Shown here: positions 1-64,000 of the stretch, one piece after another
Numbering within the stretch: the first letter of the stretch is position 1
How the letters are laid out: every line of letters begins with the position of its first letter
From: Ferroplasma acidiphilum
GTDB taxonomy: Archaea > Thermoplasmatota > Thermoplasmata > Thermoplasmatales > Thermoplasmataceae
Direction: 5' to 3'
DNA length: 64,000 nucleotides
NCBI RefSeq assembly: GCF_002078355.1
Contig: NZ_CP015363.1
Span: 496,001-560,000, forward strand
Program-made: the position numbers and the translations under genes
The notes under the pieces: model-generated
Database searches by the model: none
What the model was told of the DNA's origin: nothing
What the model saw: the letters and a program-made list of their open reading frames with translations, nothing else

Positions 1-634
1 TTTCATTGAACATAGATCTGGTTTCCTTAGAAAGGGGAGTGTGGATAGATATAATATCAGAAGCTTTGACCAGTTCGTCCAGTGGAAGGTACGTCAACCC
101 GTAAAGTTCCTCATCCTCCGGCTTTAACCTTCTTGGGTCGTAATAAACTATTCCCACATTGAATGGTATTAATTTCTGTACCAGTTTTATGCCTATAGCA
201 CCCATTCCAATGATTCCAAATGTTTTGCCCTGCAATTCCCTGGAGTTTGTTAATAATGGCCAGTTTCCGGACTTAATTTGCTGGTCGAATGGTATAAAAT
301 TCTTCAACAGGGCAAGCGACATGCCTATTACATGTTCTGCAACAGCATCCTTATTGGCTACTGGAACGTTGCACAGAAGTATTTTTCTCCTTCTTACTTC
401 CTTCAGGTCAACGTTGTTATACCCAGTACTTGCAACCTGTATATATTTCAACTCAGGGAATTTATCCATCTCCTTTTTTCCGAATGGGGTAAATGTTGTA
501 ATCACCACAACATCCGCATCATTTTTCTCAAATTCTGTATTTGTTGCGATCTCAAGGCCGGGCATTATCTGGTCTATAGATTTTTTAATATTTTCAATAT
601 CCAGAAATGCTGGAAGGATAGCTAAAACTTTCAT
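1..634 (-). CDS. D-2-hydroxyacid dehydrogenase, 3' end outside window
   Basis: NAD-dependent 2-hydroxyacid dehydrogenase of the phosphoglycerate/glyoxylate reductase family, truncated by the window edge after 211 codons. The first 100 residues form the substrate-binding half, with ASTGYNNVD near residue 69. The Rossmann motif GMGAIG lies at residues 143-148, followed by the acidic/basic YYDPRR segment that contacts the cofactor, and by ISIHTPLSKETR near residue 196, typical of this family. The ATG at 634 has no longer in-frame alternative that adds homology. It is transcribed away from the IS element. The substrate cannot be told, and the catalytic Arg/Glu/His of the C-terminal half lie outside the window. 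Confidence 0.85.
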   Translation of the reverse strand, partial: MKVLAILPAFLDIENIKKSIDQIMPGLEIATNTEFEKNDADVVVITTFTPFGKKEMDKFPELKYIQVASTGYNNVDLKEVRRRKILLCNVPVANKDAVAEHVIGMSLALLKNFIPFDQQIKSGNWPLLTNSRELQGKTFGIIGMGAIGIKLVQKLIPFNVGIVYYDPRRLKPEDEELYGLTYLPLDELVKASDIISIHTPLSKETRSMFNE

Positions 635-716
635 GAAATACCAGCATTTATAAGTATAAAAGCATTATTAATAGTAAATTAGGTAATGGTTTGTAATTAA
701 TTATTATCAATCTAAA

Positions 717-738
717 TTTTACGATCCATTAGCAGAAA
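717..738 (+). repeat. 22-nt inverted repeat, left copy
   Basis: Reads ttttacgatccattagcaga then aa, and matches the reverse complement of 2357-2378 at 21 of 22 positions. It is followed by a weak hairpin (ctact/agtag, about 740-758), like the stretch after the other copy. It may be the relic of an IS605 right end in opposite orientation. Confidence 0.75.
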
Positions 739-834
739 TCCTACTGGCTTTATAGTAGATCGAAATTATATAAGGAAAACTTAATGTATGGCTATTCTCT
801 ATTTCTATTCTGGAATACCATTAGCTGACATACT

Positions 835-856
835 CCCACAGCTAAAGCATGTGGGG
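835..856 (-). other. IS605 right-end hairpin
   Basis: Imperfect palindrome cccaca-gc-taaa-gc-a-tgtggg with a 6-bp outer stem, a 2-bp inner stem and one bulged A. It overlaps the tnpB stop region. Single-stranded hairpins like this are the TnpA recognition sites of IS200/IS605 elements, and the transcript here would form the 3' part of a TnpB guide RNA. Confidence 0.6.
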
Positions 857-1891
857 TTCTAAGGTCGCCATCGTTCCTAACGTTGCCTCTTCAGGGATAC
901 CAGTGTTCCCTTTGTACGCATCTCTGTCTACGTACAATTGATCTATGCCTTCCTCAAATACTGGACGCAATGCTATGTTGAACGAAGCATTGGCATCAGC
1001 ATGATCAACGTGCCCGCAATTGTTGCACTTAAATGATTTTCCTGAACGGTTGCCTATCTGTCCACATCTGCTATACTCTTTAGATGTATTATATGGATCG
1101 ACATAGGCAACAGGTATTCCAAGTAGTCTGGCCTTATATTCTATCATATTTTTAAGCTCATAGAATGACCAGCTATTCAGGGAATACCTGAAACTCCTGC
1201 CCGATTTTGCATTTCTTATTCCATTTAGATATTCGAGCTTTATTCCCATTCCATTATCCTTAGCTTCCTGCACTATCTTTCTTGCTACCTTATGGTTAAT
1301 ATCTTTGACTATTCTGCTTTCCCTGTTCTTTATTCTCTTAGCTTTCCTGTATTTCCCTTTCTTCTGCAGATTCTTCCTCATATTCTTATATTTCTTATGC
1401 ACATGCCCTGCTTCCTTTCCAAGCTTTATTATTTTCCCGGTTTCAGGATTGCCAGCAACAGCAATATGCCCTGTTGTATTCCTGTCCACACCTAAGTATC
1501 CATTGGGTTCAATTAAATCATTATCAGGGATATTTATAGATACATATGCAAATTTATTGTCAAGTTCAATCTGGCTTATTTTATCAAAATCATTCCTGAA
1601 ATAATAGTTTAAAGTTAGCTTCAAAGGAGTTATGTTTATTGTTCTATCTATCTGGTTACATTTTATTCCCTGATGTGGCACTGTTAATTTTATTTTATGT
1701 ACATCCTTTGCTTTTGAATTCCTGGAGTATTTCCTTAATATCTGGTTTGAAATGGCTGATTTTAACCCGAACTGTTTTACATCCCTGGATATAATGGATT
1801 TTGTTTTAATGGCAAACTCTGCTATTAGCCTGGCTTTGTTTAATTCTTCAGAAAAATCTTTGCCATGTTTAATTTTATATGTTAATATCAT
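842..1891 (-). CDS. tnpB: TnpB, IS605 OrfB family RNA-guided endonuclease
   Basis: TnpB of 349 residues, counted from the ATG at 1891 that overlaps the tnpA stop in an ATGA. An upstream in-frame start at 1975 lies within tnpA and adds no family sequence. RuvC-like residues are present: Asp in GVDRNTTG (about residue 136), Glu in KLEYLNG (about 220) and Asp in HADANASFNIA (about 299). The zinc ribbon is odd. The usual first CxxC reads YSRC, so one of four cysteines is Tyr, while the second pair KCNNC is intact. Such proteins cut DNA guided by an RNA from the element's right end and help keep the element in place. The reading frame is undamaged, but activity with a three-Cys ribbon is uncertain. 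Confidence 0.9.
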   Translation of the reverse strand: MILTYKIKHGKDFSEELNKARLIAEFAIKTKSIISRDVKQFGLKSAISNQILRKYSRNSKAKDVHKIKLTVPHQGIKCNQIDRTINITPLKLTLNYYFRNDFDKISQIELDNKFAYVSINIPDNDLIEPNGYLGVDRNTTGHIAVAGNPETGKIIKLGKEAGHVHKKYKNMRKNLQKKGKYRKAKRIKNRESRIVKDINHKVARKIVQEAKDNGMGIKLEYLNGIRNAKSGRSFRYSLNSWSFYELKNMIEYKARLLGIPVAYVDPYNTSKEYSRCGQIGNRSGKSFKCNNCGHVDHADANASFNIALRPVFEEGIDQLYVDRDAYKGNTGIPEEATLGTMATLEPHML

Positions 1892-2289
1892 ACTTTCTTC
1901 TGATCCTCTATATATTTCCTGACTACTGACTCGGATATATGCCCTACAGATTCTATATAATAGCTTCTTGTCCATAGTGTTGGCAGCTTGCGTTTCAATA
2001 CTGGAAATTCCTGCCTCAGTATCCTGGAAGTATATCCTTTGAATTGCTGAATAATATAATGCGGGCTCAATACTGGATCTGCTTTTATAAATATGTGTAT
2101 ATGGTCCGGCATAACTTCCATTTCTTTAATTTCTATCTTTAATTCCTGTGCCTTATAATTTAATAATTCCTTCAATCTTACATCTATGCCATTTACCAGT
2201 ACATTTCTTCTGTATTTCGGGCACCAGATAATATGGTATCCCAGATTATATACTGATTTATTGCTTCTTGTCCATCGTTCTGACACCAT
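1888..2289 (-). CDS. tnpA: TnpA, Y1 HUH transposase of IS200/IS605
   Basis: Single-strand transposase of about 133 residues. The HUH metal site is HIHIF (about residues 63-65 from the chosen start), and the nucleophile is Tyr in VVRKYIEDQ (about residue 126). Y1 transposases of this family cut and join single-stranded ends at hairpins such as those flanking this locus. The ATG at 2289 gives the usual family length; an upstream start at 2319 would add ten unrelated residues. The tnpB start overlaps the stop. The gene looks intact. Confidence 0.92.
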   Translation of the reverse strand: MVSERWTRSNKSVYNLGYHIIWCPKYRRNVLVNGIDVRLKELLNYKAQELKIEIKEMEVMPDHIHIFIKADPVLSPHYIIQQFKGYTSRILRQEFPVLKRKLPTLWTRSYYIESVGHISESVVRKYIEDQKKV

Positions 2290-2334
2290 TACAATACTAT
2301 ATGATTGACAGATGTACATAATTTATGCATTCAT

Positions 2335-2355
2335 CCCACAGTTAAAACTGGTGGG
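2335..2355 (-). other. IS605-type end hairpin upstream of tnpA
   Basis: Palindrome cccaca-gt-taaa-actg-gtggg with one bulged G, 46 nt upstream of the preferred tnpA start. By position it is the left-end hairpin. By sequence it resembles a right end, so it may belong to an older element fragment lying upstream. Confidence 0.5.
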
Positions 2356-2356
2356 C

Positions 2357-2378
2357 TTTCTGCTAAGGGATCGTAAAA
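2357..2378 (-). repeat. 22-nt inverted repeat, right copy
   Basis: On the minus strand this reads as the 717-738 copy with one mismatch, and it runs directly into the hairpin at 2335-2355. The arrangement (tagcagaaa, then a cccac/gtggg hairpin, then atgaatgcat) resembles the region just after a tnpB stop codon. Confidence 0.7.
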
Positions 2379-2610
2379 ATAGGGAACGGTATAAGAATAC
2401 TGGTAGGTTCAGGCCTCATAAGAACCGGTGCCTTCAATGCAAATACTGTTAATCAAAAAAGCCACTCTGGAGTTAATTTTTGTTCTCCTGCTTAGCGCGG
2501 GAGCATATCAGTGTAAGGTACATCCAGTTTATGTACCAGTCCTGTCACTGGACACAGAGGCTTACTGTTAATGGATAGGAATATTTCTACAATATGCTTT
2601 AATATTAAAA
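2379..2610 (-). pseudogene. Possible decayed 3' end of an older tnpB-like gene
   Basis: No intact frame exists here. On the minus strand, short open pieces in different frames end at a stop just before the tagcagaaa sequence and the end hairpin at 2335-2355, the arrangement seen after a tnpB gene. One piece reads LMRPEPTSILIPFPIFTIP before the stop. This would fit a frameshifted remnant of an earlier IS605 copy beside the intact one. The assignment rests on position and not on a recognised domain. Confidence 0.3.
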
Positions 2611-2695
2611 GTTAAATCATAATTTTTCCTTAAATCTGGCCGATAAGAATTTTATTTTCTGGATGAATTAGTCATAGTTGTGAATATCTCGAAAA

Positions 2696-2706
2696 ATATT
2701 TATATA
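2696..2706 (+). promoter_or_regulatory. TATA-like box for the 2726 gene
   Basis: atatttatata, centred about 25 nt before the ATG at 2726, the spacing of a leaderless archaeal transcript. Confidence 0.55.
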
Positions 2707-2725
2707 GATACACTATGTATAAATC

Positions 2726-3457
2726 ATGGTAAACGAGTTAATTGAAAAGAATAAACCGTACTATATAAAATCACTGTCGCTTGAGGACCAGTTTTCCAGA
2801 TTGGATGCATGGTATAAGGTTGATTTCCTTATTGATAACAATATACTCACAAAAGAGTATGTTATTGAAAATAAGACAAAATTCCTCGATTTGCTAACTA
2901 CCACTGATGAAATGGTTAAAGTACATGCATGGGTACTGGCAAGAAGGTTTGCTGATGCAGGATATATAAGTAAGGAAGATATAGATAAAAGGAAATCCTA
3001 TCTTATTCCATATGTAAAAAGTGGGGACCTTACCGCATGGTGGAATGCTATTGACCTTGTAAATGGTGGATATATAGACAATACCTATCTAACTCCGTAT
3101 AAAGATATTTTCATAGCAAGCCTGAAAAGTGATAATCCCGGGGTTGTAAGCGATGCATGGCACATGGTTCCATTGCTATTGAAGGCCGGCGTGATTAGCA
3201 ATGCAGATTACGACGATAATAAAAAATATCTTTTTAATGTTCTTAAATCCTCCAATCAGTATATACGGCTGAATGCCTGGGAAACAATAATTGACCTGGG
3301 TGAAAAAGGAATTCTAACAAAAGAAGATATATTCCCATTTAAATCGAAGGCAAAGGAGCTTATAGAAGGAGAAGACCTGATAAAACTTACATCGTTGTTT
3401 GACACCAGTAAAGATGATTTCATAGCAAGGTTGAAGAACCTTGATCTGGCAGACTAA
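2726..3457 (+). CDS. HEAT-like repeat protein, function unknown
   Basis: Soluble 243-residue protein made of about five helical repeats of 35-45 residues. Each has a core like LDAWYKV..L...NILT, VHAWVLARRFADAGYIS, AWWNAIDLVNGGYI, SDAWHMVPLLLKAGVIS and LNAWETIIDLGEKGIL. The recurring Ala-Trp followed by a Gly-Ile/Leu turn resembles HEAT/ARM scaffolds that bind protein or nucleic acid. No catalytic motif or membrane segment is visible. It sits between an IS element and priS, has its own TATA box, and its stop overlaps the convergent priS stop by 4 nt. I do not recognise the family, so no function is proposed. Confidence 0.75.
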   Translation: MVNELIEKNKPYYIKSLSLEDQFSRLDAWYKVDFLIDNNILTKEYVIENKTKFLDLLTTTDEMVKVHAWVLARRFADAGYISKEDIDKRKSYLIPYVKSGDLTAWWNAIDLVNGGYIDNTYLTPYKDIFIASLKSDNPGVVSDAWHMVPLLLKAGVISNADYDDNKKYLFNVLKSSNQYIRLNAWETIIDLGEKGILTKEDIFPFKSKAKELIEGEDLIKLTSLFDTSKDDFIARLKNLDLAD

Positions 3458-4596
3458 ATAAAATCTGCAACATCTATGGCGCTGGCGAATATAGCAAGGT
3501 ATAATGGAACAGAGTTTTCCCCCCTGGCTATATTATAATTTTGCCCATTCATTTCTATGGAAAATTTATCTATCTTTAAATTAATTTTTGCATCCCTTTT
3601 CAGAAACATATCTGGAATAGCCTCATCAAGCGGGTTAAAAGTTTTTAATTTATCTATAGCTACCGGTTTAACCATGAGTCCTGTTTTTCCATGGAGGCTA
3701 TAGGGGAACCTTATAAGGCGGTGGATATCTGTGGTGACAGGTTCATCAATCTCTGCCAGCGCATTACCTTTAAAATCTTCAAGAATTTTGCCAAGCATTA
3801 TCCTGTCATAATCTATTGAAGCGTTTTCATTGCTTTTATTCTGCTTTATCAACAACTTAAATTTATTTCCTTTTTCATTGCTGAGGAAATCCCTGATTTT
3901 TTCCCCATTGTAATATTTTTCCAGATACTCTAAATAATTCCACCAGGATTTCGGGAATACTTTTTTTATGTAATTTTCATCCAGATTTCTGTAAAAATTG
4001 GATATGTAAATGTTAAATTTTTTAAGTATTCCATATTCAAAATAACTATCGTCTAGCAACTTCAAATCCTCCACATTCAATCCTTCAATTTTGATATAAT
4101 CTCCGATTTCCCTTCTGGAATCAGAATCCATGGTGTATATCCTATCACTTTCTACATGGACATGGTACCCCCTGCCTCCGGAGAAATAAAGGCGAATATT
4201 TTTCTCTTCGAATCCAAAATCATCCATAAGCATTTCCAGGAGCCTCAGAGTATGCTTCTTTACCTCCGCAAGTATTTCCATATAGGTCATTTTATCTGCT
4301 CCCTCAATATGGTCTGCGTCAAGGTCAAATATCAGTTCTGCACCGAGCCATTCCTTTTCGAGCATTTTATGCTGGTCAGGAAACCGGTAATAGGAAGATG
4401 AATAATAAAGATGCCTGGGTATAGCTCTACGCACGAAATTTTCTATTTCGTTCTGGCTATCGAATTTTTTATGCCTGATCATTGTACCGTTAAAAGGTAT
4501 AAAGCCAATCTCCCTCTGGAATAGCATATCAGGTATGCCAAGATGGTTTTTATAATAATATTCCCTGAAATATTGCATTAATCCGGTACTTGCCAC
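3454..4596 (-). CDS. priS: DNA primase small (catalytic) subunit PriS
   Basis: Catalytic subunit of the archaeal two-subunit primase, which makes primers for replication. Catalytic acidic residues are in FDLDADHI (D91, D93). SGGRGYHVHV (about residues 144-153) and FPYSLHGKTG (about 294) match the conserved SGxRGxH and SxH primase motifs. At 380 residues it is slightly longer than usual. The protein has no cysteine at all, and the segment after the catalytic aspartates is short, so the zinc-knuckle seen in other archaeal PriS proteins is absent. The large subunit PriL is not in the window. It is monocistronic and convergent with the repeat protein. Confidence 0.93.
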   Translation of the reverse strand: MASTGLMQYFREYYYKNHLGIPDMLFQREIGFIPFNGTMIRHKKFDSQNEIENFVRRAIPRHLYYSSSYYRFPDQHKMLEKEWLGAELIFDLDADHIEGADKMTYMEILAEVKKHTLRLLEMLMDDFGFEEKNIRLYFSGGRGYHVHVESDRIYTMDSDSRREIGDYIKIEGLNVEDLKLLDDSYFEYGILKKFNIYISNFYRNLDENYIKKVFPKSWWNYLEYLEKYYNGEKIRDFLSNEKGNKFKLLIKQNKSNENASIDYDRIMLGKILEDFKGNALAEIDEPVTTDIHRLIRFPYSLHGKTGLMVKPVAIDKLKTFNPLDEAIPDMFLKRDAKINLKIDKFSIEMNGQNYNIARGENSVPLYLAIFASAIDVADFI

Positions 4597-4660
4597 ATTG
4601 TATGATTAATCTAATAAATATAACCATTTCCTTGATTGTTTGGATACAGATAAATGAATA

Positions 4661-4668
4661 AATTTATA
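4661..4668 (+). promoter_or_regulatory. TATA-like box for gap
   Basis: aatttata lies about 25 nt before the ATG at 4692. This supports that start over the ATG at 4671, which would overlap the expected transcription start. Confidence 0.5.
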
Positions 4669-4691
4669 ATATGCAACACTATCTTATTCCA

Positions 4692-5705
4692 ATGATAGGA
4701 GTAGCTATTAATGGTTATGGCACAATAGGCAGGAGAGTGGCTTATGGGGTGTCCATACAGGATGACATGTACGTTACAGGCATTGTAAAGAATTCCCCTG
4801 ATTATGTTACAAAACTTGCTTCCAGGGATTTTAATATTTATACTCCAGATATGGACAAGAAACGGGAATTTGAGGCACATGGAATAAGGGTGAAAGGCAC
4901 ACTGGATGATTTGCTTTCAGAATCGGATATTGTTGTTGATGGCACACCTGAAGGAAATGGAGAAAAAAATTTGAAGTTATACCGCCAGTATGGAATCAAG
5001 GCAGTCCTGGAAGGAGGCGAAAAAAGCACCGTTGTTGAATCAAGCTTTAATTCATATTCCAATTATTCCTCTTCATTAAACAAAAATTATGTCAGGGTTG
5101 TATCGTGCAATACCACAGCACTTGCGAGGTCTGTTTCTCCATTAAAGGAAAAGTTTGGAGTTCAGGAAGTAAACGCAACAATTATGCGCCGTGCTACAGA
5201 CCCGAATGATAATAAAAAGGGGCCAATAAACGCAATAGAGCCTTCAATGTCATATCCATCACACCATGCTGAAGATTTAAAGACAGTTATGGATGGAATA
5301 AATGTAGAGACATCAGCTGTAAAGGTTCCAACAACACTTATGCATGTCCATGTTATAAACCTTGAATTAAAATCAGAACCCGGCATTGATGAAGTAATAT
5401 CTGAATTGTCAAAGAAGAGGCGTTTAATTCTTATTAATGATAAGGAAGGGGTAAATTCCACAGCACAGGTTATGGATTATGCAAGAGAACTATCGAGAAA
5501 TAGATCGGACCTCTACGAGATAGCCATCTGGAAAGGAAGTATAAATATTTATAAGAATAAAGTGCATTATATTCAGGCAGTGCATCAGGAAAGTGATGTC
5601 ATACCGGAAAACATTGATGCTATCAGGGCTATGTTCGGTATGGATCCTGATCTGTCGAGGGATAAGACAGACGCTTCACTTGGCATAAAAGGAGTTGAAT
5701 ATTAA
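4692..5705 (+). CDS. gap: Type II glyceraldehyde-3-phosphate dehydrogenase
   Basis: Archaeal-type phosphorylating GAPDH of 337 residues. The Rossmann motif [11 protein letters not shown] is at the N terminus, and the catalytic cysteine in [12 protein letters not shown] is at about residue 139, as in the archaeal family. The later HVHVINLEL and [13 protein letters not shown] segments are also typical. In organisms that degrade sugars by a non-phosphorylating Entner-Doudoroff route, this enzyme is thought to work mainly in gluconeogenesis. The start at 4692 gives family length and fits the TATA box; the ATG at 4671 would add seven residues. radA follows after one base. Confidence 0.95.
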
Positions 5706-5706
5706 A

Positions 5707-6702
5707 ATGGCAAAAGAAAAAAAAATAGATGATGAATTGGACAGCGAACTTGAAAATAAGAAACTTACGATAGAAGATTTACCCGGTGTTGGGGAGGCAA
5801 CAGCTGAAAAGCTAAGGGAAAACGGATACGACGATATTATGGCTATTGCAGTTGCGTCGCCTAAGGACCTTGCTGATATCAGTGGCATAGCCGAAGGTGC
5901 AGCTGTAAAAATAATTAATGCAGCCAGAAAATATGCTGATGTTGGCAATTTTGAAACAGGGGAAGAAATTCTGAAGAGAAGAAAAGAAGTAAGAAAACTT
6001 AGTACTGGTGCACAGGGGCTTGACAATCTTATTGGCGGTGGCCTGGAAACACAATCCATAACAGAGTTTTTCGGTGAATTCGGTTCCGGCAAAACACAGA
6101 TAATGCTCCAGCTTGCAGTAAATGCAACAATGCCCGAGGAACAGGGAGGGCTTAACTCGGATGTGCTCATTATAGATACAGAAAATACATTCAGGCCTGA
6201 AAGGGTAATCCAGATGGCAAAAGCAAAGAATCTTGATCCGGATGAGACACTTAAAAGAATACATGTTGCAAGGGCATATAATGCACATCACCAGATACTC
6301 CTGGCTGAGAAGGCATCCGATATAGCAAAGGAGTTTCCAATAAAACTATTGATAGTGGATTCATTGACCTCCCATTTCCGTTCAGAATATGTTGGCAGGG
6401 GATCACTTGCAGAGAGGCAACAGTTGTTGAATAAGCATATGCATGATCTGTTGAAATTTGGAACAATATTCAATGCTGTTATAGCTGTTACGAACCAGGT
6501 ATCTGCAAATCCTGCAGTCTTCTTCGGGGACCCTATGACTCCAATAGGAGGGAATATTGTAGGGCATACCGCAACTTTCAGGCTCTATCTCAGAAAAGCC
6601 AAAGCAGGAAAAAGAATAGCAAGGCTGATTGATTCGCCTTACCTGCCTGAGGGAGAAGCTGTAATTACCCTCACTGAGGATGGAATAATAGATGGCACTT
6701 AA
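5707..6702 (+). CDS. radA: DNA repair and recombination protein RadA
   Basis: Archaeal RecA/Rad51 recombinase that forms filaments on single-stranded DNA and performs strand exchange. A helix-hairpin-helix domain covers about residues 20-75 ([18 protein letters not shown]). Walker A is GEFGSGKTQ (about 125), Walker B is [19 protein letters not shown], and the DNA-binding loop region includes [22 protein letters not shown]. The ATG at 5707 is preferred; a TTG at 5695 lies inside gap. It begins one base after the gap stop, so the two are probably co-transcribed. Its end overlaps the convergent scpA stop by 4 nt. Confidence 0.97.
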
Positions 6703-7478
6703 AATAATTTTATAACTTCTATATTTCCAAATGGTTCTTCCTGGTTTAATGTAACTTTTCCCCCTCTTTCCAGGAAGAGCAAAAATAAAATAAAATTCGC
6801 CCTTTCATATTTTGTGTTTCCCCAGTAATCTTCAACAAAAAATGGATTCATATAATGTGATATTTTCTGCAATGTGTCTTTTATGCCTTCGTCAACTGCA
6901 TCTGTGTTTGACCTGGCTATTATATCCTCATCAATATCTGGAATATCTTCCGGCTCCTCCTCCACTACCTTTTTTTCACTGTTCCTGTATACACTTTTCA
7001 TTGCACTTAAAAACTCTTTAAGTGTTACTTTAGCTTCTTCCTGATGTATTACCGGAACACGGAGGTCTGGCATAGTTCCTATGGTGGTATCATCGGTATT
7101 GAATATATCCATGCCATCTTCAGGCTCTGCGTATTCTTCAGGAGAATCAGGATCCTCATAAATAGCACGCTGAACCATGTATATGCTTTTTTCATAAAGG
7201 ACATGCCAGGCACTGGAAATAAGTATACCGGCAATTTCGAAATTTTCATTCTTTTCCCGGGCAAAAATATTTTTAAATTCTGAAATGTTAACACTCCACG
7301 GGTCCAGTTTCCCCGTGAGGACGAGCCTGAATATTTTAGAAACTGTCTGTGATAATATATCAGGATAATCTATATTGTCCTCTGTGCTGTTAAGGATTTC
7401 ATTATAGTATGATAGGTCTTCGCCCACATCCTGTGTTATCAGGGCCTTTAATATTTCATCCCTTTCCAATCCCCTCAC
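6699..7478 (-). CDS. scpA: ScpA-like kleisin, SMC partner
   Basis: Kleisin that bridges the SMC heads for chromosome compaction and segregation. The ScpA signature [12 protein letters not shown] lies at about residues 57-68. The N-terminal helices bind the SMC neck, and the C-terminal part ([19 protein letters not shown]) forms the winged-helix region that binds the other SMC head. A long acidic linker lies in between (about residues 108-190). The 259-residue length is normal. Its start overlaps the end of smc by 23 nt, so translation is probably coupled. No scpB is seen in the window. Confidence 0.88.
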
Positions 7479-10400
7479 CTATACGTTTCTGTATTATTTT
7501 TGTATTTCCATGCTTATCTGTGGTTACAGCAATCAGGTTATCCGCAAATTTCGTTACCGCACCCTTCAGGGAAACCATCACCACCTGTGAAGTTTTGGAA
7601 TTCTCCATAAATAATTCGCCCACATGTTCGGCATTATGCCCGTCAAGGAACATATCAACCTCATCAAGATAGTATATGGGCGATGGATTTTTTATCTGGA
7701 ATGAAAGTATCAATGCCAGTACAGCCACACTTTTTTCACCACCGCTAAGTGCGTCTATTTTTATCATGTGTTTTCCCCTGGGCTTTACCTTTATATAAAC
7801 TTCAGAATTCAACGGGTCATCCCTGCTGGTGATTTCCAGGTTTGCCTCTCCTCCTTCTGATAACCTTGCATAAATTTTCTGAAACTGGGAATTAATAGTA
7901 TCAAATAATTCGAGGAATATTCTCTTTTCGTCTTCTATGATCTGATTCTGCAGGTCTATAAGGTCATTTTTCTCTGAAAGCAGGGTTTTGTATTTTTCCT
8001 CTGTGCTATTGTACTTATTGAGTTCCATGTCATACTGTTCAATTGCTTTCATATTTACCGCCCCCAACTTTTCGATTTCCCGGCTGTTTTCATCTATTTT
8101 TTGCTTCACCTCGGATATGCTCATGTTGAACTCTATGTATTCCATGCCTGTATTTTCTATCTCGTAATTTATTGTTTCAAGCTGGAATGCCAGATTTTCT
8201 ATTTTTGTTTTAAGGCCTGCTATAATGGCTTTTTTATTGCTTATTAGATCATCATTCTTCCTTATATTTTCAAATAATTTGTCCCTGGCAGTGGAAACCT
8301 GGTTTTTTTCGGTATAAAGCTCCCTTGAACGGGAATCTATTTCATTTTCTTTTGCACGGTTTTCCTCAAGCTCTTTTTCCATTGCTTCGACTTTATTTTT
8401 GAATTCAGCTACCATGCCGGTAAATTTTGTTATTTCATTTTCAAGCCCGGTTATTTTTTCCTCCAGCTCCTGGCTTTTTTCTGTGAAGTGTTTAAATTCA
8501 GTTTCAATCTGTGCAAGTTTACTGGAATAATTTTCCCTGCTTTTCATTTCATTGCCCAGTTCCTCTTCCATCTGTTTTTCTATCTCCACATTTTCTGGGG
8601 CCAGTTCCTTTAATTTTTTAAATAGCTCTTTACGTTCCTTATCCAGGGTAAATAGCTGCATCTTTACTTCATTTTTCTTGAACTCAAAATTGCTTTTTCT
8701 ATCTTCTGCATCCTTTATTTTCAATTTAATTTCTTCAATCCTTGTTTTCGCTGCCTCTATGGAGTTCTCAGATTCCTGCAGCTGGGTTTCGTAATTATTA
8801 ATATTGCTGGTTGAAATATCCCGCTTCCTTGTAAGGTCAGCCAGTTTGGAGGATATTTCCGAGTTTTCTTTTTCCTTGAAGCTTATCTCACTTTTCAGTA
8901 TTTCATTCTGTTCCTCCAGTTCAGCTATGGCTTTCGTTATACGGTTTGCCAGAATTTCATCATTTTTAATTGATCCGCCTGTCATTGCTCCGGAAGGGTC
9001 CAGAACATCCCCATCCAGCGTTACTATACGTACTCCGGTCATATGCTTCCTTGCATTTTCCAGTGTATCCATAAGTACGGTGTCACCGAATGCGTATTTA
9101 ATGGCTTTTTCAAATGCAGGGTCGCAGGTTATAAGATTTCTGACAAAATCAATAGCATTGCCTGAATTTATTAATTCTGCTGCCTTTTGCCTGTCCGGTG
9201 AAGTGGCAATCTTATTCAGAGGTATGAATGTCAACCGCCCCAATTTCTTTGCTTTTATTGCCTGTATGCACATCTGTGCCACAGAATCATTATCAACAAC
9301 TATGGAATTCAATCTGCCTCCTGCAGCCACAATCACAGCATTTGCATATTTGTCCTCATATTCTATGAGTTTTCCCAGTGGCCCGTGAATTCCACTTTCC
9401 GTTTCCATCATACTGTTTATTTCCCTTAATGCCGGGCTAGCTGTGCCTCTATAGTTAAGGCCACGGAGTTCTTTCTCCTTATTCCTGATTTCCACGTCGT
9501 TGTTGCTTTTCATTGTTACGAGTTCATTAAGCTTGTTCCTCACGGTAAGAAATTTTTTATTTACTTCATTGATTTCTTCACTATACTCTTTAATATTTTT
9601 TTTCAGGTTATCTATTTTCCATTTTAAATCCTTTACTTTTATGGATTCTTCCTTTATTTTTTCCTCGTTCATGGTATTTTCCCTGGAAAATCCTGACAAT
9701 TCCTGTTCTATAGTTCTGATGTCGTAATCATTGATAATCTGGTCATTTGCCTGCTGCATTTCTACATCGATTGCTGCGAGCCTGTCGTTAATTTCCCTTG
9801 TCAATTTTGAGTTTTCGTAATTTTCCTGCCGGAATTTTTCCAGTTCCCTGTTAATTTTAGCTATGGAATTCTCTGTTCCCTTAAGGTAAGACTCATAGTT
9901 TTTCTTCTCTTTGAGTTTATTTTCCAGCTGTTCCCTGTTGAAGTTATAGGCCTCACGGGAAGTTTTTAACCGTGCTTCTGAATTTGTCTTTGATTCACCA
10001 GTGCTGCCTATCTTTGTTTTTAACTCTGCAATTCCAATATTCAATTCTTCTATCCTTTTTCTAATGCCTTTAACTTCCTGCCCACCCATTGCATCCAATT
10101 TATCTTCTATTTCCTTTATCCTGTTAATGGCTTCATCCCTCTGTATGGACAGGTTTTTATTCTCATTTTCCAGATTATCTATGTCTGATTGGCTTTTCTC
10201 TATATTCCCGTTATACATGGCAAGTTCCTGGTTTATCCTGTCCCGGTCCTTTACTTTAAGGAAGAATTTTAATTCGTTAACTTCTTTATTGAGCTTATTG
10301 TATTTTAAGGCGTTTTCCCTATCTACTTCCAGGGTATCAAGCATACTTTTTATTTCTAAAAGCACAGCATCCATGCTATTGAGGTTTTCATTCAGCCCAT

Positions 10401-10926
10401 TTATATCATTCTGCGCACTTTCAATTCTTTCCTTATAACTTTCTATCCCTGCAATGGATTCAAAAAGCTTCCTTTTTTCGGTTCCTGTCATTTTTACAAG
10501 GTTGTTTATATCGCCCTGGAGAACGAAGCTGTAGGCGTCAAGATATATATGGAAGCTATCTATAAGCTTCAATACATCAGTCCTGCTCGCACGTTTATCA
10601 TTTATATAATAATTGGATTTGTATTCGCCATGGTTGTATACAAGCTCCCTTTTTATGGAATACCTGTTATTTTCGTTGGATATAACGTTTAATACAACGT
10701 AACAATGTTTTTTTGGAGGATCGGTTTTGTGGATAAAATCCTCAAGTTTATCTACCCTGACAGTTTTGTTTGCCCTGATGCCAAGAACAAAGAGCATGCT
10801 GTCGCCAATATTGCTTTTGCCGGAACCGTTCGGGCCAATAATTACCGTGAACCCTTTGTTAATTTTAATTGATTGTTTGTCTCCATAAGATTTGAAGTTT
10901 TCCATTTCAATAGAGTCTACGATCAT
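7456..10926 (-). CDS. smc: Chromosome segregation ATPase SMC
   Basis: Full-length SMC of 1156 residues that dimerises to hold and organise DNA. Walker A GPNGSGKSN is at residues 31-39. Long coiled coils cover about 165-500 and 660-1010. The hinge, about 505-640, carries the ITCDPAFEKAIKYAFGDT and TLDGDVLDPSGAMTGGS segments. The ABC signature LSGGEKSVAVLALILSFQ and Walker B PIYYLDEVDMFLD stand near 1060-1105. The ATG at 10926 begins the usual MIVDSIEMENFKSYG. It is the first gene of an operon with scpA. Confidence 0.97.
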   Translation of the reverse strand: MIVDSIEMENFKSYGDKQSIKINKGFTVIIGPNGSGKSNIGDSMLFVLGIRANKTVRVDKLEDFIHKTDPPKKHCYVVLNVISNENNRYSIKRELVYNHGEYKSNYYINDKRASRTDVLKLIDSFHIYLDAYSFVLQGDINNLVKMTGTEKRKLFESIAGIESYKERIESAQNDINGLNENLNSMDAVLLEIKSMLDTLEVDRENALKYNKLNKEVNELKFFLKVKDRDRINQELAMYNGNIEKSQSDIDNLENENKNLSIQRDEAINRIKEIEDKLDAMGGQEVKGIRKRIEELNIGIAELKTKIGSTGESKTNSEARLKTSREAYNFNREQLENKLKEKKNYESYLKGTENSIAKINRELEKFRQENYENSKLTREINDRLAAIDVEMQQANDQIINDYDIRTIEQELSGFSRENTMNEEKIKEESIKVKDLKWKIDNLKKNIKEYSEEINEVNKKFLTVRNKLNELVTMKSNNDVEIRNKEKELRGLNYRGTASPALREINSMMETESGIHGPLGKLIEYEDKYANAVIVAAGGRLNSIVVDNDSVAQMCIQAIKAKKLGRLTFIPLNKIATSPDRQKAAELINSGNAIDFVRNLITCDPAFEKAIKYAFGDTVLMDTLENARKHMTGVRIVTLDGDVLDPSGAMTGGSIKNDEILANRITKAIAELEEQNEILKSEISFKEKENSEISSKLADLTRKRDISTSNINNYETQLQESENSIEAAKTRIEEIKLKIKDAEDRKSNFEFKKNEVKMQLFTLDKERKELFKKLKELAPENVEIEKQMEEELGNEMKSRENYSSKLAQIETEFKHFTEKSQELEEKITGLENEITKFTGMVAEFKNKVEAMEKELEENRAKENEIDSRSRELYTEKNQVSTARDKLFENIRKNDDLISNKKAIIAGLKTKIENLAFQLETINYEIENTGMEYIEFNMSISEVKQKIDENSREIEKLGAVNMKAIEQYDMELNKYNSTEEKYKTLLSEKNDLIDLQNQIIEDEKRIFLELFDTINSQFQKIYARLSEGGEANLEITSRDDPLNSEVYIKVKPRGKHMIKIDALSGGEKSVAVLALILSFQIKNPSPIYYLDEVDMFLDGHNAEHVGELFMENSKTSQVVMVSLKGAVTKFADNLIAVTTDKHGNTKIIQKRIGEGIGKG

Positions 10927-11331
10927 CTAGTATGACAATGTGCATACATATATTATTTTTTCCATAAATAAATATGCGGATTTTCATATTTATTTTAATT
11001 TTTAATTACCCTGATTTATGCGGGTATTATTATACATCATATATTGACCTGAAAACTAAACCACTAAATTACTGGGGGGACACTCAAACCCAGATTATTA
11101 ATAACAGAATACGGATATTAACCGGTTACTTATAGAATAAACATATTCAGTTATAAGGATAATTGCCCTGTAATAATTTTATCCTGAAAGATAATTCTAT
11201 GCAAATATGTGGTATTATAAACCGATTCAGATTGCCACAACAATCGGAACAATTAATTTTATCTATGTATTATTATATAAGTTCCATATATGCAATCGTA
11301 ACATATAAATACTTCGGTAAAATAATTATTT
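10927..11331. other. Intergenic region between divergent smc and radical SAM genes
   Basis: About 400 nt of AT-rich sequence with no convincing open frame on either strand. It carries the promoters of both divergent genes, and the TATA box for the rightward gene is annotated separately. I see no hairpin or RNA gene. Confidence 0.6.
11303..11310 (+). promoter_or_regulatory. TATA-like box for the radical SAM gene
   Basis: atataaat within acatataaatac, about 25 nt before the ATG at 11332, consistent with a leaderless mRNA. Confidence 0.55.
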
Positions 11332-12954
11332 ATGGCTAAAGTGATATTGACTTCTGATAGGGGAACTTTTACCGATTATGGTGGAGTTTCCGTTTTAGGG
11401 TATGTTGCGTGTATGCCAAACAATATAGTTCCAAAACTATTAATGGACAAATTTTTCGCACCCCCTGCGAAATATAACAGGGGAGAGCCACTCCATGTGC
11501 CATATCCTCTGAGAAAAATAGAAGCCTCTCTAGTTAATGCGGGAATTTCCGACATTAAAATAGTATCGCCTGAAAGGCTCGAAAAGGAGGTAAATGAGGA
11601 CACGAAAGTAGTTGGCATTAATGTGCATGACCCATATGGATTGAGCCCTGTTACATTTAAGTTGACCATGCTCTTCGGTGGCCAGATGAGCTGGACTGCC
11701 AGATATTTCGAAGAGTTGGCTGATGTGGTAAGAAAATTAAAGCAAAAATACAACTTCCGTGTTATCGTAGGGGGGCCGGCAGCATGGCAGATTGGCCTGA
11801 ATAAACCGGATTTTGTGGACACAATTTTTAATGGTGAAGCTGAAATAGATTTCCCTGTACTTGTAAAAAAATCACTGGATGGGGAATCTTTGCCCGCTGA
11901 AATTACCGGAAGGATGCCAGATATCACCCATATACCCAACATTATAAAACCGGGCCGTTTCGGTGAAGTGCAGGTTACCCGTGGATGCCCCCGGGGATGT
12001 TCTTTCTGCTCAATTACCCCGGAAACATACCGTACGATTCCAATGGAAAATGTAGAGGCCGAAGCTTCGCTTTATCTGAAAAACGGGTATAAGGATATAG
12101 AGTTCATTACAGATGATATAATGCTCTATGGCCAGAAAAAACTTACCGTGAACCATGATGCTATTGTCAACCTGTTTTCAACAGTTAAAAAAATGGGTGC
12201 CAGGTACCTTACATTCCCGCATATATCTGCACCCGCTGTCCTGGTTTCGCCTGATACACTTTTTGAAATATCCGAAATAGGCGGATTGAAAGAATATGGT
12301 GCAGAGGCTCCTGTTGTGGGGCTTGAAACGGGAAGCACCAAAATTATGCATAAATACATGAATGCAAAGCCTTATCCATGGAAACCTGAGGACTGGAAGG
12401 ACGTTATCGTAAAGGCAACTTCTATAATGAACCAGGCCAGTGTTTTTCCATGTTATACCATGACAATTGGATATCCGGAGGAAACAGAGGAGGACCTCCA
12501 GCAAAGTATCGATATAGTACAGAGTATAATTGACAGCAATTATACAGCATGGATATTCCCCCTGCCTGTAATTCCAATGACATCATCCAGGATAAGCAAG
12601 AATCCCTTCCCATACATGGAAAAACTGCCGGCAGGTTACTGGGATCTACTATATGAAGCATGGAAATACGATTTCAGGACAACAAAACAGGTTATTCCGA
12701 ATATGGTAAAGAGGATGAACCCGGTAACTCGGAGGATAATAGACCTTATGAACGACGCTGTATTTGATAACCTGGACAAAATATTTAAGCAACTTGCAGA
12801 AACAAAGGGGAAGAAATCGGCAGATTTTACAGATATTAATATGAATACTGTTACAGGATTCCTGAAAACTGTCTACTGGATAACAAGGTACACTGCTGGA
12901 AAAGAGATCAAAAATAAAAAAGTTTCCTCTTTAACAAATGAAGCAAGAATATAA
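11332..12954 (+). CDS. Radical SAM protein with B12-binding-like N-terminal domain
   Basis: A 540-residue iron-sulfur enzyme. The N-terminal 200 residues have an alternating helix/strand pattern like a cobalamin-binding fold (KVVGINVHDPYGLSPVT, FRVIVGGPAAWQIG), but no DxHxxG motif is evident, so B12 binding is doubtful. The radical SAM core follows, with the cluster motif GCPRGCSFC (CxxxCxxC) at about residues 218-226. Later segments EFITDDIMLY, GLETGST and GYPEETEEDLQQ are typical of the TIM barrel. A C-terminal extension reaches residue 540. The start region resembles archaeal radical SAM proteins of the broad group that contains tetraether ring synthases (Grs). Membership is a guess; the substrate is unknown. 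Confidence 0.8.
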   Translation: MAKVILTSDRGTFTDYGGVSVLGYVACMPNNIVPKLLMDKFFAPPAKYNRGEPLHVPYPLRKIEASLVNAGISDIKIVSPERLEKEVNEDTKVVGINVHDPYGLSPVTFKLTMLFGGQMSWTARYFEELADVVRKLKQKYNFRVIVGGPAAWQIGLNKPDFVDTIFNGEAEIDFPVLVKKSLDGESLPAEITGRMPDITHIPNIIKPGRFGEVQVTRGCPRGCSFCSITPETYRTIPMENVEAEASLYLKNGYKDIEFITDDIMLYGQKKLTVNHDAIVNLFSTVKKMGARYLTFPHISAPAVLVSPDTLFEISEIGGLKEYGAEAPVVGLETGSTKIMHKYMNAKPYPWKPEDWKDVIVKATSIMNQASVFPCYTMTIGYPEETEEDLQQSIDIVQSIIDSNYTAWIFPLPVIPMTSSRISKNPFPYMEKLPAGYWDLLYEAWKYDFRTTKQVIPNMVKRMNPVTRRIIDLMNDAVFDNLDKIFKQLAETKGKKSADFTDINMNTVTGFLKTVYWITRYTAGKEIKNKKVSSLTNEARI

Positions 12955-12970
12955 TAATTTTCCGTAAATA

Positions 12971-12980
12971 ATTTTATTTA
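12971..12980 (+). promoter_or_regulatory. TATA-like box for the 13002 gene
   Basis: attttattta, about 25 nt before the ATG at 13002. Confidence 0.4.
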
Positions 12981-13001
12981 TGATTAGCATATCACTTCTG
13001 T

Positions 13002-13184
13002 ATGTACAATAAAAATGAAAACATAACAAAAAAGCAATTATCATTTGTGAACGATCTTATAAAAAGGGGAGAGGAAAACCAGAAGATTGTGGATGATTAT
13101 GTAAAATCCCTGAAAAAAGGTTCAATAGAAGAATTATCCAAAAAGGAAGCCTCATCATTGTTAGATAAACTTCTCAAAAAATAA
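13002..13184 (+). CDS. Small helical protein, function unknown
   Basis: A 60-residue lysine-rich protein with the pattern TKKQLSFVNDLI followed by LSKKEASSLLDKLLKK. This resembles a short motif (T-K-Q-x-x-F/Y-I...L-S/T-K-x-E-A-S-x-L-I) found in small or C-terminal modules of several prokaryotic proteins, possibly for protein or nucleic-acid contact. It has its own TATA-like box and lies 32 nt upstream of tyrS, so the two may be co-transcribed. No catalytic residues are visible. Confidence 0.7.
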   Translation: MYNKNENITKKQLSFVNDLIKRGEENQKIVDDYVKSLKKGSIEELSKKEASSLLDKLLKK

Positions 13185-13216
13185 AAATTAATAAAATACC
13201 AGGTTATTAAGACAAA

Positions 13217-14206
13217 ATGGAAAATACGGTTATTTTAAAAAAGAATACTGCCGAGGTAGTTACCCTCGAGGAGTGCAAAGATCTCGTTCCGGATAACAGC
13301 GAAGCTTATATCGGGTTCGAGCCCTCCGGCCTTCCACACATAGCAATACTGATTTATGTAAACAAGATAAATGAACTTGTAAAGCTTGGATTTAATGTAA
13401 AGGTCTTGCTGGCTGACTGGCATGCAAGGGTTAATGATAAGTTGGGCGGCGATATAGACCTTATCAGGAAAAGTGGTGAAACACTGAGAAAAAGCATGTT
13501 ATATGCTGGTCTTCTGGATGGAGTCCAGTTTATCTGGGCTACAGACCTGGTAGCCAATCCGGATTACTGGGAATTGCTTCTACAGACAGCGAAGAATTCA
13601 TCATTATTGAGGATAAGAAGATCACTTCCAATCATGGGAAGAACAGAAGAAGATGCTGATAAGGATTTCAGCAAATATATTTATCCGCTCATGCAGGTAA
13701 CAGATGTATTTTACCTGAATTCTGATATAGCAATTGGTGGAACAGACCAGAGGCATGCCTATATGCTCGCAAGGGACATTGCAGAAAAAATGGGGAGGAA
13801 AAAACCGATACTGGTGGAAATGCCACTGATTTCATCCCTTAAGGGAAAGGGAAGGATGGATGATTTCAAAAAGATGTCAAAAAGTGACCCGGATTCTGCA
13901 TTATTTCTTACCGATAGTGAAGATGATATCAGAAGGAAAATAAAAAATGCATTCTGCCCTATGGGGATTGTTGATGGCAATCCTGTCATCGATATAATGA
14001 AGTATGTTATATTCCCCTACTATGCAACGGAAATAGAGATAAACCGGCCGGAATCACACGGAGGGCCCTATACAATCCACTCCTTTGGAGAATTGGAATC
14101 AAAATATCTTAATTCCGAGATCCATCCTATGGATTTGAAAAAGGCACTTACACAGATTTTGATAAATGTTATATTGCCTGTAAGCAATAAACTTAATAGT
14201 GATTAA
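13217..14206 (+). CDS. tyrS: Tyrosyl-tRNA synthetase
   Basis: Class I aminoacyl-tRNA synthetase that charges tRNA-Tyr. The HIGH-type motif is PSGLPHIA (about residues 36-43), the tyrosine-recognition segment includes YPLMQVTDVFYLNSDIAIGG with GGTDQRHAYMLAR (about 160-190), and the KMSKS loop is KKMSKSDPDSA (about 218-228). At 329 residues it matches the short archaeal form, which lacks the bacterial S4 domain. The next gene begins directly after the stop codon. Confidence 0.96.
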   Translation: MENTVILKKNTAEVVTLEECKDLVPDNSEAYIGFEPSGLPHIAILIYVNKINELVKLGFNVKVLLADWHARVNDKLGGDIDLIRKSGETLRKSMLYAGLLDGVQFIWATDLVANPDYWELLLQTAKNSSLLRIRRSLPIMGRTEEDADKDFSKYIYPLMQVTDVFYLNSDIAIGGTDQRHAYMLARDIAEKMGRKKPILVEMPLISSLKGKGRMDDFKKMSKSDPDSALFLTDSEDDIRRKIKNAFCPMGIVDGNPVIDIMKYVIFPYYATEIEINRPESHGGPYTIHSFGELESKYLNSEIHPMDLKKALTQILINVILPVSNKLNSD

Positions 14207-14485
14207 ATGCCATGGATACCTATTAGAAGCGTTGATAAACACGTTTACAGCATGTTAGTTAAGATGGATAATAATTACATGCTCACTATAAAGAGCTTTA
14301 AAAAGGATAGGATAGTTACAGTGAAAAAGCTGGAAGGCAGGTTCAACATTATCGAAGAGGGATTCAGAAACGAAAATTTCACCGTGGACGAAAAAGACCT
14401 GAAAAAAATTATGAAAGAGATAATAGAACTGGAGTATCCAAGGTCACATAAGGTAATGGTATCGGAGCAGGAGTTGCACCTCTAA
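14207..14485 (+). CDS. Small protein downstream of tyrS, function unknown
   Basis: A 92-residue alpha/beta protein starting immediately after the tyrS stop, so it is almost certainly translated from the same mRNA. A beta-rich N-terminal half (HVYSMLVKMDNNYMLTIKSF..) is followed by a charged helix (VDEKDLKKIMKEIIELEY). There is no cysteine, no membrane segment and no recognised motif. Its stop overlaps the convergent fen stop by 4 nt. Confidence 0.75.
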   Translation: MPWIPIRSVDKHVYSMLVKMDNNYMLTIKSFKKDRIVTVKKLEGRFNIIEEGFRNENFTVDEKDLKKIMKEIIELEYPRSHKVMVSEQELHL

Positions 14486-15501
14486 AAATATTTATCAAGG
14501 CTGGACTGGTTTGCTCCGGAGTAATTCTTTTCTATCCTGTCAAGTATACTGTTTATCCTATTCTCTGAAAAGCTATGTTCCGCACAGAGATATTCAATTA
14601 TTTTCTCCCTGTAAGGCGGTGCAAATTTTAATTCTCCAGTATCCTCAACCGGTGGATTCAGAAAAAATTCCTTAATTTCATCCAGATTATCTATGGTTTT
14701 ATTCTTCTGTTTCAGCACAGATTCTATATCGCCGTATTTTTTTATCAGGGATAGTCCGGTTTTCGCGCCTATTCCCCTTATGCCCGGATTAAAATCAGTT
14801 CCAACAAGAATCCCGATGCCAATCAGCTGATCCTGTGTAATTCCCAGATTGTCAAGATTTTCCTTTAAATCTATGATTTCGGGGGTAATATTTATGAATT
14901 TTCCTGTTCCGGAAATTCTCCTCCGGCCATACATGGTAAAATTCCTTAGAACCCTCCTGGCACCTAACAGGAGGCAATCATAGTCCTGTGAAATTACAGA
15001 ATCAACAGCTCCTACTTTACTCATGTAGGAAGCCTGGGCTTCGCCTTCACTTGGCGCCTGAACCCATGGAACACCCATCATGTCTAAAAGCTTTTTGGAT
15101 TCTGATACTATGTCTGCCGTAATATAATTAATCCTGGAGGATAGTGTTTTTATTTTTTCCGCATCTTTGTTTTCCATTGCAAGATTAAGTTCAGCTATAT
15201 TTTTTTCTTTTATGGCTTTTCTTTCCTTTAATGTTTCATCCTTCAGCCGGTATGGCTTCCCATCAAATGAATAAACAGGTTTTATATTGTTCTCCAGCAA
15301 TGTGGCTGTCCGGTAAAAAATTCCGGAAAGATGTGATGTAATATTTCCGTGTTCATCCTTAAGCGGTTCTCCATCCTCACCCCTTATGCTGCTTAGAAAC
15401 TGGTAAATTATATTAAAAGCATCTATGGATACTGTTATGCCTCCGTTCTCCCTTATGCTGGTCTGATGTTTGACCAGGATTCCTGATATATCTACCCCCA
15501 T
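14482..15501 (-). CDS. fen: Flap endonuclease 1
   Basis: Structure-specific nuclease that removes 5' flaps during Okazaki fragment processing and repair. The N-terminal nuclease domain begins MGVDISGIL and has VSIDAFN and SFDGKPYRLK metal-site segments. The internal domain carries APSEGEAQASYM and ISQDYDCLLLGA acidic clusters. A helix-hairpin-helix (LVGTDFNPGIRGIGAKTGL) follows. The C-terminal PCNA-interacting peptide QSSLDKYF is intact. At 339 residues it is full length. radB ends 2 nt upstream, making a recombination/repair operon. Confidence 0.97.
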   Translation of the reverse strand: MGVDISGILVKHQTSIRENGGITVSIDAFNIIYQFLSSIRGEDGEPLKDEHGNITSHLSGIFYRTATLLENNIKPVYSFDGKPYRLKDETLKERKAIKEKNIAELNLAMENKDAEKIKTLSSRINYITADIVSESKKLLDMMGVPWVQAPSEGEAQASYMSKVGAVDSVISQDYDCLLLGARRVLRNFTMYGRRRISGTGKFINITPEIIDLKENLDNLGITQDQLIGIGILVGTDFNPGIRGIGAKTGLSLIKKYGDIESVLKQKNKTIDNLDEIKEFFLNPPVEDTGELKFAPPYREKIIEYLCAEHSFSENRINSILDRIEKNYSGANQSSLDKYF

Positions 15502-15503
15502 TT

Positions 15504-16214
15504 TTAAACCTCACATTCTATGCCACTGTCAACTATTCTGAAACCGGTATAGGAACCTTCGCGGATTGACCTGTGTTTTTCGACGGTTATTCTCCTCATT
15601 CCCCCGGATAATTTCTCTATCCTGTATATGGCTTTCATGGCATGGTCTATAAAAAATCCACCGAAAGGCTCCAGTGTACTGTTATTCACATCCTCATATA
15701 TCTGATTGGTTATGACCACCGGAATTTTATATTTAAGCGCAATCCCGGAAAGTATGTTCAACTGCTTCTCATAGCCCTCCATTCTGGCGGACGCATCTTT
15801 GCCTGCCTCCATTCTAAAAAAATTTGTGAAGGAATCAACCACCATAATACCGAAACTATTTTTTGACTCTCTCTTTTCTCCTATCAGTTTATCCGATTTT
15901 ATGAGTGCTAAATACTGGTCATCAAGTGATTTTACCCTGTAAATATTCATATGGTTAATTAATTCCATATCGCCATTTGCTATGCTTCTGAATCTTTCAA
16001 CTGAAAAGCCCTCACTGTCAATATAAATTGCAGAATTTCCATTTTTTAATGCAGAGATTGAATAGATCATGGCCAGATTTGATTTCCCGGCTCCACCTTC
16101 TCCATAAAATTCAGTTATTATTCCGGGTTCTAGACCTCCCTCCATTAATTTATCAATGCACGGATAACCTGACATAGTTTTATACTCACTTTCATTAAGT
16201 TTTATCTTTTCCAT
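15504..16214 (-). CDS. radB: DNA repair and recombination protein RadB
   Basis: RadA paralogue of Euryarchaeota, 236 residues from the ATG at 16214. It has the ATPase core only and no N-terminal helix-hairpin-helix domain. Walker A is GEGGAGKS at residues 38-45, and the Walker B-like strand is GIMVVDSFTNFFR. RadB proteins are thought to assist RadA loading. An upstream in-frame ATG at 16280 would add 22 Trp- and Tyr-rich residues unlike the family, so it was rejected. It is the first gene of the radB-fen operon. Confidence 0.93.
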   Translation of the reverse strand: MEKIKLNESEYKTMSGYPCIDKLMEGGLEPGIITEFYGEGGAGKSNLAMIYSISALKNGNSAIYIDSEGFSVERFRSIANGDMELINHMNIYRVKSLDDQYLALIKSDKLIGEKRESKNSFGIMVVDSFTNFFRMEAGKDASARMEGYEKQLNILSGIALKYKIPVVITNQIYEDVNNSTLEPFGGFFIDHAMKAIYRIEKLSGGMRRITVEKHRSIREGSYTGFRIVDSGIECEV

Positions 16215-16962
16215 TTGCCACCACATTACATATAGCCAACGACCTGCATAAGTAGGCTTATACTGGACCTCCCACTGCATTAATTAACTTCTTTGATACC
16301 ACTTGATCATATCATACTTTTTTGACGAGACCCTTAATTTTCAGAGCTATACTCCTGAATTATTATACCATTATCAACACTTTATTTTTATTGTTTTTGC
16401 TTTATTGAGATTGGCACAGTTTTCATATCTATACAACAACCTGAGAAAGCCTGGAACATCTTTAGGTATGTTTTTCCATTACTTATTTTGATGGTACCCG
16501 TTCAATCTACTGATCGTTAATGGTTCTATCATCCACCACATCTGTTGTGTAGTCTGAACGCTAAACATGACGGTACTATATATCAGTATCACACGTCACT
16601 ATTGGTGTATTTTGTATGGACTATAAAGATTTTCGGTTAAATTTCCAATTTCCTACAAAATATAATTCACCTTCAACTTATTCCGCTGATAGAACAGAAG
16701 TATATGTAAGGATTTAAGGTGTCCATCAATGATATCCTGAAAAGGTAACGTTATAACTGGCATCAACCTTAAAACTCTGCAACCTGTCCCAGCAAAACCG
16801 TGACGAATGAAGGCAAATAATAAGAAAAAGTAAGGAACCCAAAATGCTTTAGCGAAAATATTTTACCACCGGAAACTATATGTAATATAATTATTCTTAC
16901 AGTTTAATACAGCTATCAAAAATTCGGGTAAATTATATATAATAAATGTAAATACATACCGG
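16215..16962. other. Gene-poor region with possible decayed coding remnants
   Basis: About 750 nt with no intact gene. On the plus strand, short open pieces occur at 16303-16491 (62 codons, with a hydrophobic FIFIVFALLRLAQF stretch that recalls the C-terminal part of DDE transposases) and at 16617-16718 (MDYKDFRLNFQFPTKYNSPS.., stop after 33 codons). Stop-broken pieces follow to about 16860. They may be fragments of one or more dead genes or insertion elements. None has a decisive motif. Confidence 0.35.
16931..16942 (+). promoter_or_regulatory. TATA-like box for the 16963 gene
   Basis: aattatatataa, 21-32 nt before the ATG at 16963. Confidence 0.5.
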
Positions 16963-17409
16963 ATGGCAAATGTATATCTTGCTATAGGAGTCATATTTTT
17001 TATTATGTCTGCACTTTCGTTTACCTTAGGCATATATTATCTGGCTATTCCCCTACTTATAATCTTTCTTATTTTGATGTTTTTATATTATAGAACTTCA
17101 GGAAGGCATGTTAATAAAAAGGTTTCCAGTATTACCTATGATGGCATTATGCAAACCGGGCTGTCAAAAATAGAAAAGGGTACATTTTATATAGATAAGG
17201 AAAAATTTATTTCAATAATGAGTAAAATTAATGATCTGGTTTCATCGCAGGGAACAATGCCAGAATTCGGGCTTGATGCAATATACGTAGATTTTAACAA
17301 ACAGGAGAGTGCGGAAAAATTTGTTGGTCTTATACAGCAGAGGGGTGTAAAGGCTGCAACAGTCCAGGAAAGGTCTATATGGAAGGTTAAAATAGAATTT
17401 TCTGATTGA
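16963..17409 (+). CDS. Small membrane protein with cytoplasmic domain, function unknown
   Basis: A 148-residue protein with two closely spaced hydrophobic segments (about residues 4-25 and 27-45), then RTSGRH and a soluble alpha/beta domain of about 100 residues. By the positive-inside rule the soluble part is probably cytoplasmic. It has its own promoter, and the following MFS gene lies about 95 nt downstream. I do not recognise the family. Confidence 0.7.
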   Translation: MANVYLAIGVIFFIMSALSFTLGIYYLAIPLLIIFLILMFLYYRTSGRHVNKKVSSITYDGIMQTGLSKIEKGTFYIDKEKFISIMSKINDLVSSQGTMPEFGLDAIYVDFNKQESAEKFVGLIQQRGVKAATVQERSIWKVKIEFSD

Positions 17410-17504
17410 AATACTGTCAACTATATATAAAGTGCCCCGCAATTTTTGCCTATGTGCCAGCTACAGTCAGGGAAACTTTAACTTAAATGTTAAAATGCCG
17501 TATT

Positions 17505-18710
17505 ATGAAGGATTATTTCCATGCTACGTTTGCTGCCACCGGTTCCTGGATTGGCAATATTTATGATTTAACTCTTGTAACATATATCTATGCCGAACTG
17601 GAAAAATCATATCACATAAGCCTCGGTGTGGTTTCACTACTCTTCGCCCTCGGGTTAATAGGGAGATTTTTTGGCGGGCTTTACCTCGGGAACTTATCAG
17701 ACAAAATCGGGGCGAGGCGTGTAATGGCTTTCAGTACTGCAGGATACGCTATCTTTGCAGGGGTAATGGCCTTCTCACCTGACGTAATCATACTTTTCTC
17801 CGCCAGATTCATACAGGGAATTTTCATGGGTGGTGAGTGGACTTCCGGCACCATGCTGGGATATGAATTTTCCCCTGCAAGCATAAGACAAACAATATTC
17901 GGGATAATCCAGAGCGGTTATGGAATTGGATACGCATTAACCGGAATAGCGTATATCCTTTTCCTACCAACAATAGCAGTTACCTGGAGATTCTTTCTGA
18001 TAACCGGCAGTATTCCACTCATCATCGCACCATATACCATAATGAAAATTCCACATGATAACAAAAAAATCCGGCAGGCAGAGAAAAAAATTAATCTCAG
18101 GGATTATAAAATTCCACTGGCAAAATCCATGATTATGATGTCTGGATTCTTCTCTGCATATTTTGCAATACTCTCATTTTACCCTACTATTGCCACATCG
18201 TTCGGTGTTCCGGCATCACAGATAGGGATAATAATGATAATCTCCAGCCTCACAGTTGCGGCCGGATTTATATTGTTTGGAAAACTGGCGGCAATATTCA
18301 GGAAGAAATACCTTATTATGGCAGGTTCTATGATAGCTCTGGCATTTGCATGGCTGGCCGTGCCCTACTTTTCCCCTATCAGGTTTCTTGCAGTGCCGGG
18401 CATGGTTGTATTTAGCCTGGGAATCGGTTCTATGCCCATTATACCATTGCTGCTTATGGATCGTATAAATCCAGCTGTCAGGGGTTTAATTTCTGGGGTA
18501 TCATATAATTTCGGTGCTCTTTTTGGAGGGCTTATATCAGTTTTACTGGGCACAATAGGTGGAATAGTGGGCTATAGCCAGTTACTTTTAATCATAGATG
18601 CAACAACACTGGTGTGCCTTCTAGCAGTATTTATTACCGGTGCCACAATTAAAAAAAGAAACGAATCTACTTCCTATCTATCCGGGCTTTCCGGGGACAT
18701 GGACCAATAG
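17505..18710 (+). CDS. Major facilitator superfamily transporter, substrate unknown
   Basis: About 12 transmembrane helices in 401 residues. The loop 2-3 motif appears as LGNLSDKIGARR, and helix 4 has RFIQGIFMGGEWTSGTML, as in organic-acid or sugar MFS carriers of the AAHS/MHS kind. The ATG at 17505 gives a short hydrophilic lead before helix 1; an ATG at 17487 would add six residues. A TATA-like sequence (ctatatataa, about 17420) lies farther upstream, so the mRNA may have a leader. Substrate and coupling ion cannot be inferred from the neighbours. Confidence 0.85.
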   Translation: MKDYFHATFAATGSWIGNIYDLTLVTYIYAELEKSYHISLGVVSLLFALGLIGRFFGGLYLGNLSDKIGARRVMAFSTAGYAIFAGVMAFSPDVIILFSARFIQGIFMGGEWTSGTMLGYEFSPASIRQTIFGIIQSGYGIGYALTGIAYILFLPTIAVTWRFFLITGSIPLIIAPYTIMKIPHDNKKIRQAEKKINLRDYKIPLAKSMIMMSGFFSAYFAILSFYPTIATSFGVPASQIGIIMIISSLTVAAGFILFGKLAAIFRKKYLIMAGSMIALAFAWLAVPYFSPIRFLAVPGMVVFSLGIGSMPIIPLLLMDRINPAVRGLISGVSYNFGALFGGLISVLLGTIGGIVGYSQLLLIIDATTLVCLLAVFITGATIKKRNESTSYLSGLSGDMDQ

Positions 18711-18743
18711 AAAAAATAATATGCTATTTTTATCTAATGATAT

Positions 18744-19661
18744 ATGAATTTTCTGGATGAGATAAAAAATTTGAAGGAACAGATAAAATCAAAAGACAAA
18801 TTTGATATAAACTTCAACTTTGATAATATAGTTATATCCGGTATGGGTGGTTCTGGAATTGTTGGAAATATCTTTCAGGAATACTATACTTCCATACCTG
18901 TTATTTCAATAGGTGATTACGGCATACCGGGATTTGTAAATGAAAAGACTCTTTTTATTGCAGTGAGTTATTCAGGCAACACAGAAGAAACTCTCAGCAA
19001 TGTGGAAGATGCGAAGAAAAAGGGTGCCCATGTAAGGGCTATCACCTCGGGTGGGAAGCTGGCGACAATTGTAGAAAAATCCATTATCATACCATCGGGC
19101 ATCCAGCCAAGGTCAGCTCTGGGATATATGCTCATGCCTCTTTTTAACACCTTTGCCCCGATAGATGATGCCATAGTCAACCAGACATATGGCATACTGG
19201 ACGATATGGATAAGAACCACAGCGACATAAAATCTGAAGCATTTAAGATATACGAAAATAGTTCTATTCCTATAATATACGGGTCTAAACCATTCAAATC
19301 TGTAGCATACAGATGGAAAACCCAGTTTAATGAAAATGCAAAAACCTTCGCCTTTTATAGCTATTTCCCGGAACTTAACCATAACGATACTATGCCTTTG
19401 AAATCTGCATACAGGAGGGATGAATATCTGTTCTATGCATTTGAATCTGACAATGCAAGAATTAACCAGAGAATAGGGATTACAGAGGAAATTACAGGGG
19501 AGCAATTCACAGTGGTAAAATCCCCATCACAGGATTATTTCTCCAAACTGTTCTACCTGATTCATTATGCCGATTATCTGACATATGAACTTGCCCTGGT
19601 AAGGAATGTAGACCCCACAGATGTATCAACCATAGAGGAACTTAAAAAGAAATTAGCTTAA
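18744..19661 (+). CDS. Bifunctional phosphoglucose/phosphomannose isomerase
   Basis: SIS-fold sugar isomerase of 305 residues that interconverts fructose 6-phosphate with glucose 6-phosphate and mannose 6-phosphate. The phosphosugar sites are VISGMGGSGIVGN (about residues 30-42) and AVSYSGNTEET (about 73-83). The catalytic Glu and His region FYSYFPELNHNDTM (about 205-218) matches archaeal PGI/PMI enzymes. It would supply hexose phosphates for gluconeogenesis and glycan synthesis. Its 3' end overlaps the convergent rqcH gene by 9 nt. Confidence 0.92.
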   Translation: MNFLDEIKNLKEQIKSKDKFDINFNFDNIVISGMGGSGIVGNIFQEYYTSIPVISIGDYGIPGFVNEKTLFIAVSYSGNTEETLSNVEDAKKKGAHVRAITSGGKLATIVEKSIIIPSGIQPRSALGYMLMPLFNTFAPIDDAIVNQTYGILDDMDKNHSDIKSEAFKIYENSSIPIIYGSKPFKSVAYRWKTQFNENAKTFAFYSYFPELNHNDTMPLKSAYRRDEYLFYAFESDNARINQRIGITEEITGEQFTVVKSPSQDYFSKLFYLIHYADYLTYELALVRNVDPTDVSTIEELKKKLA

Positions 19662-21500
19662 TTCCTTTATTTCTTTTGAATTCTCTACAACTATAGACCC
19701 TCCAGGCGGAAGAATAGATTCAATCTCTGATTTTTCTATTCCAAGTATTTTTGCTATCTTTTCCGCAGCCACAGACCTTTTTTCATTTCCCGGTTTAATC
19801 AGGACCCATTTTTTTGATTCAGTTCTAGTTTCAGCAGGTGATATCATAGGTATATTATTGCCTTTATAGTCTACAATTGATACCTTTAACTCCAGAGGAA
19901 TGTTCAGGACATAATTTCTCTTTCCCCTTACTATCCAGGAACCTTTTGATACAAATTCACCGGATTCAGGTGTTTTGCTGACCTGTGATGGATATACCCA
20001 GTATGCGGTTCCTGACCCGATGCCTGCGGGCCATGCCCTTGAAAGGGAGATTGAAAATATGCAGGCCTCCTTTATAGTTTCCTCTGTAATTTCTATTCCT
20101 TCATGTTTAATTACTGTACTGGGTGCACCATAAAGATCTGCATGCACATAAATATCATCATCGGACATGTGTTTTTTAACAAGCTTCTCATTGGTTTTGG
20201 CATCCCTGCCAGCCATGATCATGTTTCCGGAAGAAGAAATAAACCAGTGGTATGACTCAAACCAGTATTTTACGCGTTTCTTTTTTCCTGCTTTCTGTTT
20301 TTCTTTTACTATGAGCTTTTTTGTCTCCTCTATTGCTTTTTCAGCCCCCTCAATTTTGCCCTTATAGTCTTTTGCCGTATTAAACACATAATTTATATTA
20401 TTCCCTGCAGATTCCCTGTAATTTAAAATGATTTTAGTTCCATTATAATTTATGGCAAATGTATTTTTGCCAGGGTTAATGTCACTTATATCCATATCCA
20501 TGTACTTGAAATCTTCAGGGGTGTTTCTTTTTACATTGTTGTAAACTATATTTATAAGTTTCTGGAGTTGTGGGAAACTCATTTTAAGGTAATTTCCGAA
20601 TTCATTGTATACCTGCATCAATTTATTAAATTCTTCAATTGACCTTCTCTGTGACTCAATCCTTCTTTCCACGCTGGATTTATTTTTTTCATTTTCAGGA
20701 TAATGTTTCAGGTAAAAACCAATTCCTTCATTAAAGTCTTCAAATTTCACATCAGGTTCTTTATTTATAGCTGTCAGGAGCACAGGTGATAGTAGTTCTT
20801 CTGCCTCATAATAAAATGCATTATTTTTAGAAGATTCTCCGATTATCCCCATTATGCTATCGTAGAGAATCTGATACTGGTCTTTTATTTCAGAGGGCAT
20901 TTTGTCTTTCTCTATATTTGCCCTGTATAATGCTTCTTCAGCTATCTCCCCACCAAGATTGACCCTTGTTGCGAGAGTTTTAACTATTGATGCACTGCTT
21001 TTATCCAGTATTCCGGAGAAAGTTTCCAGGTCTGCAACAGGGTTAATAACTGCGGGAGGAATATATTCTTCACCAATCTGTACTTTACGGGTTTTGTATA
21101 CATGCTGCTCCATAGCAAAAACAATTTTGCCATTATCTGTAAGTATAAGATTTCCGCCACCGAATAATTCAAGAATAATCTCCTGGCCTGTATGCAGTGT
21201 GATCCTTACTACCCTATCAAAATTAATCTGTTCTATGCCCACTATACGTTTCTCCGAAAGCTGTTTTCTGAATAGCATTGATAATTGTGTAGCTTCTTCA
21301 GGCTTTTCTGCATCATAAAATCCAATTCCCTTATTTAATGATATGAAAAAATCCCTCTTTTTTACATCAGAACGGTATATCTGTAGCACGAATTCTTTCT
21401 GGTTTACCTGGTATACCTTCTTGATAAATGAGTTTAATATTGTATCGCCATAGATGGCAATAAACGCATGGAAATCCAATGACGACTCTTTAAGTTTCAT
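19653..21500 (-). CDS. rqcH: RqcH/NFACT family ribosome quality-control protein
   Basis: Archaeal homologue of RqcH/NEMF/Tae2, which binds obstructed large ribosomal subunits and recruits tRNA. The NFACT-N domain covers about residues 1-200. Helical and coiled-coil regions run to about 410, with the lysine-rich KKLIVKEKQKAGKKKRVKYW at their end. The NFACT-R domain (YHWFISSSGNMIMAGRDAKTN..., HVHADLYGAPSTVIK) spans about 415-530. The 615-residue length and the ATG at 21500 are normal for archaea. It was once annotated as fibronectin-binding protein. The first 47 nt of the gene overlap only the untranslated upstream part of the divergent hydrolase frame. Confidence 0.92.
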   Translation of the reverse strand: MKLKESSLDFHAFIAIYGDTILNSFIKKVYQVNQKEFVLQIYRSDVKKRDFFISLNKGIGFYDAEKPEEATQLSMLFRKQLSEKRIVGIEQINFDRVVRITLHTGQEIILELFGGGNLILTDNGKIVFAMEQHVYKTRKVQIGEEYIPPAVINPVADLETFSGILDKSSASIVKTLATRVNLGGEIAEEALYRANIEKDKMPSEIKDQYQILYDSIMGIIGESSKNNAFYYEAEELLSPVLLTAINKEPDVKFEDFNEGIGFYLKHYPENEKNKSSVERRIESQRRSIEEFNKLMQVYNEFGNYLKMSFPQLQKLINIVYNNVKRNTPEDFKYMDMDISDINPGKNTFAINYNGTKIILNYRESAGNNINYVFNTAKDYKGKIEGAEKAIEETKKLIVKEKQKAGKKKRVKYWFESYHWFISSSGNMIMAGRDAKTNEKLVKKHMSDDDIYVHADLYGAPSTVIKHEGIEITEETIKEACIFSISLSRAWPAGIGSGTAYWVYPSQVSKTPESGEFVSKGSWIVRGKRNYVLNIPLELKVSIVDYKGNNIPMISPAETRTESKKWVLIKPGNEKRSVAAEKIAKILGIEKSEIESILPPGGSIVVENSKEIKELS

Positions 21501-21603
21501 GTTTTCATTTAGCCCTTGCTCTTATTTTAATTTTGTTATGCATTTTACACTATATTTTAGCATGCAGCCGAATAATTTTAGAACAATAGTTCAATCACTT
21601 ATC

Positions 21604-22218
21604 ATGGAAGTAAAGGAAAATAAAGTAGATATAGGTGGAAAATCAGTTTATTACATTTCATATGAGCGTGGAAATATGCGCAATTTCATCCTGCTCCATG
21701 ATTCAACAACAACTTCAAATTCATGGGCAGGCATCGATGCATTAAGGAAAATCGGCCAATGGGGGTTCAATGTTTATGCACCGGATTTCCCGGGATTTGG
21801 AAATTCTGAAGCAAATGACAGTTATAATTTCGGGTCATCCCCTTCTAAAGGTGCGTTATTTATAAAGGATTTTGCGGAAAGCCTTTTTCTATCATCCATA
21901 AATGTTGTTGGTCCATCAGTATCAGCAGGTGTGGCGTTGAAAAGCCTGATAGACTACCCGGAATTAATAAATTCATCAATTATTATAGGCGGGCTCGGTG
22001 TTGACCATATACTGAACGAATTAAACAGAATCGATAAGCCGGTTCTTATCCTCTGGGGATCGCGGGACAATGTAGTGCCGGTTAGCCATGGGTTAAGATA
22101 CCATGACCTGATTCCTTCATCAACCTTTGTCAAAATTAATGGTGCAGGTCATTGCGTTCAGATTGAAAAGCCGGATATATTTTTCAACAATATTAAAAAA
22201 TTTATAACTAACCTGTGA
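21604..22218 (+). CDS. Alpha/beta-hydrolase fold protein
   Basis: A 204-residue hydrolase-fold protein. An oxyanion-hole strand FILLHDSTTTSNSW (about residues 26-39) precedes the nucleophile elbow VVGPSVSAGVAL (about 98-109), which reads GxSxS instead of GxSxG. The acid is in LWGSRDNVVPVSHG and the histidine in GAGHCVQIEKP, so a Ser-Asp-His triad is complete. It resembles ABHD14-like hydrolases. The ATG at 21604 starts the conserved fold; earlier in-frame starts back to 21454 overlap rqcH and add unrelated sequence. The substrate is unknown. Confidence 0.82.
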   Translation: MEVKENKVDIGGKSVYYISYERGNMRNFILLHDSTTTSNSWAGIDALRKIGQWGFNVYAPDFPGFGNSEANDSYNFGSSPSKGALFIKDFAESLFLSSINVVGPSVSAGVALKSLIDYPELINSSIIIGGLGVDHILNELNRIDKPVLILWGSRDNVVPVSHGLRYHDLIPSSTFVKINGAGHCVQIEKPDIFFNNIKKFITNL

Positions 22219-22251
22219 CCTGTAGTATGTTATCCGTATATTATTTACAGG

Positions 22252-23832
22252 TTAAATTATCCGCGGAGCTATTATAATATACATCAAAAGAAGGAATACA
22301 AATATTCCCATTGCGTAATATATTTTTTTGACATTATTTTCATCCCTCAGGAATTTCAGCCTGTCTCTTCTTGATGCAATTGTCAGGGTATCCCTGAAGA
22401 ACTGACCCCCATCCAGTATGGATAATGGCAGTGCGTTCATAATGCCAAGAAGGAAATCTATCCAGAAGAACCAGTAAAGGGTATTGGTTATTCCAAAGAA
22501 GATATATGAGTTAAAGGGCGTAGAAAACATGTGGGATAATGAAGCCGGTATGGGTGAAAGCCCGAGAAGTGGCAGGCCAAGGGTTTCGTAGAAATTTGGG
22601 CCCACCAGCTGTCCGCCGAAAACAAGGCTATGCAGGCTATCAATGGATTCATACCCTATACCTGAATAATCTATCTGCACCCCGATAAAACTTTCATTTT
22701 TGTATGCTGCCTTATTTGCCGTAGGGTCATTCTTTGCATAATAATGATATGTGGAAACAGTTTTCATTGTATATGTTGTATATGCAGGTACAGTTTTTCC
22801 CGTGTGGAATGTTAGTACCGTCATATTTATTGTTGTACCCGGTGTTATGTTATCCAGAACATCGCCCAGAGTATTTATGTTATATATAATGTGGCTGTGC
22901 CCTGCATCGCTTATGTTATATATGATTGAATCTGTGGAGACATTTGCCGCCGCCGCAGGACAACCGGAAATTAAATCCACAATGGCCACGCCCGTCGGTA
23001 CGCTTCCATTTGTTTCGGTTTTTCCATTAAACAATGTAATATTTGCCAATCCCGGTGTAATCATGGAAGTTGTTTCCAGATTGTTAAGCTGTTTCCCGCT
23101 TAAATTTCCATATGAGGTAATCTCCATTCCTTTCGGTATTGCATGTCCACTGTAAAGTGTTGTAGAATTATCTACATAAACGCCACTGTGAATAGGGGTC
23201 GAGGCAGGCATCATGACAAAAACAAGCAATACGATGCATATTGCAGCTATGATAAGATTTATACCCGGGCCGGCTGCAATGATCCTTCTTCTCACTACAG
23301 GGTCAGCCGCCATAATTTCTTTTTCATCCGGTTCTACAAAAGCTCCTATCGGGATTATAAAAAATAATGCGCCAACACTGTTTACCTTTATTCCATGCTT
23401 CCTTGCAACGATACCATGAAACATTTCATGTATTACAACCGCAAAAACGAGGCTAGCAGTTCCATATCCCAGCGGTATAAATGGATTAATAAGTGGAAGT
23501 GCAAGGTAATCCTGCAAAGGGGGTGCAGCACTGGTGGGGATATGGATAATTGTAAGCAAGACCGCTTCATATAAAAGCATGCCAAAAGCAAGCAATCCTC
23601 CAAAAACAACAAGTACAGTGGATATCTTCCCCAGAGATTTTGCTGGCAAATGTTTGGCAACAGCATCAAGGACGCCACCATTTTTTGTTGACCTTATCAT
23701 TAAAGCTGGCCCCATGGTTGCAAAGTGTTTTGATTTATTAATTGCCGGTGCCAGTGCTATAATTATAATTATCCAGGAAAACACGATAAGAATAATCAGG
23801 AATATATCATTATAATTCATGAATAAACTCAT
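22252..23832 (-). CDS. Site-2-type membrane metalloprotease with PDZ-like domain
   Basis: M50-family intramembrane protease of 526 residues. The zinc site is HEMFH (H135, E136, H139), and the third ligand is Asp in LSILDGGQFF (about residue 480). Between the catalytic halves lies a large extracytoplasmic insert of about 200 residues with a PDZ-like stretch (VAIVDLISGCPAAAANV) and many N-x-S/T sequons, which suggests N-glycosylation outside the cell. At least six membrane segments are visible. Such enzymes release membrane-held regulators or degrade signal peptides. It stands alone, with a MarR regulator 35 nt upstream on the same strand. Confidence 0.93.
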   Translation of the reverse strand: MSLFMNYNDIFLIILIVFSWIIIIIALAPAINKSKHFATMGPALMIRSTKNGGVLDAVAKHLPAKSLGKISTVLVVFGGLLAFGMLLYEAVLLTIIHIPTSAAPPLQDYLALPLINPFIPLGYGTASLVFAVVIHEMFHGIVARKHGIKVNSVGALFFIIPIGAFVEPDEKEIMAADPVVRRRIIAAGPGINLIIAAICIVLLVFVMMPASTPIHSGVYVDNSTTLYSGHAIPKGMEITSYGNLSGKQLNNLETTSMITPGLANITLFNGKTETNGSVPTGVAIVDLISGCPAAAANVSTDSIIYNISDAGHSHIIYNINTLGDVLDNITPGTTINMTVLTFHTGKTVPAYTTYTMKTVSTYHYYAKNDPTANKAAYKNESFIGVQIDYSGIGYESIDSLHSLVFGGQLVGPNFYETLGLPLLGLSPIPASLSHMFSTPFNSYIFFGITNTLYWFFWIDFLLGIMNALPLSILDGGQFFRDTLTIASRRDRLKFLRDENNVKKIYYAMGIFVFLLLMYIIIAPRII

Positions 23833-23867
23833 AGTTAAACATTAATAATAATCTTTTTCCTGCAATA

Positions 23868-24299
23868 CTATTTTGATTCGACATTTGTCTCTATTTTTTT
23901 GAGGAAATTGAGGATATTATATCTCTCTTCATAACTAAAATTCCTCAGTGTGTCATCTATAAATTTCAGATGCCTTGACTCTATTGTTTTAAAGAAGGCT
24001 TTCCCTTTTGGCGTGACTGTTATATTGATAACTCTCCTGTCCGAGTCGCTTCTCTCACGCATTACATACGACAATTTTTCCAACTTGTCTATAACACCGG
24101 TGATCCAACCCTGCGTTACCATATTTATATTTGCAAGCTCTATCATGGGCAAAGCCCCTCTTTCTGTTAAATTTTTCAATATTCTGTATTCTACTGTAGA
24201 TACACCCATAGACATAAGATTTTTTTCCGAAGCCTTATACCATGTTTTCCAGGTTCTGAGAAACTCCCTCCAGACGTCGTAGCTGCTGATTTTATCCAT
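23868..24299 (-). CDS. MarR-family transcription regulator
   Basis: Winged-helix regulator of 143 residues. The recognition region is ITGVIDKLEKLSYVMRERSDSDRR (about residues 67-90), with the typical D-x-R wing, flanked by dimerisation helices at both ends. MarR proteins often respond to phenolic or oxidative stress ligands. It is divergent from the 2-oxoacid oxidoreductase genes, with 222 nt between starts, and precedes the site-2 protease on its own strand. Either side may be its target. Confidence 0.9.
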   Translation of the reverse strand: MDKISSYDVWREFLRTWKTWYKASEKNLMSMGVSTVEYRILKNLTERGALPMIELANINMVTQGWITGVIDKLEKLSYVMRERSDSDRRVINITVTPKGKAFFKTIESRHLKFIDDTLRNFSYEERYNILNFLKKIETNVESK

Positions 24300-24490
24300 T
24301 CGTACCGGATTATTAATATGATAAAGGTATTTTATGGTTTCTATATAGTAAATAATCGTCCATTAAATTATTTACTATTAAATATTTCATGTTTGAAATC
24401 CCGTAAATTTCATATTTCAAAATTTGTATTATCCGGAAAAATTTACTTATTTCGGCAATTGGCTAAAATTAATTTCCGTATTCATACAAA

Positions 24491-24498
24491 AATTTATA
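24491..24498 (+). promoter_or_regulatory. TATA-like box for the 2-oxoacid oxidoreductase genes
   Basis: aatttata, 24-31 nt before the ATG at 24522. It supports that start rather than the in-frame ATG at 24318. Confidence 0.55.
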
Positions 24499-24521
24499 CG
24501 GCACTACTAAATACTAAAACC

Positions 24522-26270
24522 ATGGAAGAAATAATTGTCAGAATAGGAGGAGCGGCAGGAGATGGTGTACAATCCGCCGGTTTAACTTTAGAAAAAACTT
24601 TTTCAAGAAGTGGTTTATACATAAGCACGTATAATTACTATCAAAGCCTTATCAGGGGCGGCGAAAGCTGGTACCAGGTAAGGGCTTCTGATGAAAAAGT
24701 AAGGAACCAGGGAAGCGGCCTGGATGTTCTGGTTGCTTTAAATGCCGATGCACTTGAAAGGCATACAAATAGGAATATAAACGAAGGCGGAGCATCTCCC
24801 CTGAACGGGATAGCAATATATGACCCGGGAACCATACACAATTTTAAAAAATACGATGGGATAACCTATTGCCCGGTACCAATGAGAGATATTGCACTGA
24901 AATTTGATGCAAATCCATTGTTGAAAAACACAGTTGCACTGGGAGCTGTTATTGCATCTCTTGGTTTGGATTTTAACGTATTTTCAGGTGTAATTGAAAA
25001 AGTTTTCAACAAAAAAGGAAAACTTGTAGAATCAAATATAAACGCGGCAAAAGAGGGATATGAATACTATCTCCAGAATTATAAAGTTTACAGAAAACTA
25101 AAAACATCTAATAAAAAGTTATACACAATAGGCGGTGGAGATGCAGCCGCACTTGGGGCTATCAATGCAGGAATGCAAATGTATTTTGCATACCCTATGA
25201 CACCAGCATCATCTTTCCTCCAGTTTGTTGCAACCCATGGCAAAAAATACCATGTGTTTTTGAAACTTACAGAGGATGAAATTAGCGCTATAAATGCAGC
25301 AATAGGTGCAAACTATGCTGGAGTAAGGGCCGCAACAGGATCATCAGGAGGCGGGTTCGCACTTATGACTGAAGGTGTTGGGCTTTCAGCAATGACCGAA
25401 GTTCCACTGGTTATATATGAAGCACAGAGGCCAGGCCCATCAACCGGGCTTCCAACAAAGACTGAACAGGGAGATCTCAACCAGGTGCTTGGTGCCGGAC
25501 AGGGAGACATGCCAAGAATAGTGCTCGCACCGGGAACAGTTAAAGAAGCATTTGACCTCACAAAGGAGGCTTTCAACCTTGCTGAGAGATTCCAGCTTCC
25601 TGTATTTGTTGTTACCGATTTATATCTGGCTGAACATGACGAAACAGTAGATCTAGACCTTTCATATGAAATGGACAGGGGACTTCTAGCAGATGCCAGT
25701 GAAGCTGATTATAAAAGATATGAATATACAGAAAACGGCATTTCCAAGAGGGCATTTCCGGGGCAGCCAGGGTTAATGCATAACGAGGATTCCGATGAGC
25801 ATAATGAATACGGCGCAGTTGTTAGCGATGCAATAACAGACCCGACACAGAGAAAGCTCTCCATGGAAAAGAGAATGAAAAAGCTGAATTTATATATAAA
25901 AGAAATGCCACCGACACCTACATATAAAATGGAAGATGCAGAATATGTGGTTATCCAGTGGGGATCTACAAAGGGTGCAGTTGAAGAGGCTATAGACTGC
26001 ATGAGGAAAAATGGTACAAAAATAGGTGCCATAGAAATAACACACATATTCCCCATGAATCATGATATAAAGAAACTGCTTGCAGGAAAAAAGAAAATAA
26101 TAGTTGTTGAAAACAATTATTCCGGGCAGCTAAATGGGCTGATAAGGAAAGAATTCCTTGTAGATACCCAGTTCCTGGGAAAATACGATGGCGAGGCTTT
26201 CTTCCCTGCCGATCTGGCATTGTCACTGGAAGAAATGATATTTGGCAAAAAAATAAAAGTGGAGGAATAA
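24522..26270 (+). CDS. 2-oxoacid:ferredoxin oxidoreductase, fused gamma-alpha subunit
   Basis: Large subunit of the two-subunit enzyme that converts 2-oxoacids plus CoA to acyl-CoA and CO2 while reducing ferredoxin. The gamma domain is N-terminal (VRIGGAAGDGVQSAGL, residues 4-19), and the alpha domain begins about residue 200 with GGGDAAALGAINAGMQ. The YPMTPASSFLQF motif (about 222-233) is the YPxTP signature of these archaeal enzymes. At 582 residues it is slightly shorter than the 610-640 residues common in Sulfolobus. The ATG at 24522 begins the conserved domain. The start of the beta subunit follows after 2 nt. Confidence 0.94.
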   Translation: MEEIIVRIGGAAGDGVQSAGLTLEKTFSRSGLYISTYNYYQSLIRGGESWYQVRASDEKVRNQGSGLDVLVALNADALERHTNRNINEGGASPLNGIAIYDPGTIHNFKKYDGITYCPVPMRDIALKFDANPLLKNTVALGAVIASLGLDFNVFSGVIEKVFNKKGKLVESNINAAKEGYEYYLQNYKVYRKLKTSNKKLYTIGGGDAAALGAINAGMQMYFAYPMTPASSFLQFVATHGKKYHVFLKLTEDEISAINAAIGANYAGVRAATGSSGGGFALMTEGVGLSAMTEVPLVIYEAQRPGPSTGLPTKTEQGDLNQVLGAGQGDMPRIVLAPGTVKEAFDLTKEAFNLAERFQLPVFVVTDLYLAEHDETVDLDLSYEMDRGLLADASEADYKRYEYTENGISKRAFPGQPGLMHNEDSDEHNEYGAVVSDAITDPTQRKLSMEKRMKKLNLYIKEMPPTPTYKMEDAEYVVIQWGSTKGAVEEAIDCMRKNGTKIGAIEITHIFPMNHDIKKLLAGKKKIIVVENNYSGQLNGLIRKEFLVDTQFLGKYDGEAFFPADLALSLEEMIFGKKIKVEE

Positions 26271-26272
26271 AT

Positions 26273-27130
26273 ATGATACCTGTAACTGAATACAAAGGAA
26301 AAGTAGCACCTGATTGGTGCCCTGGATGCGGGAACTTCTCGCAATTGAGAGCAATTACAATGGCACTGTCGGAGCTTGATATCAAACCCGAAAATACCGT
26401 TATTTCATCCGGCATAGGATGTTCTAGCAATATGCCCGAGTTTATAAATACCTATGGTTTCCATGGGTTGCACGGGCGTTCACTTCCAGTAGCTGAAGGT
26501 ATAAAATGGGCCAATAAAAATCTAACCGTTATCGCATATGGTGGAGACGGCGATGGATTTTTCGAAGGTTCGCAGCACTTTTATCATGCTGCAAAAAGAA
26601 ACGTAAATATGACATACATGGTATCAGATAACCAGGTATTTGGATTAACAACAGGGCAGGCATCGCCAACAACCCCTATAGGAAGAATTACAAAGAGTAC
26701 CCCTGATGGGAATATTGAGCCCCCATTCAATCCGCTACATTATGCATTATCAGCAGGTGCAACATTTGTAGCCCGTGGACTTTCCGGCAATATTAAACAG
26801 CTGGCGGAATTAACAAAGGCAGCTATACAGCATAAGGGTTTCTCATTTATAGATGTGTTCAGCCCCTGTGTTACATATAATAAGGTGGAAGGGTACGAAT
26901 TCTTCAGAAAGACAACATACGAACTGAAGGATAACAATAGAAAGGATTTCTACGAAGCGTTCAAGCATGCATCGGAATGGGGCGAAGAAGCCAATTCTAT
27001 ACCTATAGGCATATTATATGACGTAGATGCACCAGTTTACGAAGATGTTGATGAAACCTTAAAGGAATACAATTTGAAGGATACTGCTCCGTATAAGCTT
27101 ACGGAAGAAGATCTTGAAGAATTCTATTAA
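26273..27130 (+). CDS. 2-oxoacid:ferredoxin oxidoreductase, beta subunit
   Basis: Thiamine diphosphate and [4Fe-4S] binding subunit, 285 residues. Cysteines in WCPGCGNF (C15, C18), GIGCSS and FSPCVTYN probably hold the single cluster. The diphosphate site is GGDGDGFFEGSQHF followed by DNQVFGLTTGQASPTTP (about 85-130). A Shine-Dalgarno sequence ggagg lies within the last codons of the alpha gene, 8 nt before the ATG. With the fused gamma-alpha subunit it forms the complete enzyme. Substrate preference (pyruvate or 2-oxoglutarate) cannot be read from sequence alone. Confidence 0.94.
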   Translation: MIPVTEYKGKVAPDWCPGCGNFSQLRAITMALSELDIKPENTVISSGIGCSSNMPEFINTYGFHGLHGRSLPVAEGIKWANKNLTVIAYGGDGDGFFEGSQHFYHAAKRNVNMTYMVSDNQVFGLTTGQASPTTPIGRITKSTPDGNIEPPFNPLHYALSAGATFVARGLSGNIKQLAELTKAAIQHKGFSFIDVFSPCVTYNKVEGYEFFRKTTYELKDNNRKDFYEAFKHASEWGEEANSIPIGILYDVDAPVYEDVDETLKEYNLKDTAPYKLTEEDLEEFY

Positions 27131-27212
27131 AATTTTTATTTTACAGGTTATAATTTTTAAAAATGTACCAGTTTTTAATCAATATTTTTATACAATGTTA
27201 ATATCATAAATA

Positions 27213-27359
27213 ATGGGACTCGGAAAAAGAGATTTAAATAGAAAAAGAAAAAGCATTGAAATGAAAATTGATGAACTCGAGCAGAAGGCTAGAAAAAATC
27301 CTATGGACAAGTCAATTCAGACTGAGATAAATGATTTGAAGAAAAAGCTGGATAAATAA
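27213..27359 (+). CDS. 48-residue charged helical protein
   Basis: A very short gene, MGLGKRDLNRKRKSIEMKID then EL..., ending KKKLDK. The N terminus is basic and the rest is a predicted single amphipathic helix with alternating charge (ELEQKARKNPMDKSIQTEINDLKKKLDK). A TATA-like tttttatac lies about 25 nt before the ATG. It is preserved as an open frame in an otherwise empty region between the oxidoreductase and the next convergent operon. Function is unknown, possibly an RNA- or protein-binding peptide. Confidence 0.6.
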   Translation: MGLGKRDLNRKRKSIEMKIDELEQKARKNPMDKSIQTEINDLKKKLDK

Positions 27360-27530
27360 ACTATTGTTTTATATAAACGCACCTTATAAAGGGTGTTAAG
27401 GTATTAATTTTATTAAATCATGGTCTTTACTGGCACGAAATTTATTGATTATATTATTACAGAATAATATAGCCATGCAATAATAATTTATTTTTGCACA
27501 TTCCATTCTACACCCTGAAAAACGTTAAAT
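27360..27530. other. Intergenic region with convergent gene ends
   Basis: AT-rich, with no open frame of note. A weak hairpin caccttataaagggtg lies at about 27381-27396 and may act near the 3' end of the upstream transcript. Confidence 0.35.
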
Positions 27531-27773
27531 TTAATAGGGTGGCATTGGTTTAAGCACTGTACCTGCCTCGTTCTTAAGGGTTGTATACTTTTTTGGGTTT
27601 ATTTCCACATATCTTACTTCTTTTGGTTCCTTCTTCATTAAAACACGTTCTATGGAATCGTTAGCCTCATTGGCTTTATTACACGCTTCTTTAATTTCCT
27701 CAGCACTTAATTCCCTGTCAGTTTCATCAGCATATCTGACCCTTATTTCTTTAATATCATCGCATTTGTACAT
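27531..27773 (-). CDS. Small acidic protein, function unknown
   Basis: 80-residue soluble protein with a charged helical centre (ELSAEEIKEACNKANEANDSIERVL) between short beta strands (EIRVRYAD, VRYVEINPKKY). Last gene of the uppS-tiaS-adenylate kinase operon, 20 nt after the kinase stop. No recognised domain. Confidence 0.65.
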   Translation of the reverse strand: MYKCDDIKEIRVRYADETDRELSAEEIKEACNKANEANDSIERVLMKKEPKEVRYVEINPKKYTTLKNEAGTVLKPMPPY

Positions 27774-27793
27774 ATGTGATAAAAGGAAATAGA

Positions 27794-28246
27794 TTAATTA
27801 ACTTTATCATGAAGCGATAATATGATGCCCATCACATCTTTAAACACTTCATTAATGCTCCTGGAATCTTCATGTACAACAAATATATGGTTTGCGGGCA
27901 GCCTGTCAGATGCTTCCCAGTAAATCACCCCGGAACGCTGGGCATCAATATTTTCCTTAATTTTAGATTCCGGATATCCTCTGGATTTCATTCTCCTGAT
28001 TAACTGTTCCTCATTATCTTCAAGTATTATTACATATTTGCATTCCAGCATATGGGAATAGTGGGATTCAACAACTTCAGAGTTTATATTCTCCCTTCTC
28101 AATACATCAACATCCACGGTATTACCATTCAGGGCCCCACACTCAGATGCGATATCATTTAACCCTGTGCACTTGATTCCGTTGGCATTCAACATTTTGC
28201 ATATTGTTGTTTTGCCGGAGCCCGGGATTCCTGTGATGCATATCAT
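27794..28246 (-). CDS. Adenylate kinase family protein, Fap7/AK6 type
   Basis: A 150-residue P-loop kinase homologous to Fap7/AK6/hCINAP, which acts in small ribosomal subunit maturation and has adenylate kinase or ATPase activity. Walker A is GIPGSGKTT (residues 6-14). The DVDVLRRENI region and ESHYSHML (about 60-67) match the AK6 signature, and the lid RMKSRGYPESKIKENIDAQ is short. It lies directly after the tiaS stop without a gap. In archaea it is a candidate for 40S-like subunit assembly. Confidence 0.85.
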   Translation of the reverse strand: MICITGIPGSGKTTICKMLNANGIKCTGLNDIASECGALNGNTVDVDVLRRENINSEVVESHYSHMLECKYVIILEDNEEQLIRRMKSRGYPESKIKENIDAQRSGVIYWEASDRLPANHIFVVHEDSRSINEVFKDVMGIILSLHDKVN

Positions 28247-29563
28247 TTATGACACCCCGCTGGTTTGCGGTATATCTGAAAAGTACGGCATCAATTTTAA
28301 TGGCATGGAAAGGTGACGCCTCGCTATTACGGGCACCTCATAGAATTTTTCCTCCAACTCCCTTGTTATTTCAGTAATTTCTGGATTCTTATAACGTTTT
28401 TTGCATACAGGGCATCTGTAATCCATCTGGCCCTTGGACCTGGTTTTAACATGGCACTCCGGGCATACCGGAGGCTCTTTCCTATATAGCCTGGCTTTTT
28501 TTATAACGCGAAGTTTCTCAAGTTTTATAGTTCCCTTAGCATATGAACCATAAGCGCTTACAATATCACCGGGTATCACTGACATCAATACTTTCCTGAA
28601 TTCTTTTGTAGGTTCAAAAGCAGCCAGTTTTATTTCCTCATTCTTATATTTAAAATTTACAAAGCTATGCCCACCTTCTATTGTATAGGGCTCCCCGGAT
28701 ATTACGCCGGTAAGGGAATATGAGCCCATGCTGGAGAGATAATCCGGTTCTGGCATTATGTGGTCATCTGTGCCCTGGTTTGTTTTGTATATAATATAGC
28801 CCTGATCATCAATATTATGCCTTTCCTTTATTCTATCATATATTGTTATGAGGTCATTTTTATCGACTCCCCTGACCCCAAATATCACCGGTGTCTTCGG
28901 CTTCGGGAAAATTGCAGGGTATCTGTTTTTAATGTCAATATTGTTGAATGTTGAATAAAAACTCTCCGGAATTGAGGAAATATCAATTTTTTCTCCATAT
29001 GTTATATCCCCATAATTTGGATATCTGTAGTCTAGCAGTTCATATGTATACCTTTTTCCAGGCCATGCAAGGGAAGCAGACGACCCTATTATGCCATGCC
29101 CTGTTTTTATTTTCCTGTAAATTGCCCTCCCGGAAAGATAATTTTCTATAAATTCTATACTTATGTCATCCTGAAGGGCTTTTCCGTAAAGTCCAGAATG
29201 GAATCTATCATTTGATATTACTATTCCCGGATTAGTTTTATCATCATCTTTTACATAGAAATCTTCTACAATTGATGAGATAAAATCCATCAATTCTTGT
29301 TTGTCAGGTTCTCCGGCAACTTTTTCATATGATTTAATAAATTTGCCATTTGCCTTTCCTATAATAGAGGTATTCCCTGAACCTTTTCCGAGATTAATAT
29401 TAAGTGCTCCATTTCCTCTCGTTTTATACCCTATATTCGGGTTGAGCCTGACGAGTTCCGGGCTTCCTATAATATCGTATTCGCCACGGGAAATTATTTC
29501 GTAGATAAGGTAGGTAGTACACATCTTATCCTGGCTGTCTGTGTCATCAATTGCAACATACAT
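28247..29563 (-). CDS. tiaS: tRNA(Ile2) 2-agmatinylcytidine synthetase TiaS
   Basis: Modifies C34 of tRNA-Ile(CAU) with agmatine so that it reads AUA, an essential archaeal step. The N-terminal kinase-like part has YVAIDDTDSQDKMCTTYL (residues 2-19) and the conserved RLNPNIGYKTRGNGAL. A central OB-like domain (VSAYGSYAKGTIKLEKL) follows. The C-terminal zinc ribbon is CPECHVKTRSKGQMDYRCPVC. The 438-residue length is normal. Its ATG overlaps the uppS stop by one base (TAATG). Confidence 0.95.
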   Translation of the reverse strand: MYVAIDDTDSQDKMCTTYLIYEIISRGEYDIIGSPELVRLNPNIGYKTRGNGALNINLGKGSGNTSIIGKANGKFIKSYEKVAGEPDKQELMDFISSIVEDFYVKDDDKTNPGIVISNDRFHSGLYGKALQDDISIEFIENYLSGRAIYRKIKTGHGIIGSSASLAWPGKRYTYELLDYRYPNYGDITYGEKIDISSIPESFYSTFNNIDIKNRYPAIFPKPKTPVIFGVRGVDKNDLITIYDRIKERHNIDDQGYIIYKTNQGTDDHIMPEPDYLSSMGSYSLTGVISGEPYTIEGGHSFVNFKYKNEEIKLAAFEPTKEFRKVLMSVIPGDIVSAYGSYAKGTIKLEKLRVIKKARLYRKEPPVCPECHVKTRSKGQMDYRCPVCKKRYKNPEITEITRELEEKFYEVPVIARRHLSMPLKLMPYFSDIPQTSGVS

Positions 29564-30339
29564 TATTTTCCATACCTCCTTTTTCTTGACTGATAGGAAT
29601 ATATTGCCCTTAAAAAATCCAGTTTTTTCAGGTCTGGCCAGTTAACATCGGAAAAGTATAGCTCGGAATAAGCAGACTGCCAGAGGAGGAAGTTAGAAAT
29701 CCTCTCCTCGCCACTTGTCCTTAAAATAAGGTCAGGGTCTGTTAATGTATTATCATAGAGGTAGTTCCTGAATAGTTTTTCATTGATATCCTCAATTTTT
29801 AACTTTTTTGAAACAACATCCGCCGCTATATTCTTTACAGCATCTATAATTTCCTGCCTTCCTCCATAGCCAATAGCAATATTAAACTTAAATTTTTTAA
29901 ACCCTGCTGTTATTTTTTCAACATCATGGATAGTATTTACAAGGTATTCTGGAAGCCCTTTGAAATCCCCAATAATACGCACCCTTATTTGATTTTTAAA
30001 TATCCTGTCATCTTTCAGGAGCCCGCGGAGTGAGTCATTGATTAAATCAAATAGAAAATTTACCTCCTCCGGATCGCGCTTAAAATTTTCACTTGAAAAA
30101 CCATACACTGTAACTATCCTGATTCCCACTTCCATTGCCCAGTCGAGAACTTCTTCCAGTTTATCCTTGCCTCTTACATGGCCTTCATTAGGAGTGAGCC
30201 CTGCTTCCCTGGCATATCTCCTGTTTCCATCAGTAATAATCCCTAGATGAAGTGGGACATCGGCTTTCCTTATCTCTTCCATTAAAGCCTGTTCGTAAAC
30301 GCCTGAGGCGATATCTCCTATCTTATGGGCTATACTCAT
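29563..30339 (-). CDS. uppS: cis-Prenyltransferase (undecaprenyl/polyprenyl diphosphate synthase)
   Basis: Adds isopentenyl units in cis to make the polyprenyl diphosphate that becomes the dolichol-type carrier for glycan assembly in archaea. The catalytic motif HLGIITDGNRRYA (about residues 31-43) holds the conserved Asp. Further motifs are VYGFSSENFKRDPEEV, GYGGRQEI and DLILRTSGEERISNFLLWQ, with the ending SELYFSDVNWPD. At 258 residues it is typical. First gene of a four-gene operon with tiaS. Confidence 0.95.
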   Translation of the reverse strand: MSIAHKIGDIASGVYEQALMEEIRKADVPLHLGIITDGNRRYAREAGLTPNEGHVRGKDKLEEVLDWAMEVGIRIVTVYGFSSENFKRDPEEVNFLFDLINDSLRGLLKDDRIFKNQIRVRIIGDFKGLPEYLVNTIHDVEKITAGFKKFKFNIAIGYGGRQEIIDAVKNIAADVVSKKLKIEDINEKLFRNYLYDNTLTDPDLILRTSGEERISNFLLWQSAYSELYFSDVNWPDLKKLDFLRAIYSYQSRKRRYGK

Positions 30340-30513
30340 CTGTTTATAATGATTATAAAGTATATATTTATATTTTTTTAGGGCCGCGTGATAATTCTAT
30401 ATAATTTTATTTTAATTACGATTAAAAATTTACAGCAATATCAAATTTAGTAAAAAATATCATGTGCTATATGTTTCGCCAAAATATTGTATCAATTATT
30501 TATATTAATGATA

Positions 30514-31896
30514 CTAGTCCATACAGCAGCTCATCTTTGATATATCCCTTATGAAAGCCTGTCCACCTATTTTTATAGATTCTGCTACAGTAGGGAATAC
30601 ATGCATAGCATTTATGAGGTTGTCGTAGGTTAACCCATTTTGAATAAGGTATACTCCCTCAATTATAAATTCTGCGGCCATAGGTGCCACAACATGAACC
30701 CCGAGAATTTTCTTATCCTTTCCAGATATGACCTTAGCAATACCGTCATAACTATTCAGGATGTTGGCTTTTACGACATTTTTTAATTCCACGGTTCTCA
30801 CATCATATTCTATATTTTTCGACTTCAGTTCTGCCTCTGTATATCCAACCGATGCAACATTTGGTTCAGTGAAAACTACCCATGGCACTTCATGCATATT
30901 GATTGTTCTACTCCCACCAAGCATGTTTTCAACTGCGATAACGCCTTCTTTTCCAGCGAGTGTTTCCAGTTTTAATGATTGCCTTATGCAGTCTCCAGCT
31001 GCATATATAATTGGATTTGTGGTTTTAAGGCTATCATCAACAACAATACCATTATCGGTTGAAATCCCAGCAGCTTTTAAGTTTAATTTGTCTATTTGTG
31101 GCACCCTTCCTGTGGCAACAAGCAAGCTATCAAAGTTGTCAAATGTTCCCGCCTCTGTAACTATGCTTTTTTTGCCATTTTTATTTATAATTTCCTGAAA
31201 ATTCTGCCCAAGGTGAAAGATTATCCCGTTAGTCTTTAAAGCGTTTATCAGGTGATTATTAATATCTTCATCAAATCCTTTCAATATTCTATTGGACCTG
31301 TTAAAAATATGGACTTCAGTGCCAAAGTTTGAGAAGGCATATGCCAGTTCAAGTGCCACTTCACCCGAACCTAATACAGCTATCTTCCCTGGAAGTTCTC
31401 TCATATTCCAGATTGTGTCACTTGTGTAATAATCTGTAAGCCCTTTAATTTCCGGAATTAATGTTCTTGATCCGGTTGAAATAATGAAATTAAGTGCTTT
31501 TATATCTTTATTGTTTACGGCTACTGTATTGTTATCAATAAATTTTGCCATCCCTTCATACATATCTATATTTTCGAAATTTTTTATTACATCTGCATAT
31601 TTGGTATTCCTCTCAGTGGAAACAAAATCATTCAACGATTCCATAAATTCTGAAAAGTTAATATTTGCATTTGCTGTTATTCCACGGTATGATGGCTTAG
31701 TTGCCTCCTTATAATTCTTAGAAGCTTCTATTAAAAATTTAGATGGGACACATCCAACGTTTACGCATGTCCCCCCTATTGGTCCAGTGCCGATTAAAGC
31801 TATTTTCATCTGGTTAGAGGTTAGTTCACTAGCCTTAATGGCGGCGGCAAAACCAGCTGCTCCCCAACCTATAATTGCCAGATCGTATTCACTCAT
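30514..31896 (-). CDS. merA: Mercuric reductase MerA
   Basis: FAD-dependent disulfide oxidoreductase that reduces Hg(II) to Hg(0) with NAD(P)H. FAD binding is at IIGWGAAGFAAAI. The redox pair is GGTCVNVGCVPSK (C44, C49). The NAD(P) site is VLGSGEVALELA. The C-terminal MHVFPTVAESIK is followed by the vicinal pair SCCMD, the Hg-binding cysteines that separate MerA from dihydrolipoamide dehydrogenase. It lacks its own N-terminal HMA domain; the preceding small gene supplies one. The ATG at 31896 lies inside the end of that gene (8-nt overlap), so translation is coupled. 460 residues. Confidence 0.92.
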   Translation of the reverse strand: MSEYDLAIIGWGAAGFAAAIKASELTSNQMKIALIGTGPIGGTCVNVGCVPSKFLIEASKNYKEATKPSYRGITANANINFSEFMESLNDFVSTERNTKYADVIKNFENIDMYEGMAKFIDNNTVAVNNKDIKALNFIISTGSRTLIPEIKGLTDYYTSDTIWNMRELPGKIAVLGSGEVALELAYAFSNFGTEVHIFNRSNRILKGFDEDINNHLINALKTNGIIFHLGQNFQEIINKNGKKSIVTEAGTFDNFDSLLVATGRVPQIDKLNLKAAGISTDNGIVVDDSLKTTNPIIYAAGDCIRQSLKLETLAGKEGVIAVENMLGGSRTINMHEVPWVVFTEPNVASVGYTEAELKSKNIEYDVRTVELKNVVKANILNSYDGIAKVISGKDKKILGVHVVAPMAAEFIIEGVYLIQNGLTYDNLINAMHVFPTVAESIKIGGQAFIRDISKMSCCMD

Positions 31897-32119
31897 TTTT
31901 AACACTTTTTAACTGTGCTTTATACTGGCCTTTGAAAACATCCAGCTTTAATAGGTTCTCCGGATCAACAGTATCCATGGCCTTAACGACTGCCATTCCG
32001 TCTTTGAGGGAAACAGAAACATCAGTAACGCCTTCCGCCTGCTTTAGCCCACCGCTTACGTGCCTCACACAATCATCGCATGTCATTCCATATACTTTTA
32101 ATTCAACTGTCTTTGCCAT
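31889..32119 (-). CDS. Heavy-metal-associated (HMA) domain protein, MerP-like
   Basis: A 76-residue ferredoxin-fold metal carrier with the metal-binding motif YGMTCDDC (C14, C17), typical of HMA domains. There is no signal peptide, so unlike bacterial MerP it is cytoplasmic. It probably hands Hg(II) to MerA, standing in for the N-terminal domain that many MerA proteins carry fused. It is first in the operon, and merA overlaps its end. Confidence 0.9.
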   Translation of the reverse strand: MAKTVELKVYGMTCDDCVRHVSGGLKQAEGVTDVSVSLKDGMAVVKAMDTVDPENLLKLDVFKGQYKAQLKSVKNE

Positions 32120-32180
32120 AATATATTATTACATATTCCTATTAAACCCATTAAGTAACAAAAATTTGACTTTGGTTAAA

Positions 32181-32189
32181 GATTTATAG
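32181..32189 (+). promoter_or_regulatory. TATA-like box for the HxlR-type regulator
   Basis: gatttatag, 20-28 nt before the ATG at 32209. It lies in the 89-nt divergent region shared with the mer operon, where a regulator could block both promoters. Confidence 0.45.
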
Positions 32190-32208
32190 GTATTAACATT
32201 GTAATATT

Positions 32209-32550
32209 ATGAAAAATTCAAGAGCTGAAGCATGCATGATATATGATAATGAAAAAACTATCTGTATTGATACTTCATTGCCTGTATTCGATTTGCTGGG
32301 AAAACGCTATACATTATTTATTCTGGGCGTGATAGGAAACAATAACACAAGGAAGAACTTTAACGATATTTATAATTCAATTCCAGGTTCAAATAGAACA
32401 ATTATAGCCAGACGGTTGAAAGAGCTTACAGATGCTGGAATTGTAAAAAGGTGTAGAAAAGAAGTTGTAACATATGAACTAACAGAAAAAGGGCAGGATA
32501 TAAGAAAGGGTGTCATATGTTTTCTGGATTCCATTGACAGAACTATGTAG
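32209..32550 (+). CDS. HxlR-type winged-helix regulator, probably of the mer genes
   Basis: A 113-residue winged-helix protein with the HxlR pattern: VFDLLGKRYTLFILGVIG, then FNDIYNSIPGSNRTIIARRLKELTDAGIV, then VTYELTEKGQ. Four cysteines (about residues 9, 19, 88 and 104) could sense metal. It is divergent from the HMA-merA operon, with 89 nt between starts, so a role in mercury response is likely. It is neither a MerR-type protein nor a classical ArsR with ELCVCDL, which would be more usual regulators of mer genes. Confidence 0.8.
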   Translation: MKNSRAEACMIYDNEKTICIDTSLPVFDLLGKRYTLFILGVIGNNNTRKNFNDIYNSIPGSNRTIIARRLKELTDAGIVKRCRKEVVTYELTEKGQDIRKGVICFLDSIDRTM

Positions 32551-32650
32551 TTTCAATTATGATTCTGGATTTTATATTTTCGTTGTGGCCTCCGGTTATA
32601 TGCAGGTTCAGGATTTATTGCGTAGGATCTTTGCTGTCTATCAAAGACCA

Positions 32651-33580
32651 CTATAATTTTCTAAATTCCATAGAATACATATTTTGATATTTAGAAAATC
32701 CATGCACTACCCTTTTGTATACAAGTTCAAGGCCCATTTCCCTGAAAGATTCCATCCTCCCCTCAAGTGTTGGCAAATCGCATATCTCATAATAGTTAAT
32801 TAAACCACCAATTTTCAGGGATTTATAAGCTACGCCAACAAATTCACTGGCATCATGTGGCAGGTTCATTATAATCCGGTCAACATTTTCATACTGTTGT
32901 ATTAACTCACCTGAATCACCAGCAACAGGCGTTATTTCTCCTCTTAGCCTGTTCAGCTTTAAATTTTCCAGTAAAAGATCAATTGCATTCTGGTTTTTAT
33001 CCATAGCAACGATGCTGCTTTCCCTGTTTTTTGCAATGAGTATGGAAAATGGCCCAATCCCGGCAAACATATCTACTATATTTTCTCCATCAGATACTTC
33101 CTTTGCAATCCTGAGCCTCTCACTTGCCAGCCTCGGAGAAAAATATGCCTTTGACACATCCACCATTAGCCTTATTCCATTTTCCCTGTAAATGGTTTTA
33201 TAAACAGGTTCTCCATAAATCAGTGTTAATTGCCTTGTCCTGAACTCTCCCGTTATTCCCTTATCCAGGTAAATGGTTTTAATATTTTTTCTGGTTTTAA
33301 GAAAATCGGAAAGGTATTTTGCATCCTCTATAGTTTTTCCTTTTATTATCGCAATGCTTCCTATTATATCATAAGAAAATGAAATTTTTTCAGGTTCAAT
33401 CCTGTTCGAGGGAGCCCCTTCAATGTCAACGGTATAAAAATCTATATTGTTTTTATTTACAGGGATATATACATATGTTCCGTCGTTAAGTATTTTGTAT
33501 TCCCTGTTGATCAGATCCAGCTCCCTTAATTTATTGATTGTTTCCTGCCCATTTTCCTTATCTACCCTGACATGCAACAT
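32651..33580 (-). CDS. trm5: tRNA (guanine-37-N1) methyltransferase, Trm5 family
   Basis: SAM-dependent methyltransferase of 309 residues. Motif I is VDMFAGIGPFSILIAK (about residues 168-183), motif II is VAMDKNQNAIDLL, and the catalytic-site motif is MNLPHDASEF (about 239-248). The N-terminal domain precedes a segment typical of the family (YGEPVYKTIYRENGIRLMVDVSKAYFSPR in pieces). m1G37 prevents +1 frameshifting; related archaeal Trm5a/Trm5c forms also act in wyosine synthesis, and the subtype cannot be read here. It starts 5 nt after hel308. Confidence 0.9.
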   Translation of the reverse strand: MLHVRVDKENGQETINKLRELDLINREYKILNDGTYVYIPVNKNNIDFYTVDIEGAPSNRIEPEKISFSYDIIGSIAIIKGKTIEDAKYLSDFLKTRKNIKTIYLDKGITGEFRTRQLTLIYGEPVYKTIYRENGIRLMVDVSKAYFSPRLASERLRIAKEVSDGENIVDMFAGIGPFSILIAKNRESSIVAMDKNQNAIDLLLENLKLNRLRGEITPVAGDSGELIQQYENVDRIIMNLPHDASEFVGVAYKSLKIGGLINYYEICDLPTLEGRMESFREMGLELVYKRVVHGFSKYQNMYSMEFRKL

Positions 33581-33585
33581 TATTT

Positions 33586-35631
33586 CTACCTGTAGTACCT
33601 GTTATTCAATTTCCCTGCATTTTCTATTATATCCTTAGCCAGTTTGGTTGAAAATCCAAATATCCGTGAAATATCTTCTACCCTCGCATTTGCTATATCA
33701 TCTATTGATTTAAATCCATTGTTATATAGCCTGCGGCCACGGACACGGCCAACCTGCGGGATTTCTATTATCCTTATTATCTCTTCTTTTACCCCTTCCT
33801 TTATTCTGATATTCAGATGCAAAAGATTGTTCTCATTCTCCTTGTCAAACATACTGCCAAGGCGGTAAAGCGAATACGATATCCAGTCTGCAGATGATGC
33901 CTTTGCCTGAATATCTCCCGGCCCTATGCCAAATGTCTCCGCTATTGTATTTATAGGAACTTCATTAATCCATTCATTCAGAATTATTGCTGTTTTCGCT
34001 GCGCCCATTGATTCTTCGCTAAAATCAGATATATTATGCCTGTCCAGAAATTCTTCCAGGTATTCATAATCACTGGCACGGTAATTGAACGTGAGCATAT
34101 CAGGTGTCTTCGATATATAATACAAATACAGTTCCTCTGAAAATTCCAGGTCAAGGCATTTTTTCAGTATAAGCGAACTTACAGGGTCAATATACAGGTC
34201 GGAGGTAAGCCTTCCAAATTTTGTTGCGCTGTATATATCATTTTCTTCTGTAATAAAGTCATTATCCTTTAAAAAATACAGAGCACTTTCGAAAGCCAGT
34301 TCATAACCATCAATATCGTTCTGGGCGGCGAGAAGGGTTTTCCCATAAAAGTCCTGGATGCCCTTAAGGTCCGTGGCAATTCCAGAGGATATGAGAGCCA
34401 GCACATTAAACCTTATCAGGCTATTTGAATCCATCCTCGATATTACAGGTTCCAATTCTCCTGTTAGATATCCCTCTGCTACACGGAGCATCCCGGGTGA
34501 AGCTGCATAAATATATCCATACCCTTTTTTATCGTATTTGGGCCTTCCTGCCCTGCCTATCATCTGTTGAATTTCTATCCCTGATATTGGTTTGCTGTAT
34601 CCATCAGAAAATCTTGTAATATCCCTTATTATGACTGTCCTGGCCGGGAGGTTTACACCTGCAGCAAGTGTTGGTGTCGCCGTCAATATTTTTATGTATC
34701 CCTGCTTGAATAATTTTTCAATCATGGTACGCTGGTCATTTGAAAGGCCTGCATGGTGGAACATTACACCATGGGCAACCATATTTGCCTGGGCTTCATT
34801 AAAAAGGTCAGGAGGTATTTCCAGTTTCTCGAAATCGTTCTGGAAATCAAAGAAATTAACCATACTCTGGGCATATTTTTCAGCATTTCTCCTGGAATTC
34901 CTGAATACCAGCGCCTGACCGCCCGATTCTATGCTTTCCTTAATAAGTGATACTTCATCATCCCTGCCAAGATGCTTTTTTTCACCATCAGTTATAAGAT
35001 TGCCCTTGAATATTATCCCTGTTTCAAGGGGAACTGCCCTGAAATTGGAAACAACTGTTTCTGCATTCATCCACTCAGCAATTTCCTGAATATTGGAAAC
35101 AGTTGCTGAGAGCCCTAGTAACAGGATTTCTGGATTGAGATACAGCAATGATGATATAACTGTTTCCAGCCGTGGCCCCCTTGAAGGGTCAGATATCATA
35201 TGTATCTCGTCAATTATAACAAGCCCGAAATAGTTGAGGATATCCGGGTCCCTGTGCAACATGGAATCAGCTCTCTCCGATGTAGCTATAATAACATCGT
35301 AATTTTTAACGAATGATGGTGGAACATCGTAGTCGCCTATAGACATTGTAACCTTTACCCCAAGGTTTCTCAGTGACAGCAATTCGGAGAACTTTTCCAT
35401 AGCCAGTGAACGGAGCGGAACAATATACATTGATTTCTTTCCTTTCAGATAAGTATCGTAAATAGAAATATACCCTATCAGGGTTTTTCCGGATGCAGTA
35501 GGTACGGAAACTATCACATTTTTATTTTCCCTTAATTTAGCAACGGCTTCTTCCTGGTGTTCATATAGAGTGAAATCATTGTTATCTGTAACTTTCAGGA
35601 ATTCCGATGGGGTAATTTCACTTAACTTCAT
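33586..35631 (-). CDS. hel308: Hel308-type Ski2-like DNA helicase
   Basis: 3'-5' superfamily 2 helicase that acts on stalled replication forks. Walker A is VPTASGKTLIGY (about residues 41-52), the DExH box is LVIIDEIHMISD, and motif III is LGLSATVSN. Motifs V and VI appear in TPTLAAGVNLPARTVII and QQMIGRAGRPKYD. The C-terminal part has a ratchet domain and a helix-hairpin-helix (QVGRVRGRRLYNNGFKSI). At 681 residues it is near family length. Co-transcribed with trm5. Confidence 0.94.
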   Translation of the reverse strand: MKLSEITPSEFLKVTDNNDFTLYEHQEEAVAKLRENKNVIVSVPTASGKTLIGYISIYDTYLKGKKSMYIVPLRSLAMEKFSELLSLRNLGVKVTMSIGDYDVPPSFVKNYDVIIATSERADSMLHRDPDILNYFGLVIIDEIHMISDPSRGPRLETVISSLLYLNPEILLLGLSATVSNIQEIAEWMNAETVVSNFRAVPLETGIIFKGNLITDGEKKHLGRDDEVSLIKESIESGGQALVFRNSRRNAEKYAQSMVNFFDFQNDFEKLEIPPDLFNEAQANMVAHGVMFHHAGLSNDQRTMIEKLFKQGYIKILTATPTLAAGVNLPARTVIIRDITRFSDGYSKPISGIEIQQMIGRAGRPKYDKKGYGYIYAASPGMLRVAEGYLTGELEPVISRMDSNSLIRFNVLALISSGIATDLKGIQDFYGKTLLAAQNDIDGYELAFESALYFLKDNDFITEENDIYSATKFGRLTSDLYIDPVSSLILKKCLDLEFSEELYLYYISKTPDMLTFNYRASDYEYLEEFLDRHNISDFSEESMGAAKTAIILNEWINEVPINTIAETFGIGPGDIQAKASSADWISYSLYRLGSMFDKENENNLLHLNIRIKEGVKEEIIRIIEIPQVGRVRGRRLYNNGFKSIDDIANARVEDISRIFGFSTKLAKDIIENAGKLNNRYYR

Positions 35632-35728
35632 AATGGATTATGATAGTATGTTTTAAATAGCTATCTACATAAAAAAATTAAATCTATGTTTTCTGTAGAC
35701 GGCTGTGTCATGAAACTTTCAACACAGA

Positions 35729-37474
35729 TCATGAGAATGAGGCTATTATAATGACCAGAATAAACGCTATTATCATATAGATAATATAATATGATATTGA
35801 ACTGTTCATAATTTTATAGGCTACAAGCCGGGCGAATTTTCTATACGATTTTGCTATATTTATCATTACAAGCCAGAAAATATCCACAGTTTCTACGCCA
35901 TCTTCGCTGGTATATGATGTCCTGAGCACCCTTTTAAGTATGAGCCTTATATTGTTGGAATAGTTAAATGAGTTAAAATACTCATTATGTTCTATTCCTC
36001 CATTCCATCTTTTAGCAACCCTCACACGTGGCTTCCCGAACACGAGGTAAACTATCAGGGAAAATAATAGAAGGAATATAAATATGTAAAGCGGTGTTAT
36101 AAGCCCGAAATCGGCTGGCCCGAAACGCGATTCAATCATTAATCCTTTGAAAACCAGTACAGATGGTATTCCGGATATGTATTCATTTCCGATCAACAGG
36201 AATGATACAGCGAAAAGAAAGACAAGGATTAATCCCGTAGCAAGTATTGTGTAATTCTCAAGATTCTTTCCGGATGTTTTTTTGTGGTTATCTGTAAAGT
36301 AAAACACTTTCAGCATGGCTGCTGTGGCAAAACCCTCTCCCATAGCTATAAGGGAGCCTGCTATTATGGATGTTATGCCCAATGGGCCATAGAGGTAAGC
36401 CCCCATGAAGAAAGATTCCAGTATCATCCAGGTACCCAGCCCACCTAATGAAGGGAACAACCCGGACAGGGAAGAAAGTGCAAAAAACTTTCCGATCTGG
36501 TTTATTGTGCTTTTCTCGCCATTAACAGCACTGAAATATTCTACCCCGGTATGGCCGACAGTTATAAACAAACCGGTTTTGGCTATTGAATGTGCCATGG
36601 CAAAGATAGCTATGGATATGAGTATAAATTCCCTTAACACACTGTTGTCTACAGCTACAAATAAACCTATTGTTGCCATCAGGGCACCGTTATTTTCTAT
36701 GGTGCTGAAACCGCCTAAGGACTTCATATTTTCCGATATATAAGCATATAATGCTCCGAATAGGACAGATATGACCCCTATTATTATAAATATAATTCCT
36801 ATGTCTATTGAAACTACAGAAAGCAATGCAATTTTTACTATGCCATATACACCCATTAACGTCATTGTAGCACTGAATATTGCTGAAGTATTTGCCGGGG
36901 CGCTCCCGTGTGCAATGGGCAGCCATTCACTGATCATGAATGGGGTTAAACCCATTTTTGACATTGCACCTATGGCAAATATAAGCAATACTGTGTCGTT
37001 GGTAAGTTTTGAAAAGTCTAAAGTGCCGGTATAAACATATGAAATCACAGCAGCTGTAATTATTAAAACTGTGCTGATTTCAGAGAAAAACATGAATATA
37101 TAAGCTTCCATATCATTCTTTTTGTTTACAGCTACTGTAACATATGCAGGAATAGACATGATTTCCCAGCCTGTTATGAATAAAAGGTAATTTGGGGAAT
37201 AAAGTATAAGCATCATTCCAGCTATTGTCAATATGAATAATGGTGCCAGCCACCTGCCATACTTCTTTGAATATGATATGGAAAAAACTGAGGCTATTAT
37301 CCACACGATTGCAGCAATAAGATAAAAGTATGTTATATAGTCATAAATCCTGAACGTGAATAAAAAGAACATTGCCGATGCTATGGCAGTGAGCAAATAT
37401 CCGGCTGTCCTGTACTTTATGGAAATCAGGACCGATAAAAATACAAGGATTAACGGTAAATAGTACAGTATCAT
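35729..37474 (-). CDS. Proton/cation-translocating subunit, HyfB/NuoL-like
   Basis: A 581-residue antiporter-like membrane subunit with about 14-16 transmembrane helices. Its core (GWEIMSIPAYVTVA, SKMGLTPFMISEWLPIAHGSAPANTSAIFSATMTLMGVYG in pieces) matches the Proton_antipo_M family, including the Lys-bearing helix and the His-containing HGSAPAN motif. A C-terminal segment with charged loops precedes the last helix. Last gene in the six-gene membrane complex operon; its start overlaps the preceding stop by 4 nt. It would couple electron transfer to ion pumping. Confidence 0.9.
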   Translation of the reverse strand: MILYYLPLILVFLSVLISIKYRTAGYLLTAIASAMFFLFTFRIYDYITYFYLIAAIVWIIASVFSISYSKKYGRWLAPLFILTIAGMMLILYSPNYLLFITGWEIMSIPAYVTVAVNKKNDMEAYIFMFFSEISTVLIITAAVISYVYTGTLDFSKLTNDTVLLIFAIGAMSKMGLTPFMISEWLPIAHGSAPANTSAIFSATMTLMGVYGIVKIALLSVVSIDIGIIFIIIGVISVLFGALYAYISENMKSLGGFSTIENNGALMATIGLFVAVDNSVLREFILISIAIFAMAHSIAKTGLFITVGHTGVEYFSAVNGEKSTINQIGKFFALSSLSGLFPSLGGLGTWMILESFFMGAYLYGPLGITSIIAGSLIAMGEGFATAAMLKVFYFTDNHKKTSGKNLENYTILATGLILVFLFAVSFLLIGNEYISGIPSVLVFKGLMIESRFGPADFGLITPLYIFIFLLLFSLIVYLVFGKPRVRVAKRWNGGIEHNEYFNSFNYSNNIRLILKRVLRTSYTSEDGVETVDIFWLVMINIAKSYRKFARLVAYKIMNSSISYYIIYMIIAFILVIIIASFS

Positions 37475-38070
37475 CTTTTACCCCTCGCCTTTATTATCGC
37501 GTTTATTATAGAAGCAGGTGTGGGTGGGCATCCTGCAACTTCTATATCATATTTATCCATTGCCCTGCTGCCAATAATTCCTCCGGAGAGTGCACATGCC
37601 CCTATTCCTATGACTATTTTAGGGGAAGGCATAGCATCATAAGCCTCCTTTAAAACAGCTTCCATGCCATCTGTGTACACTCCCATAACAACAAGTGCAT
37701 CAGCATGCCTCGGTGTATTTGACATAAAAATCTTAAATCTGTTTGTATCATACTGCGGGGAAAATAATGTTGTAAACTCAACATTGCAGGCTCCACATGT
37801 ACCGGAATCTATAGGATATAAATACAGGGATTTTTCAAATATGTGTGGTGTTTCCCTATTAACTGTGAAAGTTGTCTGTTTTCCTGTGGGTTTTAGATCA
37901 CATTCCCTGCAGAATATACATCTGTTCATGTCCCATTTCCCATTCTCCAGGGCATCTGTAGGGCAATCATAATCGCTCTTCCCATCAAGGAACGATGGCT
38001 GTTCAACCCTATAGCCCTCAAGCTCTTCCGTCTTTATTCTATTTTTTACCCCCTTGAGGAACCAGTTCAT
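37471..38070 (-). CDS. Small iron-sulfur subunit, ferredoxin-like plus HyfI/NuoB-like
   Basis: A 199-residue electron-transfer subunit. The N-terminal part has a ferredoxin-type cysteine set (CPTDAL near residue 36 and CIFCREC near 51-57) for one [4Fe-4S] cluster. The rest is NuoB/HycG-like, with GTCGACNVE (about 92-100), GIGACALSGG (about 151-160) and GCPPTP (about 179-184) holding the proximal cluster. The two parts correspond to separate HyfH- and HyfI-type subunits in other complexes. All proximal-cluster cysteines are kept, so electron transfer should work. Starts overlap both neighbours by 4 nt. Confidence 0.9.
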   Translation of the reverse strand: MNWFLKGVKNRIKTEELEGYRVEQPSFLDGKSDYDCPTDALENGKWDMNRCIFCRECDLKPTGKQTTFTVNRETPHIFEKSLYLYPIDSGTCGACNVEFTTLFSPQYDTNRFKIFMSNTPRHADALVVMGVYTDGMEAVLKEAYDAMPSPKIVIGIGACALSGGIIGSRAMDKYDIEVAGCPPTPASIINAIIKARGKR

Positions 38071-39221
38071 ATAAAATTCACCTCCAGTTCAGAAATCCAT
38101 ATGCCAAAACTTTCCCACACAAAGAAGAAATCTGTGAATATATTGTTATTTTTCAAAGCTTCCCTGAACAGCCTTAAATTAAGGTATGAAGGCGAAACCA
38201 TCTGGATATCATTTAATTTCCCATTTTCTATATTTACATAATAAAAAATATCGCCTGCAGGGGATTCTATACGGGCAGACCCCTTCCCTGAACCTGTTAA
38301 TTCATTTTTTGTCCGTGTTTTAATATTCTTAACGCCATATGAATCTATAATATTTATCGCTTCAAATACCTCTTCTGATCTTACAACTAACCGGGAGAAC
38401 GAGTCTGCTCCAGATTCTGTTACCGGTGTAAAATTTCTATAATCCAGCGATTTTGAATCTTTTCTTGCATCAAATTTAAATCCGGCTGCCCTGGCGGCTG
38501 GCCCTGTTGAATTCTCATTTTTAACGATTCCATTTTCCTGGATCCTATCAAGGAATATCTTGGAGGATAACAATCCATCATAAATATCACGGAACTGTTT
38601 TTCAATGGCATTTAATTTTATTGTTGAAAAATCTCCTGATACTGTTCCAAAACCATTAACAGAAAAAAAGTATCTATGGCCGAATGCCCTGGATATAATC
38701 CGTGCTACCTCTTCCCTGAGATATAGGAGCTGTTTTTCAGGAACAGCAAATCCAGCTGATTCGCACATGCCCTTTATAACGTCTATATTTGACCTTATGC
38801 GCTCCAGTTCAAGTTCCACTATTCTCATGTCATTTAATTCAGAATTTTCGATGCCCAGTGCCTCTTCTACTGCCAGAATGTATCCTATGCTATTGGATGC
38901 GGCATGGAATCCATTTATCCTCTCAACTTTAAGCAATGCACGTGAAACCGGGTCTCCGAGAATTTTTAAATCGCGCTTTTTGTATTCAGGATGTATTATC
39001 ACATCCCTTATTGTTTCCCCTGGAGTAAGCAGGCTGAAATTTACTGATTCCCTGAGCCCTCCTGCCGATGGACCATAATTAAAATAGATTTCCCCTGGAT
39101 TTTTATCCGCAAATTGGTCTGTGTTTTCAACTGCCGGAGCTATTGAAGAGGCATATATGTCGTAGTTTTTGCTCCTTCCTATATAACGCCCTGAACTTTC
39201 TCCAAACTTATAATATTGCAT
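38067..39221 (-). CDS. Large subunit, hydrogenase-like but lacking Ni-site cysteines
   Basis: Homologue of HycE/HyfG/EchE and NuoC-D, 384 residues from the ATG at 39221, which overlaps the previous gene by 14 nt. Where group 4 hydrogenases have ERxCGxCxxxHS, this protein reads ERINGFHAASNS, so both Ni-ligating cysteines are replaced (Asn, His). The C-terminal DPCxxC is also missing; the protein ends near SFGIWISELEVNF. Only one cysteine remains in the protein. It cannot form a [NiFe] site and should be a hydrogenase-related subunit, perhaps reducing a quinone or another acceptor. Confidence 0.88.
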   Translation of the reverse strand: MQYYKFGESSGRYIGRSKNYDIYASSIAPAVENTDQFADKNPGEIYFNYGPSAGGLRESVNFSLLTPGETIRDVIIHPEYKKRDLKILGDPVSRALLKVERINGFHAASNSIGYILAVEEALGIENSELNDMRIVELELERIRSNIDVIKGMCESAGFAVPEKQLLYLREEVARIISRAFGHRYFFSVNGFGTVSGDFSTIKLNAIEKQFRDIYDGLLSSKIFLDRIQENGIVKNENSTGPAARAAGFKFDARKDSKSLDYRNFTPVTESGADSFSRLVVRSEEVFEAINIIDSYGVKNIKTRTKNELTGSGKGSARIESPAGDIFYYVNIENGKLNDIQMVSPSYLNLRLFREALKNNNIFTDFFFVWESFGIWISELEVNFI

Positions 39222-40533
39222 GATACACCACCAGAAATACCACTCCAATAAATATTGACAATATGGCGGCTATGAGTGGCAAGGCCGTATTAATTCCAGA
39301 CTGGCTGTACTCAGATTTTCCCCTGAAAATCATTTTTGAAACATTAAAATTAATTGATACAAATGCCAGGAATAATGATAAAACTATTATGACAAACTGG
39401 GCATAGAAGTGGATTGTAAACACGGAATACAGTATGAGGAACTCACCGAAGAACGTTCCGAAGGGAGGAGTTCCGGTTACTGCAAAGGATGATAAAAGCA
39501 TGGAAGCTGCACTGGATCTGTTCCTTATTAATCCTGATACGCCATCGATTGATTTTGTTCCAGACATTTCATATACATTTCCGGATGAATAGAAAGCCCC
39601 CGCTTTGCCAAAACTATGGGCAAGCAGCAGGAGAAGTGAACCTATAAGCCCGGTTATTGTAAAAGTACTGAAACCTATCAACGCTATATTCATATTTTCC
39701 ATTGTAGAATAGGCAAACATCCTCTTGTAATTTTTCTGGTATCCAAGGAATATAGCTGCAAACAGTACCGATATTGTTCCAGCCCATACAAAGAGTTCCC
39801 TCATGGGAAATATTTCATAAATCCTGTATAATACATAAAGAGCAACGGGCAACAGCACACCTGAAAACATTGCACTGACAGGTGCCGGGGCTTCGCTATG
39901 GGCATCGGGAAGCCATGTATGTACCGGAAATACGCCTACTTTTGTACCGAACCCAACGAGGGCTATTGCAACTGCAAGCCTTACAGCTATTGTATCCTTT
40001 GCCCCATAGGCTAATATGGTTGTAATTGTAAGCGTTCCAAATGAATAATAAATAAGTATTACAGATATAAACGCAAATGTGACGCCTGCGGATACAATAA
40101 TAATATATCTCCATGTGGCTTCAAGTGAAATATCTGATTTTTCAGTGATAAGAAGCAATGCAGAGGATATTGTTGTTGTCTCTATCCCCACCCACATAAA
40201 TCCGTAATTATTTACCATGAGTGCAAATTCCATTGCAACATAAAAGAATCCCATAAGCATGTAATAAACGTTTTCTGAAATCCCTTTATTCTTTATGTTA
40301 TGCACATATTTCACGGAATATATCAGGGACATAAGATATACTGAACTTACCATTAAAATGAATATATATGTGATATGGTCTATAAAGAAGAATCCAGATG
40401 GAGCCATATTAAAGTACAATGAAATCAGCAATACCATCTCTATGATTGCACCTATTATGCTTGCCTCCTTTATCTTTTTAAAGTAAGCCATAGATATAAG
40501 CGGTATTGCCAGTATAAGAATTTCATAAATCAT
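39208..40533 (-). CDS. Proton/cation-translocating subunit, HyfF/NuoN-like
   Basis: A 441-residue antiporter-like subunit with about 13 membrane helices. The conserved core is WVGIETTTISSALLL with its helix Glu, then KVGVFPVHTWLPDAHSEAPAPVSAMFSG in pieces, and LLLLAHSFGKAGAFYSSG. These match Proton_antipo_M subunits of complex I and group 4 hydrogenases. Second ion-pumping subunit in the operon. It begins within the end of the HyfE-like gene (4-nt overlap). Confidence 0.92.
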   Translation of the reverse strand: MIYEILILAIPLISMAYFKKIKEASIIGAIIEMVLLISLYFNMAPSGFFFIDHITYIFILMVSSVYLMSLIYSVKYVHNIKNKGISENVYYMLMGFFYVAMEFALMVNNYGFMWVGIETTTISSALLLITEKSDISLEATWRYIIIVSAGVTFAFISVILIYYSFGTLTITTILAYGAKDTIAVRLAVAIALVGFGTKVGVFPVHTWLPDAHSEAPAPVSAMFSGVLLPVALYVLYRIYEIFPMRELFVWAGTISVLFAAIFLGYQKNYKRMFAYSTMENMNIALIGFSTFTITGLIGSLLLLLAHSFGKAGAFYSSGNVYEMSGTKSIDGVSGLIRNRSSAASMLLSSFAVTGTPPFGTFFGEFLILYSVFTIHFYAQFVIIVLSLFLAFVSINFNVSKMIFRGKSEYSQSGINTALPLIAAILSIFIGVVFLVVYHAIL

Positions 40534-41171
40534 CCTCTCAACTCCTCCACAGGCTTATGCTCTGTTTTTTCAATGCTAATTATGGAAAATATAACAACAA
40601 GTACCAGCACATCAAGAAATACGCTGCTCTCAATTATAATTGGAACCGGCAGTATGAATGTACCGAGAAGTATCAGGGAATTTTCCTCTTCAATGTATCC
40701 AAGTATCTGGGCCACCGTCCTTCTCCTTGAAGCTATTACGAAGAGCCCCTGGAAGAAAAGTAGAAGAGGAAACAGGATTATATCACTGTCAGGAAATATG
40801 TGCGACCTTATATGTATAAATGATATGGAATAGACAATGAATATTGAAATTACTATAAATGCCAGGTCAATCAGCAAATAATATGTAGTAGGCAGCTTTG
40901 ATTCGTAGAGATAATTCTTGTTCTTCGGTATCTTTGACACCAGGAAATATGTAACAAGCACAGTCCTGAGCAGAATAACCAGTGCACCCAGTATGAAGAA
41001 TGTATACTGTCTCAATACAATTCCAAGGAGGAATGCAATTAATGCAATAATAAATGACTGGAATGCCTGGGTTAATACCATGGACCTCAGGTATTTATTG
41101 GACTGGATATAAAATCCGGTGACAACAATCAGTGCAGCAAGGAGATAAATAAATGTGTATATTATATTCAT
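40530..41171 (-). CDS. Membrane subunit, HyfE-like
   Basis: A 213-residue all-helical protein with about six membrane segments and a weak NuoK-like core (FIIALIAFLLGIVLRQYTFFILGALVILLRTVL in pieces), as in HyfE of hydrogenase 4. The conserved FEExNxLILLGTF-type element appears as GYIEEENSLILLGTFI (about residues 155-170). Overlaps both neighbours by 4 nt. It belongs to the ion-channel part of the complex. Confidence 0.85.
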   Translation of the reverse strand: MNIIYTFIYLLAALIVVTGFYIQSNKYLRSMVLTQAFQSFIIALIAFLLGIVLRQYTFFILGALVILLRTVLVTYFLVSKIPKNKNYLYESKLPTTYYLLIDLAFIVISIFIVYSISFIHIRSHIFPDSDIILFPLLLFFQGLFVIASRRRTVAQILGYIEEENSLILLGTFILPVPIIIESSVFLDVLVLVVIFSIISIEKTEHKPVEELRG

Positions 41172-42118
41172 GTGATCACCTCTGTGAGTATCAGGAACAG
41201 AATGGAAAAGGTGAATGCAACAGCAAGGTAATCAATAACCCTGAATAGCCTGAGTTTTGCCAGTGATGTATCTATTACAAGCACGATTACTATTAATAAT
41301 AGCCATTTCCCAATCATGGTAAGGGCATTTAAAAAGAATAGGGGAAATGTGTTAAACATCCCCCATGGTATCAGGAATACATTTATCAGCACAGAGCCCA
41401 GCAGGTAGGTTTTCATATAGGAAGACCATTTATTTATCGCCAGTGCTTTTCCGCTGTATTCATAATCAATTCCAGAATCGATCATTCCCATTTCCTGGTT
41501 TCCTTCGCTCTGTGTTGGCATTTTTCCAAATTCATAGAGGAAAACCATAAAGAATGCAAAGATTGCAAAAATATGTACCAGAGTGAGATTTGAAAGTGGA
41601 TGTGATATTAAATAATGGTTTGTTGTATAGGGATTGTTTGTCCCGCTTATCAGTGCAACTGCAAAGAATACTGTTATTAATGTGCCCTCCCCGAAGAAAT
41701 TAAAGGACATGAGCCTCGATGCACCCATGGATGAGAAGTTGCTTCCGGAATCCAAAGTGCCTATAATTTTTACGAAAGCGGCAAGGGAAAATAATATGGC
41801 ACCGGCGAAAAAATCACCCGATGCAGTGAATATTATTGGCTCTGTCATAAATACGGGTATAATCAGTGCAATCAGGGAATATATACCAAAGGCAATATAT
41901 GGGGAATATAGAAAGAATCTGGAGGAATTTTCAGTAACTATAGTTTCCTTTTTAAGCAGCTTGAATAAATCATAATAGGGCTGAAATATGCTAGGGCCTT
42001 TTCTTGATTCAATATTGGCTTTTAATTTTTCAAATATACCAATTGCAAGTGGCGAAAATAACACAACGAATAGGTACTGCGATAGCGTCTCCATGATCAA
42101 TATTAACATATGTATCAC
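41168..42118 (-). CDS. Membrane anchor subunit, HyfC/NuoH-like
   Basis: A 316-residue subunit with about eight membrane helices that connects the peripheral arm to the ion pumps. The family motif ESRKGPSIFQPYYDLFKLLKKE (in pieces) lies at about residues 37-58, and the acidic loop EFGKMPTQSEGNQEMGMIDSG matches the NuoH/HyfC quinone or coupling-site loop. First gene of the operon. The start at 42118 is the longest; ATG codons at 42109 and 42094 are equally possible because the family starts vary. Confidence 0.92.
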   Translation of the reverse strand: MIHMLILIMETLSQYLFVVLFSPLAIGIFEKLKANIESRKGPSIFQPYYDLFKLLKKETIVTENSSRFFLYSPYIAFGIYSLIALIIPVFMTEPIIFTASGDFFAGAILFSLAAFVKIIGTLDSGSNFSSMGASRLMSFNFFGEGTLITVFFAVALISGTNNPYTTNHYLISHPLSNLTLVHIFAIFAFFMVFLYEFGKMPTQSEGNQEMGMIDSGIDYEYSGKALAINKWSSYMKTYLLGSVLINVFLIPWGMFNTFPLFFLNALTMIGKWLLLIVIVLVIDTSLAKLRLFRVIDYLAVAFTFSILFLILTEVIT

Positions 42119-42370
42119 CAGTAGGCGTCATCAGCGCACTGCAATTTGGAGACGTCATTCCACACCTTAATCGTTTATCTATATTTAAATTTTATTTTGA
42201 AAAATTAATTATATGTAACGGATTACGGCATATTGAAAACTAATTATCGTGGTTATATGCATTGTGTTTTGAATATTGTACGGATGTAATAGGATTATTA
42301 TACACACACTGTTTTTTTCTGTGATCAGGAATATCAAGAACAGTTAAATAATAAAATTGACTTTACTTTT
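42119..42370. other. Divergent promoter region between the membrane complex and cobN
   Basis: About 250 nt, AT-rich and non-coding. A TATA-like sequence for the leftward operon (minus strand tttaaatatag) lies at about 42182-42192, which implies a leader of some 40-50 nt for that operon. The rightward TATA box is annotated separately. Confidence 0.4.
42344..42353 (+). promoter_or_regulatory. TATA-like box for cobN
   Basis: ttaaataata, 18-27 nt before the ATG at 42371. Confidence 0.4.
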
Positions 42371-45300
42371 ATGAAGTTTGCCGTACTTATAGGATGGAAC
42401 GGTTCCGTTATCCAGTCATTTTTACACGCAGGTGAGGAAACAGGCAATGAAATAAAAATAAAATATCCAAGGCTTGATCCTGTAGATAAGGAATTTATAG
42501 ACTTTGTTAGAGATGCCGATGCTGTATTCATCCATCATTTTTCCGGTGAAAATATTTACAGCAATATTCTTGAAGACATAGAAAGCGTCATTAAGGGGAA
42601 GAAGAATGTAATAGCCATTGACCCGATACTGAGCAATTATTCAACGGTGAGCAAATTTGTCGAAGAAAAAGTATCAAATTACTATTTCTACGGTGGCTAT
42701 GAAAATATTAAGAATATGGTATTATTCATTGAAAACACCATAACCCCCCGGCATTATGAAGAGCCGGTTGAGATGCCATTTTCCGGAATCTATGAATATG
42801 GAAATACTGAGTTTCCTAAGAAGGTAGGAATATTATTTTACCGGACAGCATGGGTAGACAGGGACACAAAAATAATACAGTACATTATAGATAATTTAAA
42901 TAATAATAAAATTTCTGCAATACCGGTGTTCACAAACGGCTTTGGTGACCGGTCAAGGGGAATAATGAGTGCTGAAGAATGCATAAATACATATTTCTAC
43001 AGCGATGGGAAGCCAGTTGTTGATGCAGTTATAAATCTATTATCGTTCTCCCTAATCAAGAAGGAGGATAAAAGTACACTGATGAATCTGGGTGTTCCTG
43101 TATTTCAGGGTTTAATATATTATTATAAAGAGGAAAAGGAATGGCTTGATTCTTCCGGGCTGGACGTTGTATCAACTATTATGAGCGCAATGCTTCCTGA
43201 AATGGATGGGACTATTGAGCCTGTACTTATCGGCGTTATTAAGAAAATTTATGACAGGGGCACCATATACAGGGAACTCGTCCCCGTCAAGGAACAGGCA
43301 CAATACATGATTAACAGGATCCGGAAATGGGTCAACCTGCGCTATATGAAAAATTCTGAGAAAAAGATAGCTATTATACTGCATTCAGGTTCATCTTTCA
43401 AGGATCTGGAAGCCAATATCGGTACAGCAACAGGGCTTGACACACTTAATTCAGTATCCAGCATAATGTCATTACTGCGTGAGAATGGATATAATATGGA
43501 TTACCTGCCGGAGAACGGCGAATCTCTTATTAAAACAATAATGGAGAAAAAGGCAATACCTGAAGGAAAGTGGACGCCTGTTGAAGAAATAATAAATAAG
43601 GGCGGATCCGTCTATGGAATGCCAGTAAAAGAGTATATGAAATTTTTCCGCGAATTGCCAGAGGATTCGCAGGATATGATAATCAAGCGCTGGGGGGAAC
43701 TTAACACTGAAAGGGACTACATGCTCCTTAACGGTACCATGCATATTCCCGGGATCATATCAGGGAATATTTTTATAGGCATACAGCCAAAGAGAATTAC
43801 ATTTGCTGACAATGATAATAGCATCAGGTCAATACATGACTCCCTGACGCCGGTTACCCATTACTGGCTTGCATTTTATAAATGGATCCAGGAAATTTTC
43901 AGGGCAGATGCAATAATACATGTTGGAACACATGGAACACTGGAATTCACGCCGGGGAAAGGCCTCGGGCTATCACCATCAGATTTTCCGGAGATTTCTA
44001 TCGGTGAGATTCCAAATCTATACCTTTATTCCACAAATGTTCCCGGAGAAGGGATAATAGCTAAAAGGAGAAGCTATGCAGTCCTTCTTGATTATATTAC
44101 TCCGCCAACAGCCTACGATGATGTTCCCGATGATATAAAGGAGCTAGAAGACCTCATAGATGATTATGAGGAAACAGAAAAGGCAGAGAATACATCAAGG
44201 GAAACCATGATCCTTGAGAAAATCCAGAAGATTTCAGATAAAATTGGCTTATCCATAGATTTTAAGGATGCACATAAAGCTACGCATGAAATTGAACACC
44301 GCCTCAATCTCTTCAAGGATTCCATAATCAGCAAGGGATTATATATCTACGGAAAAGATATTGACAAAGATGATTTAAAGGATTACGTTACAACTGCCAC
44401 ACGTTTTGACGAGTCATTATCCAAAAAATATGGCAAGGAAGAAGCTGAAAATCAAATAATGGCCTATTTAAATGAGGGTACACCAATTCCCGAACTCGAA
44501 ACCGGAATAATAGAAAAACTAAAGTTTTCGCCTGAAAACGAAAAGAACAATCTCCTGATGGCATTGAATGGCAAATTTATAGAACCCGGAGTTTCCGGGT
44601 CGCTCACCAGGGGAAGGTATGATGTATTGCCGTCAGGCAGGAATTTTTATGCCGTTGATCCGTTCAAGATACCCAGCCATTCAGCATGGCAGGTTGGTGT
44701 AATACTGGCAAACAAACTCATTGAAAATGAATACAAAAAAAATAATAAATTTCCGGAAACCATTGGATTTGTTCTCTGGTCTACCGATGCATACAGGTCA
44801 GATGGGGAATTGATATCCCAGATACTCTATACAATTGGTGTAGAACCTGTGTGGCAGGAAGGGACAAAGAAGGTAAAGGATGTTAAGCCAATACCCCTGG
44901 ATGTCCTTAAAAGGCCCAGAATCGACGTTGTGGTAGAATCCAGTGGCATTGTAAGGGACAATCTTTTCAATATAATAGAATTAATAGATCTGGCAATAAA
45001 AAAGGTATCTGAACTGGATGAAGATGATGATGTAAATTTCATTGTCAAGCACCATAAGAAATACGGGCACCTTGATAGAATATTTTCTTCGAAGCCCGGT
45101 TCCTACGGTTCCGGAGTTAACAATGCAATAGAATCATCAAAATGGGAAAATGAGAATGACCTTGCGGATGTATTTACGGAATGGATGGGATATTCATATG
45201 GCAAAAACAACTTTGGAAGAGAATCAAAGGATGAGCTGCTTTCAATCTCTAAGGATATAGAAACTATAATACATAAAAGGGAAATCGATGAGATAGACAT

Positions 45301-45781
45301 AAACGACGATTCGTGCAATTATTCCTATGCAGGCGGCTTCTATCTTATGGCGAAGAAAAGCGGCTCAAAGCCATCGCTTATGTTTGAAGACACATTTAAT
45401 CCCAATAAGCCACAGGTACGGACAATGAAAGAGGAAATAGAACGTACTGCTATTGGGAAATTGTTGAATGAAAAATGGATTGAAGCACAGAAAAATTTCG
45501 GCTATAGGGGCGCTACAGAAATGCTGAAAAAGATCGAGCATCTATACGGCTGGGGCGCTACTACCGGAATGGTGAACGACAATATTTTCAATAATATAGC
45601 TAATAAATTTGTACTTGACAGGGAAATGAAGGAGTGGTTCAAAAAAGAAAATCCATGGGCCCTTTCAGAAATTACCTCAAGAATGATAGAGGCATATAAG
45701 CGGGATATATGGCATGCCAGCGATAGCATGAAGGAACAGCTTGAGGAAGAGTACATGGAAATAGAGGGTGAAAACGAATGA
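42371..45781 (+). CDS. cobN: CobN/BchH-type cobaltochelatase large subunit
   Basis: Large chelatase subunit (1136 residues) that inserts cobalt, or possibly another metal, into a tetrapyrrole. The signature HVGTHGTLEFTPGKGLGLS lies at about residues 518-536, and the later SSKPGSYGSGVNNAIE with WMGYSYGK (about 903-940) also matches CobN. It works with an AAA+ ATPase; the next gene supplies both ChlI- and ChlD-like parts in one chain, and its start overlaps the cobN stop by 4 nt. The tetrapyrrole biosynthesis genes are not in the window. Aerobic-type cobaltochelatases use hydrogenobyrinate diamide, but in archaea the substrate is less clear. Confidence 0.93.
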   Translation: MKFAVLIGWNGSVIQSFLHAGEETGNEIKIKYPRLDPVDKEFIDFVRDADAVFIHHFSGENIYSNILEDIESVIKGKKNVIAIDPILSNYSTVSKFVEEKVSNYYFYGGYENIKNMVLFIENTITPRHYEEPVEMPFSGIYEYGNTEFPKKVGILFYRTAWVDRDTKIIQYIIDNLNNNKISAIPVFTNGFGDRSRGIMSAEECINTYFYSDGKPVVDAVINLLSFSLIKKEDKSTLMNLGVPVFQGLIYYYKEEKEWLDSSGLDVVSTIMSAMLPEMDGTIEPVLIGVIKKIYDRGTIYRELVPVKEQAQYMINRIRKWVNLRYMKNSEKKIAIILHSGSSFKDLEANIGTATGLDTLNSVSSIMSLLRENGYNMDYLPENGESLIKTIMEKKAIPEGKWTPVEEIINKGGSVYGMPVKEYMKFFRELPEDSQDMIIKRWGELNTERDYMLLNGTMHIPGIISGNIFIGIQPKRITFADNDNSIRSIHDSLTPVTHYWLAFYKWIQEIFRADAIIHVGTHGTLEFTPGKGLGLSPSDFPEISIGEIPNLYLYSTNVPGEGIIAKRRSYAVLLDYITPPTAYDDVPDDIKELEDLIDDYEETEKAENTSRETMILEKIQKISDKIGLSIDFKDAHKATHEIEHRLNLFKDSIISKGLYIYGKDIDKDDLKDYVTTATRFDESLSKKYGKEEAENQIMAYLNEGTPIPELETGIIEKLKFSPENEKNNLLMALNGKFIEPGVSGSLTRGRYDVLPSGRNFYAVDPFKIPSHSAWQVGVILANKLIENEYKKNNKFPETIGFVLWSTDAYRSDGELISQILYTIGVEPVWQEGTKKVKDVKPIPLDVLKRPRIDVVVESSGIVRDNLFNIIELIDLAIKKVSELDEDDDVNFIVKHHKKYGHLDRIFSSKPGSYGSGVNNAIESSKWENENDLADVFTEWMGYSYGKNNFGRESKDELLSISKDIETIIHKREIDEIDINDDSCNYSYAGGFYLMAKKSGSKPSLMFEDTFNPNKPQVRTMKEEIERTAIGKLLNEKWIEAQKNFGYRGATEMLKKIEHLYGWGATTGMVNDNIFNNIANKFVLDREMKEWFKKENPWALSEITSRMIEAYKRDIWHASDSMKEQLEEEYMEIEGENE

Positions 45782-47616
45782 GGACATATCCATTTCCTTT
45801 TTCTGCCATAGTCGATAACGAAGACATAAAACTCGGGCTTATTGTAAATGCAATAGATAGCAATATTGGCGGTTTACTCATAACAGGCCCAAAGGGTATA
45901 GCCAAATCAACAATGGTGCGTGCACTGTCATCCATACTTCCGGAAGTTAAGGCGGTCAAGGGATGCAGGTTCCACTGCGACCCTGATGGCGATCTGTGTG
46001 ACGAATGCCTGGAAGCCAAGAAAAAAGGAGAACTTAAAACTGAAAATATGAAGATAAGGATAATAAATCTGCCCAATAGCACCACCCTTGACCGTGTTGT
46101 CGGGTCACTTGACATATCCCATGCTATAAAAGGCGAATCTGTTCTCCGTGAAGGTTTGATAGGCGAAGCAAACAGGGGAATATTGTATATAGATGAGGTA
46201 AACCTCCTTGATGATTCTATCGTGGATTCAATACTTGATTCAGCTGCTTCCGGGATAAATATTGTTGAAAGGGAGGGGGTATCTTACACACACCCTGCCA
46301 GATTCATCCTTGTAGGCACAATGAATCCTGAAGAGGGAGAACTCAGGCCACAATTGCTTGACCGTTTTGGCATCTCTGTTGAAGGAAAAATGCCAGAATC
46401 TCCGGAAACACTTCTTGATATAGCTGATCGGGTTGAAGAATTTGACAGTGATAGGGAAAGCTTTATAGAAAAGTTCAGGGCTCCGGATCGTGAAATTCAG
46501 TTAAAGATAGTTAACGCAAGAAAACTGTTGCCTTATGTGAAGATAAAAAGGGAATACAGGGTTTTTATAGCAGATTTAGTGATCAAAAATTCCCTGAGCA
46601 ACAGGGCCATGATAAGCACTGTAAAAACTGCAAAGGCAATAGCTGCATATTATGGAAGAACAGAAGTCAATGAAGATGATCTGAAGAAGGCACTGCAATT
46701 TGCCCTTAACCACAGGATGAAGGAAAAAGGGAAGAGCAGGCCAGATTATAATTTTAATGACCCGGGCAATAATGGAGATAACACAGATGATAACCAGGAA
46801 CAGGATTCTGCCAGCAATCAGTCCACTCCCACGGATCAAAAGAATCATGAAGCAGGGAGAAATGGAGAGGAGAAGCAGCAGAAGCAGAAGGAAAACAGGG
46901 AAAGCACAGTCCATAATCTTGAAGTAAATCCCGGCAAAAAAATAGAAACAAAAAAATCAGGGCGTAGCGGAAGAGCAAAGCAATTCAGGCATAGAGGCAG
47001 GAAATCAGGAACCTACATGGATATAAGGCATTCACTTCTGAATACATGGAGTTCGGGCTTCAGAATGATAAATGAGAAAACCATTGTTATGAAAGATTCC
47101 TACTCAAAAGGCTCAATTCCATTTATAATAGCCATAGACTCGAGCAGGTCAATGAATTTCAGTTCAAGAATTGAAATCGCCAGAGAATTTTCAGATATGC
47201 TGCTCAAAAAATTGTATATTATGAGAAGCAGAGTTGCACTTATAAAATTTGCAGGCGAGCGATCGGAAGTATTAATGAATTTTTCAAGGAATTTTACGGC
47301 GTTGAAAAACATTATCGATAATATTTCCAGTGGCGGAAAGACCCCACTGTACGATGCCCTTGAGAATATATATAAATTATCTTCGTATGAAAAATTAAAA
47401 ACGGTATCACTTCTGGTAACGGACGGAAGGGGAAATGTGTTTCCAGGAAATGCAAGGGAAAACCTGATGGAAATATCTAAGAAAATTAAGCCATTGTCAA
47501 GTATGTACATAATCGATAAAAATGACAATAAATTTCTTCCAACATATAACGGTATAATATCATCATACGCAGGGGCAAAAATAATAAATAATATAGAAAA
47601 TATAAAAATAAATTAA
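45778..47616 (+). CDS. Chelatase ATPase with fused ChlI-like AAA+ and ChlD-like VWA domains
   Basis: A 612-residue motor subunit for CobN. The AAA+ domain covers about residues 1-315: Walker A GPKGIAKST (about 38-46), a Cys-rich loop CRFHCDPDGDLCDEC and Walker B RGILYIDEVNLLDD. A low-complexity linker (about 320-410) is acidic and Asn/Gln-rich, then Lys/Arg-rich. The C-terminal von Willebrand A domain has an intact metal site: AIDSSRSM (DxSxS), GGKTPLYDAL and LLVTDGRG. Bacterial chelatases often split these parts into two proteins; the fusion is common in archaea. Confidence 0.93.
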   Translation: MRTYPFPFSAIVDNEDIKLGLIVNAIDSNIGGLLITGPKGIAKSTMVRALSSILPEVKAVKGCRFHCDPDGDLCDECLEAKKKGELKTENMKIRIINLPNSTTLDRVVGSLDISHAIKGESVLREGLIGEANRGILYIDEVNLLDDSIVDSILDSAASGINIVEREGVSYTHPARFILVGTMNPEEGELRPQLLDRFGISVEGKMPESPETLLDIADRVEEFDSDRESFIEKFRAPDREIQLKIVNARKLLPYVKIKREYRVFIADLVIKNSLSNRAMISTVKTAKAIAAYYGRTEVNEDDLKKALQFALNHRMKEKGKSRPDYNFNDPGNNGDNTDDNQEQDSASNQSTPTDQKNHEAGRNGEEKQQKQKENRESTVHNLEVNPGKKIETKKSGRSGRAKQFRHRGRKSGTYMDIRHSLLNTWSSGFRMINEKTIVMKDSYSKGSIPFIIAIDSSRSMNFSSRIEIAREFSDMLLKKLYIMRSRVALIKFAGERSEVLMNFSRNFTALKNIIDNISSGGKTPLYDALENIYKLSSYEKLKTVSLLVTDGRGNVFPGNARENLMEISKKIKPLSSMYIIDKNDNKFLPTYNGIISSYAGAKIINNIENIKIN

Positions 47617-48884
47617 TATTCTATGTACCCGGACGCGGAATCCTCCAGAGACATTTTCTCCGATTCTTTGGATTTGTAGATAACTCCAAGGGCAATAAGA
47701 ATAAAAATCAGGGTAAATACAGGATAAAGTACATAAGACACACTGCCAAGGAGGTCAGATGCGTATGGAGCAGGCCCTCCTATGAATGAATTGCCATACT
47801 GGTAGCTGGCTGAGTTCCCTGAATACCTTACATTCGTGGGAAAAATTTCTGAAATCATTGCACCTAAAGGTGAATAGCTGAGACCATGCGCAATTGCAAA
47901 CAGGGAAAGGAAAACTACAAAATACCCGAAGCCAACCAGGTAGATGGAAGGGAATCAAACAATCAGTGCAAGTATATTGGCACCGGCTATAATTGCCCTT
48001 CTTCCACGTTTATCCGACAACTGCCCGCCTACAAATACAAAAATTACGTCAATGATCCCAAATAATGCAGTACCTATCAGCCCATCAAAAACCGATATCT
48101 TATTCAGTGATTCGAAGAGAACAGGAAGAAGTGATATTGCAAAGTAGAAAAAGTTGCCTGAGGAACCTGCAAGTAGTGTACCTGCAATTATCTTCTTCCA
48201 GTGTCTGGTAAACAACTCTTTCTCCGGCGATTTTAGAATCCTGTTCTTCTTTTTTTCCGCTTCGAATACCGGCGTCTCTTTGACCTTCAGTCTTATAAAT
48301 ACTCCGATAACAACTATAACAAAACTGGCCACAAATGGAATTCTCCACCCGATTGAATACATAAAAGAATGTGGTGTGTATGCAACAAGTGGCAGGAATA
48401 TTGCTGTTCCCAGGAGTAAACCTATACCAACTGTTGACTGGACAAAGGAAGAGTAGAATCCTCTTCTCTTCTTGAATGTTTCAAGTGTAAGAAGCATAGC
48501 TCCACCCCATTCGCCGCCCAATCCAAATCCTAATACCAATCTTAGAATAACAAGCAATACTATGGCAAATACACCTATGCTCGCCTCAGAAGGAATCAAT
48601 CCGGTAAGCCCGGTGGATATTCCTGATATCAACAGTGTTAACAAAAGTATCTTTTTTCTTCCAAGCCTGTCTCCGAAATGTCCGAATACATATGCACCCA
48701 CTGGCCTTGTAACAAATCCAAGTGCAAATGTGAGGAGTGTTAGCAGAACTCCTTCGGCCACAGTCACATGGGGGTAAAATGTATGTGCTATGTATATGGC
48801 TCCGGATGAAAAAATAAAAATACCGTACCATTCTATTATTGTGCCAATCATCGATGCTGCGATAACATCAGTTTTCTCACTCAT
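47613..48884 (-). pseudogene. MFS transporter (MHS family) interrupted by one in-frame TGA
   Basis: A metabolite:H+ symporter of about 423 codons. The N-terminal part (309 codons) has the MHS motifs GHFGDRLGRKKIL and LRLVLGFGLGGEWGGAMLL. It ends at a TGA at 47955-47957, in a position where Trp (TGG) would fit (ALIV-stop-FPSIYLVGF). The same frame then continues open for 113 codons through LFAIAHGLSYSPLGAMISEIFPTNVRYSG, a typical MHS helix 10-11 region, to the stop at 47613. No other damage is seen. It is either a recent nonsense mutation, a sequencing error or a recoded codon. Substrate unknown, perhaps an organic acid. Confidence 0.88.
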
Positions 48885-49376
48885 AAAGGTGGAATATCGT
48901 TAAGTATATAGAATTTAGCATCAAAATACCATAAAATTTATATTACTACACATATATTTCCGTCATTTCGTTGATCCCGTGATAGAGATACCGGTTGAAA
49001 TATATCCAGTGGTTAGACATTAAATAAATTGGAATATAATGCTTCCTATTTATTAGTACCACTTACATTTTTATTCCCTGGATATGACCTATTTTAAATT
49101 TCCATATAATTTCTATGGTCACTTTATTTATTTCACCAATGGCAACTGTCAATCCTGATTTCAAACTATCTTTGTAACCCTGTGTTGAAGAATTGTGCAG
49201 CTGGAGTTTTAACATGAATAAATGGCAATTCCATAGACCCGCGTTAGTGTAGTTCATAAAAGCAATTATTTGTTTTAATATGCATATTTTTTGAAATTCC
49301 TTAATGTTCATGTTTTCTAATGCTAAATATTTATATTGCAGTTTATAATACCTTGCAGAAGTGAAGGAGGATTATC
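48885..49376. other. Intergenic region upstream of the rpl7ae operon
   Basis: About 490 nt. An open frame of 82 codons on the minus strand (49063-49311) encodes a peptide with no recognised motif; it has no promoter that I can see and may be chance or the remnant of a dead gene. The last 60 nt hold the rpl7ae promoter and ribosome-binding site. Confidence 0.4.
49329..49370 (+). promoter_or_regulatory. TATA box and Shine-Dalgarno site of the rpl7ae operon
   Basis: atttatat at 49329-49336 should start transcription near 49360, and a strong ggagg at 49366-49370 stands 6 nt before the ATG at 49377. Unlike most genes here, the mRNA appears to have a short leader with a ribosome-binding site. Confidence 0.55.
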
Positions 49377-49958
49377 ATGGAAAACAGTTATGTAAAGTTT
49401 GAAGCTCCCGAATCGTTAGTCAAAGATGCATTGGATTTTGTAGAAAATTCCTACAGATCTGGCAAGATTAAGAAAGGGACAAATGAAGTAGTTAAGTCTA
49501 TTGAGAGAGGAGAAGCAAAGGTAGTTGTAATAGCAGAGGATGTTTCACCCCCTGAAGTTGTTTTTTACATACCGGTCCTTTGTGAGGAAAGGAAAGTCCC
49601 GTATACATATGTAAAAAATAAGAGTGACCTTGGACTGAAAGTTGGTATTGCATCTGCAGCATCAATAGCAGTGGTTGATTTCGGCAAAAATGAGGATGCA
49701 TATAAGGAACTTATATCATCAATAGAAAATGCAAAAGCTGGAAAGGAAGAAAAGAAGAAACCTGCAGCCAAGTCAGAGAAACCAAAAGAGGAAGCAGTTG
49801 AAGCTGAGGCTGCAGAAGCACCTGAAGCAGAAAAAGAAGCCAAGAAGGAAGCAAAAAAGGAGCCAAAGAAAGCAAAAACTTCTGAATCAAAGGAAACAAA
49901 GAAAGCCCCTAAAAAGACTACAAAGAAGAAAGAAGATTCAGAAGAAGATAAAGAGTGA
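49377..49958 (+). CDS. rpl7ae: Ribosomal protein L7Ae with long charged C-terminal tail
   Basis: Kink-turn RNA-binding protein of the 50S subunit and of box C/D, box H/ACA and RNase P particles. Residues 1-122 are a complete L7Ae domain: GTNEVVKSIERGEAKVVVIAEDVSP, then VPYTYVKNKSDLG with GIASAASIAVVD. After that comes a tail of about 70 residues made almost only of Lys, Glu and Ala, absent from typical 120-residue archaeal L7Ae. The tail is not a frameshift product, because it ends cleanly 6 nt before rps28e and keeps the reading frame. First gene of a translation operon. Confidence 0.95.
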   Translation: MENSYVKFEAPESLVKDALDFVENSYRSGKIKKGTNEVVKSIERGEAKVVVIAEDVSPPEVVFYIPVLCEERKVPYTYVKNKSDLGLKVGIASAASIAVVDFGKNEDAYKELISSIENAKAGKEEKKKPAAKSEKPKEEAVEAEAAEAPEAEKEAKKEAKKEPKKAKTSESKETKKAPKKTTKKKEDSEEDKE

Positions 49959-49964
49959 TGCATT

Positions 49965-50174
49965 ATGGCAGACGATGCAACTCCAGCTGAAGTAGTCGAA
50001 TTGATGGGAAGAACCGGGATGACCGGGGAAGCCACAACAGTAAAAGTAAGGGTACTGGATGGAAAGGACCAGGGCAGGATAATTGCCCGGAACGTTCTCG
50101 GTCCCGTTAAAGTAGGAGATATACTGATGCTCAGGGAAACCGCAAGGGAAGCAAGAAGATTATCAATAAGGTGA
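49965..50174 (+). CDS. rps28e: Ribosomal protein S28e
   Basis: Small 30S protein of 69 residues with the OB-fold pattern [19 protein letters not shown] and the conserved end [16 protein letters not shown]. It stands 6 nt after rpl7ae and overlaps the rpl24e start by 4 nt, the classic archaeal order L7Ae-S28e-L24e-NDK-IF2. Confidence 0.95.
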
Positions 50175-50377
50175 ATGAAATGGAAAATAGAAAATGTATC
50201 TTTTGCGGCCATGATATTGAACCCGCATCTGGAATTATTTATATCAGGAAAGATGGAAATATAATGAATTTCTGCTCTAAAAAATGCAGGGTTAATATGA
50301 TCGACCTCAAGAGAGCTGCTAGAAATGTTAAATGGACAAACGAGTACCACCGTATCAAGGAAATGAGAAAGGCGTAA
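50171..50377 (+). CDS. rpl24e: Ribosomal protein L24e
   Basis: A 68-residue 50S protein with a four-cysteine zinc finger, CIFCG (C9, C12) and FCSKKC (C36, C40), and the typical [12 protein letters not shown] end. The start ATG overlaps the rps28e stop. Confidence 0.95.
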
Positions 50378-50381
50378 TAAT

Positions 50382-50801
50382 ATGGAACGAACTTTAGTAC
50401 TCATAAAGCCAGATGGTGTAAAAAGGCATCTCATTGGGAATATTATAGAAAGATTCGAAAATAAAGGCTTGAAAATAGTTTCTTTGAAACTGATGAAAGT
50501 ATCTGATGATAAAGCCCGGCAACATTATAGCGTTCATAGTATGAAACCATTTTTTGAAGGTCTTGTATCTTATTTAACATCAGGTCCTATAGTAGCTTTA
50601 ATACTTGAAGGTGATAATGCGATAATTTCGTGCAGAAATCTCGCCGGTGCAACTGATGGTTCTGCCGCAGCCGCAGGTACCATAAGGGGCGACTTTTCAT
50701 TGAACATCGAGGAAAATATAGTTCATGCCTCCGATTCTCCAGAATCTTTTAACCACGAATATAAAATATTCTTTAATGAGAACGAGATAATGGATTATTA
50801 G
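50382..50801 (+). CDS. ndk: Nucleoside diphosphate kinase
   Basis: Transfers phosphate between nucleoside tri- and diphosphates through a phosphohistidine. The active site is ENIVHASDSPES, with the catalytic His near residue 114. LIKPDGVKR (residues 7-15) and AGTIRGDF bind the phosphates. The usual GATNP element reads GATDG, so the conserved Asn that contacts ribose is Asp, and the usual PGTIRG is preceded by Ala. At 139 residues it is normal. 4 nt after rpl24e and 2 nt before infB. Confidence 0.95.
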   Translation: MERTLVLIKPDGVKRHLIGNIIERFENKGLKIVSLKLMKVSDDKARQHYSVHSMKPFFEGLVSYLTSGPIVALILEGDNAIISCRNLAGATDGSAAAAGTIRGDFSLNIEENIVHASDSPESFNHEYKIFFNENEIMDY

Positions 50802-50803
50802 GT

Positions 50804-52546
50804 ATGGAAACCACAAAAAAAAATTTAAGGGAACCAATTGTATGTGTGCTTGGCCACGTAGACCATGGAAAAACTACTCTCCTTGATGATATCAGGGGGA
50901 CTACAGTAGCTAAAAAAGAAGCCGGTGGCATAACACAGAAGATTGGTGCAACCGAAATTGATAAAAACACACTTGAAACAAACATTAAAAATTATTTTAA
51001 AAATATACAGGTAACTATTCCTGGATTATTATTTATTGATACTCCCGGGCACGTAGCTTTTGCAAATATGAGGTCTATGGGCGGGGCACTTGCAGACATA
51101 GCTATACTGGTTATCGACGTAAATGAAGGCTTAAAGCCACAGACAATAGAATCCATAGATGTTTTAAAAAAATATAAAACACCCTTTATAATTGCAGCAA
51201 ATAAAATTGACATGATACCTTATTTTGTTTCATCAAAAGATACATCATTCAAGGAAACCTTAAGTAAACAGAGGAAGGAATACGTTGATTTTCTTGATGA
51301 AAAGATTTACAAAATTATCAATGACCTTTATGTCAAAGGCATATCATCGGATAGATATGACAGGATTACTGATTTCACAAAATCATTCGCTATAGTTCCA
51401 ATTAGCGCAAAGCTGAATATAGGCGTACCTGATATTCTGATGGTTCTGACAGGGCTCGCACAGAGATTTCTGGAGGAGCACATACAATTTGAGAGCAAAT
51501 CAACCCGCGGTTCTGTTATAGAAATTAAAAAGGAAGGATCACTTGGAACGACATTAGATACAATACTGTACCAGGGTGTGCTCCACAAGGGCGATAAAAT
51601 TGCCTTAAATACAATAGCAGGGCCAGCAGTCACCAAGGTAAAGGCTATTATTGCCACCGGTAAAAAAGGCATGGTAGAAAAAGAGAGTATAAAATCTGCA
51701 GCAGGAATAAGAATACTTATAACGGACAAACTTGATGTGCTTTCCGGTACATCTATCATTGCTATTAAGGGCAGTAAAACAGACGCTGCTTTCAATGAAT
51801 TGATTAATGAATCAAAACCAGATATAAAACTCTCTGAAAACGGAATCACGATAAAGGCAGAGGCAATCGGTTCACTTGAAGCTATAGCCTATGAAATGGA
51901 ACAGAACAAAATCAACGTCAGGGAAGCGCAGATAGGGGATATAACTAAAAGAGACATAATCAACGTGTCTACATTAAACAACCCGCTGGACCGTGTAATA
52001 GTTGGATTCAACGTGAATACTTCCGGGGATGCAAAAGAAGCCATGGAAACAAATAACGCCAAAGTTATTTCCGGAAATGTTATTTATTCTATGATAGATG
52101 ACCTTACAAAATGGCTCGAATTCAAGAAGAATGAAATAGAAGAAGAAAAGAAAAATAATAAGCCAGTACCATCAAAGCTTGTAATCATGCCCGATTATAT
52201 ATTCAGGGCCGCAAAACCTGTAATTGTTGGCATTAAAGTTCTATCCGGGCGTGTTAAGGTTGGTGATAAACTCATAAATGGCAAGAATAAATATGCAGGT
52301 ACTATTAAGAGCCTCAGGGATGGAGATGTCAACCATCAATTTGCTGACAAAGGTTCTGAACTATCATGTGCAATTGATGGAGTCACTTTAAACAGGCAAA
52401 TTTTTCCAGACGAAGACCTATATGTTGACGTGCCAGAAAATGTAGTAAAGGAAATGAAAGACCAGGATATGGATCCTGATGTCAAAACTACAATGGAAGA
52501 ATTAATAAAAATTAAGAGAAAAGATGAGCAGTTCTGGGGATTTTAA
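50804..52546 (+). CDS. infB: Translation initiation factor aIF5B/IF-2
   Basis: GTPase that joins the ribosomal subunits and places initiator tRNA. The G1 motif is GHVDHGKTTLLD (about residues 17-28), G3 is DTPGHVAF and G4 is ANKIDM. The effector region GGITQKIGATE is present. The C-terminal domains III-IV follow (ILYQGVLHKGDKIAL, VIMPDYIFRAAKPVIVGIKV). At 580 residues it has the short archaeal form, without the bacterial N-terminal domains. Last gene of the operon. Confidence 0.96.
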   Translation: METTKKNLREPIVCVLGHVDHGKTTLLDDIRGTTVAKKEAGGITQKIGATEIDKNTLETNIKNYFKNIQVTIPGLLFIDTPGHVAFANMRSMGGALADIAILVIDVNEGLKPQTIESIDVLKKYKTPFIIAANKIDMIPYFVSSKDTSFKETLSKQRKEYVDFLDEKIYKIINDLYVKGISSDRYDRITDFTKSFAIVPISAKLNIGVPDILMVLTGLAQRFLEEHIQFESKSTRGSVIEIKKEGSLGTTLDTILYQGVLHKGDKIALNTIAGPAVTKVKAIIATGKKGMVEKESIKSAAGIRILITDKLDVLSGTSIIAIKGSKTDAAFNELINESKPDIKLSENGITIKAEAIGSLEAIAYEMEQNKINVREAQIGDITKRDIINVSTLNNPLDRVIVGFNVNTSGDAKEAMETNNAKVISGNVIYSMIDDLTKWLEFKKNEIEEEKKNNKPVPSKLVIMPDYIFRAAKPVIVGIKVLSGRVKVGDKLINGKNKYAGTIKSLRDGDVNHQFADKGSELSCAIDGVTLNRQIFPDEDLYVDVPENVVKEMKDQDMDPDVKTTMEELIKIKRKDEQFWGF

Positions 52547-52580
52547 ATTTGTATTTTGATTAAAACTTTTTAAAGGCACA

Positions 52581-53501
52581 TCATGAGAATATAAATGTAT
52601 AAATTATAAGTACAACAGAAAATATCATCATCAATATCAGAGAGAAAAATGAATCCTGAAATGTCAATGTTCCTATGAAAGCGATTATTGAAAATAGTAT
52701 CGTTTCTTTATATAATGTACTTCCAGTGATCAATCCTATTGAAACATTCTTTCTCTTGTCCTTCAGTGAAATAGACAGCATTATTATTTCAGGAAGTGAA
52801 CCAAAAAATCCGAGCAGGAAAAAGGATGATAGGAATGCAGTAATTTTCAAAACTTCAGATATAATAAGAGCAGCATCTATCATATTATAGGATGCCAGAA
52901 CGATAACTATAATCGCAAGGATTCCAAAATATGAAGGGTATGATTCTTCGGCCACAATAACATTTTTGCTTCCAGGCGATTTTGATTTTTTTATAACATA
53001 GAATAAGAATACCGCCAGAGTTATAAATCCTATATAATATGGAACTTTGATAAAATAAAATGATAATATGAGGAGTATTATTGCTGTTGCAGTGACAACG
53101 TAGGCGTCCAACCTGAATTTTGAAATACCTGATTTATAGTACAGTGGTATGAGGATAAAGAATGCAAGCAGGGTAATTGCATTTGAACCCTGTATGGTGC
53201 CAAAACTAACTGCCCCCTGGTTCTCAACTGCTGCCATCACGGACATTGCAATTTCATCCACGATTGCAGCAAATCCTACTATGAATAATCCCACGTATTT
53301 TTCAGAGAACGAAAAAGATTTTCCCACACTGTAAGACACATCAAGAAATATATCACCAGCCATATATATAGATGCCACAGAAATCGCTATGTCGGGAATG
53401 ATCAGAAAATTAAATGTTGTGGTTATATGGTACAATCCTATTAACAAATCTATAAACCATAATACAAAGGAAAAAGAAATTAAAATTATTTTTTTCTGCA
53501 A
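52581..53501 (-). CDS. Cation antiporter of the CaCA (Na+/Ca2+ exchanger) family
   Basis: A 306-residue integral membrane protein with about ten helices and two inverted alpha repeats. Repeat one is GFAAIVDEIAMSVMAAVENQG (in pieces), with GTIQGSN; repeat two is FFGSLPEIIMLSISLKDKRK with GLITGSTLYKE. The acidic residues of both repeats that bind cation are kept, though the repeats are divergent from classical exchangers. It starts 4 nt after speD, so the two genes are co-transcribed. The transported ion is not clear. Confidence 0.8.
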   Translation of the reverse strand: MQKKIILISFSFVLWFIDLLIGLYHITTTFNFLIIPDIAISVASIYMAGDIFLDVSYSVGKSFSFSEKYVGLFIVGFAAIVDEIAMSVMAAVENQGAVSFGTIQGSNAITLLAFFILIPLYYKSGISKFRLDAYVVTATAIILLILSFYFIKVPYYIGFITLAVFLFYVIKKSKSPGSKNVIVAEESYPSYFGILAIIVIVLASYNMIDAALIISEVLKITAFLSSFFLLGFFGSLPEIIMLSISLKDKRKNVSIGLITGSTLYKETILFSIIAFIGTLTFQDSFFSLILMMIFSVVLIIYTFIFS

Positions 53502-53505
53502 TTTA

Positions 53506-53898
53506 TCACAGCATCATCTGGGGATTTTCAATTTTTACATTTTCCTCGATTTTGCTGCCTCTCTCAAGTTTTTTATACTCTATGGATGTTGGATGCAGAA
53601 CATTCAAAAGATAATTAAATGCCCTATCTGCATTGCTATGCTCTCCACAGGTATATATATCAAGGGTTACAAGTCCATGTTCCGGCCATGTATGGAATGA
53701 AAGATGTGATTCAGCCAGCAAGGCTATGCCACTTGCCCCCATGGGCCGGAACTGGTAATACTGGGAAGATATTTCCGTCAGGTTACCTTCCTTAATTGCA
53801 CTTTCTATAATTGGTGAAATACCATCAGCGCTAGATATTAACTCTGAATCTACACCGTATAAATCCGCTATGATATGTACCCCTACTGCCACTTTCAT
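53506..53898 (-). CDS. speD: S-adenosylmethionine decarboxylase proenzyme SpeD
   Basis: Pyruvoyl enzyme that makes decarboxylated SAM for spermidine and longer polyamines. The self-cleavage site is in AESHLSFHTWPEHG: the Ser after Leu or the nearer ESH Ser becomes the pyruvoyl group, and the family motif places it in ExxHLSxHTWPE. The conserved Cys is in IYTCGEHSNADRAF. At 130 residues it is the short prokaryotic form. First gene of an operon with a cation antiporter. Confidence 0.94.
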   Translation of the reverse strand: MKVAVGVHIIADLYGVDSELISSADGISPIIESAIKEGNLTEISSQYYQFRPMGASGIALLAESHLSFHTWPEHGLVTLDIYTCGEHSNADRAFNYLLNVLHPTSIEYKKLERGSKIEENVKIENPQMML

Positions 53899-54207
53899 CG
53901 TCCTCCATAATTTTTTGCACCTCTACAATTCACCTTTATAATAAAGTATTATTTAAATATTTATAAAAATCGGAAAAAATGTTTTTATTTACTTATAAAA
54001 ATAATACTGAATATACCGTGTTTAAATAACAAATAATACTAATATTATATAATTAATAATATATTATTTAATTCAGCTAATTTCTATGCGGATTTAAAAA
54101 ACGATATGGGGAAATTTTAACCTTTATGGAAACACAAATTGTATATATTATTCATTCCAGGCTATTGTTGATTTCATTTTGTTATTTATTAAAAGTATGC
54201 ATTAATT
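53899..54207. other. AT-rich intergenic region upstream of speD
   Basis: About 310 nt of very AT-rich sequence with no convincing gene. Several TATA-like stretches (for example around 53995-54070) could serve speD, but none can be chosen. No RNA gene recognised. Confidence 0.4.
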
Positions 54208-54978
54208 TTATATATGCCTTAAATCAAGTTCTATGCCCGGATTTTTTGACTGCAACTCCCTTATTTCATTTAATGAAAAATGGAAAAATCGTTCTGATAC
54301 CACTATAGCCGTGGTAAATCCCCTTCTAGCAGCCTCAAATGCAGAGTTAATTGTGGCATACTCAAATTGTGGCCTGATATTTAAGAGATCAGTGATATTT
54401 TTTGCCATTTCGCCTATGATGCCGAGAAAATCAAAATCCATGCTTTCCAATGTGTTTTTAACAAGTTGTGAAATGGAAACCATATTATCTACTTTCTCAA
54501 CATTGTTTACTGCAAGTACCACAATCCTTGATTTTTTAATATTTATTATTTCCCTCACTGCAGTCACACCTGTGCATTTCCCCTTTACTGCCCGTGTTAC
54601 TGTAACTCCATGGGCTCCTCTGCCTGTATATGCCCCTGCATGCAGGTATCCTGCATTCATATAAAGTGACACATTCTGGTTCGCTTCAAAATTTTCATCG
54701 GATATAACTTCCCATACAAGGGAAGAATCTATGCTTATAAGGCTAGAATGAACAAAGTTTTCCATATAGTTTAAACCGTTGTAAAGAAAATCAAAACCCT
54801 CTTTTGTTATTCTATTTTCGTCATCAATAAATCCCTTGTTCTTTAGAATTTTCATATGGTAGACAACGCCCTGTATTGTAATATCAAGTTCTCTGGAAAT
54901 TTCAGATGGGCGTGTTTTTCCATTCTTTATATTAAGTAAAATCATCAATTGTGATATTAATGCCTGTTCTATTTTCAT
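54208..54978 (-). CDS. HTH transcription regulator, probably of the thiamine operon
   Basis: A 256-residue protein with an N-terminal winged helix (about residues 1-65: KTRPSEISRELDITIQGVVYHMKIL and a wing ending ENRITKEGFDFL). A large C-terminal ligand domain has GYLHAGAYTGRGAHGVTVTRAVKGKCTGVTAVREI (in pieces), with small-residue-rich loops that could bind a cofactor. It lies 48 nt after thiE on the same strand. Archaeal ThiR regulators have an HTH fused to a ThiN-like domain; I cannot confirm that the domain here is ThiN-like. A role in thiamine control is inferred from position. Confidence 0.7.
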   Translation of the reverse strand: MKIEQALISQLMILLNIKNGKTRPSEISRELDITIQGVVYHMKILKNKGFIDDENRITKEGFDFLYNGLNYMENFVHSSLISIDSSLVWEVISDENFEANQNVSLYMNAGYLHAGAYTGRGAHGVTVTRAVKGKCTGVTAVREIINIKKSRIVVLAVNNVEKVDNMVSISQLVKNTLESMDFDFLGIIGEMAKNITDLLNIRPQFEYATINSAFEAARRGFTTAIVVSERFFHFSLNEIRELQSKNPGIELDLRHI

Positions 54979-55025
54979 AAATATGGATATAACTAAATAT
55001 TATATGTTTTCCCATATGGACGACA

Positions 55026-55646
55026 TTAATTTTTTCCGTATTCAATTAATTTGCTTTTAAAATATGATACCTGGTCTTCTATATCATTATGTGAATATAT
55101 GGCAGAGACAACAGCAATTCCAGAAATCCCATATTTCAATACAAGGTCTATATTTTCCCTTGATATTCCACCTATAACGAATACAGGTATATTGATTGGC
55201 CCAATCCCTTTTAGCACATCGATATCACAGATAGTTGCATCATCCTTTGTTTTTGTCGGGAAAAATGATCCGAAAGCAACGTAGTCTGCTCCAAGTTTTT
55301 GATATAGCAAAGCATCCTTTATGCTGCCATAAGTTGAAACACCTATTATATGATCGGGATACTTTGATTTTACATAGTCAAATGGCACATCGTCCTTTCC
55401 TATATGTATTCCATCAGCTCCAAGCATATCCATTAAAACCGGATCATCGTCAACAATAAATGGCACACTATAATCATGGCAAATAGAGGCTAATTTTTTT
55501 CCAATAGCAAGTTTGTCCCTGAAAGTGGATGTTTTATCCCTGTACTGCAATATGTCCACACCACTTTTTATTGCCCTTTCAGTAGCATTTATAATCCAAT
55601 CCCCAGAATAATCCGGAGTAACAAGATAAAGCCCTTTTAATTTCAT
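55026..55646 (-). CDS. thiE: Thiamine-phosphate synthase ThiE
   Basis: Joins hydroxymethylpyrimidine diphosphate and thiazole phosphate to thiamine monophosphate. A TIM barrel of 206 residues with LQYRDKTST (about residues 36-44), FIVDDDPVLMDMLGADGIHIGKDDVP (in pieces), VGVSTYGS-like HIIGVSTYG, YVAFGSFFPTKTK and VFVIGGISRENID. The ATG at 55646 overlaps the upstream kinase stop as ATGA; a start at 55685 would add 13 residues that lie inside that gene. Confidence 0.94.
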   Translation of the reverse strand: MKLKGLYLVTPDYSGDWIINATERAIKSGVDILQYRDKTSTFRDKLAIGKKLASICHDYSVPFIVDDDPVLMDMLGADGIHIGKDDVPFDYVKSKYPDHIIGVSTYGSIKDALLYQKLGADYVAFGSFFPTKTKDDATICDIDVLKGIGPINIPVFVIGGISRENIDLVLKYGISGIAVVSAIYSHNDIEDQVSYFKSKLIEYGKN

Positions 55647-56674
55647 TTTAATCCATCTTTTATTCCTTTGGTGATAGCCCCCCATAGCTGGTCGTCCTCC
55701 GGTCTAATATCCTCCTGCTTCCCATCCTTGAGGATTTTTATTCCCTTGGAATTATCAAGTATTTCCCCTATTAGGCTGGCTTCTATTCCGGAACTCTGCA
55801 AAATAGTTAGAAATTCCATGGCATATTGTTCCTTTACCGTTATCAGCAAAGTACCCTCGCTTATGGACCTTAAAGGGTCTATATTGAATAAATTGCAAAG
55901 TTTTTCTATATCACTGTCAATAATTATTTTATTGTAATCAACAGACAACCCATTTCCAGAGGCAATTCCAATTTCATAAATAGCATTTAATAAGCCACCT
56001 TCTGTTGCATCATGCATTGAAGTGATCCTTTCAGAAATTCCATATTCAATTGCAAGAGTTTCTTCACCCACGCAGGTCATTGTATAAAATTTGCCAATTA
56101 TGCTTTTATAATTTTCTTCACCTATATTATTCCTGACATACTCAGGAAATGTATTTGACAGTATAAGTGCAGTTTCCAGGGCACAGCTTTTTGTCATGAT
56201 TATCCTGTCACCCACACCGGCATTTTCGGTTGTAATGAATTTTTCGCCAGTACCCATCAATGTGATTCCGCCAACCATAGGGAATTCAACTCCATTGTAC
56301 CGTGCTGTATGCCCTGTTACAACTTCTATATTATATTTAATGCATTCTTCATTTATTACATCCCATATTTCCTTGAATTCATTATCAGTAATGCTGGATG
56401 GAAGATTCAGGTCAATACTCATATAAGAGGCAGGTATTCCAGAGGTATATAGATCTGACAATAGTATGTGGAACGCAAACCACGCGGCCTTCTTAAAGCC
56501 AAATGATTTATCTATGTATAATGGGTCAGTGGTAACTGCCATATACTTATCCCCTATTTTCACAATTCCCACATCCACACCATTTTTTGGTGGAACTACC
56601 ACTTCATCACGGAGAGTGCCAATCTTATTTATTATATTTTCCTCAAAAAATTTCCTGGATATTTTTCCTATCAT
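55643..56674 (-). CDS. AIR-synthase-related kinase between ThiL and HypE, candidate thiamine-phosphate kinase
   Basis: A 343-residue protein of the PurM/ThiL/HypE superfamily. VKIGDKYMAVTTDPLY (about residues 36-51) fits the phosphate-binding start. HDATEGGLLNAIYEIG (about 219-234) is closer to HypE-type HDPTRGGL than to ThiL, and the classical ThiL DDAA motif is not seen. Position between thiD and thiE, with ATGA overlaps on both sides, argues for thiamine monophosphate kinase activity. No hydrogenase maturation genes lie near it. Family assignment is firm; the reaction is inference. Confidence 0.8.
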   Translation of the reverse strand: MIGKISRKFFEENIINKIGTLRDEVVVPPKNGVDVGIVKIGDKYMAVTTDPLYIDKSFGFKKAAWFAFHILLSDLYTSGIPASYMSIDLNLPSSITDNEFKEIWDVINEECIKYNIEVVTGHTARYNGVEFPMVGGITLMGTGEKFITTENAGVGDRIIMTKSCALETALILSNTFPEYVRNNIGEENYKSIIGKFYTMTCVGEETLAIEYGISERITSMHDATEGGLLNAIYEIGIASGNGLSVDYNKIIIDSDIEKLCNLFNIDPLRSISEGTLLITVKEQYAMEFLTILQSSGIEASLIGEILDNSKGIKILKDGKQEDIRPEDDQLWGAITKGIKDGLK

Positions 56675-57459
56675 TTTATCGCCCAGAAATGTGAAAGTGC
56701 CCCATAACCTTTACCCATAGGAAATGAGTTTTCTATGGCCCCGTCTATATACTTTTTAGCCAGCTCTATGGACTCTGGCAATTTTTTTCCGGATGCAAGA
56801 TAGGACGCAATAGAAGCAGAAAGTGTATCGCCTGTCCCGTGAGTATTGTTAGTATTAATACGCCTGGATGGGAATTCATAATATTCGGAACCATCGTAAA
56901 GAATATCGGTTGAATAACGACTCCCGGCATGCCCGCCTTTTATCAGTACCGATGAACCTGTGTTTTCATAAATTTTTTTTGACGCAATTTTTGTGTCTTC
57001 TGAATTTCTAATCTTCATTGATGAGATTTTTTCGGCTTCCGGTATGTTTGGTGTAATTAATTCTGCAATTTTCATCAATTTAGTAATCATAGTCTCAACT
57101 GCATCTTCACGCAAAAGCCGGACATTGGTTTTCGAAATCATTACAGGGTCTATAACAATATTTTTTATTCCATATTGTTTAAATTTCTCGGTCACATCTG
57201 AGATTACAGGAGCGGAGTAAAGCATTCCTGTCTTCGCAGCATCTGTGCCAATATCCTCCATTATCGCATCAAATTGTTCGTTGATAAATTTTAAAGGGAG
57301 TTCATAAATAGATTTTACCGAAACACTGTTCTGTGCTGTTAAGGTAACTATTACTGAAGTTCCAAATACTTTCATAGCCGTAAACGTTTTCAAATCTGCC
57401 ATTATGCCTGCACCACCCCCTGAATCAGTGGATGCAACGCTCATCACTCTGGCTACCAT
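56671..57459 (-). CDS. thiD: Hydroxymethylpyrimidine (phosphate) kinase ThiD
   Basis: Ribokinase-fold kinase that makes HMP diphosphate. The start ARVMSVASTDSGGGAGIMADL (in pieces) and the NTHGTGDTLSASIASYLASG anion-hole motif (about residues 206-225, catalytic Asp) are typical. DAAKTGMLYSA and VIDPVMISKTN support ThiD over ribokinase. At 262 residues it lacks the C-terminal ThiN domain found in many archaeal ThiD proteins, consistent with a separate thiE in this operon. First gene of the operon, divergent from a glycosyltransferase gene. Confidence 0.94.
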   Translation of the reverse strand: MVARVMSVASTDSGGGAGIMADLKTFTAMKVFGTSVIVTLTAQNSVSVKSIYELPLKFINEQFDAIMEDIGTDAAKTGMLYSAPVISDVTEKFKQYGIKNIVIDPVMISKTNVRLLREDAVETMITKLMKIAELITPNIPEAEKISSMKIRNSEDTKIASKKIYENTGSSVLIKGGHAGSRYSTDILYDGSEYYEFPSRRINTNNTHGTGDTLSASIASYLASGKKLPESIELAKKYIDGAIENSFPMGKGYGALSHFWAIK

Positions 57460-57489
57460 ATTTTAATTATATATTAACAATATTTAAGC

Positions 57490-57503
57490 TATCCGCATTC
57501 TTG
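57490..57503. other. Short perfect hairpin between divergent thiD and glycosyltransferase genes
   Basis: ccgcattcttgcgg forms a 5-bp GC-rich stem with a 4-nt loop, outstanding in an otherwise AT-rich 113-nt region. It lies in the thiD promoter or leader region and may be a regulator site. It is too short to be a TPP riboswitch, and no THI-box sequence is seen. Confidence 0.4.
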
Positions 57504-57542
57504 CGGGAAATGCATACAAAAACAACTATGATAAAAAAGGTT

Positions 57543-57552
57543 TTAAATATAT
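57543..57552 (+). promoter_or_regulatory. TATA-like box for the glycosyltransferase gene
   Basis: ttaaatatat, 21-30 nt before the ATG at 57573, consistent with a leaderless mRNA. Confidence 0.5.
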
Positions 57553-57572
57553 CCTAGGGATACTATACCGAA

Positions 57573-58790
57573 ATGGATATTTTGCAGGGAATAGGGCTCG
57601 CTTTAATAGCAATAGGATTGGTTTACGTTATTTATCAGTTTCCTATAATTTACTTTGGATATAAGGATTTTACCAAATACGATATTGATTTTTCAAAGTT
57701 AAATGAAGCACAATTTTCCGGCTTAAAAATGTATAAGCCAATGGTCAGCATTATAGTTCCTGCAAAAAATGAAGAAACCGTGATCAAGCGGACAATAGAA
57801 TCCATATTAAATCAAACATACACAAATTTTGAACTCTTTGTGGTTGTTGACAATTCAAGTGACAATACGTATAAAATTGCAAAGGAGTATGAAAGCAGGG
57901 ATAAGAGAGTAAATGTATTCAACAGGCCAGATGGCAAAAGCAAAGCTTCCGCACTTAATTTTTGTTTTGAAAAGACAAAGGGTGAGGTAATTGCCACATA
58001 TGATGCCGATACCATGCTTCTGCCCAATACACTTGAAAATGCAGTATATGGAATGAATTATTTCAATGTAGATGTACTGCAGGGATATAATTCATACATA
58101 AACAGAGAAGAAAATATATTTACGAGGCTTGCAGTTATAGATGAAATACTTGTTAAGGCCACGCTTATAGGAAGGACACACTTCAACCTTTTCGTTCCTG
58201 TGGCTGGATCAAATCAGTACTTTAAAAGGAAGGTCATAGAAAGTATAGGTGGATGGGACGATAATTTTCTTACAGAGGACCTTGAAAGTTCAATAAGAAT
58301 TTCAAATGCAAGGTATAAATCGGCATATCTTGGCAGTGCAAAGGCACTTCAGGAAACTCCTGCATCATATTCAGAGTATTTCAGGCAAAGGACACGCTGG
58401 CTACGTGGATACCATCAGGTATTTTTCCATTCAAAGAAAAGATTCAGCAAATTTACGGATTTTGATGCCCTAATGATTGTCCTCGCCCCTACATTTTCCG
58501 GAATACTCTTCTTCGGGTGGCTTTACATATCCCTTCTGAATTTTTACAACCCATTCGTACATTCAATGAGAACCTATTTCATATCATTAATTCTGATATC
58601 TTTGATAATATACGTTGTAGCCCTGGTACTTGTATTGATAAAAAAGCGGCAGAATTTTATTTATATTCCATTAATTTATATATACTTGACCCTGAACTCG
58701 CTTATAGCAATATACACCCTATTCCTGGAGATAACAGGCGCAAAGCGTGTATGGCACAAGGTAAAGAAAACAGGCAAGACAACACTTTAA
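57573..58790 (+). CDS. Membrane GT2 glycosyltransferase, processive type
   Basis: A 405-residue enzyme with one N-terminal membrane helix (about residues 5-28), a GT-A domain and three C-terminal helices. Nucleotide-sugar motifs: IVPAKNEE (about 62-69), the metal site YDADTM (DxD), the catalytic-base region TEDLESSIRI and the acceptor motif QRTRWLRG (QxxRW), as in cellulose/hyaluronan synthase-like enzymes. A second cytidyl-type gene for lipid head groups follows 23 nt downstream, so it may act in cell-surface glycolipid or polysaccharide synthesis. Confidence 0.9.
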   Translation: MDILQGIGLALIAIGLVYVIYQFPIIYFGYKDFTKYDIDFSKLNEAQFSGLKMYKPMVSIIVPAKNEETVIKRTIESILNQTYTNFELFVVVDNSSDNTYKIAKEYESRDKRVNVFNRPDGKSKASALNFCFEKTKGEVIATYDADTMLLPNTLENAVYGMNYFNVDVLQGYNSYINREENIFTRLAVIDEILVKATLIGRTHFNLFVPVAGSNQYFKRKVIESIGGWDDNFLTEDLESSIRISNARYKSAYLGSAKALQETPASYSEYFRQRTRWLRGYHQVFFHSKKRFSKFTDFDALMIVLAPTFSGILFFGWLYISLLNFYNPFVHSMRTYFISLILISLIIYVVALVLVLIKKRQNFIYIPLIYIYLTLNSLIAIYTLFLEITGAKRVWHKVKKTGKTTL

Positions 58791-58813
58791 TAATTACTTT
58801 TTAATACCTGCCT

Positions 58814-59419
58814 ATGGTATTAGATTCCTACAGGAAAAAGGCAGACAGGTTTTTAGATCCTATAACGAAAAAATTTTCCGGAATAAATCCAAACACCATT
58901 TCCATATTATCTCTGGTTTTTGCAGCGCTGGCCGGAATTTTTTATTATTTAAGCCATTATTTTCTTCTTCTTGCTTTCATTTTTATTATATTTTCTGCTT
59001 TGTTTGATGCACTTGATGGCAAAATAGCCCGGCTTAAAAACATTTCATCAAAAAAGGGAGATATGCTGGATCATGTATTTGACAGGTATTCAGATATGTT
59101 TATCATCCTGGGCATGACGTTTTCAATCTATGGAAATGTATATTTTGGCTTATTTGCTATTCTGGGAATACTGCTTACCAGCTATATGGGCACACAGTCC
59201 CAGGCACTTGGCCTTAAAAGAAATTATTCGGGAATAGCAGGCAGGGCAGACAGGCTGATTTTAATAATAATATTCTCACTGATCCAGTTTTTTGTATCAT
59301 CCCATTTCTCCATCTATTCTATAGATATCTACGCAACAGGAATACTATTAATATGGTTTGGATTAGCAGGGAATATAACTGCAATCACAAGATTTTTTGA
59401 TATGTATAAAAATTTATAA
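58814..59419 (+). CDS. CDP-alcohol phosphatidyltransferase family, archaeal phospholipid synthase
   Basis: A 201-residue membrane enzyme that joins CDP-archaeol to an alcohol phosphate or related acceptor. The complete family motif D-x2-D-G-x2-A-R-x8-G-x3-D-x3-D is visible as DALDGKIARLKN, then KGDMLDHVFDRYSD (about residues 58-87). About six membrane helices surround it. Candidates are archaetidylinositol-phosphate or archaetidylglycerol-phosphate synthase; the sequence alone does not decide. Its end overlaps the convergent phosphomutase stop by 6 nt. Confidence 0.9.
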   Translation: MVLDSYRKKADRFLDPITKKFSGINPNTISILSLVFAALAGIFYYLSHYFLLLAFIFIIFSALFDALDGKIARLKNISSKKGDMLDHVFDRYSDMFIILGMTFSIYGNVYFGLFAILGILLTSYMGTQSQALGLKRNYSGIAGRADRLILIIIFSLIQFFVSSHFSIYSIDIYATGILLIWFGLAGNITAITRFFDMYKNL

Positions 59420-60754
59420 ATTTGCAAGGAAATCCATATAAGTTTTATTATACTCTTCCGCAAGGCTTTTGGATGGGGATTCAGAAAATATTCTGATAAT
59501 CTTTTCAGTCCCTGAAGGCCGTATTAATGTCCATCCATCTTCATCAAAAATTTTTACGCCATCGGTAAAATCCATCTTTTTCCCGGAAAAATTTTCCATT
59601 AGCAATTTTTTTATTTCTCCCCAGCTTTTTTTACGTGCTACAGATGATTTAGCCATGGTATAGTCAGGTATTTCTTCAAGCAGACTTGATACTGTTTTGT
59701 TTTCATGGGTAAGGAGATTTAGCATCAGTGCCATAGTCATTGCCCCATCCCTGCAGAACTGATGCTTTCCATATATGATACCGCCATTTTCCTCGCCGCC
59801 TATAGATGCATTATTATCTATCATTGCACGTGCCACAATCGGAGCCCCAACTCTAGTTGATATCAATTTTGCACCCTTTTCCCTGCATATGTTTTCAAGT
59901 GCATCAGAACTGCTTACAGGAGTTACGACTATATCGCCCTTTTGAATGGTATGTTTCACTATCAATGCCAGGCTTTTATCACCATCAATATAATTGCCCT
60001 TTTCGTCGATGAAAACGCACCGGTCTGCATCACCATCATGTGCAATCCCCAGATCAAATTTGCCGGTTTTCATTACAGATATAAGATCCACCAGATTCTC
60101 AGGTTTTGGTTCTGAATTCCTCGATGAGAATTTGCCATCAGGATTTGCGTTCAATGAAACCACATGGCAATTCAATTTTGCCAGTATTGTGGGGCTGGTA
60201 TAGTATGATGCCCCGTTCCCTGTATCAATTACTACATTCAGGCGCCTTTCCTTTATGGCCTTTTCATCTACCATGCTGACTATGCTGTCCATATAAAGAC
60301 CTATTGCAGTACTATCATAATTATACGTCCCGATTTTCTCCCAGGATGCCTGTTTGAATAATTTGCCGTTGTATATATCCTCTATTTTTATTTCGCTTTC
60401 TTCGTCAATTTCAGTACCATCCTTATCTATTGCCTTTATTCCATTATACTGTGGCGGATTATGCGATGCGGTAATCATAACGCCTGGAATACCCTTTGAT
60501 TTGCAGTAGTACTGGAGTCCGGGGGTTGGCAACTCGCCCACATATATCACATCAGAACCTGTGGACATAATAGAGGAGGCAACAGCAAGCATGAACATGT
60601 CTCCGCTGATTCTTGTATCCTTTGCTATTGCAATTTTACCTCCATTGAAAAATGTTCCTATTGCCTTTCCTATCCCCATTGCTAGATCTGTTGTAAGGTC
60701 TTCATTTGGAACTCCTCTGATTCCATTCGTGCCGAATAACTCTGGCTGCTTCAT
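59414..60754 (-). CDS. Phosphohexomutase, GlmM/phosphomannomutase type
   Basis: Alpha-D-phosphohexomutase of 446 residues. The start FGTNGIRGVPNEDLT matches GlmM/PMM. The phosphoserine loop is MITASHNPPQYNG (about residues 93-105). The metal loop is IAHDGDADRCVF (about 234-245). The sugar loop is GGEENGGII, and the phosphate loop is RPSGTEKIIRIF. It would make glucosamine 1-phosphate or mannose 1-phosphate for nucleotide sugars used by the nearby glycosyltransferases. Substrate choice among hexoses is unresolved. Confidence 0.92.
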   Translation of the reverse strand: MKQPELFGTNGIRGVPNEDLTTDLAMGIGKAIGTFFNGGKIAIAKDTRISGDMFMLAVASSIMSTGSDVIYVGELPTPGLQYYCKSKGIPGVMITASHNPPQYNGIKAIDKDGTEIDEESEIKIEDIYNGKLFKQASWEKIGTYNYDSTAIGLYMDSIVSMVDEKAIKERRLNVVIDTGNGASYYTSPTILAKLNCHVVSLNANPDGKFSSRNSEPKPENLVDLISVMKTGKFDLGIAHDGDADRCVFIDEKGNYIDGDKSLALIVKHTIQKGDIVVTPVSSSDALENICREKGAKLISTRVGAPIVARAMIDNNASIGGEENGGIIYGKHQFCRDGAMTMALMLNLLTHENKTVSSLLEEIPDYTMAKSSVARKKSWGEIKKLLMENFSGKKMDFTDGVKIFDEDGWTLIRPSGTEKIIRIFSESPSKSLAEEYNKTYMDFLANL

Positions 60755-60773
60755 TATGTATTATAACAATTCA

Positions 60774-61856
60774 TTATAATAAGTTTTTATCTTCAATATC
60801 GTACGTATTCCCGCGCCAGGTTATCTTTTTCATCCGTTTTGCAACAATTAAATTTGTCATATAAATAAAAGGGAGTATGATAGAACCAAGTATATTGACA
60901 GGTTTTATGTGTTTTAGCCTTCTGACCATATTGTAGATATACATCACTGCAGGAATGAGGAAGAGAAAATACAGTGGATTATAAAATACTCCCATTAAAA
61001 TTGCGGAAAAGAATAGGAATAAGTAGGCTCCATAAAATAATAAACCATAATAATACACTTTAGGAGATGCAGAAATTGAAAGGGCGGTCTGTCTGTTTGC
61101 CCACTCAGCGAACACCTTAAATGTATCCGGCGAGTTTATATCTGGCTGTGCAGAATCTACGTAATATATTTTTTTGCCCTTTTGCTTGCATATCTTTGTT
61201 AGAGCTGTGTCATCCGAGACATGTTCACTGAAAAATTCTAAAGAATCGCTTATGAGTTCATGCTTGAATGCCAGTGAACCACCCCAGCCGAATCTTGTAA
61301 GTTTTGACTCCATAAGCCCCATTCCTACAAAGCCCCATATTTCCTTAATCTGAGCCCAGAACCCATTTTTAGGGTAAAAGTAGGGGAATGTGGTGGAAAG
61401 CCCTGCATCTTCCTGATTTAGTGGCATTACCATATTCAAAATCCAGTTTTTTTTGACCTCTATATCTGAATCAGCAAGAAGGTACACCTCATAATTATTA
61501 TATAGCTGGATAGCGGTACTTATTGCTCTTACCTTTCCACTGCATTTATCGCATTTATATGAACTTGTTATATATTCTATATCAAGTTTCTTAATTACTT
61601 TCAGGGCTTCTTCTTCCTCAGAATCAACCACGCATAAAAATTTAAAATTTTCATATTCCTGGTTTTTAACAGATATCAAATTTTTCTCAAGTGAATAGTC
61701 AATGCCTCTCACAGGCATTATGACCAGGGTTTCCGGACGGTAGTTATTGACTATATGTTCACTGTGATATTTATGAGACTCAATATAAATAAATCCAGAT
61801 GATATCAGCAGCAATAATACGGTATAAAAAATTAATAAAATCAAAAGAATTATCAT
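60774..61856 (-). CDS. Membrane GT2 glycosyltransferase, ceramide glucosyltransferase-like
   Basis: A 360-residue enzyme with one N-terminal helix, a GT-A domain and two to three C-terminal helices. VIMPVRGIDYSLEKNL (about residues 46-61), LLADSDIEVKKNW (DxD, about 131-143), GWGGSLAFKHELI and SDDTALTKICKQKG (catalytic Asp) follow the order of GT21-like enzymes. The QxxRW motif appears as WANRQTAL, a variant. A short CDKCSGK insert follows the first strands. It probably glycosylates a lipid at the membrane. 87 nt... of the upstream aef1b gene's operon may drive it, since the stop and start are adjacent. Confidence 0.86.
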   Translation of the reverse strand: MIILLILLIFYTVLLLLISSGFIYIESHKYHSEHIVNNYRPETLVIMPVRGIDYSLEKNLISVKNQEYENFKFLCVVDSEEEEALKVIKKLDIEYITSSYKCDKCSGKVRAISTAIQLYNNYEVYLLADSDIEVKKNWILNMVMPLNQEDAGLSTTFPYFYPKNGFWAQIKEIWGFVGMGLMESKLTRFGWGGSLAFKHELISDSLEFFSEHVSDDTALTKICKQKGKKIYYVDSAQPDINSPDTFKVFAEWANRQTALSISASPKVYYYGLLFYGAYLFLFFSAILMGVFYNPLYFLFLIPAVMYIYNMVRRLKHIKPVNILGSIILPFIYMTNLIVAKRMKKITWRGNTYDIEDKNLL

Positions 61857-61857
61857 C

Positions 61858-62124
61858 TTATATTAGCGTAACATCCCTGGTATCAACCTGGCTCACGTTT
61901 TTAACCGATGATATGGCATTTTCAACAGAATCTATTTTTCCTTCTTCATCGGGAACGATAACCGAGAACAAAAGGGCACTTAAACCGAATCCTATCTCTT
62001 CTTCCTTTACTTCGTTAATAGTGCAAAGTTTTTCTATGCTCGCCGTAATTGCTACCCTTAAATCTTTTAAATTTACATCAACAGATTCGGGAAGAATTCT
62101 TAACTGAACCATTACATCTCCCAT
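61858..62124 (-). CDS. ef1b: Translation elongation factor aEF1B (EF-1 beta)
   Basis: GDP/GTP exchange factor for aEF1A, 88 residues. MGDVMVQLRILPESVDVNLKDL (in pieces) and EEIGFGLSALLFSVIVPDEEG match the archaeal family, with the exchange-active C-terminal strands. It begins 4 nt after the zinc-ribbon gene, an order conserved in Euryarchaeota. The glycosyltransferase gene starts one base after its stop. Confidence 0.95.
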   Translation of the reverse strand: MGDVMVQLRILPESVDVNLKDLRVAITASIEKLCTINEVKEEEIGFGLSALLFSVIVPDEEGKIDSVENAISSVKNVSQVDTRDVTLI

Positions 62125-62128
62125 GATA

Positions 62129-62305
62129 TCACGGTCCTATAAATCCACACTTCTGGCACTCATATTTTGTTGAATGCTCTCTGCATTGCTTGCATCTTCC
62201 AATCATCTCTTCCCCACACTGGGGGCATTCGAATATTGAATATCCTACCTCCACCAGTCCAATGCCACAGGAAGTACATGTTTCTTTTGTATTTATTTTA
62301 ATCAC
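62129..62305 (-). CDS. Zinc-ribbon protein of the archaeal COG2888 type
   Basis: A 58-residue protein from a GTG start, with four CxxC pairs: CTSC (residues 10-13), CPQC (27-30), CKQC (38-41) and CQKC (50-53), enough for two zinc ribbons. The end CGFIGP is typical of the small Zn-ribbon proteins (putative RNA-binding, HVO_2753-like) that precede aEF1B in many archaea. GTG at 62305 is the only plausible start before the first cysteine. Its stop stands 4 nt before the ef1b ATG, so both are co-translated. Confidence 0.85.
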
Positions 62306-62401
62306 TCTCTTGGACTTTATTAAATAAACCTATTTAACTTTTATATCTCCTTTGATTTTTTTTCTTTCCATTATTCAACGGTATGAGGGAATATCGATAA
62401 A

Positions 62402-62554
62402 TTATCAACGGCATCTCGCAATCCATATCTGGATAAAAAAATCCATGAGCGGTTAAAAGAAGTAAAAGATAGGACAGGAAGTCCCGGATGGAAGATGGTG
62501 GGCATAAGGGAGCCAAATAAACTGATACAGGATAATGTTATTTATAAATTATAG
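62402..62554 (+). pseudogene. Coding-like fragment without a start codon
   Basis: An open stretch of about 50 codons (LSTASRNPYLDKKIHERLKE, then VKDRTGSPGWKMVGIREPNK and LIQDNVIYKL, stop). It has protein-like composition and no ATG, GTG or TTG start in frame near its beginning. It looks like the 3' end of a gene whose 5' part is lost. I cannot assign a family. The rest of the 62306-62614 gap is AT-rich and seems empty. Confidence 0.4.
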
Positions 62555-62614
62555 AAAGCAGGATAAAGCATCCAGTATGGCATAAACTAATCTAATAGTT
62601 GTTTATTACCCTGC

Positions 62615-62857
62615 ATGGAAATATTATACAGTAATAAGAAAGCAGAATTTGGTGAAAAGGAATATTTTATAGCTTCACACGAACCTCTTTATTATGGTTT
62701 AATAATAAGCCCCTCATCCGATCTATGGAGTTACATGGTTGAATCAGGAAAAGTCGAATGTAAAATTGAAAATGAAATCAGAAAATACTTAATTCCATAC
62801 AGAATTGATGTTGGGGAAAATAGCATATTTTTTATTACAGCTGATCCGGAAGATTAG
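62615..62857 (+). CDS. Small protein, function unknown
   Basis: 80 residues, soluble, mostly beta (FGEKEYFIASHEPLYYGLIISPS.., ENEIRKYLIPYRIDVGENSIFFITAD). No motif recognised. Its stop overlaps the convergent M50 protease stop by 4 nt, which supports both frames. Confidence 0.6.
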   Translation: MEILYSNKKAEFGEKEYFIASHEPLYYGLIISPSSDLWSYMVESGKVECKIENEIRKYLIPYRIDVGENSIFFITADPED

Positions 62858-63468
62858 ATTCCTAATATAGCCGGAAGGAACCCATCTACTATATTTAATA
62901 TTATAGCCAGCAAGAATACACCTGCAAAGATTTTGCTGTTCCAGTAAAATACTTTGCTCCCATCAAGTGGAGGAAATGGTATCAAATTAAACAGGGCAAA
63001 CCAGAGATTTAACCATGCCACCCATATTAAGATTGTTGATGCCACGCCGGTAATGCCAGAAAATGTTACTGCCAGGAAAGCAATTACTCCGATTATTATG
63101 TTCGTACCCGGTCCCGCCAGTGCTATTTTTCCCTCACTATCCCTGTCATACAGCCCTGCAAACTGGACTGCACCCGGGGCAGCAAAGATAAATCCGAACA
63201 CCGATGTTATCAGTGCAAGAAGGATCCCTACAGGCCATAACTTGAAAAATGCAACTGCACCGAGCCTTCTGGCAACTTCCCTGTGGGCCATTTCATGCAT
63301 AAGGAAAGCGGTTACAGTTACGGAGAACCCTATAAGTACTTCGATTTCCAGTGTTTTTATGTCCGGTACCCCACGAAGTCCACCATTGATCATAAGGGTG
63401 AAAGCTATAGTTAAAACGATTACTGCTATTATAATATCATTTCCTTCGTTATTCCTGTTGTACATCAT
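62854..63468 (-). CDS. M50-family membrane zinc metalloprotease, small form
   Basis: A 204-residue protease of the SpoIVFB/rseP-like fold with about six membrane helices. The zinc site is HEMAH (about residues 59-63), and the second site is NLIPFPPLDGSKVF (about 162-175, Asp ligand). It has no PDZ or CBS domain, unlike the larger site-2 protease at 22252-23832. Its ATG overlaps the upstream stop by one base (TAATG). Targets unknown. Confidence 0.93.
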   Translation of the reverse strand: MMYNRNNEGNDIIIAVIVLTIAFTLMINGGLRGVPDIKTLEIEVLIGFSVTVTAFLMHEMAHREVARRLGAVAFFKLWPVGILLALITSVFGFIFAAPGAVQFAGLYDRDSEGKIALAGPGTNIIIGVIAFLAVTFSGITGVASTILIWVAWLNLWFALFNLIPFPPLDGSKVFYWNSKIFAGVFLLAIILNIVDGFLPAILGI

Positions 63469-64000
63469 TAATTTAACATCCCATTTTTCATTTTTCCTGC
63501 AATGTATATTGCATCCATTAGTCCGACATTGTATTTCGTTATTATCTTAATAATATCAGGTTCATTGCCCATATCACCACTATTAATGGAACCCCCATTT
63601 TCAGACAATTTCTCTATTTTATAATACCCTTCCATGCATCTCTTTATGAAAATATAGAAATTCTTTGATTTTATTACATTCCCGGTTACCTTATAAATGT
63701 GGTATATTTTTATATCCCTTATATCTGAAATACCAATTGTGTTTAGTCTGCCAATAATATTTACGGATTCGTTATTATATTCCTTGGCATCAATATAAGA
63801 ATACGGTTCCTTGTTAGTAATGAATTCATAGACATCATTTGCAAGGTATGCAGGTACCATGGCACTTAGTTCGGCAGGTTGTGAAACTTTTTGATCCACG
63901 TACTCCGTATCAAATACTTTTTTAGTGACTTCCACTATCATTCTTGTTCTATAGGAAGATCTGAGTTTTGAATTTATGCTTTCACTGGTATCTACATTGA
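63468..64000 (-). CDS. Protein of unknown function, 5' end outside window
   Basis: The frame is open from 63468 to the window edge, through residues before the internal ATG at 63941 (..DTSESINSKLRSSYRTR-M). The gene therefore probably begins outside, and only the C-terminal 177 codons are seen. The region ISDIRDIKIYHIYKVTGNVIKSKNFYIFIKRC (in pieces) looks like a beta-rich nucleic-acid-binding or regulatory domain, but I recognise no family. The M50 protease gene starts at its stop. Confidence 0.7.
   Translation of the reverse strand, partial: NVDTSESINSKLRSSYRTRMIVEVTKKVFDTEYVDQKVSQPAELSAMVPAYLANDVYEFITNKEPYSYIDAKEYNNESVNIIGRLNTIGISDIRDIKIYHIYKVTGNVIKSKNFYIFIKRCMEGYYKIEKLSENGGSINSGDMGNEPDIIKIITKYNVGLMDAIYIAGKMKNGMLN

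Follow-up and report, generated by a model that had tools for sequence, protein, structure and literature searches.

A six-gene operon of Ferroplasma acidiphilum probably encodes an Ehr-type complex derived from group 4 hydrogenases that has lost its nickel site

We analysed a window of 64,000 nucleotides from Ferroplasma acidiphilum (contig NZ_CP015363.1, positions 496,001 to 560,000) and describe a six-gene operon at positions 35729–42118 of the window, on the minus strand, in the order HyfC-HyfE-HyfF-large subunit-small subunit-HyfB. The most probable reading, to which we give a probability of roughly 0.7, is that it encodes an Ehr-type complex, one that arose from group 4 membrane hydrogenases, lost the NiFe site but kept the pump arm and a short iron-sulfur wire, and would act as a ferredoxin-driven proton pump without producing hydrogen. 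The subunits, cluster ligands, missing nickel site, channel residues and phylogeny of the complex are assigned from sequence.

The genes and their main features are listed in Table 1. Neighbouring genes overlap by 4–14 bp and therefore form one operon, and a chance grouping is excluded because the identical six genes occur in identical order at 84 related loci. The coordinates, strand, order and motifs given in the initial annotation all hold. Its description of the gene order as that of group 4 hydrogenases is right in part: the order is related to that of E. coli hyf but not identical to it, as HyfB comes last and HyfA, HyfD, HyfH and the NuoC domain are missing. For the large subunit, ATG 39221 is almost certainly the start codon (384 aa), and not TTG 39248, to which the TTG reading frame reaches; the resulting 14-bp overlap with HyfF is equal in relatives, for example at locus L040. 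The operon holds no further genes, and neither an NADH module nor an Mrp-type Na+ module is present. No partner gene is conserved beside it across about 109 loci, where the top non-core family, an ABC ATPase, occurs at 18; CobN adjoins the operon solely in Ferroplasma-type genomes.

Table 1. Genes and sequence features of the six-gene operon, in positions of the window.
Feature	Position	Strand	Evidence
HyfC/NuoH-like membrane anchor, 316 aa	41168..42118	-	Pfam NADHdh 5.6e-33; heads operon at 84 loci
HyfE (NuoK-like) small membrane subunit, 213 aa	40530..41171	-	NCBIfam hydrogenase 4 membrane subunit 5e-10 (under curated cut-off)
HyfF antiporter-like proton-channel subunit, 441 aa	39208..40533	-	Pfam Proton_antipo_M 1.5e-47; NF005042 567 bits
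HyfG/NuoD-like large subunit without Ni ligands, 384 aa	38067..39221	-	Pfam Complex1_49kDa 8.1e-20
Glu58, counterpart of MbhL Glu21	39048..39050	-	phmmer alignment to 6cfw_L
ERINGFHA, residues 100-107, where the N-terminal Ni motif ERxCGxC would sit	38901..38924	-	alignments with group 4 NiFe subunits having the Cys
WESFGIWISE, residues 369-378, where the C-terminal Ni motif DPCxxC would sit	38088..38117	-	alignment
NuoB-like small subunit with fused one-cluster half-ferredoxin, 199 aa	37471..38070	-	Pfam Oxidored_q6 1.6e-21
Half-ferredoxin motif C36-P ... C51xxC54xxC57, one predicted [4Fe-4S]	37900..37965	-	pattern conservation
Proximal [4Fe-4S] ligands C92xxC95, C159, C181, hydrogenase-type CxxC spacing	37528..37797	-	A2 conservation
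HyfB/NuoL-like antiporter-like subunit, 581 aa	35729..37474	-	Pfam Proton_antipo_M 3.6e-21; NF005046 642 bits

All four nickel ligands are missing from the large subunit. As first proposed, ERINGFHA replaces the N-terminal motif when the protein is aligned with group 4 NiFe subunits, and the C-terminal DPCxxC is gone, with SFGIWISE in its place; ES[FLYH]G at this position is a signature of the clade. No nickel-ligand cysteine was found elsewhere in the subunit, which has one cysteine in 384 residues. Neither two-cysteine nickel motif occurs in any of 93 relatives, in a scan for which 17 NiFe group 4 subunits, having both motifs, served as the control. Profile searches of the genome, in which positive controls were detected, found no HypD, HypC or PF00374 hydrogenase, and HypD is absent from all the operon-carrying genomes tested in families f1 (24/24) and f4 (5/5). 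Since nickel ligands, HypD/HypC and PF00374 hydrogenases are all lacking, hydrogen chemistry is excluded on sequence grounds, which supports the earlier expectation that the complex makes no hydrogen. The NCBIfam label 'hydrogenase 4' would suit a true NiFe hydrogenase with displaced ligands; however, with a single cysteine in the large subunit, with neither the RxCGxC and DPCxxC ligands nor the HypC/HypD proteins of group 4 NiFe hydrogenases (Hyf, Hyc, Ech, Mbh), and with no other NiFe enzyme in the genome, this explanation should be regarded as refuted, its probability being close to nil. The labels 'hydrogenase 4' and 'formate hydrogenlyase' mislead in these genomes, and are no basis for inferring hydrogen metabolism.

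The AlphaFold2 model of the large subunit (pLDDT 92.6) resembles the HycE and MbhL folds, with TM scores of about 0.8. A Pfam search found no match to the 30-kDa (NuoC) domain, PF00329, in this subunit. Glu58 is kept in at least 90% of relatives (A3 large-subunit alignment); its counterpart in MbhL, Glu21, is a proton relay to the NiFe site (PMC7684303). A candidate replacement metal site (N103/H107/E370/E378) found no support, H107 being unconserved outside part of family f1.

The small subunit (AlphaFold2 model, pLDDT 91.4) retains all eight of its cluster cysteines over 51 sequences. The proximal-cluster cysteines C92, C95, C159 and C181 are all kept, in agreement with the initial annotation, and the CxxC motif aligns gap-free with MbhJ. 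The ferredoxin-like N-terminal extension described there is also present, but amounts to half a ferredoxin, with C36, C51, C54 and C57 predicted to bind one [4Fe-4S] cluster. This pattern occurs in 96 of 105 small subunits; C36, C51 and C57 are invariant, and C54 is present in at least 90% of the A2 alignment.

In the membrane arm, HyfF keeps the TM5 Glu, TM7 Lys, middle-helix Lys and TM12 Glu. HyfB keeps the TM5 Glu, TM7 Lys and TM10-region Lys, and the Glu of its TM12 SEW motif is replaced; HyfE has a conserved Glu-Asn in common with E. coli HyfE. The conservation of the cluster sites and of most proton-channel residues fits electron transfer with pumping. A redox-inactive relic or plain Mrp-like antiporter, as might be suspected from the antiporter-like HyfB and HyfF and from the one TM12 Glu missing in HyfB, would hardly have kept eight cluster cysteines among very divergent members and an intact operon at 84 loci, and we rate it as exceedingly improbable.

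Rooting on other NiFe hydrogenases gives a tree in which Ehr-type complexes are the sister group of the large subunit (support 100/98); its Ehr reference rows come from Thermoplasmatota only and were labelled as Ehr by motif. The Ehr-like affinity suggested in the initial annotation is borne out by this placement, in which the subunit shares an ancestry with the Ehr-type rows (again, Thermoplasmatota only) that excludes NiFe group 4 and complex I. Two further features of Ehr are found: group 4-type large and small subunits combined with antiporter-like membrane subunits, and the absence of Ni/Fe-coordinating cysteines. The Ehr complexes of Sulfobacillus (PMC4378227) and Margulisbacteria (PMC6349859) and the Ehr-type loci L069–L071 of Thermoplasmatota likewise consist of nickel-free group 4-derived subunits and a HyfB/C/E/F-type membrane arm. 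They differ from the present complex in gene order (B-C-E-F-L-S, against C-E-F-L-S-B here), in the fusion on the small subunit (a full two-cluster ferredoxin, against half a ferredoxin) and in the C-terminal signature (NKSxNLSYxGND, against TDFxFxxES[FLYH]G); the 30-kDa domain, lacking here, was detected in the Ehr-type loci L070 and L071. For Ehr in general, redox-driven ion translocation without hydrogen is suspected (PMC6349859).

Acidophiles make up most of the named carriers of the operon (Ferroplasma, Acidiplasma, Cuniculiplasma, E-plasma, Metallosphaera, Marsarchaeota G2 and Aciduliprofundum), Sulfolobales included. Several carrier organisms are iron oxidisers. It is conceivable, if rather doubtful, that these complexes form a class of their own within Ehr, found mainly in acidophiles and spread across archaeal phyla (Thermoplasmatota, Sulfolobales, Marsarchaeota), with a minimal six subunits, a two-cluster wire and a reaction site that fits none of the superfamily's three characterised chemistries (NiFe, quinone and sulfane), and that they may use the ready-made proton gradient for uphill reduction of ferredoxin.

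The loss of nickel motifs in 'putative group 4 hydrogenases' of Ferroplasma Fer1 and acid mine drainage Thermoplasmatales was reported by Yelton 2013 (PMC3750248). The Fer1 ortholog is 100% identical to our large subunit, and excerpts of that paper describe the same gene as having lost both nickel motifs; they give it neither a function nor a domain description and draw no link to Ehr. The core fact of nickel loss in these archaea is therefore already published; the literature searched seems to hold no account of the compact build or of the acidophile spread. The half-ferredoxin, the lost 30-kDa (NuoC) domain, the self-contained operon mainly in acidophiles, and a site that has neither the complex I quinone ligands nor the MBS sulfane geometry but keeps the MBH relay Glu likewise appear to be absent from it. 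As to expression, the complex goes unmentioned in an Acidiplasma transcriptome paper and a Ferroplasma-like sulfur paper. Ehr complexes are widespread, and a reaction for any member of the six-gene subgroup was not found in the same literature. The complex is small, self-contained and present in cultivated Ferroplasma, Acidiplasma and Metallosphaera, so that its reaction is directly testable. If our model is true, a pump of this superfamily runs on two iron-sulfur clusters, without the 30-kDa subunit and without nickel.

Pyrococcus MBH (6cfw) and E. coli FHL-1 (7z0s) are the top sequence matches for both subunits and are among the top fold matches. The Glu21 relay of MBH is present here as Glu58, but there is no NiFe site, no Hyp maturation, no separate ferredoxin-like subunit (MbhN/HycF) and no 30-kDa part. 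The annotated function, formate hydrogenlyase or FDH-Ehr, would agree with the formate hydrogen lyase cluster and formate dehydrogenase noted for Fer1 in PMC3750248, and with the linkage of Ehr to formate dehydrogenase in other lineages, FDH-Ehr having been proposed for Margulisbacteria (PMC6349859). However, the operon contains neither formate dehydrogenase nor the HycB/HycF chain, neither of these nor a HycB-like gene recurs beside it at about 109 loci, and the hydrogen-evolving half would be impossible without nickel; we consider this alternative very improbable.

Complex I has homologous core subunits, but also more subunits, the NuoB CC tandem, where the six-gene complex has CxxC, and the residues H38 and Y87, which align here with R57 and G104. 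Its nickel loss is a separate event on the tree. H38 and Y87 are missing in Pyrococcus MBS too (PMC7684303). MBS (6u8y) is a ferredoxin-driven, non-hydrogenase derivative of MBH that also lacks the complex I quinone ligands; this common superfamily, and the sulfur-rich habitats of several carriers, would suit a sulfane or polysulfide reductase in which sulfur compounds take their electrons directly from the proximal cluster. In MBS, however, the CxxC motif is three residues shorter, leaving a three-cysteine proximal cluster with one iron freed, whereas here it is not shortened and four cysteines are conserved. MBS also retains two large-subunit cysteines, where no nickel-site cysteine remains here, and its 13 subunits include an Mrp Na+ module. 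An MBS-like reaction seems improbable.

For the ferredoxin-driven pump that we favour, we infer electron donor, direction and pumping as follows. Reduced ferredoxin from 2-oxoacid:ferredoxin oxidoreductases would pass electrons to the cluster of the N-terminal half-ferredoxin in the small subunit and on to the proximal cluster. An oxidant would then be reduced in the old active-site cavity, where the large and small subunits meet HyfC, with Glu58 helping with protons, and this redox reaction would power proton export via HyfF and HyfB. Reduced ferredoxin is produced by POR and KOR in Ferroplasma acidiphilum (PMC5473848).

The likeliest oxidant in Ferroplasma would be the quinone pool, bound in a manner unlike that of complex I. 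Quinone as the acceptor is a guess, with odds slightly short of even. The quinone or sulfur compound suggested in the initial annotation is likewise a guess, since the complex has neither the quinone ligands of complex I nor the open-cluster geometry of MBS. Futalosine menaquinone genes are present in the genome. In four operon-carrying genomes of the Aciduliprofundum type (f2), no MqnA/D, MenD or heme-copper oxidase was detected, and quinone is therefore unlikely as the acceptor in every member; f4 genomes have a heme-copper oxidase, in these a known menaquinone route was not found, and all MenD matches were under the curated cut-off. We note that both the missing complex I quinone ligands and the one TM12 Glu short in HyfB count against the main model.

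Every part of the complex is reversible in principle, and the large proton gradient of an acidophile could instead drive the uphill reduction of ferredoxin, with quinol or some other carrier as the electron source, to supply ferredoxin-dependent biosynthesis during iron oxidation. The acidophiles and iron oxidisers among the carriers speak for this direction, but quinol-fed flow is unlikely in the Aciduliprofundum-type carriers, which have neither an oxidase nor detectable menaquinone genes, and we regard reverse operation as unlikely overall. As to the forward direction, a separate complex I-like Nuo cluster lies in the same genome (G000:C1, about 574000) and counts against the main model, as the six-gene complex would in part duplicate it as a ferredoxin:quinone pump.

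The genome of Ferroplasma acidiphilum (1,826,943 bases) carries a minus-strand operon of six genes, in which neighbours overlap by 4–14 bases. The HyfC/NuoH, HyfF, NuoD-like (large subunit), NuoB-like (small subunit) and HyfB proteins are recognised by Pfam and NCBIfam, while the HyfE match is weaker. Comparison with relatives shows ATG 39221 to be the better choice of start codon for the large subunit. Two 'hydrogenase 4 subunit B/F' equivalog models score above their cut-offs on proteins of the window (Table), and automatic annotation will therefore name this Ni-free complex a hydrogenase.

Coordinates of the operon, related genes and neighbouring features
Feature	Location	Strand	Remark
Six-gene operon	window 35729-42118	-	
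NF005046 match	window 35729-37474		642 bits
NF005042 match	window 39208-40533		567 bits
2-oxoacid:ferredoxin oxidoreductase subunits	window 24318-27130	+	about 8.6 kb from operon
CobN-like and ChlI/ChlD-like chelatase genes	window 42371-47616	+	divergent from operon
TnpB-like protein	window 842-1975	-	Cas12f1-like TNB domain, 5.9e-22
Ehr-type small subunit, genome G007 (family f17)	L068:10419-10940	+	motifs at the lost proximal-cluster cysteines: SGSDNSTEIE, GDDACGTG, GNPP
Large-subunit gene in two ORFs, genome G177	L048:9304-10492	-	
Large-subunit gene in two ORFs, genome G204	L052:9214-10424	+	intact second operon copy at L051

The initial annotation described a complex whose large subunit has lost all Ni ligands, an observation that was correct and well read. 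The N- and C-terminal motif positions read ERINGFHA and SFGIWISE, and the whole subunit of 384 residues contains a single cysteine. No two-cysteine Ni motif, N- or C-terminal, was found in any of 93 relatives; the 17 group 4 NiFe control subunits contain both. A single residual cysteine (ERYCG or ER[IV]CS) occurs in 6/93. In some branches of the six-gene clade (loci L055, L056, L131, L133, L134, L137, L139 and L141) the first ligand position is still, or again, cysteine in this form. HypD, HypC and PF00374 gave no match in the F. acidiphilum genome, where positive controls did, and HypD was absent from all 24 operon-carrying genomes of family f1 and all 5 of f4. HypD was found in three of the four carriers in the Aciduliprofundum-type family f2, genomes that also encode other, intact NiFe hydrogenases. 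The split large-subunit genes (Table) may reflect frameshift, assembly error or decay.

Loss of the Ni motifs is already published: Yelton et al. (2013; PMC3750248) describe AMD plasma 'putative group 4 hydrogenases' as lacking both motifs and consider another function possible. The large subunit of Fer1 shows 100% identity to that of F. acidiphilum.

The proposed relationship to energy-converting hydrogenase-related (Ehr) complexes (PMC6349859, PMC4378227, PMC7304191) is supported by a tree rooted on other NiFe hydrogenases, which unites Ehr with the six-gene clade (100/98). A 70-row tree sets the six-gene clade apart by one branch (100/100) and the Ehr-type rows by another (98/90), and places NiFe group 4 together with Nuo. 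Most simply, these sequences would imply a single loss of the Ni site on the Ehr and six-gene side and a separate loss in complex I. The order HyfC-HyfE-HyfF-large-small-HyfB is found at 84 loci and is rotated in the Metallosphaera and Marsarchaeota operons. Acidophiles predominate among the named carriers, which are Ferroplasma, Acidiplasma, Cuniculiplasma, E-plasma, Aciduliprofundum, Metallosphaera, Sulfolobales Acd1 and Marsarchaeota G2. Across the phylum sample, 24/28 f1, 4/5 f2 and five f4 genomes encode the operon; examined matches from other families are Ehr-type, NiFe or Nuo. Sulfolobales and Marsarchaeota sequences fall within Thermoplasmatota diversity, which suggests that the operon was transferred. 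It also lies on contigs binned as Micrarchaeota (L105, L136), Bacteroidales (L139, L141) and Thermococcus (L143, L144, L148, L150, L151) MAGs, which may represent mis-binning or transfer.

The small subunit contains two conserved four-cysteine groups. The proximal-cluster cysteines (C92, C95, C159, C181) are kept, as initially claimed. The N-terminal extension is indeed ferredoxin-like, but only half of a ferredoxin is present: C36, C51, C54 and C57 correspond to the second half of a ferredoxin of the two-cluster type, and the first-cluster ligands are absent. This half-ferredoxin, found in 96/105 small subunits and modelled confidently throughout by AlphaFold2, should provide a site for one predicted [4Fe-4S] cluster. 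It looks like a reduction, because in the related Ehr-type loci L069-L071 the corresponding position holds a complete two-cluster ferredoxin. The L068 small subunit (Table), which adjoins a Ni-less large subunit, lacks both the proximal-cluster cysteines and the ferredoxin extension, and no redox site is apparent in the predicted complex.

No 30-kDa (NuoC) domain was detected in the tested large subunits of the six-gene clade, whereas HycE, L070 and L071 contain one. HyfF keeps the TM5 Glu, TM7 Lys, middle-helix Lys and TM12 Glu; HyfB keeps the TM5 Glu, TM7 Lys and TM10-region Lys, and its TM12 SEW Glu is substituted in the Ferroplasma-like branch. Given these channel residues, pumping by the complex is likely. 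The complex is a structurally distinct Ehr variant whose reaction is testable. A search of the open literature found no description of the half-ferredoxin fusion, NuoC loss or acidophile clade, and their novelty is provisional.

The predicted reaction site is unlike all three characterised chemistries (NiFe, quinone and sulfane), and does not reveal the acceptor. In MBS a shortened CxxC motif leaves one iron free and two large-subunit cysteines are kept (PMC7684303); the six-gene complex has neither feature, its small-subunit CxxC region aligning with MbhJ without gaps. At the positions of complex I H38 and Y87 the alignment shows R57 and G104. Glu58, equivalent to the proton-relay residue Glu21 of MbhL (PMC7684303), is kept in 90% or more of relatives.

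The initial interpretation of the complex was judged sound. Most likely, electrons would pass from ferredoxin through the half-ferredoxin and proximal clusters to an oxidant in the chamber, coupled to proton export; the direction could be reversed in vivo. For Ferroplasma the quinone pool is favoured as acceptor, tentatively and at slightly below even odds, because futalosine genes are present and 2-oxoacid oxidoreductases yield reduced ferredoxin in F. acidiphilum (PMC5473848). MqnA/D, MenD and heme-copper oxidase were all not found in f2 carriers, which suggests that quinone is not the acceptor in every carrier. The 2-oxoacid:ferredoxin oxidoreductase of the window, whose coordinates fit POR genes FAD_0567-0568, is a source of reduced ferredoxin outside the operon. 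The CobN-like/chelatase neighbourhood occurs only in Ferroplasma-type genomes, and the window also encodes a TnpB-like protein (Table).
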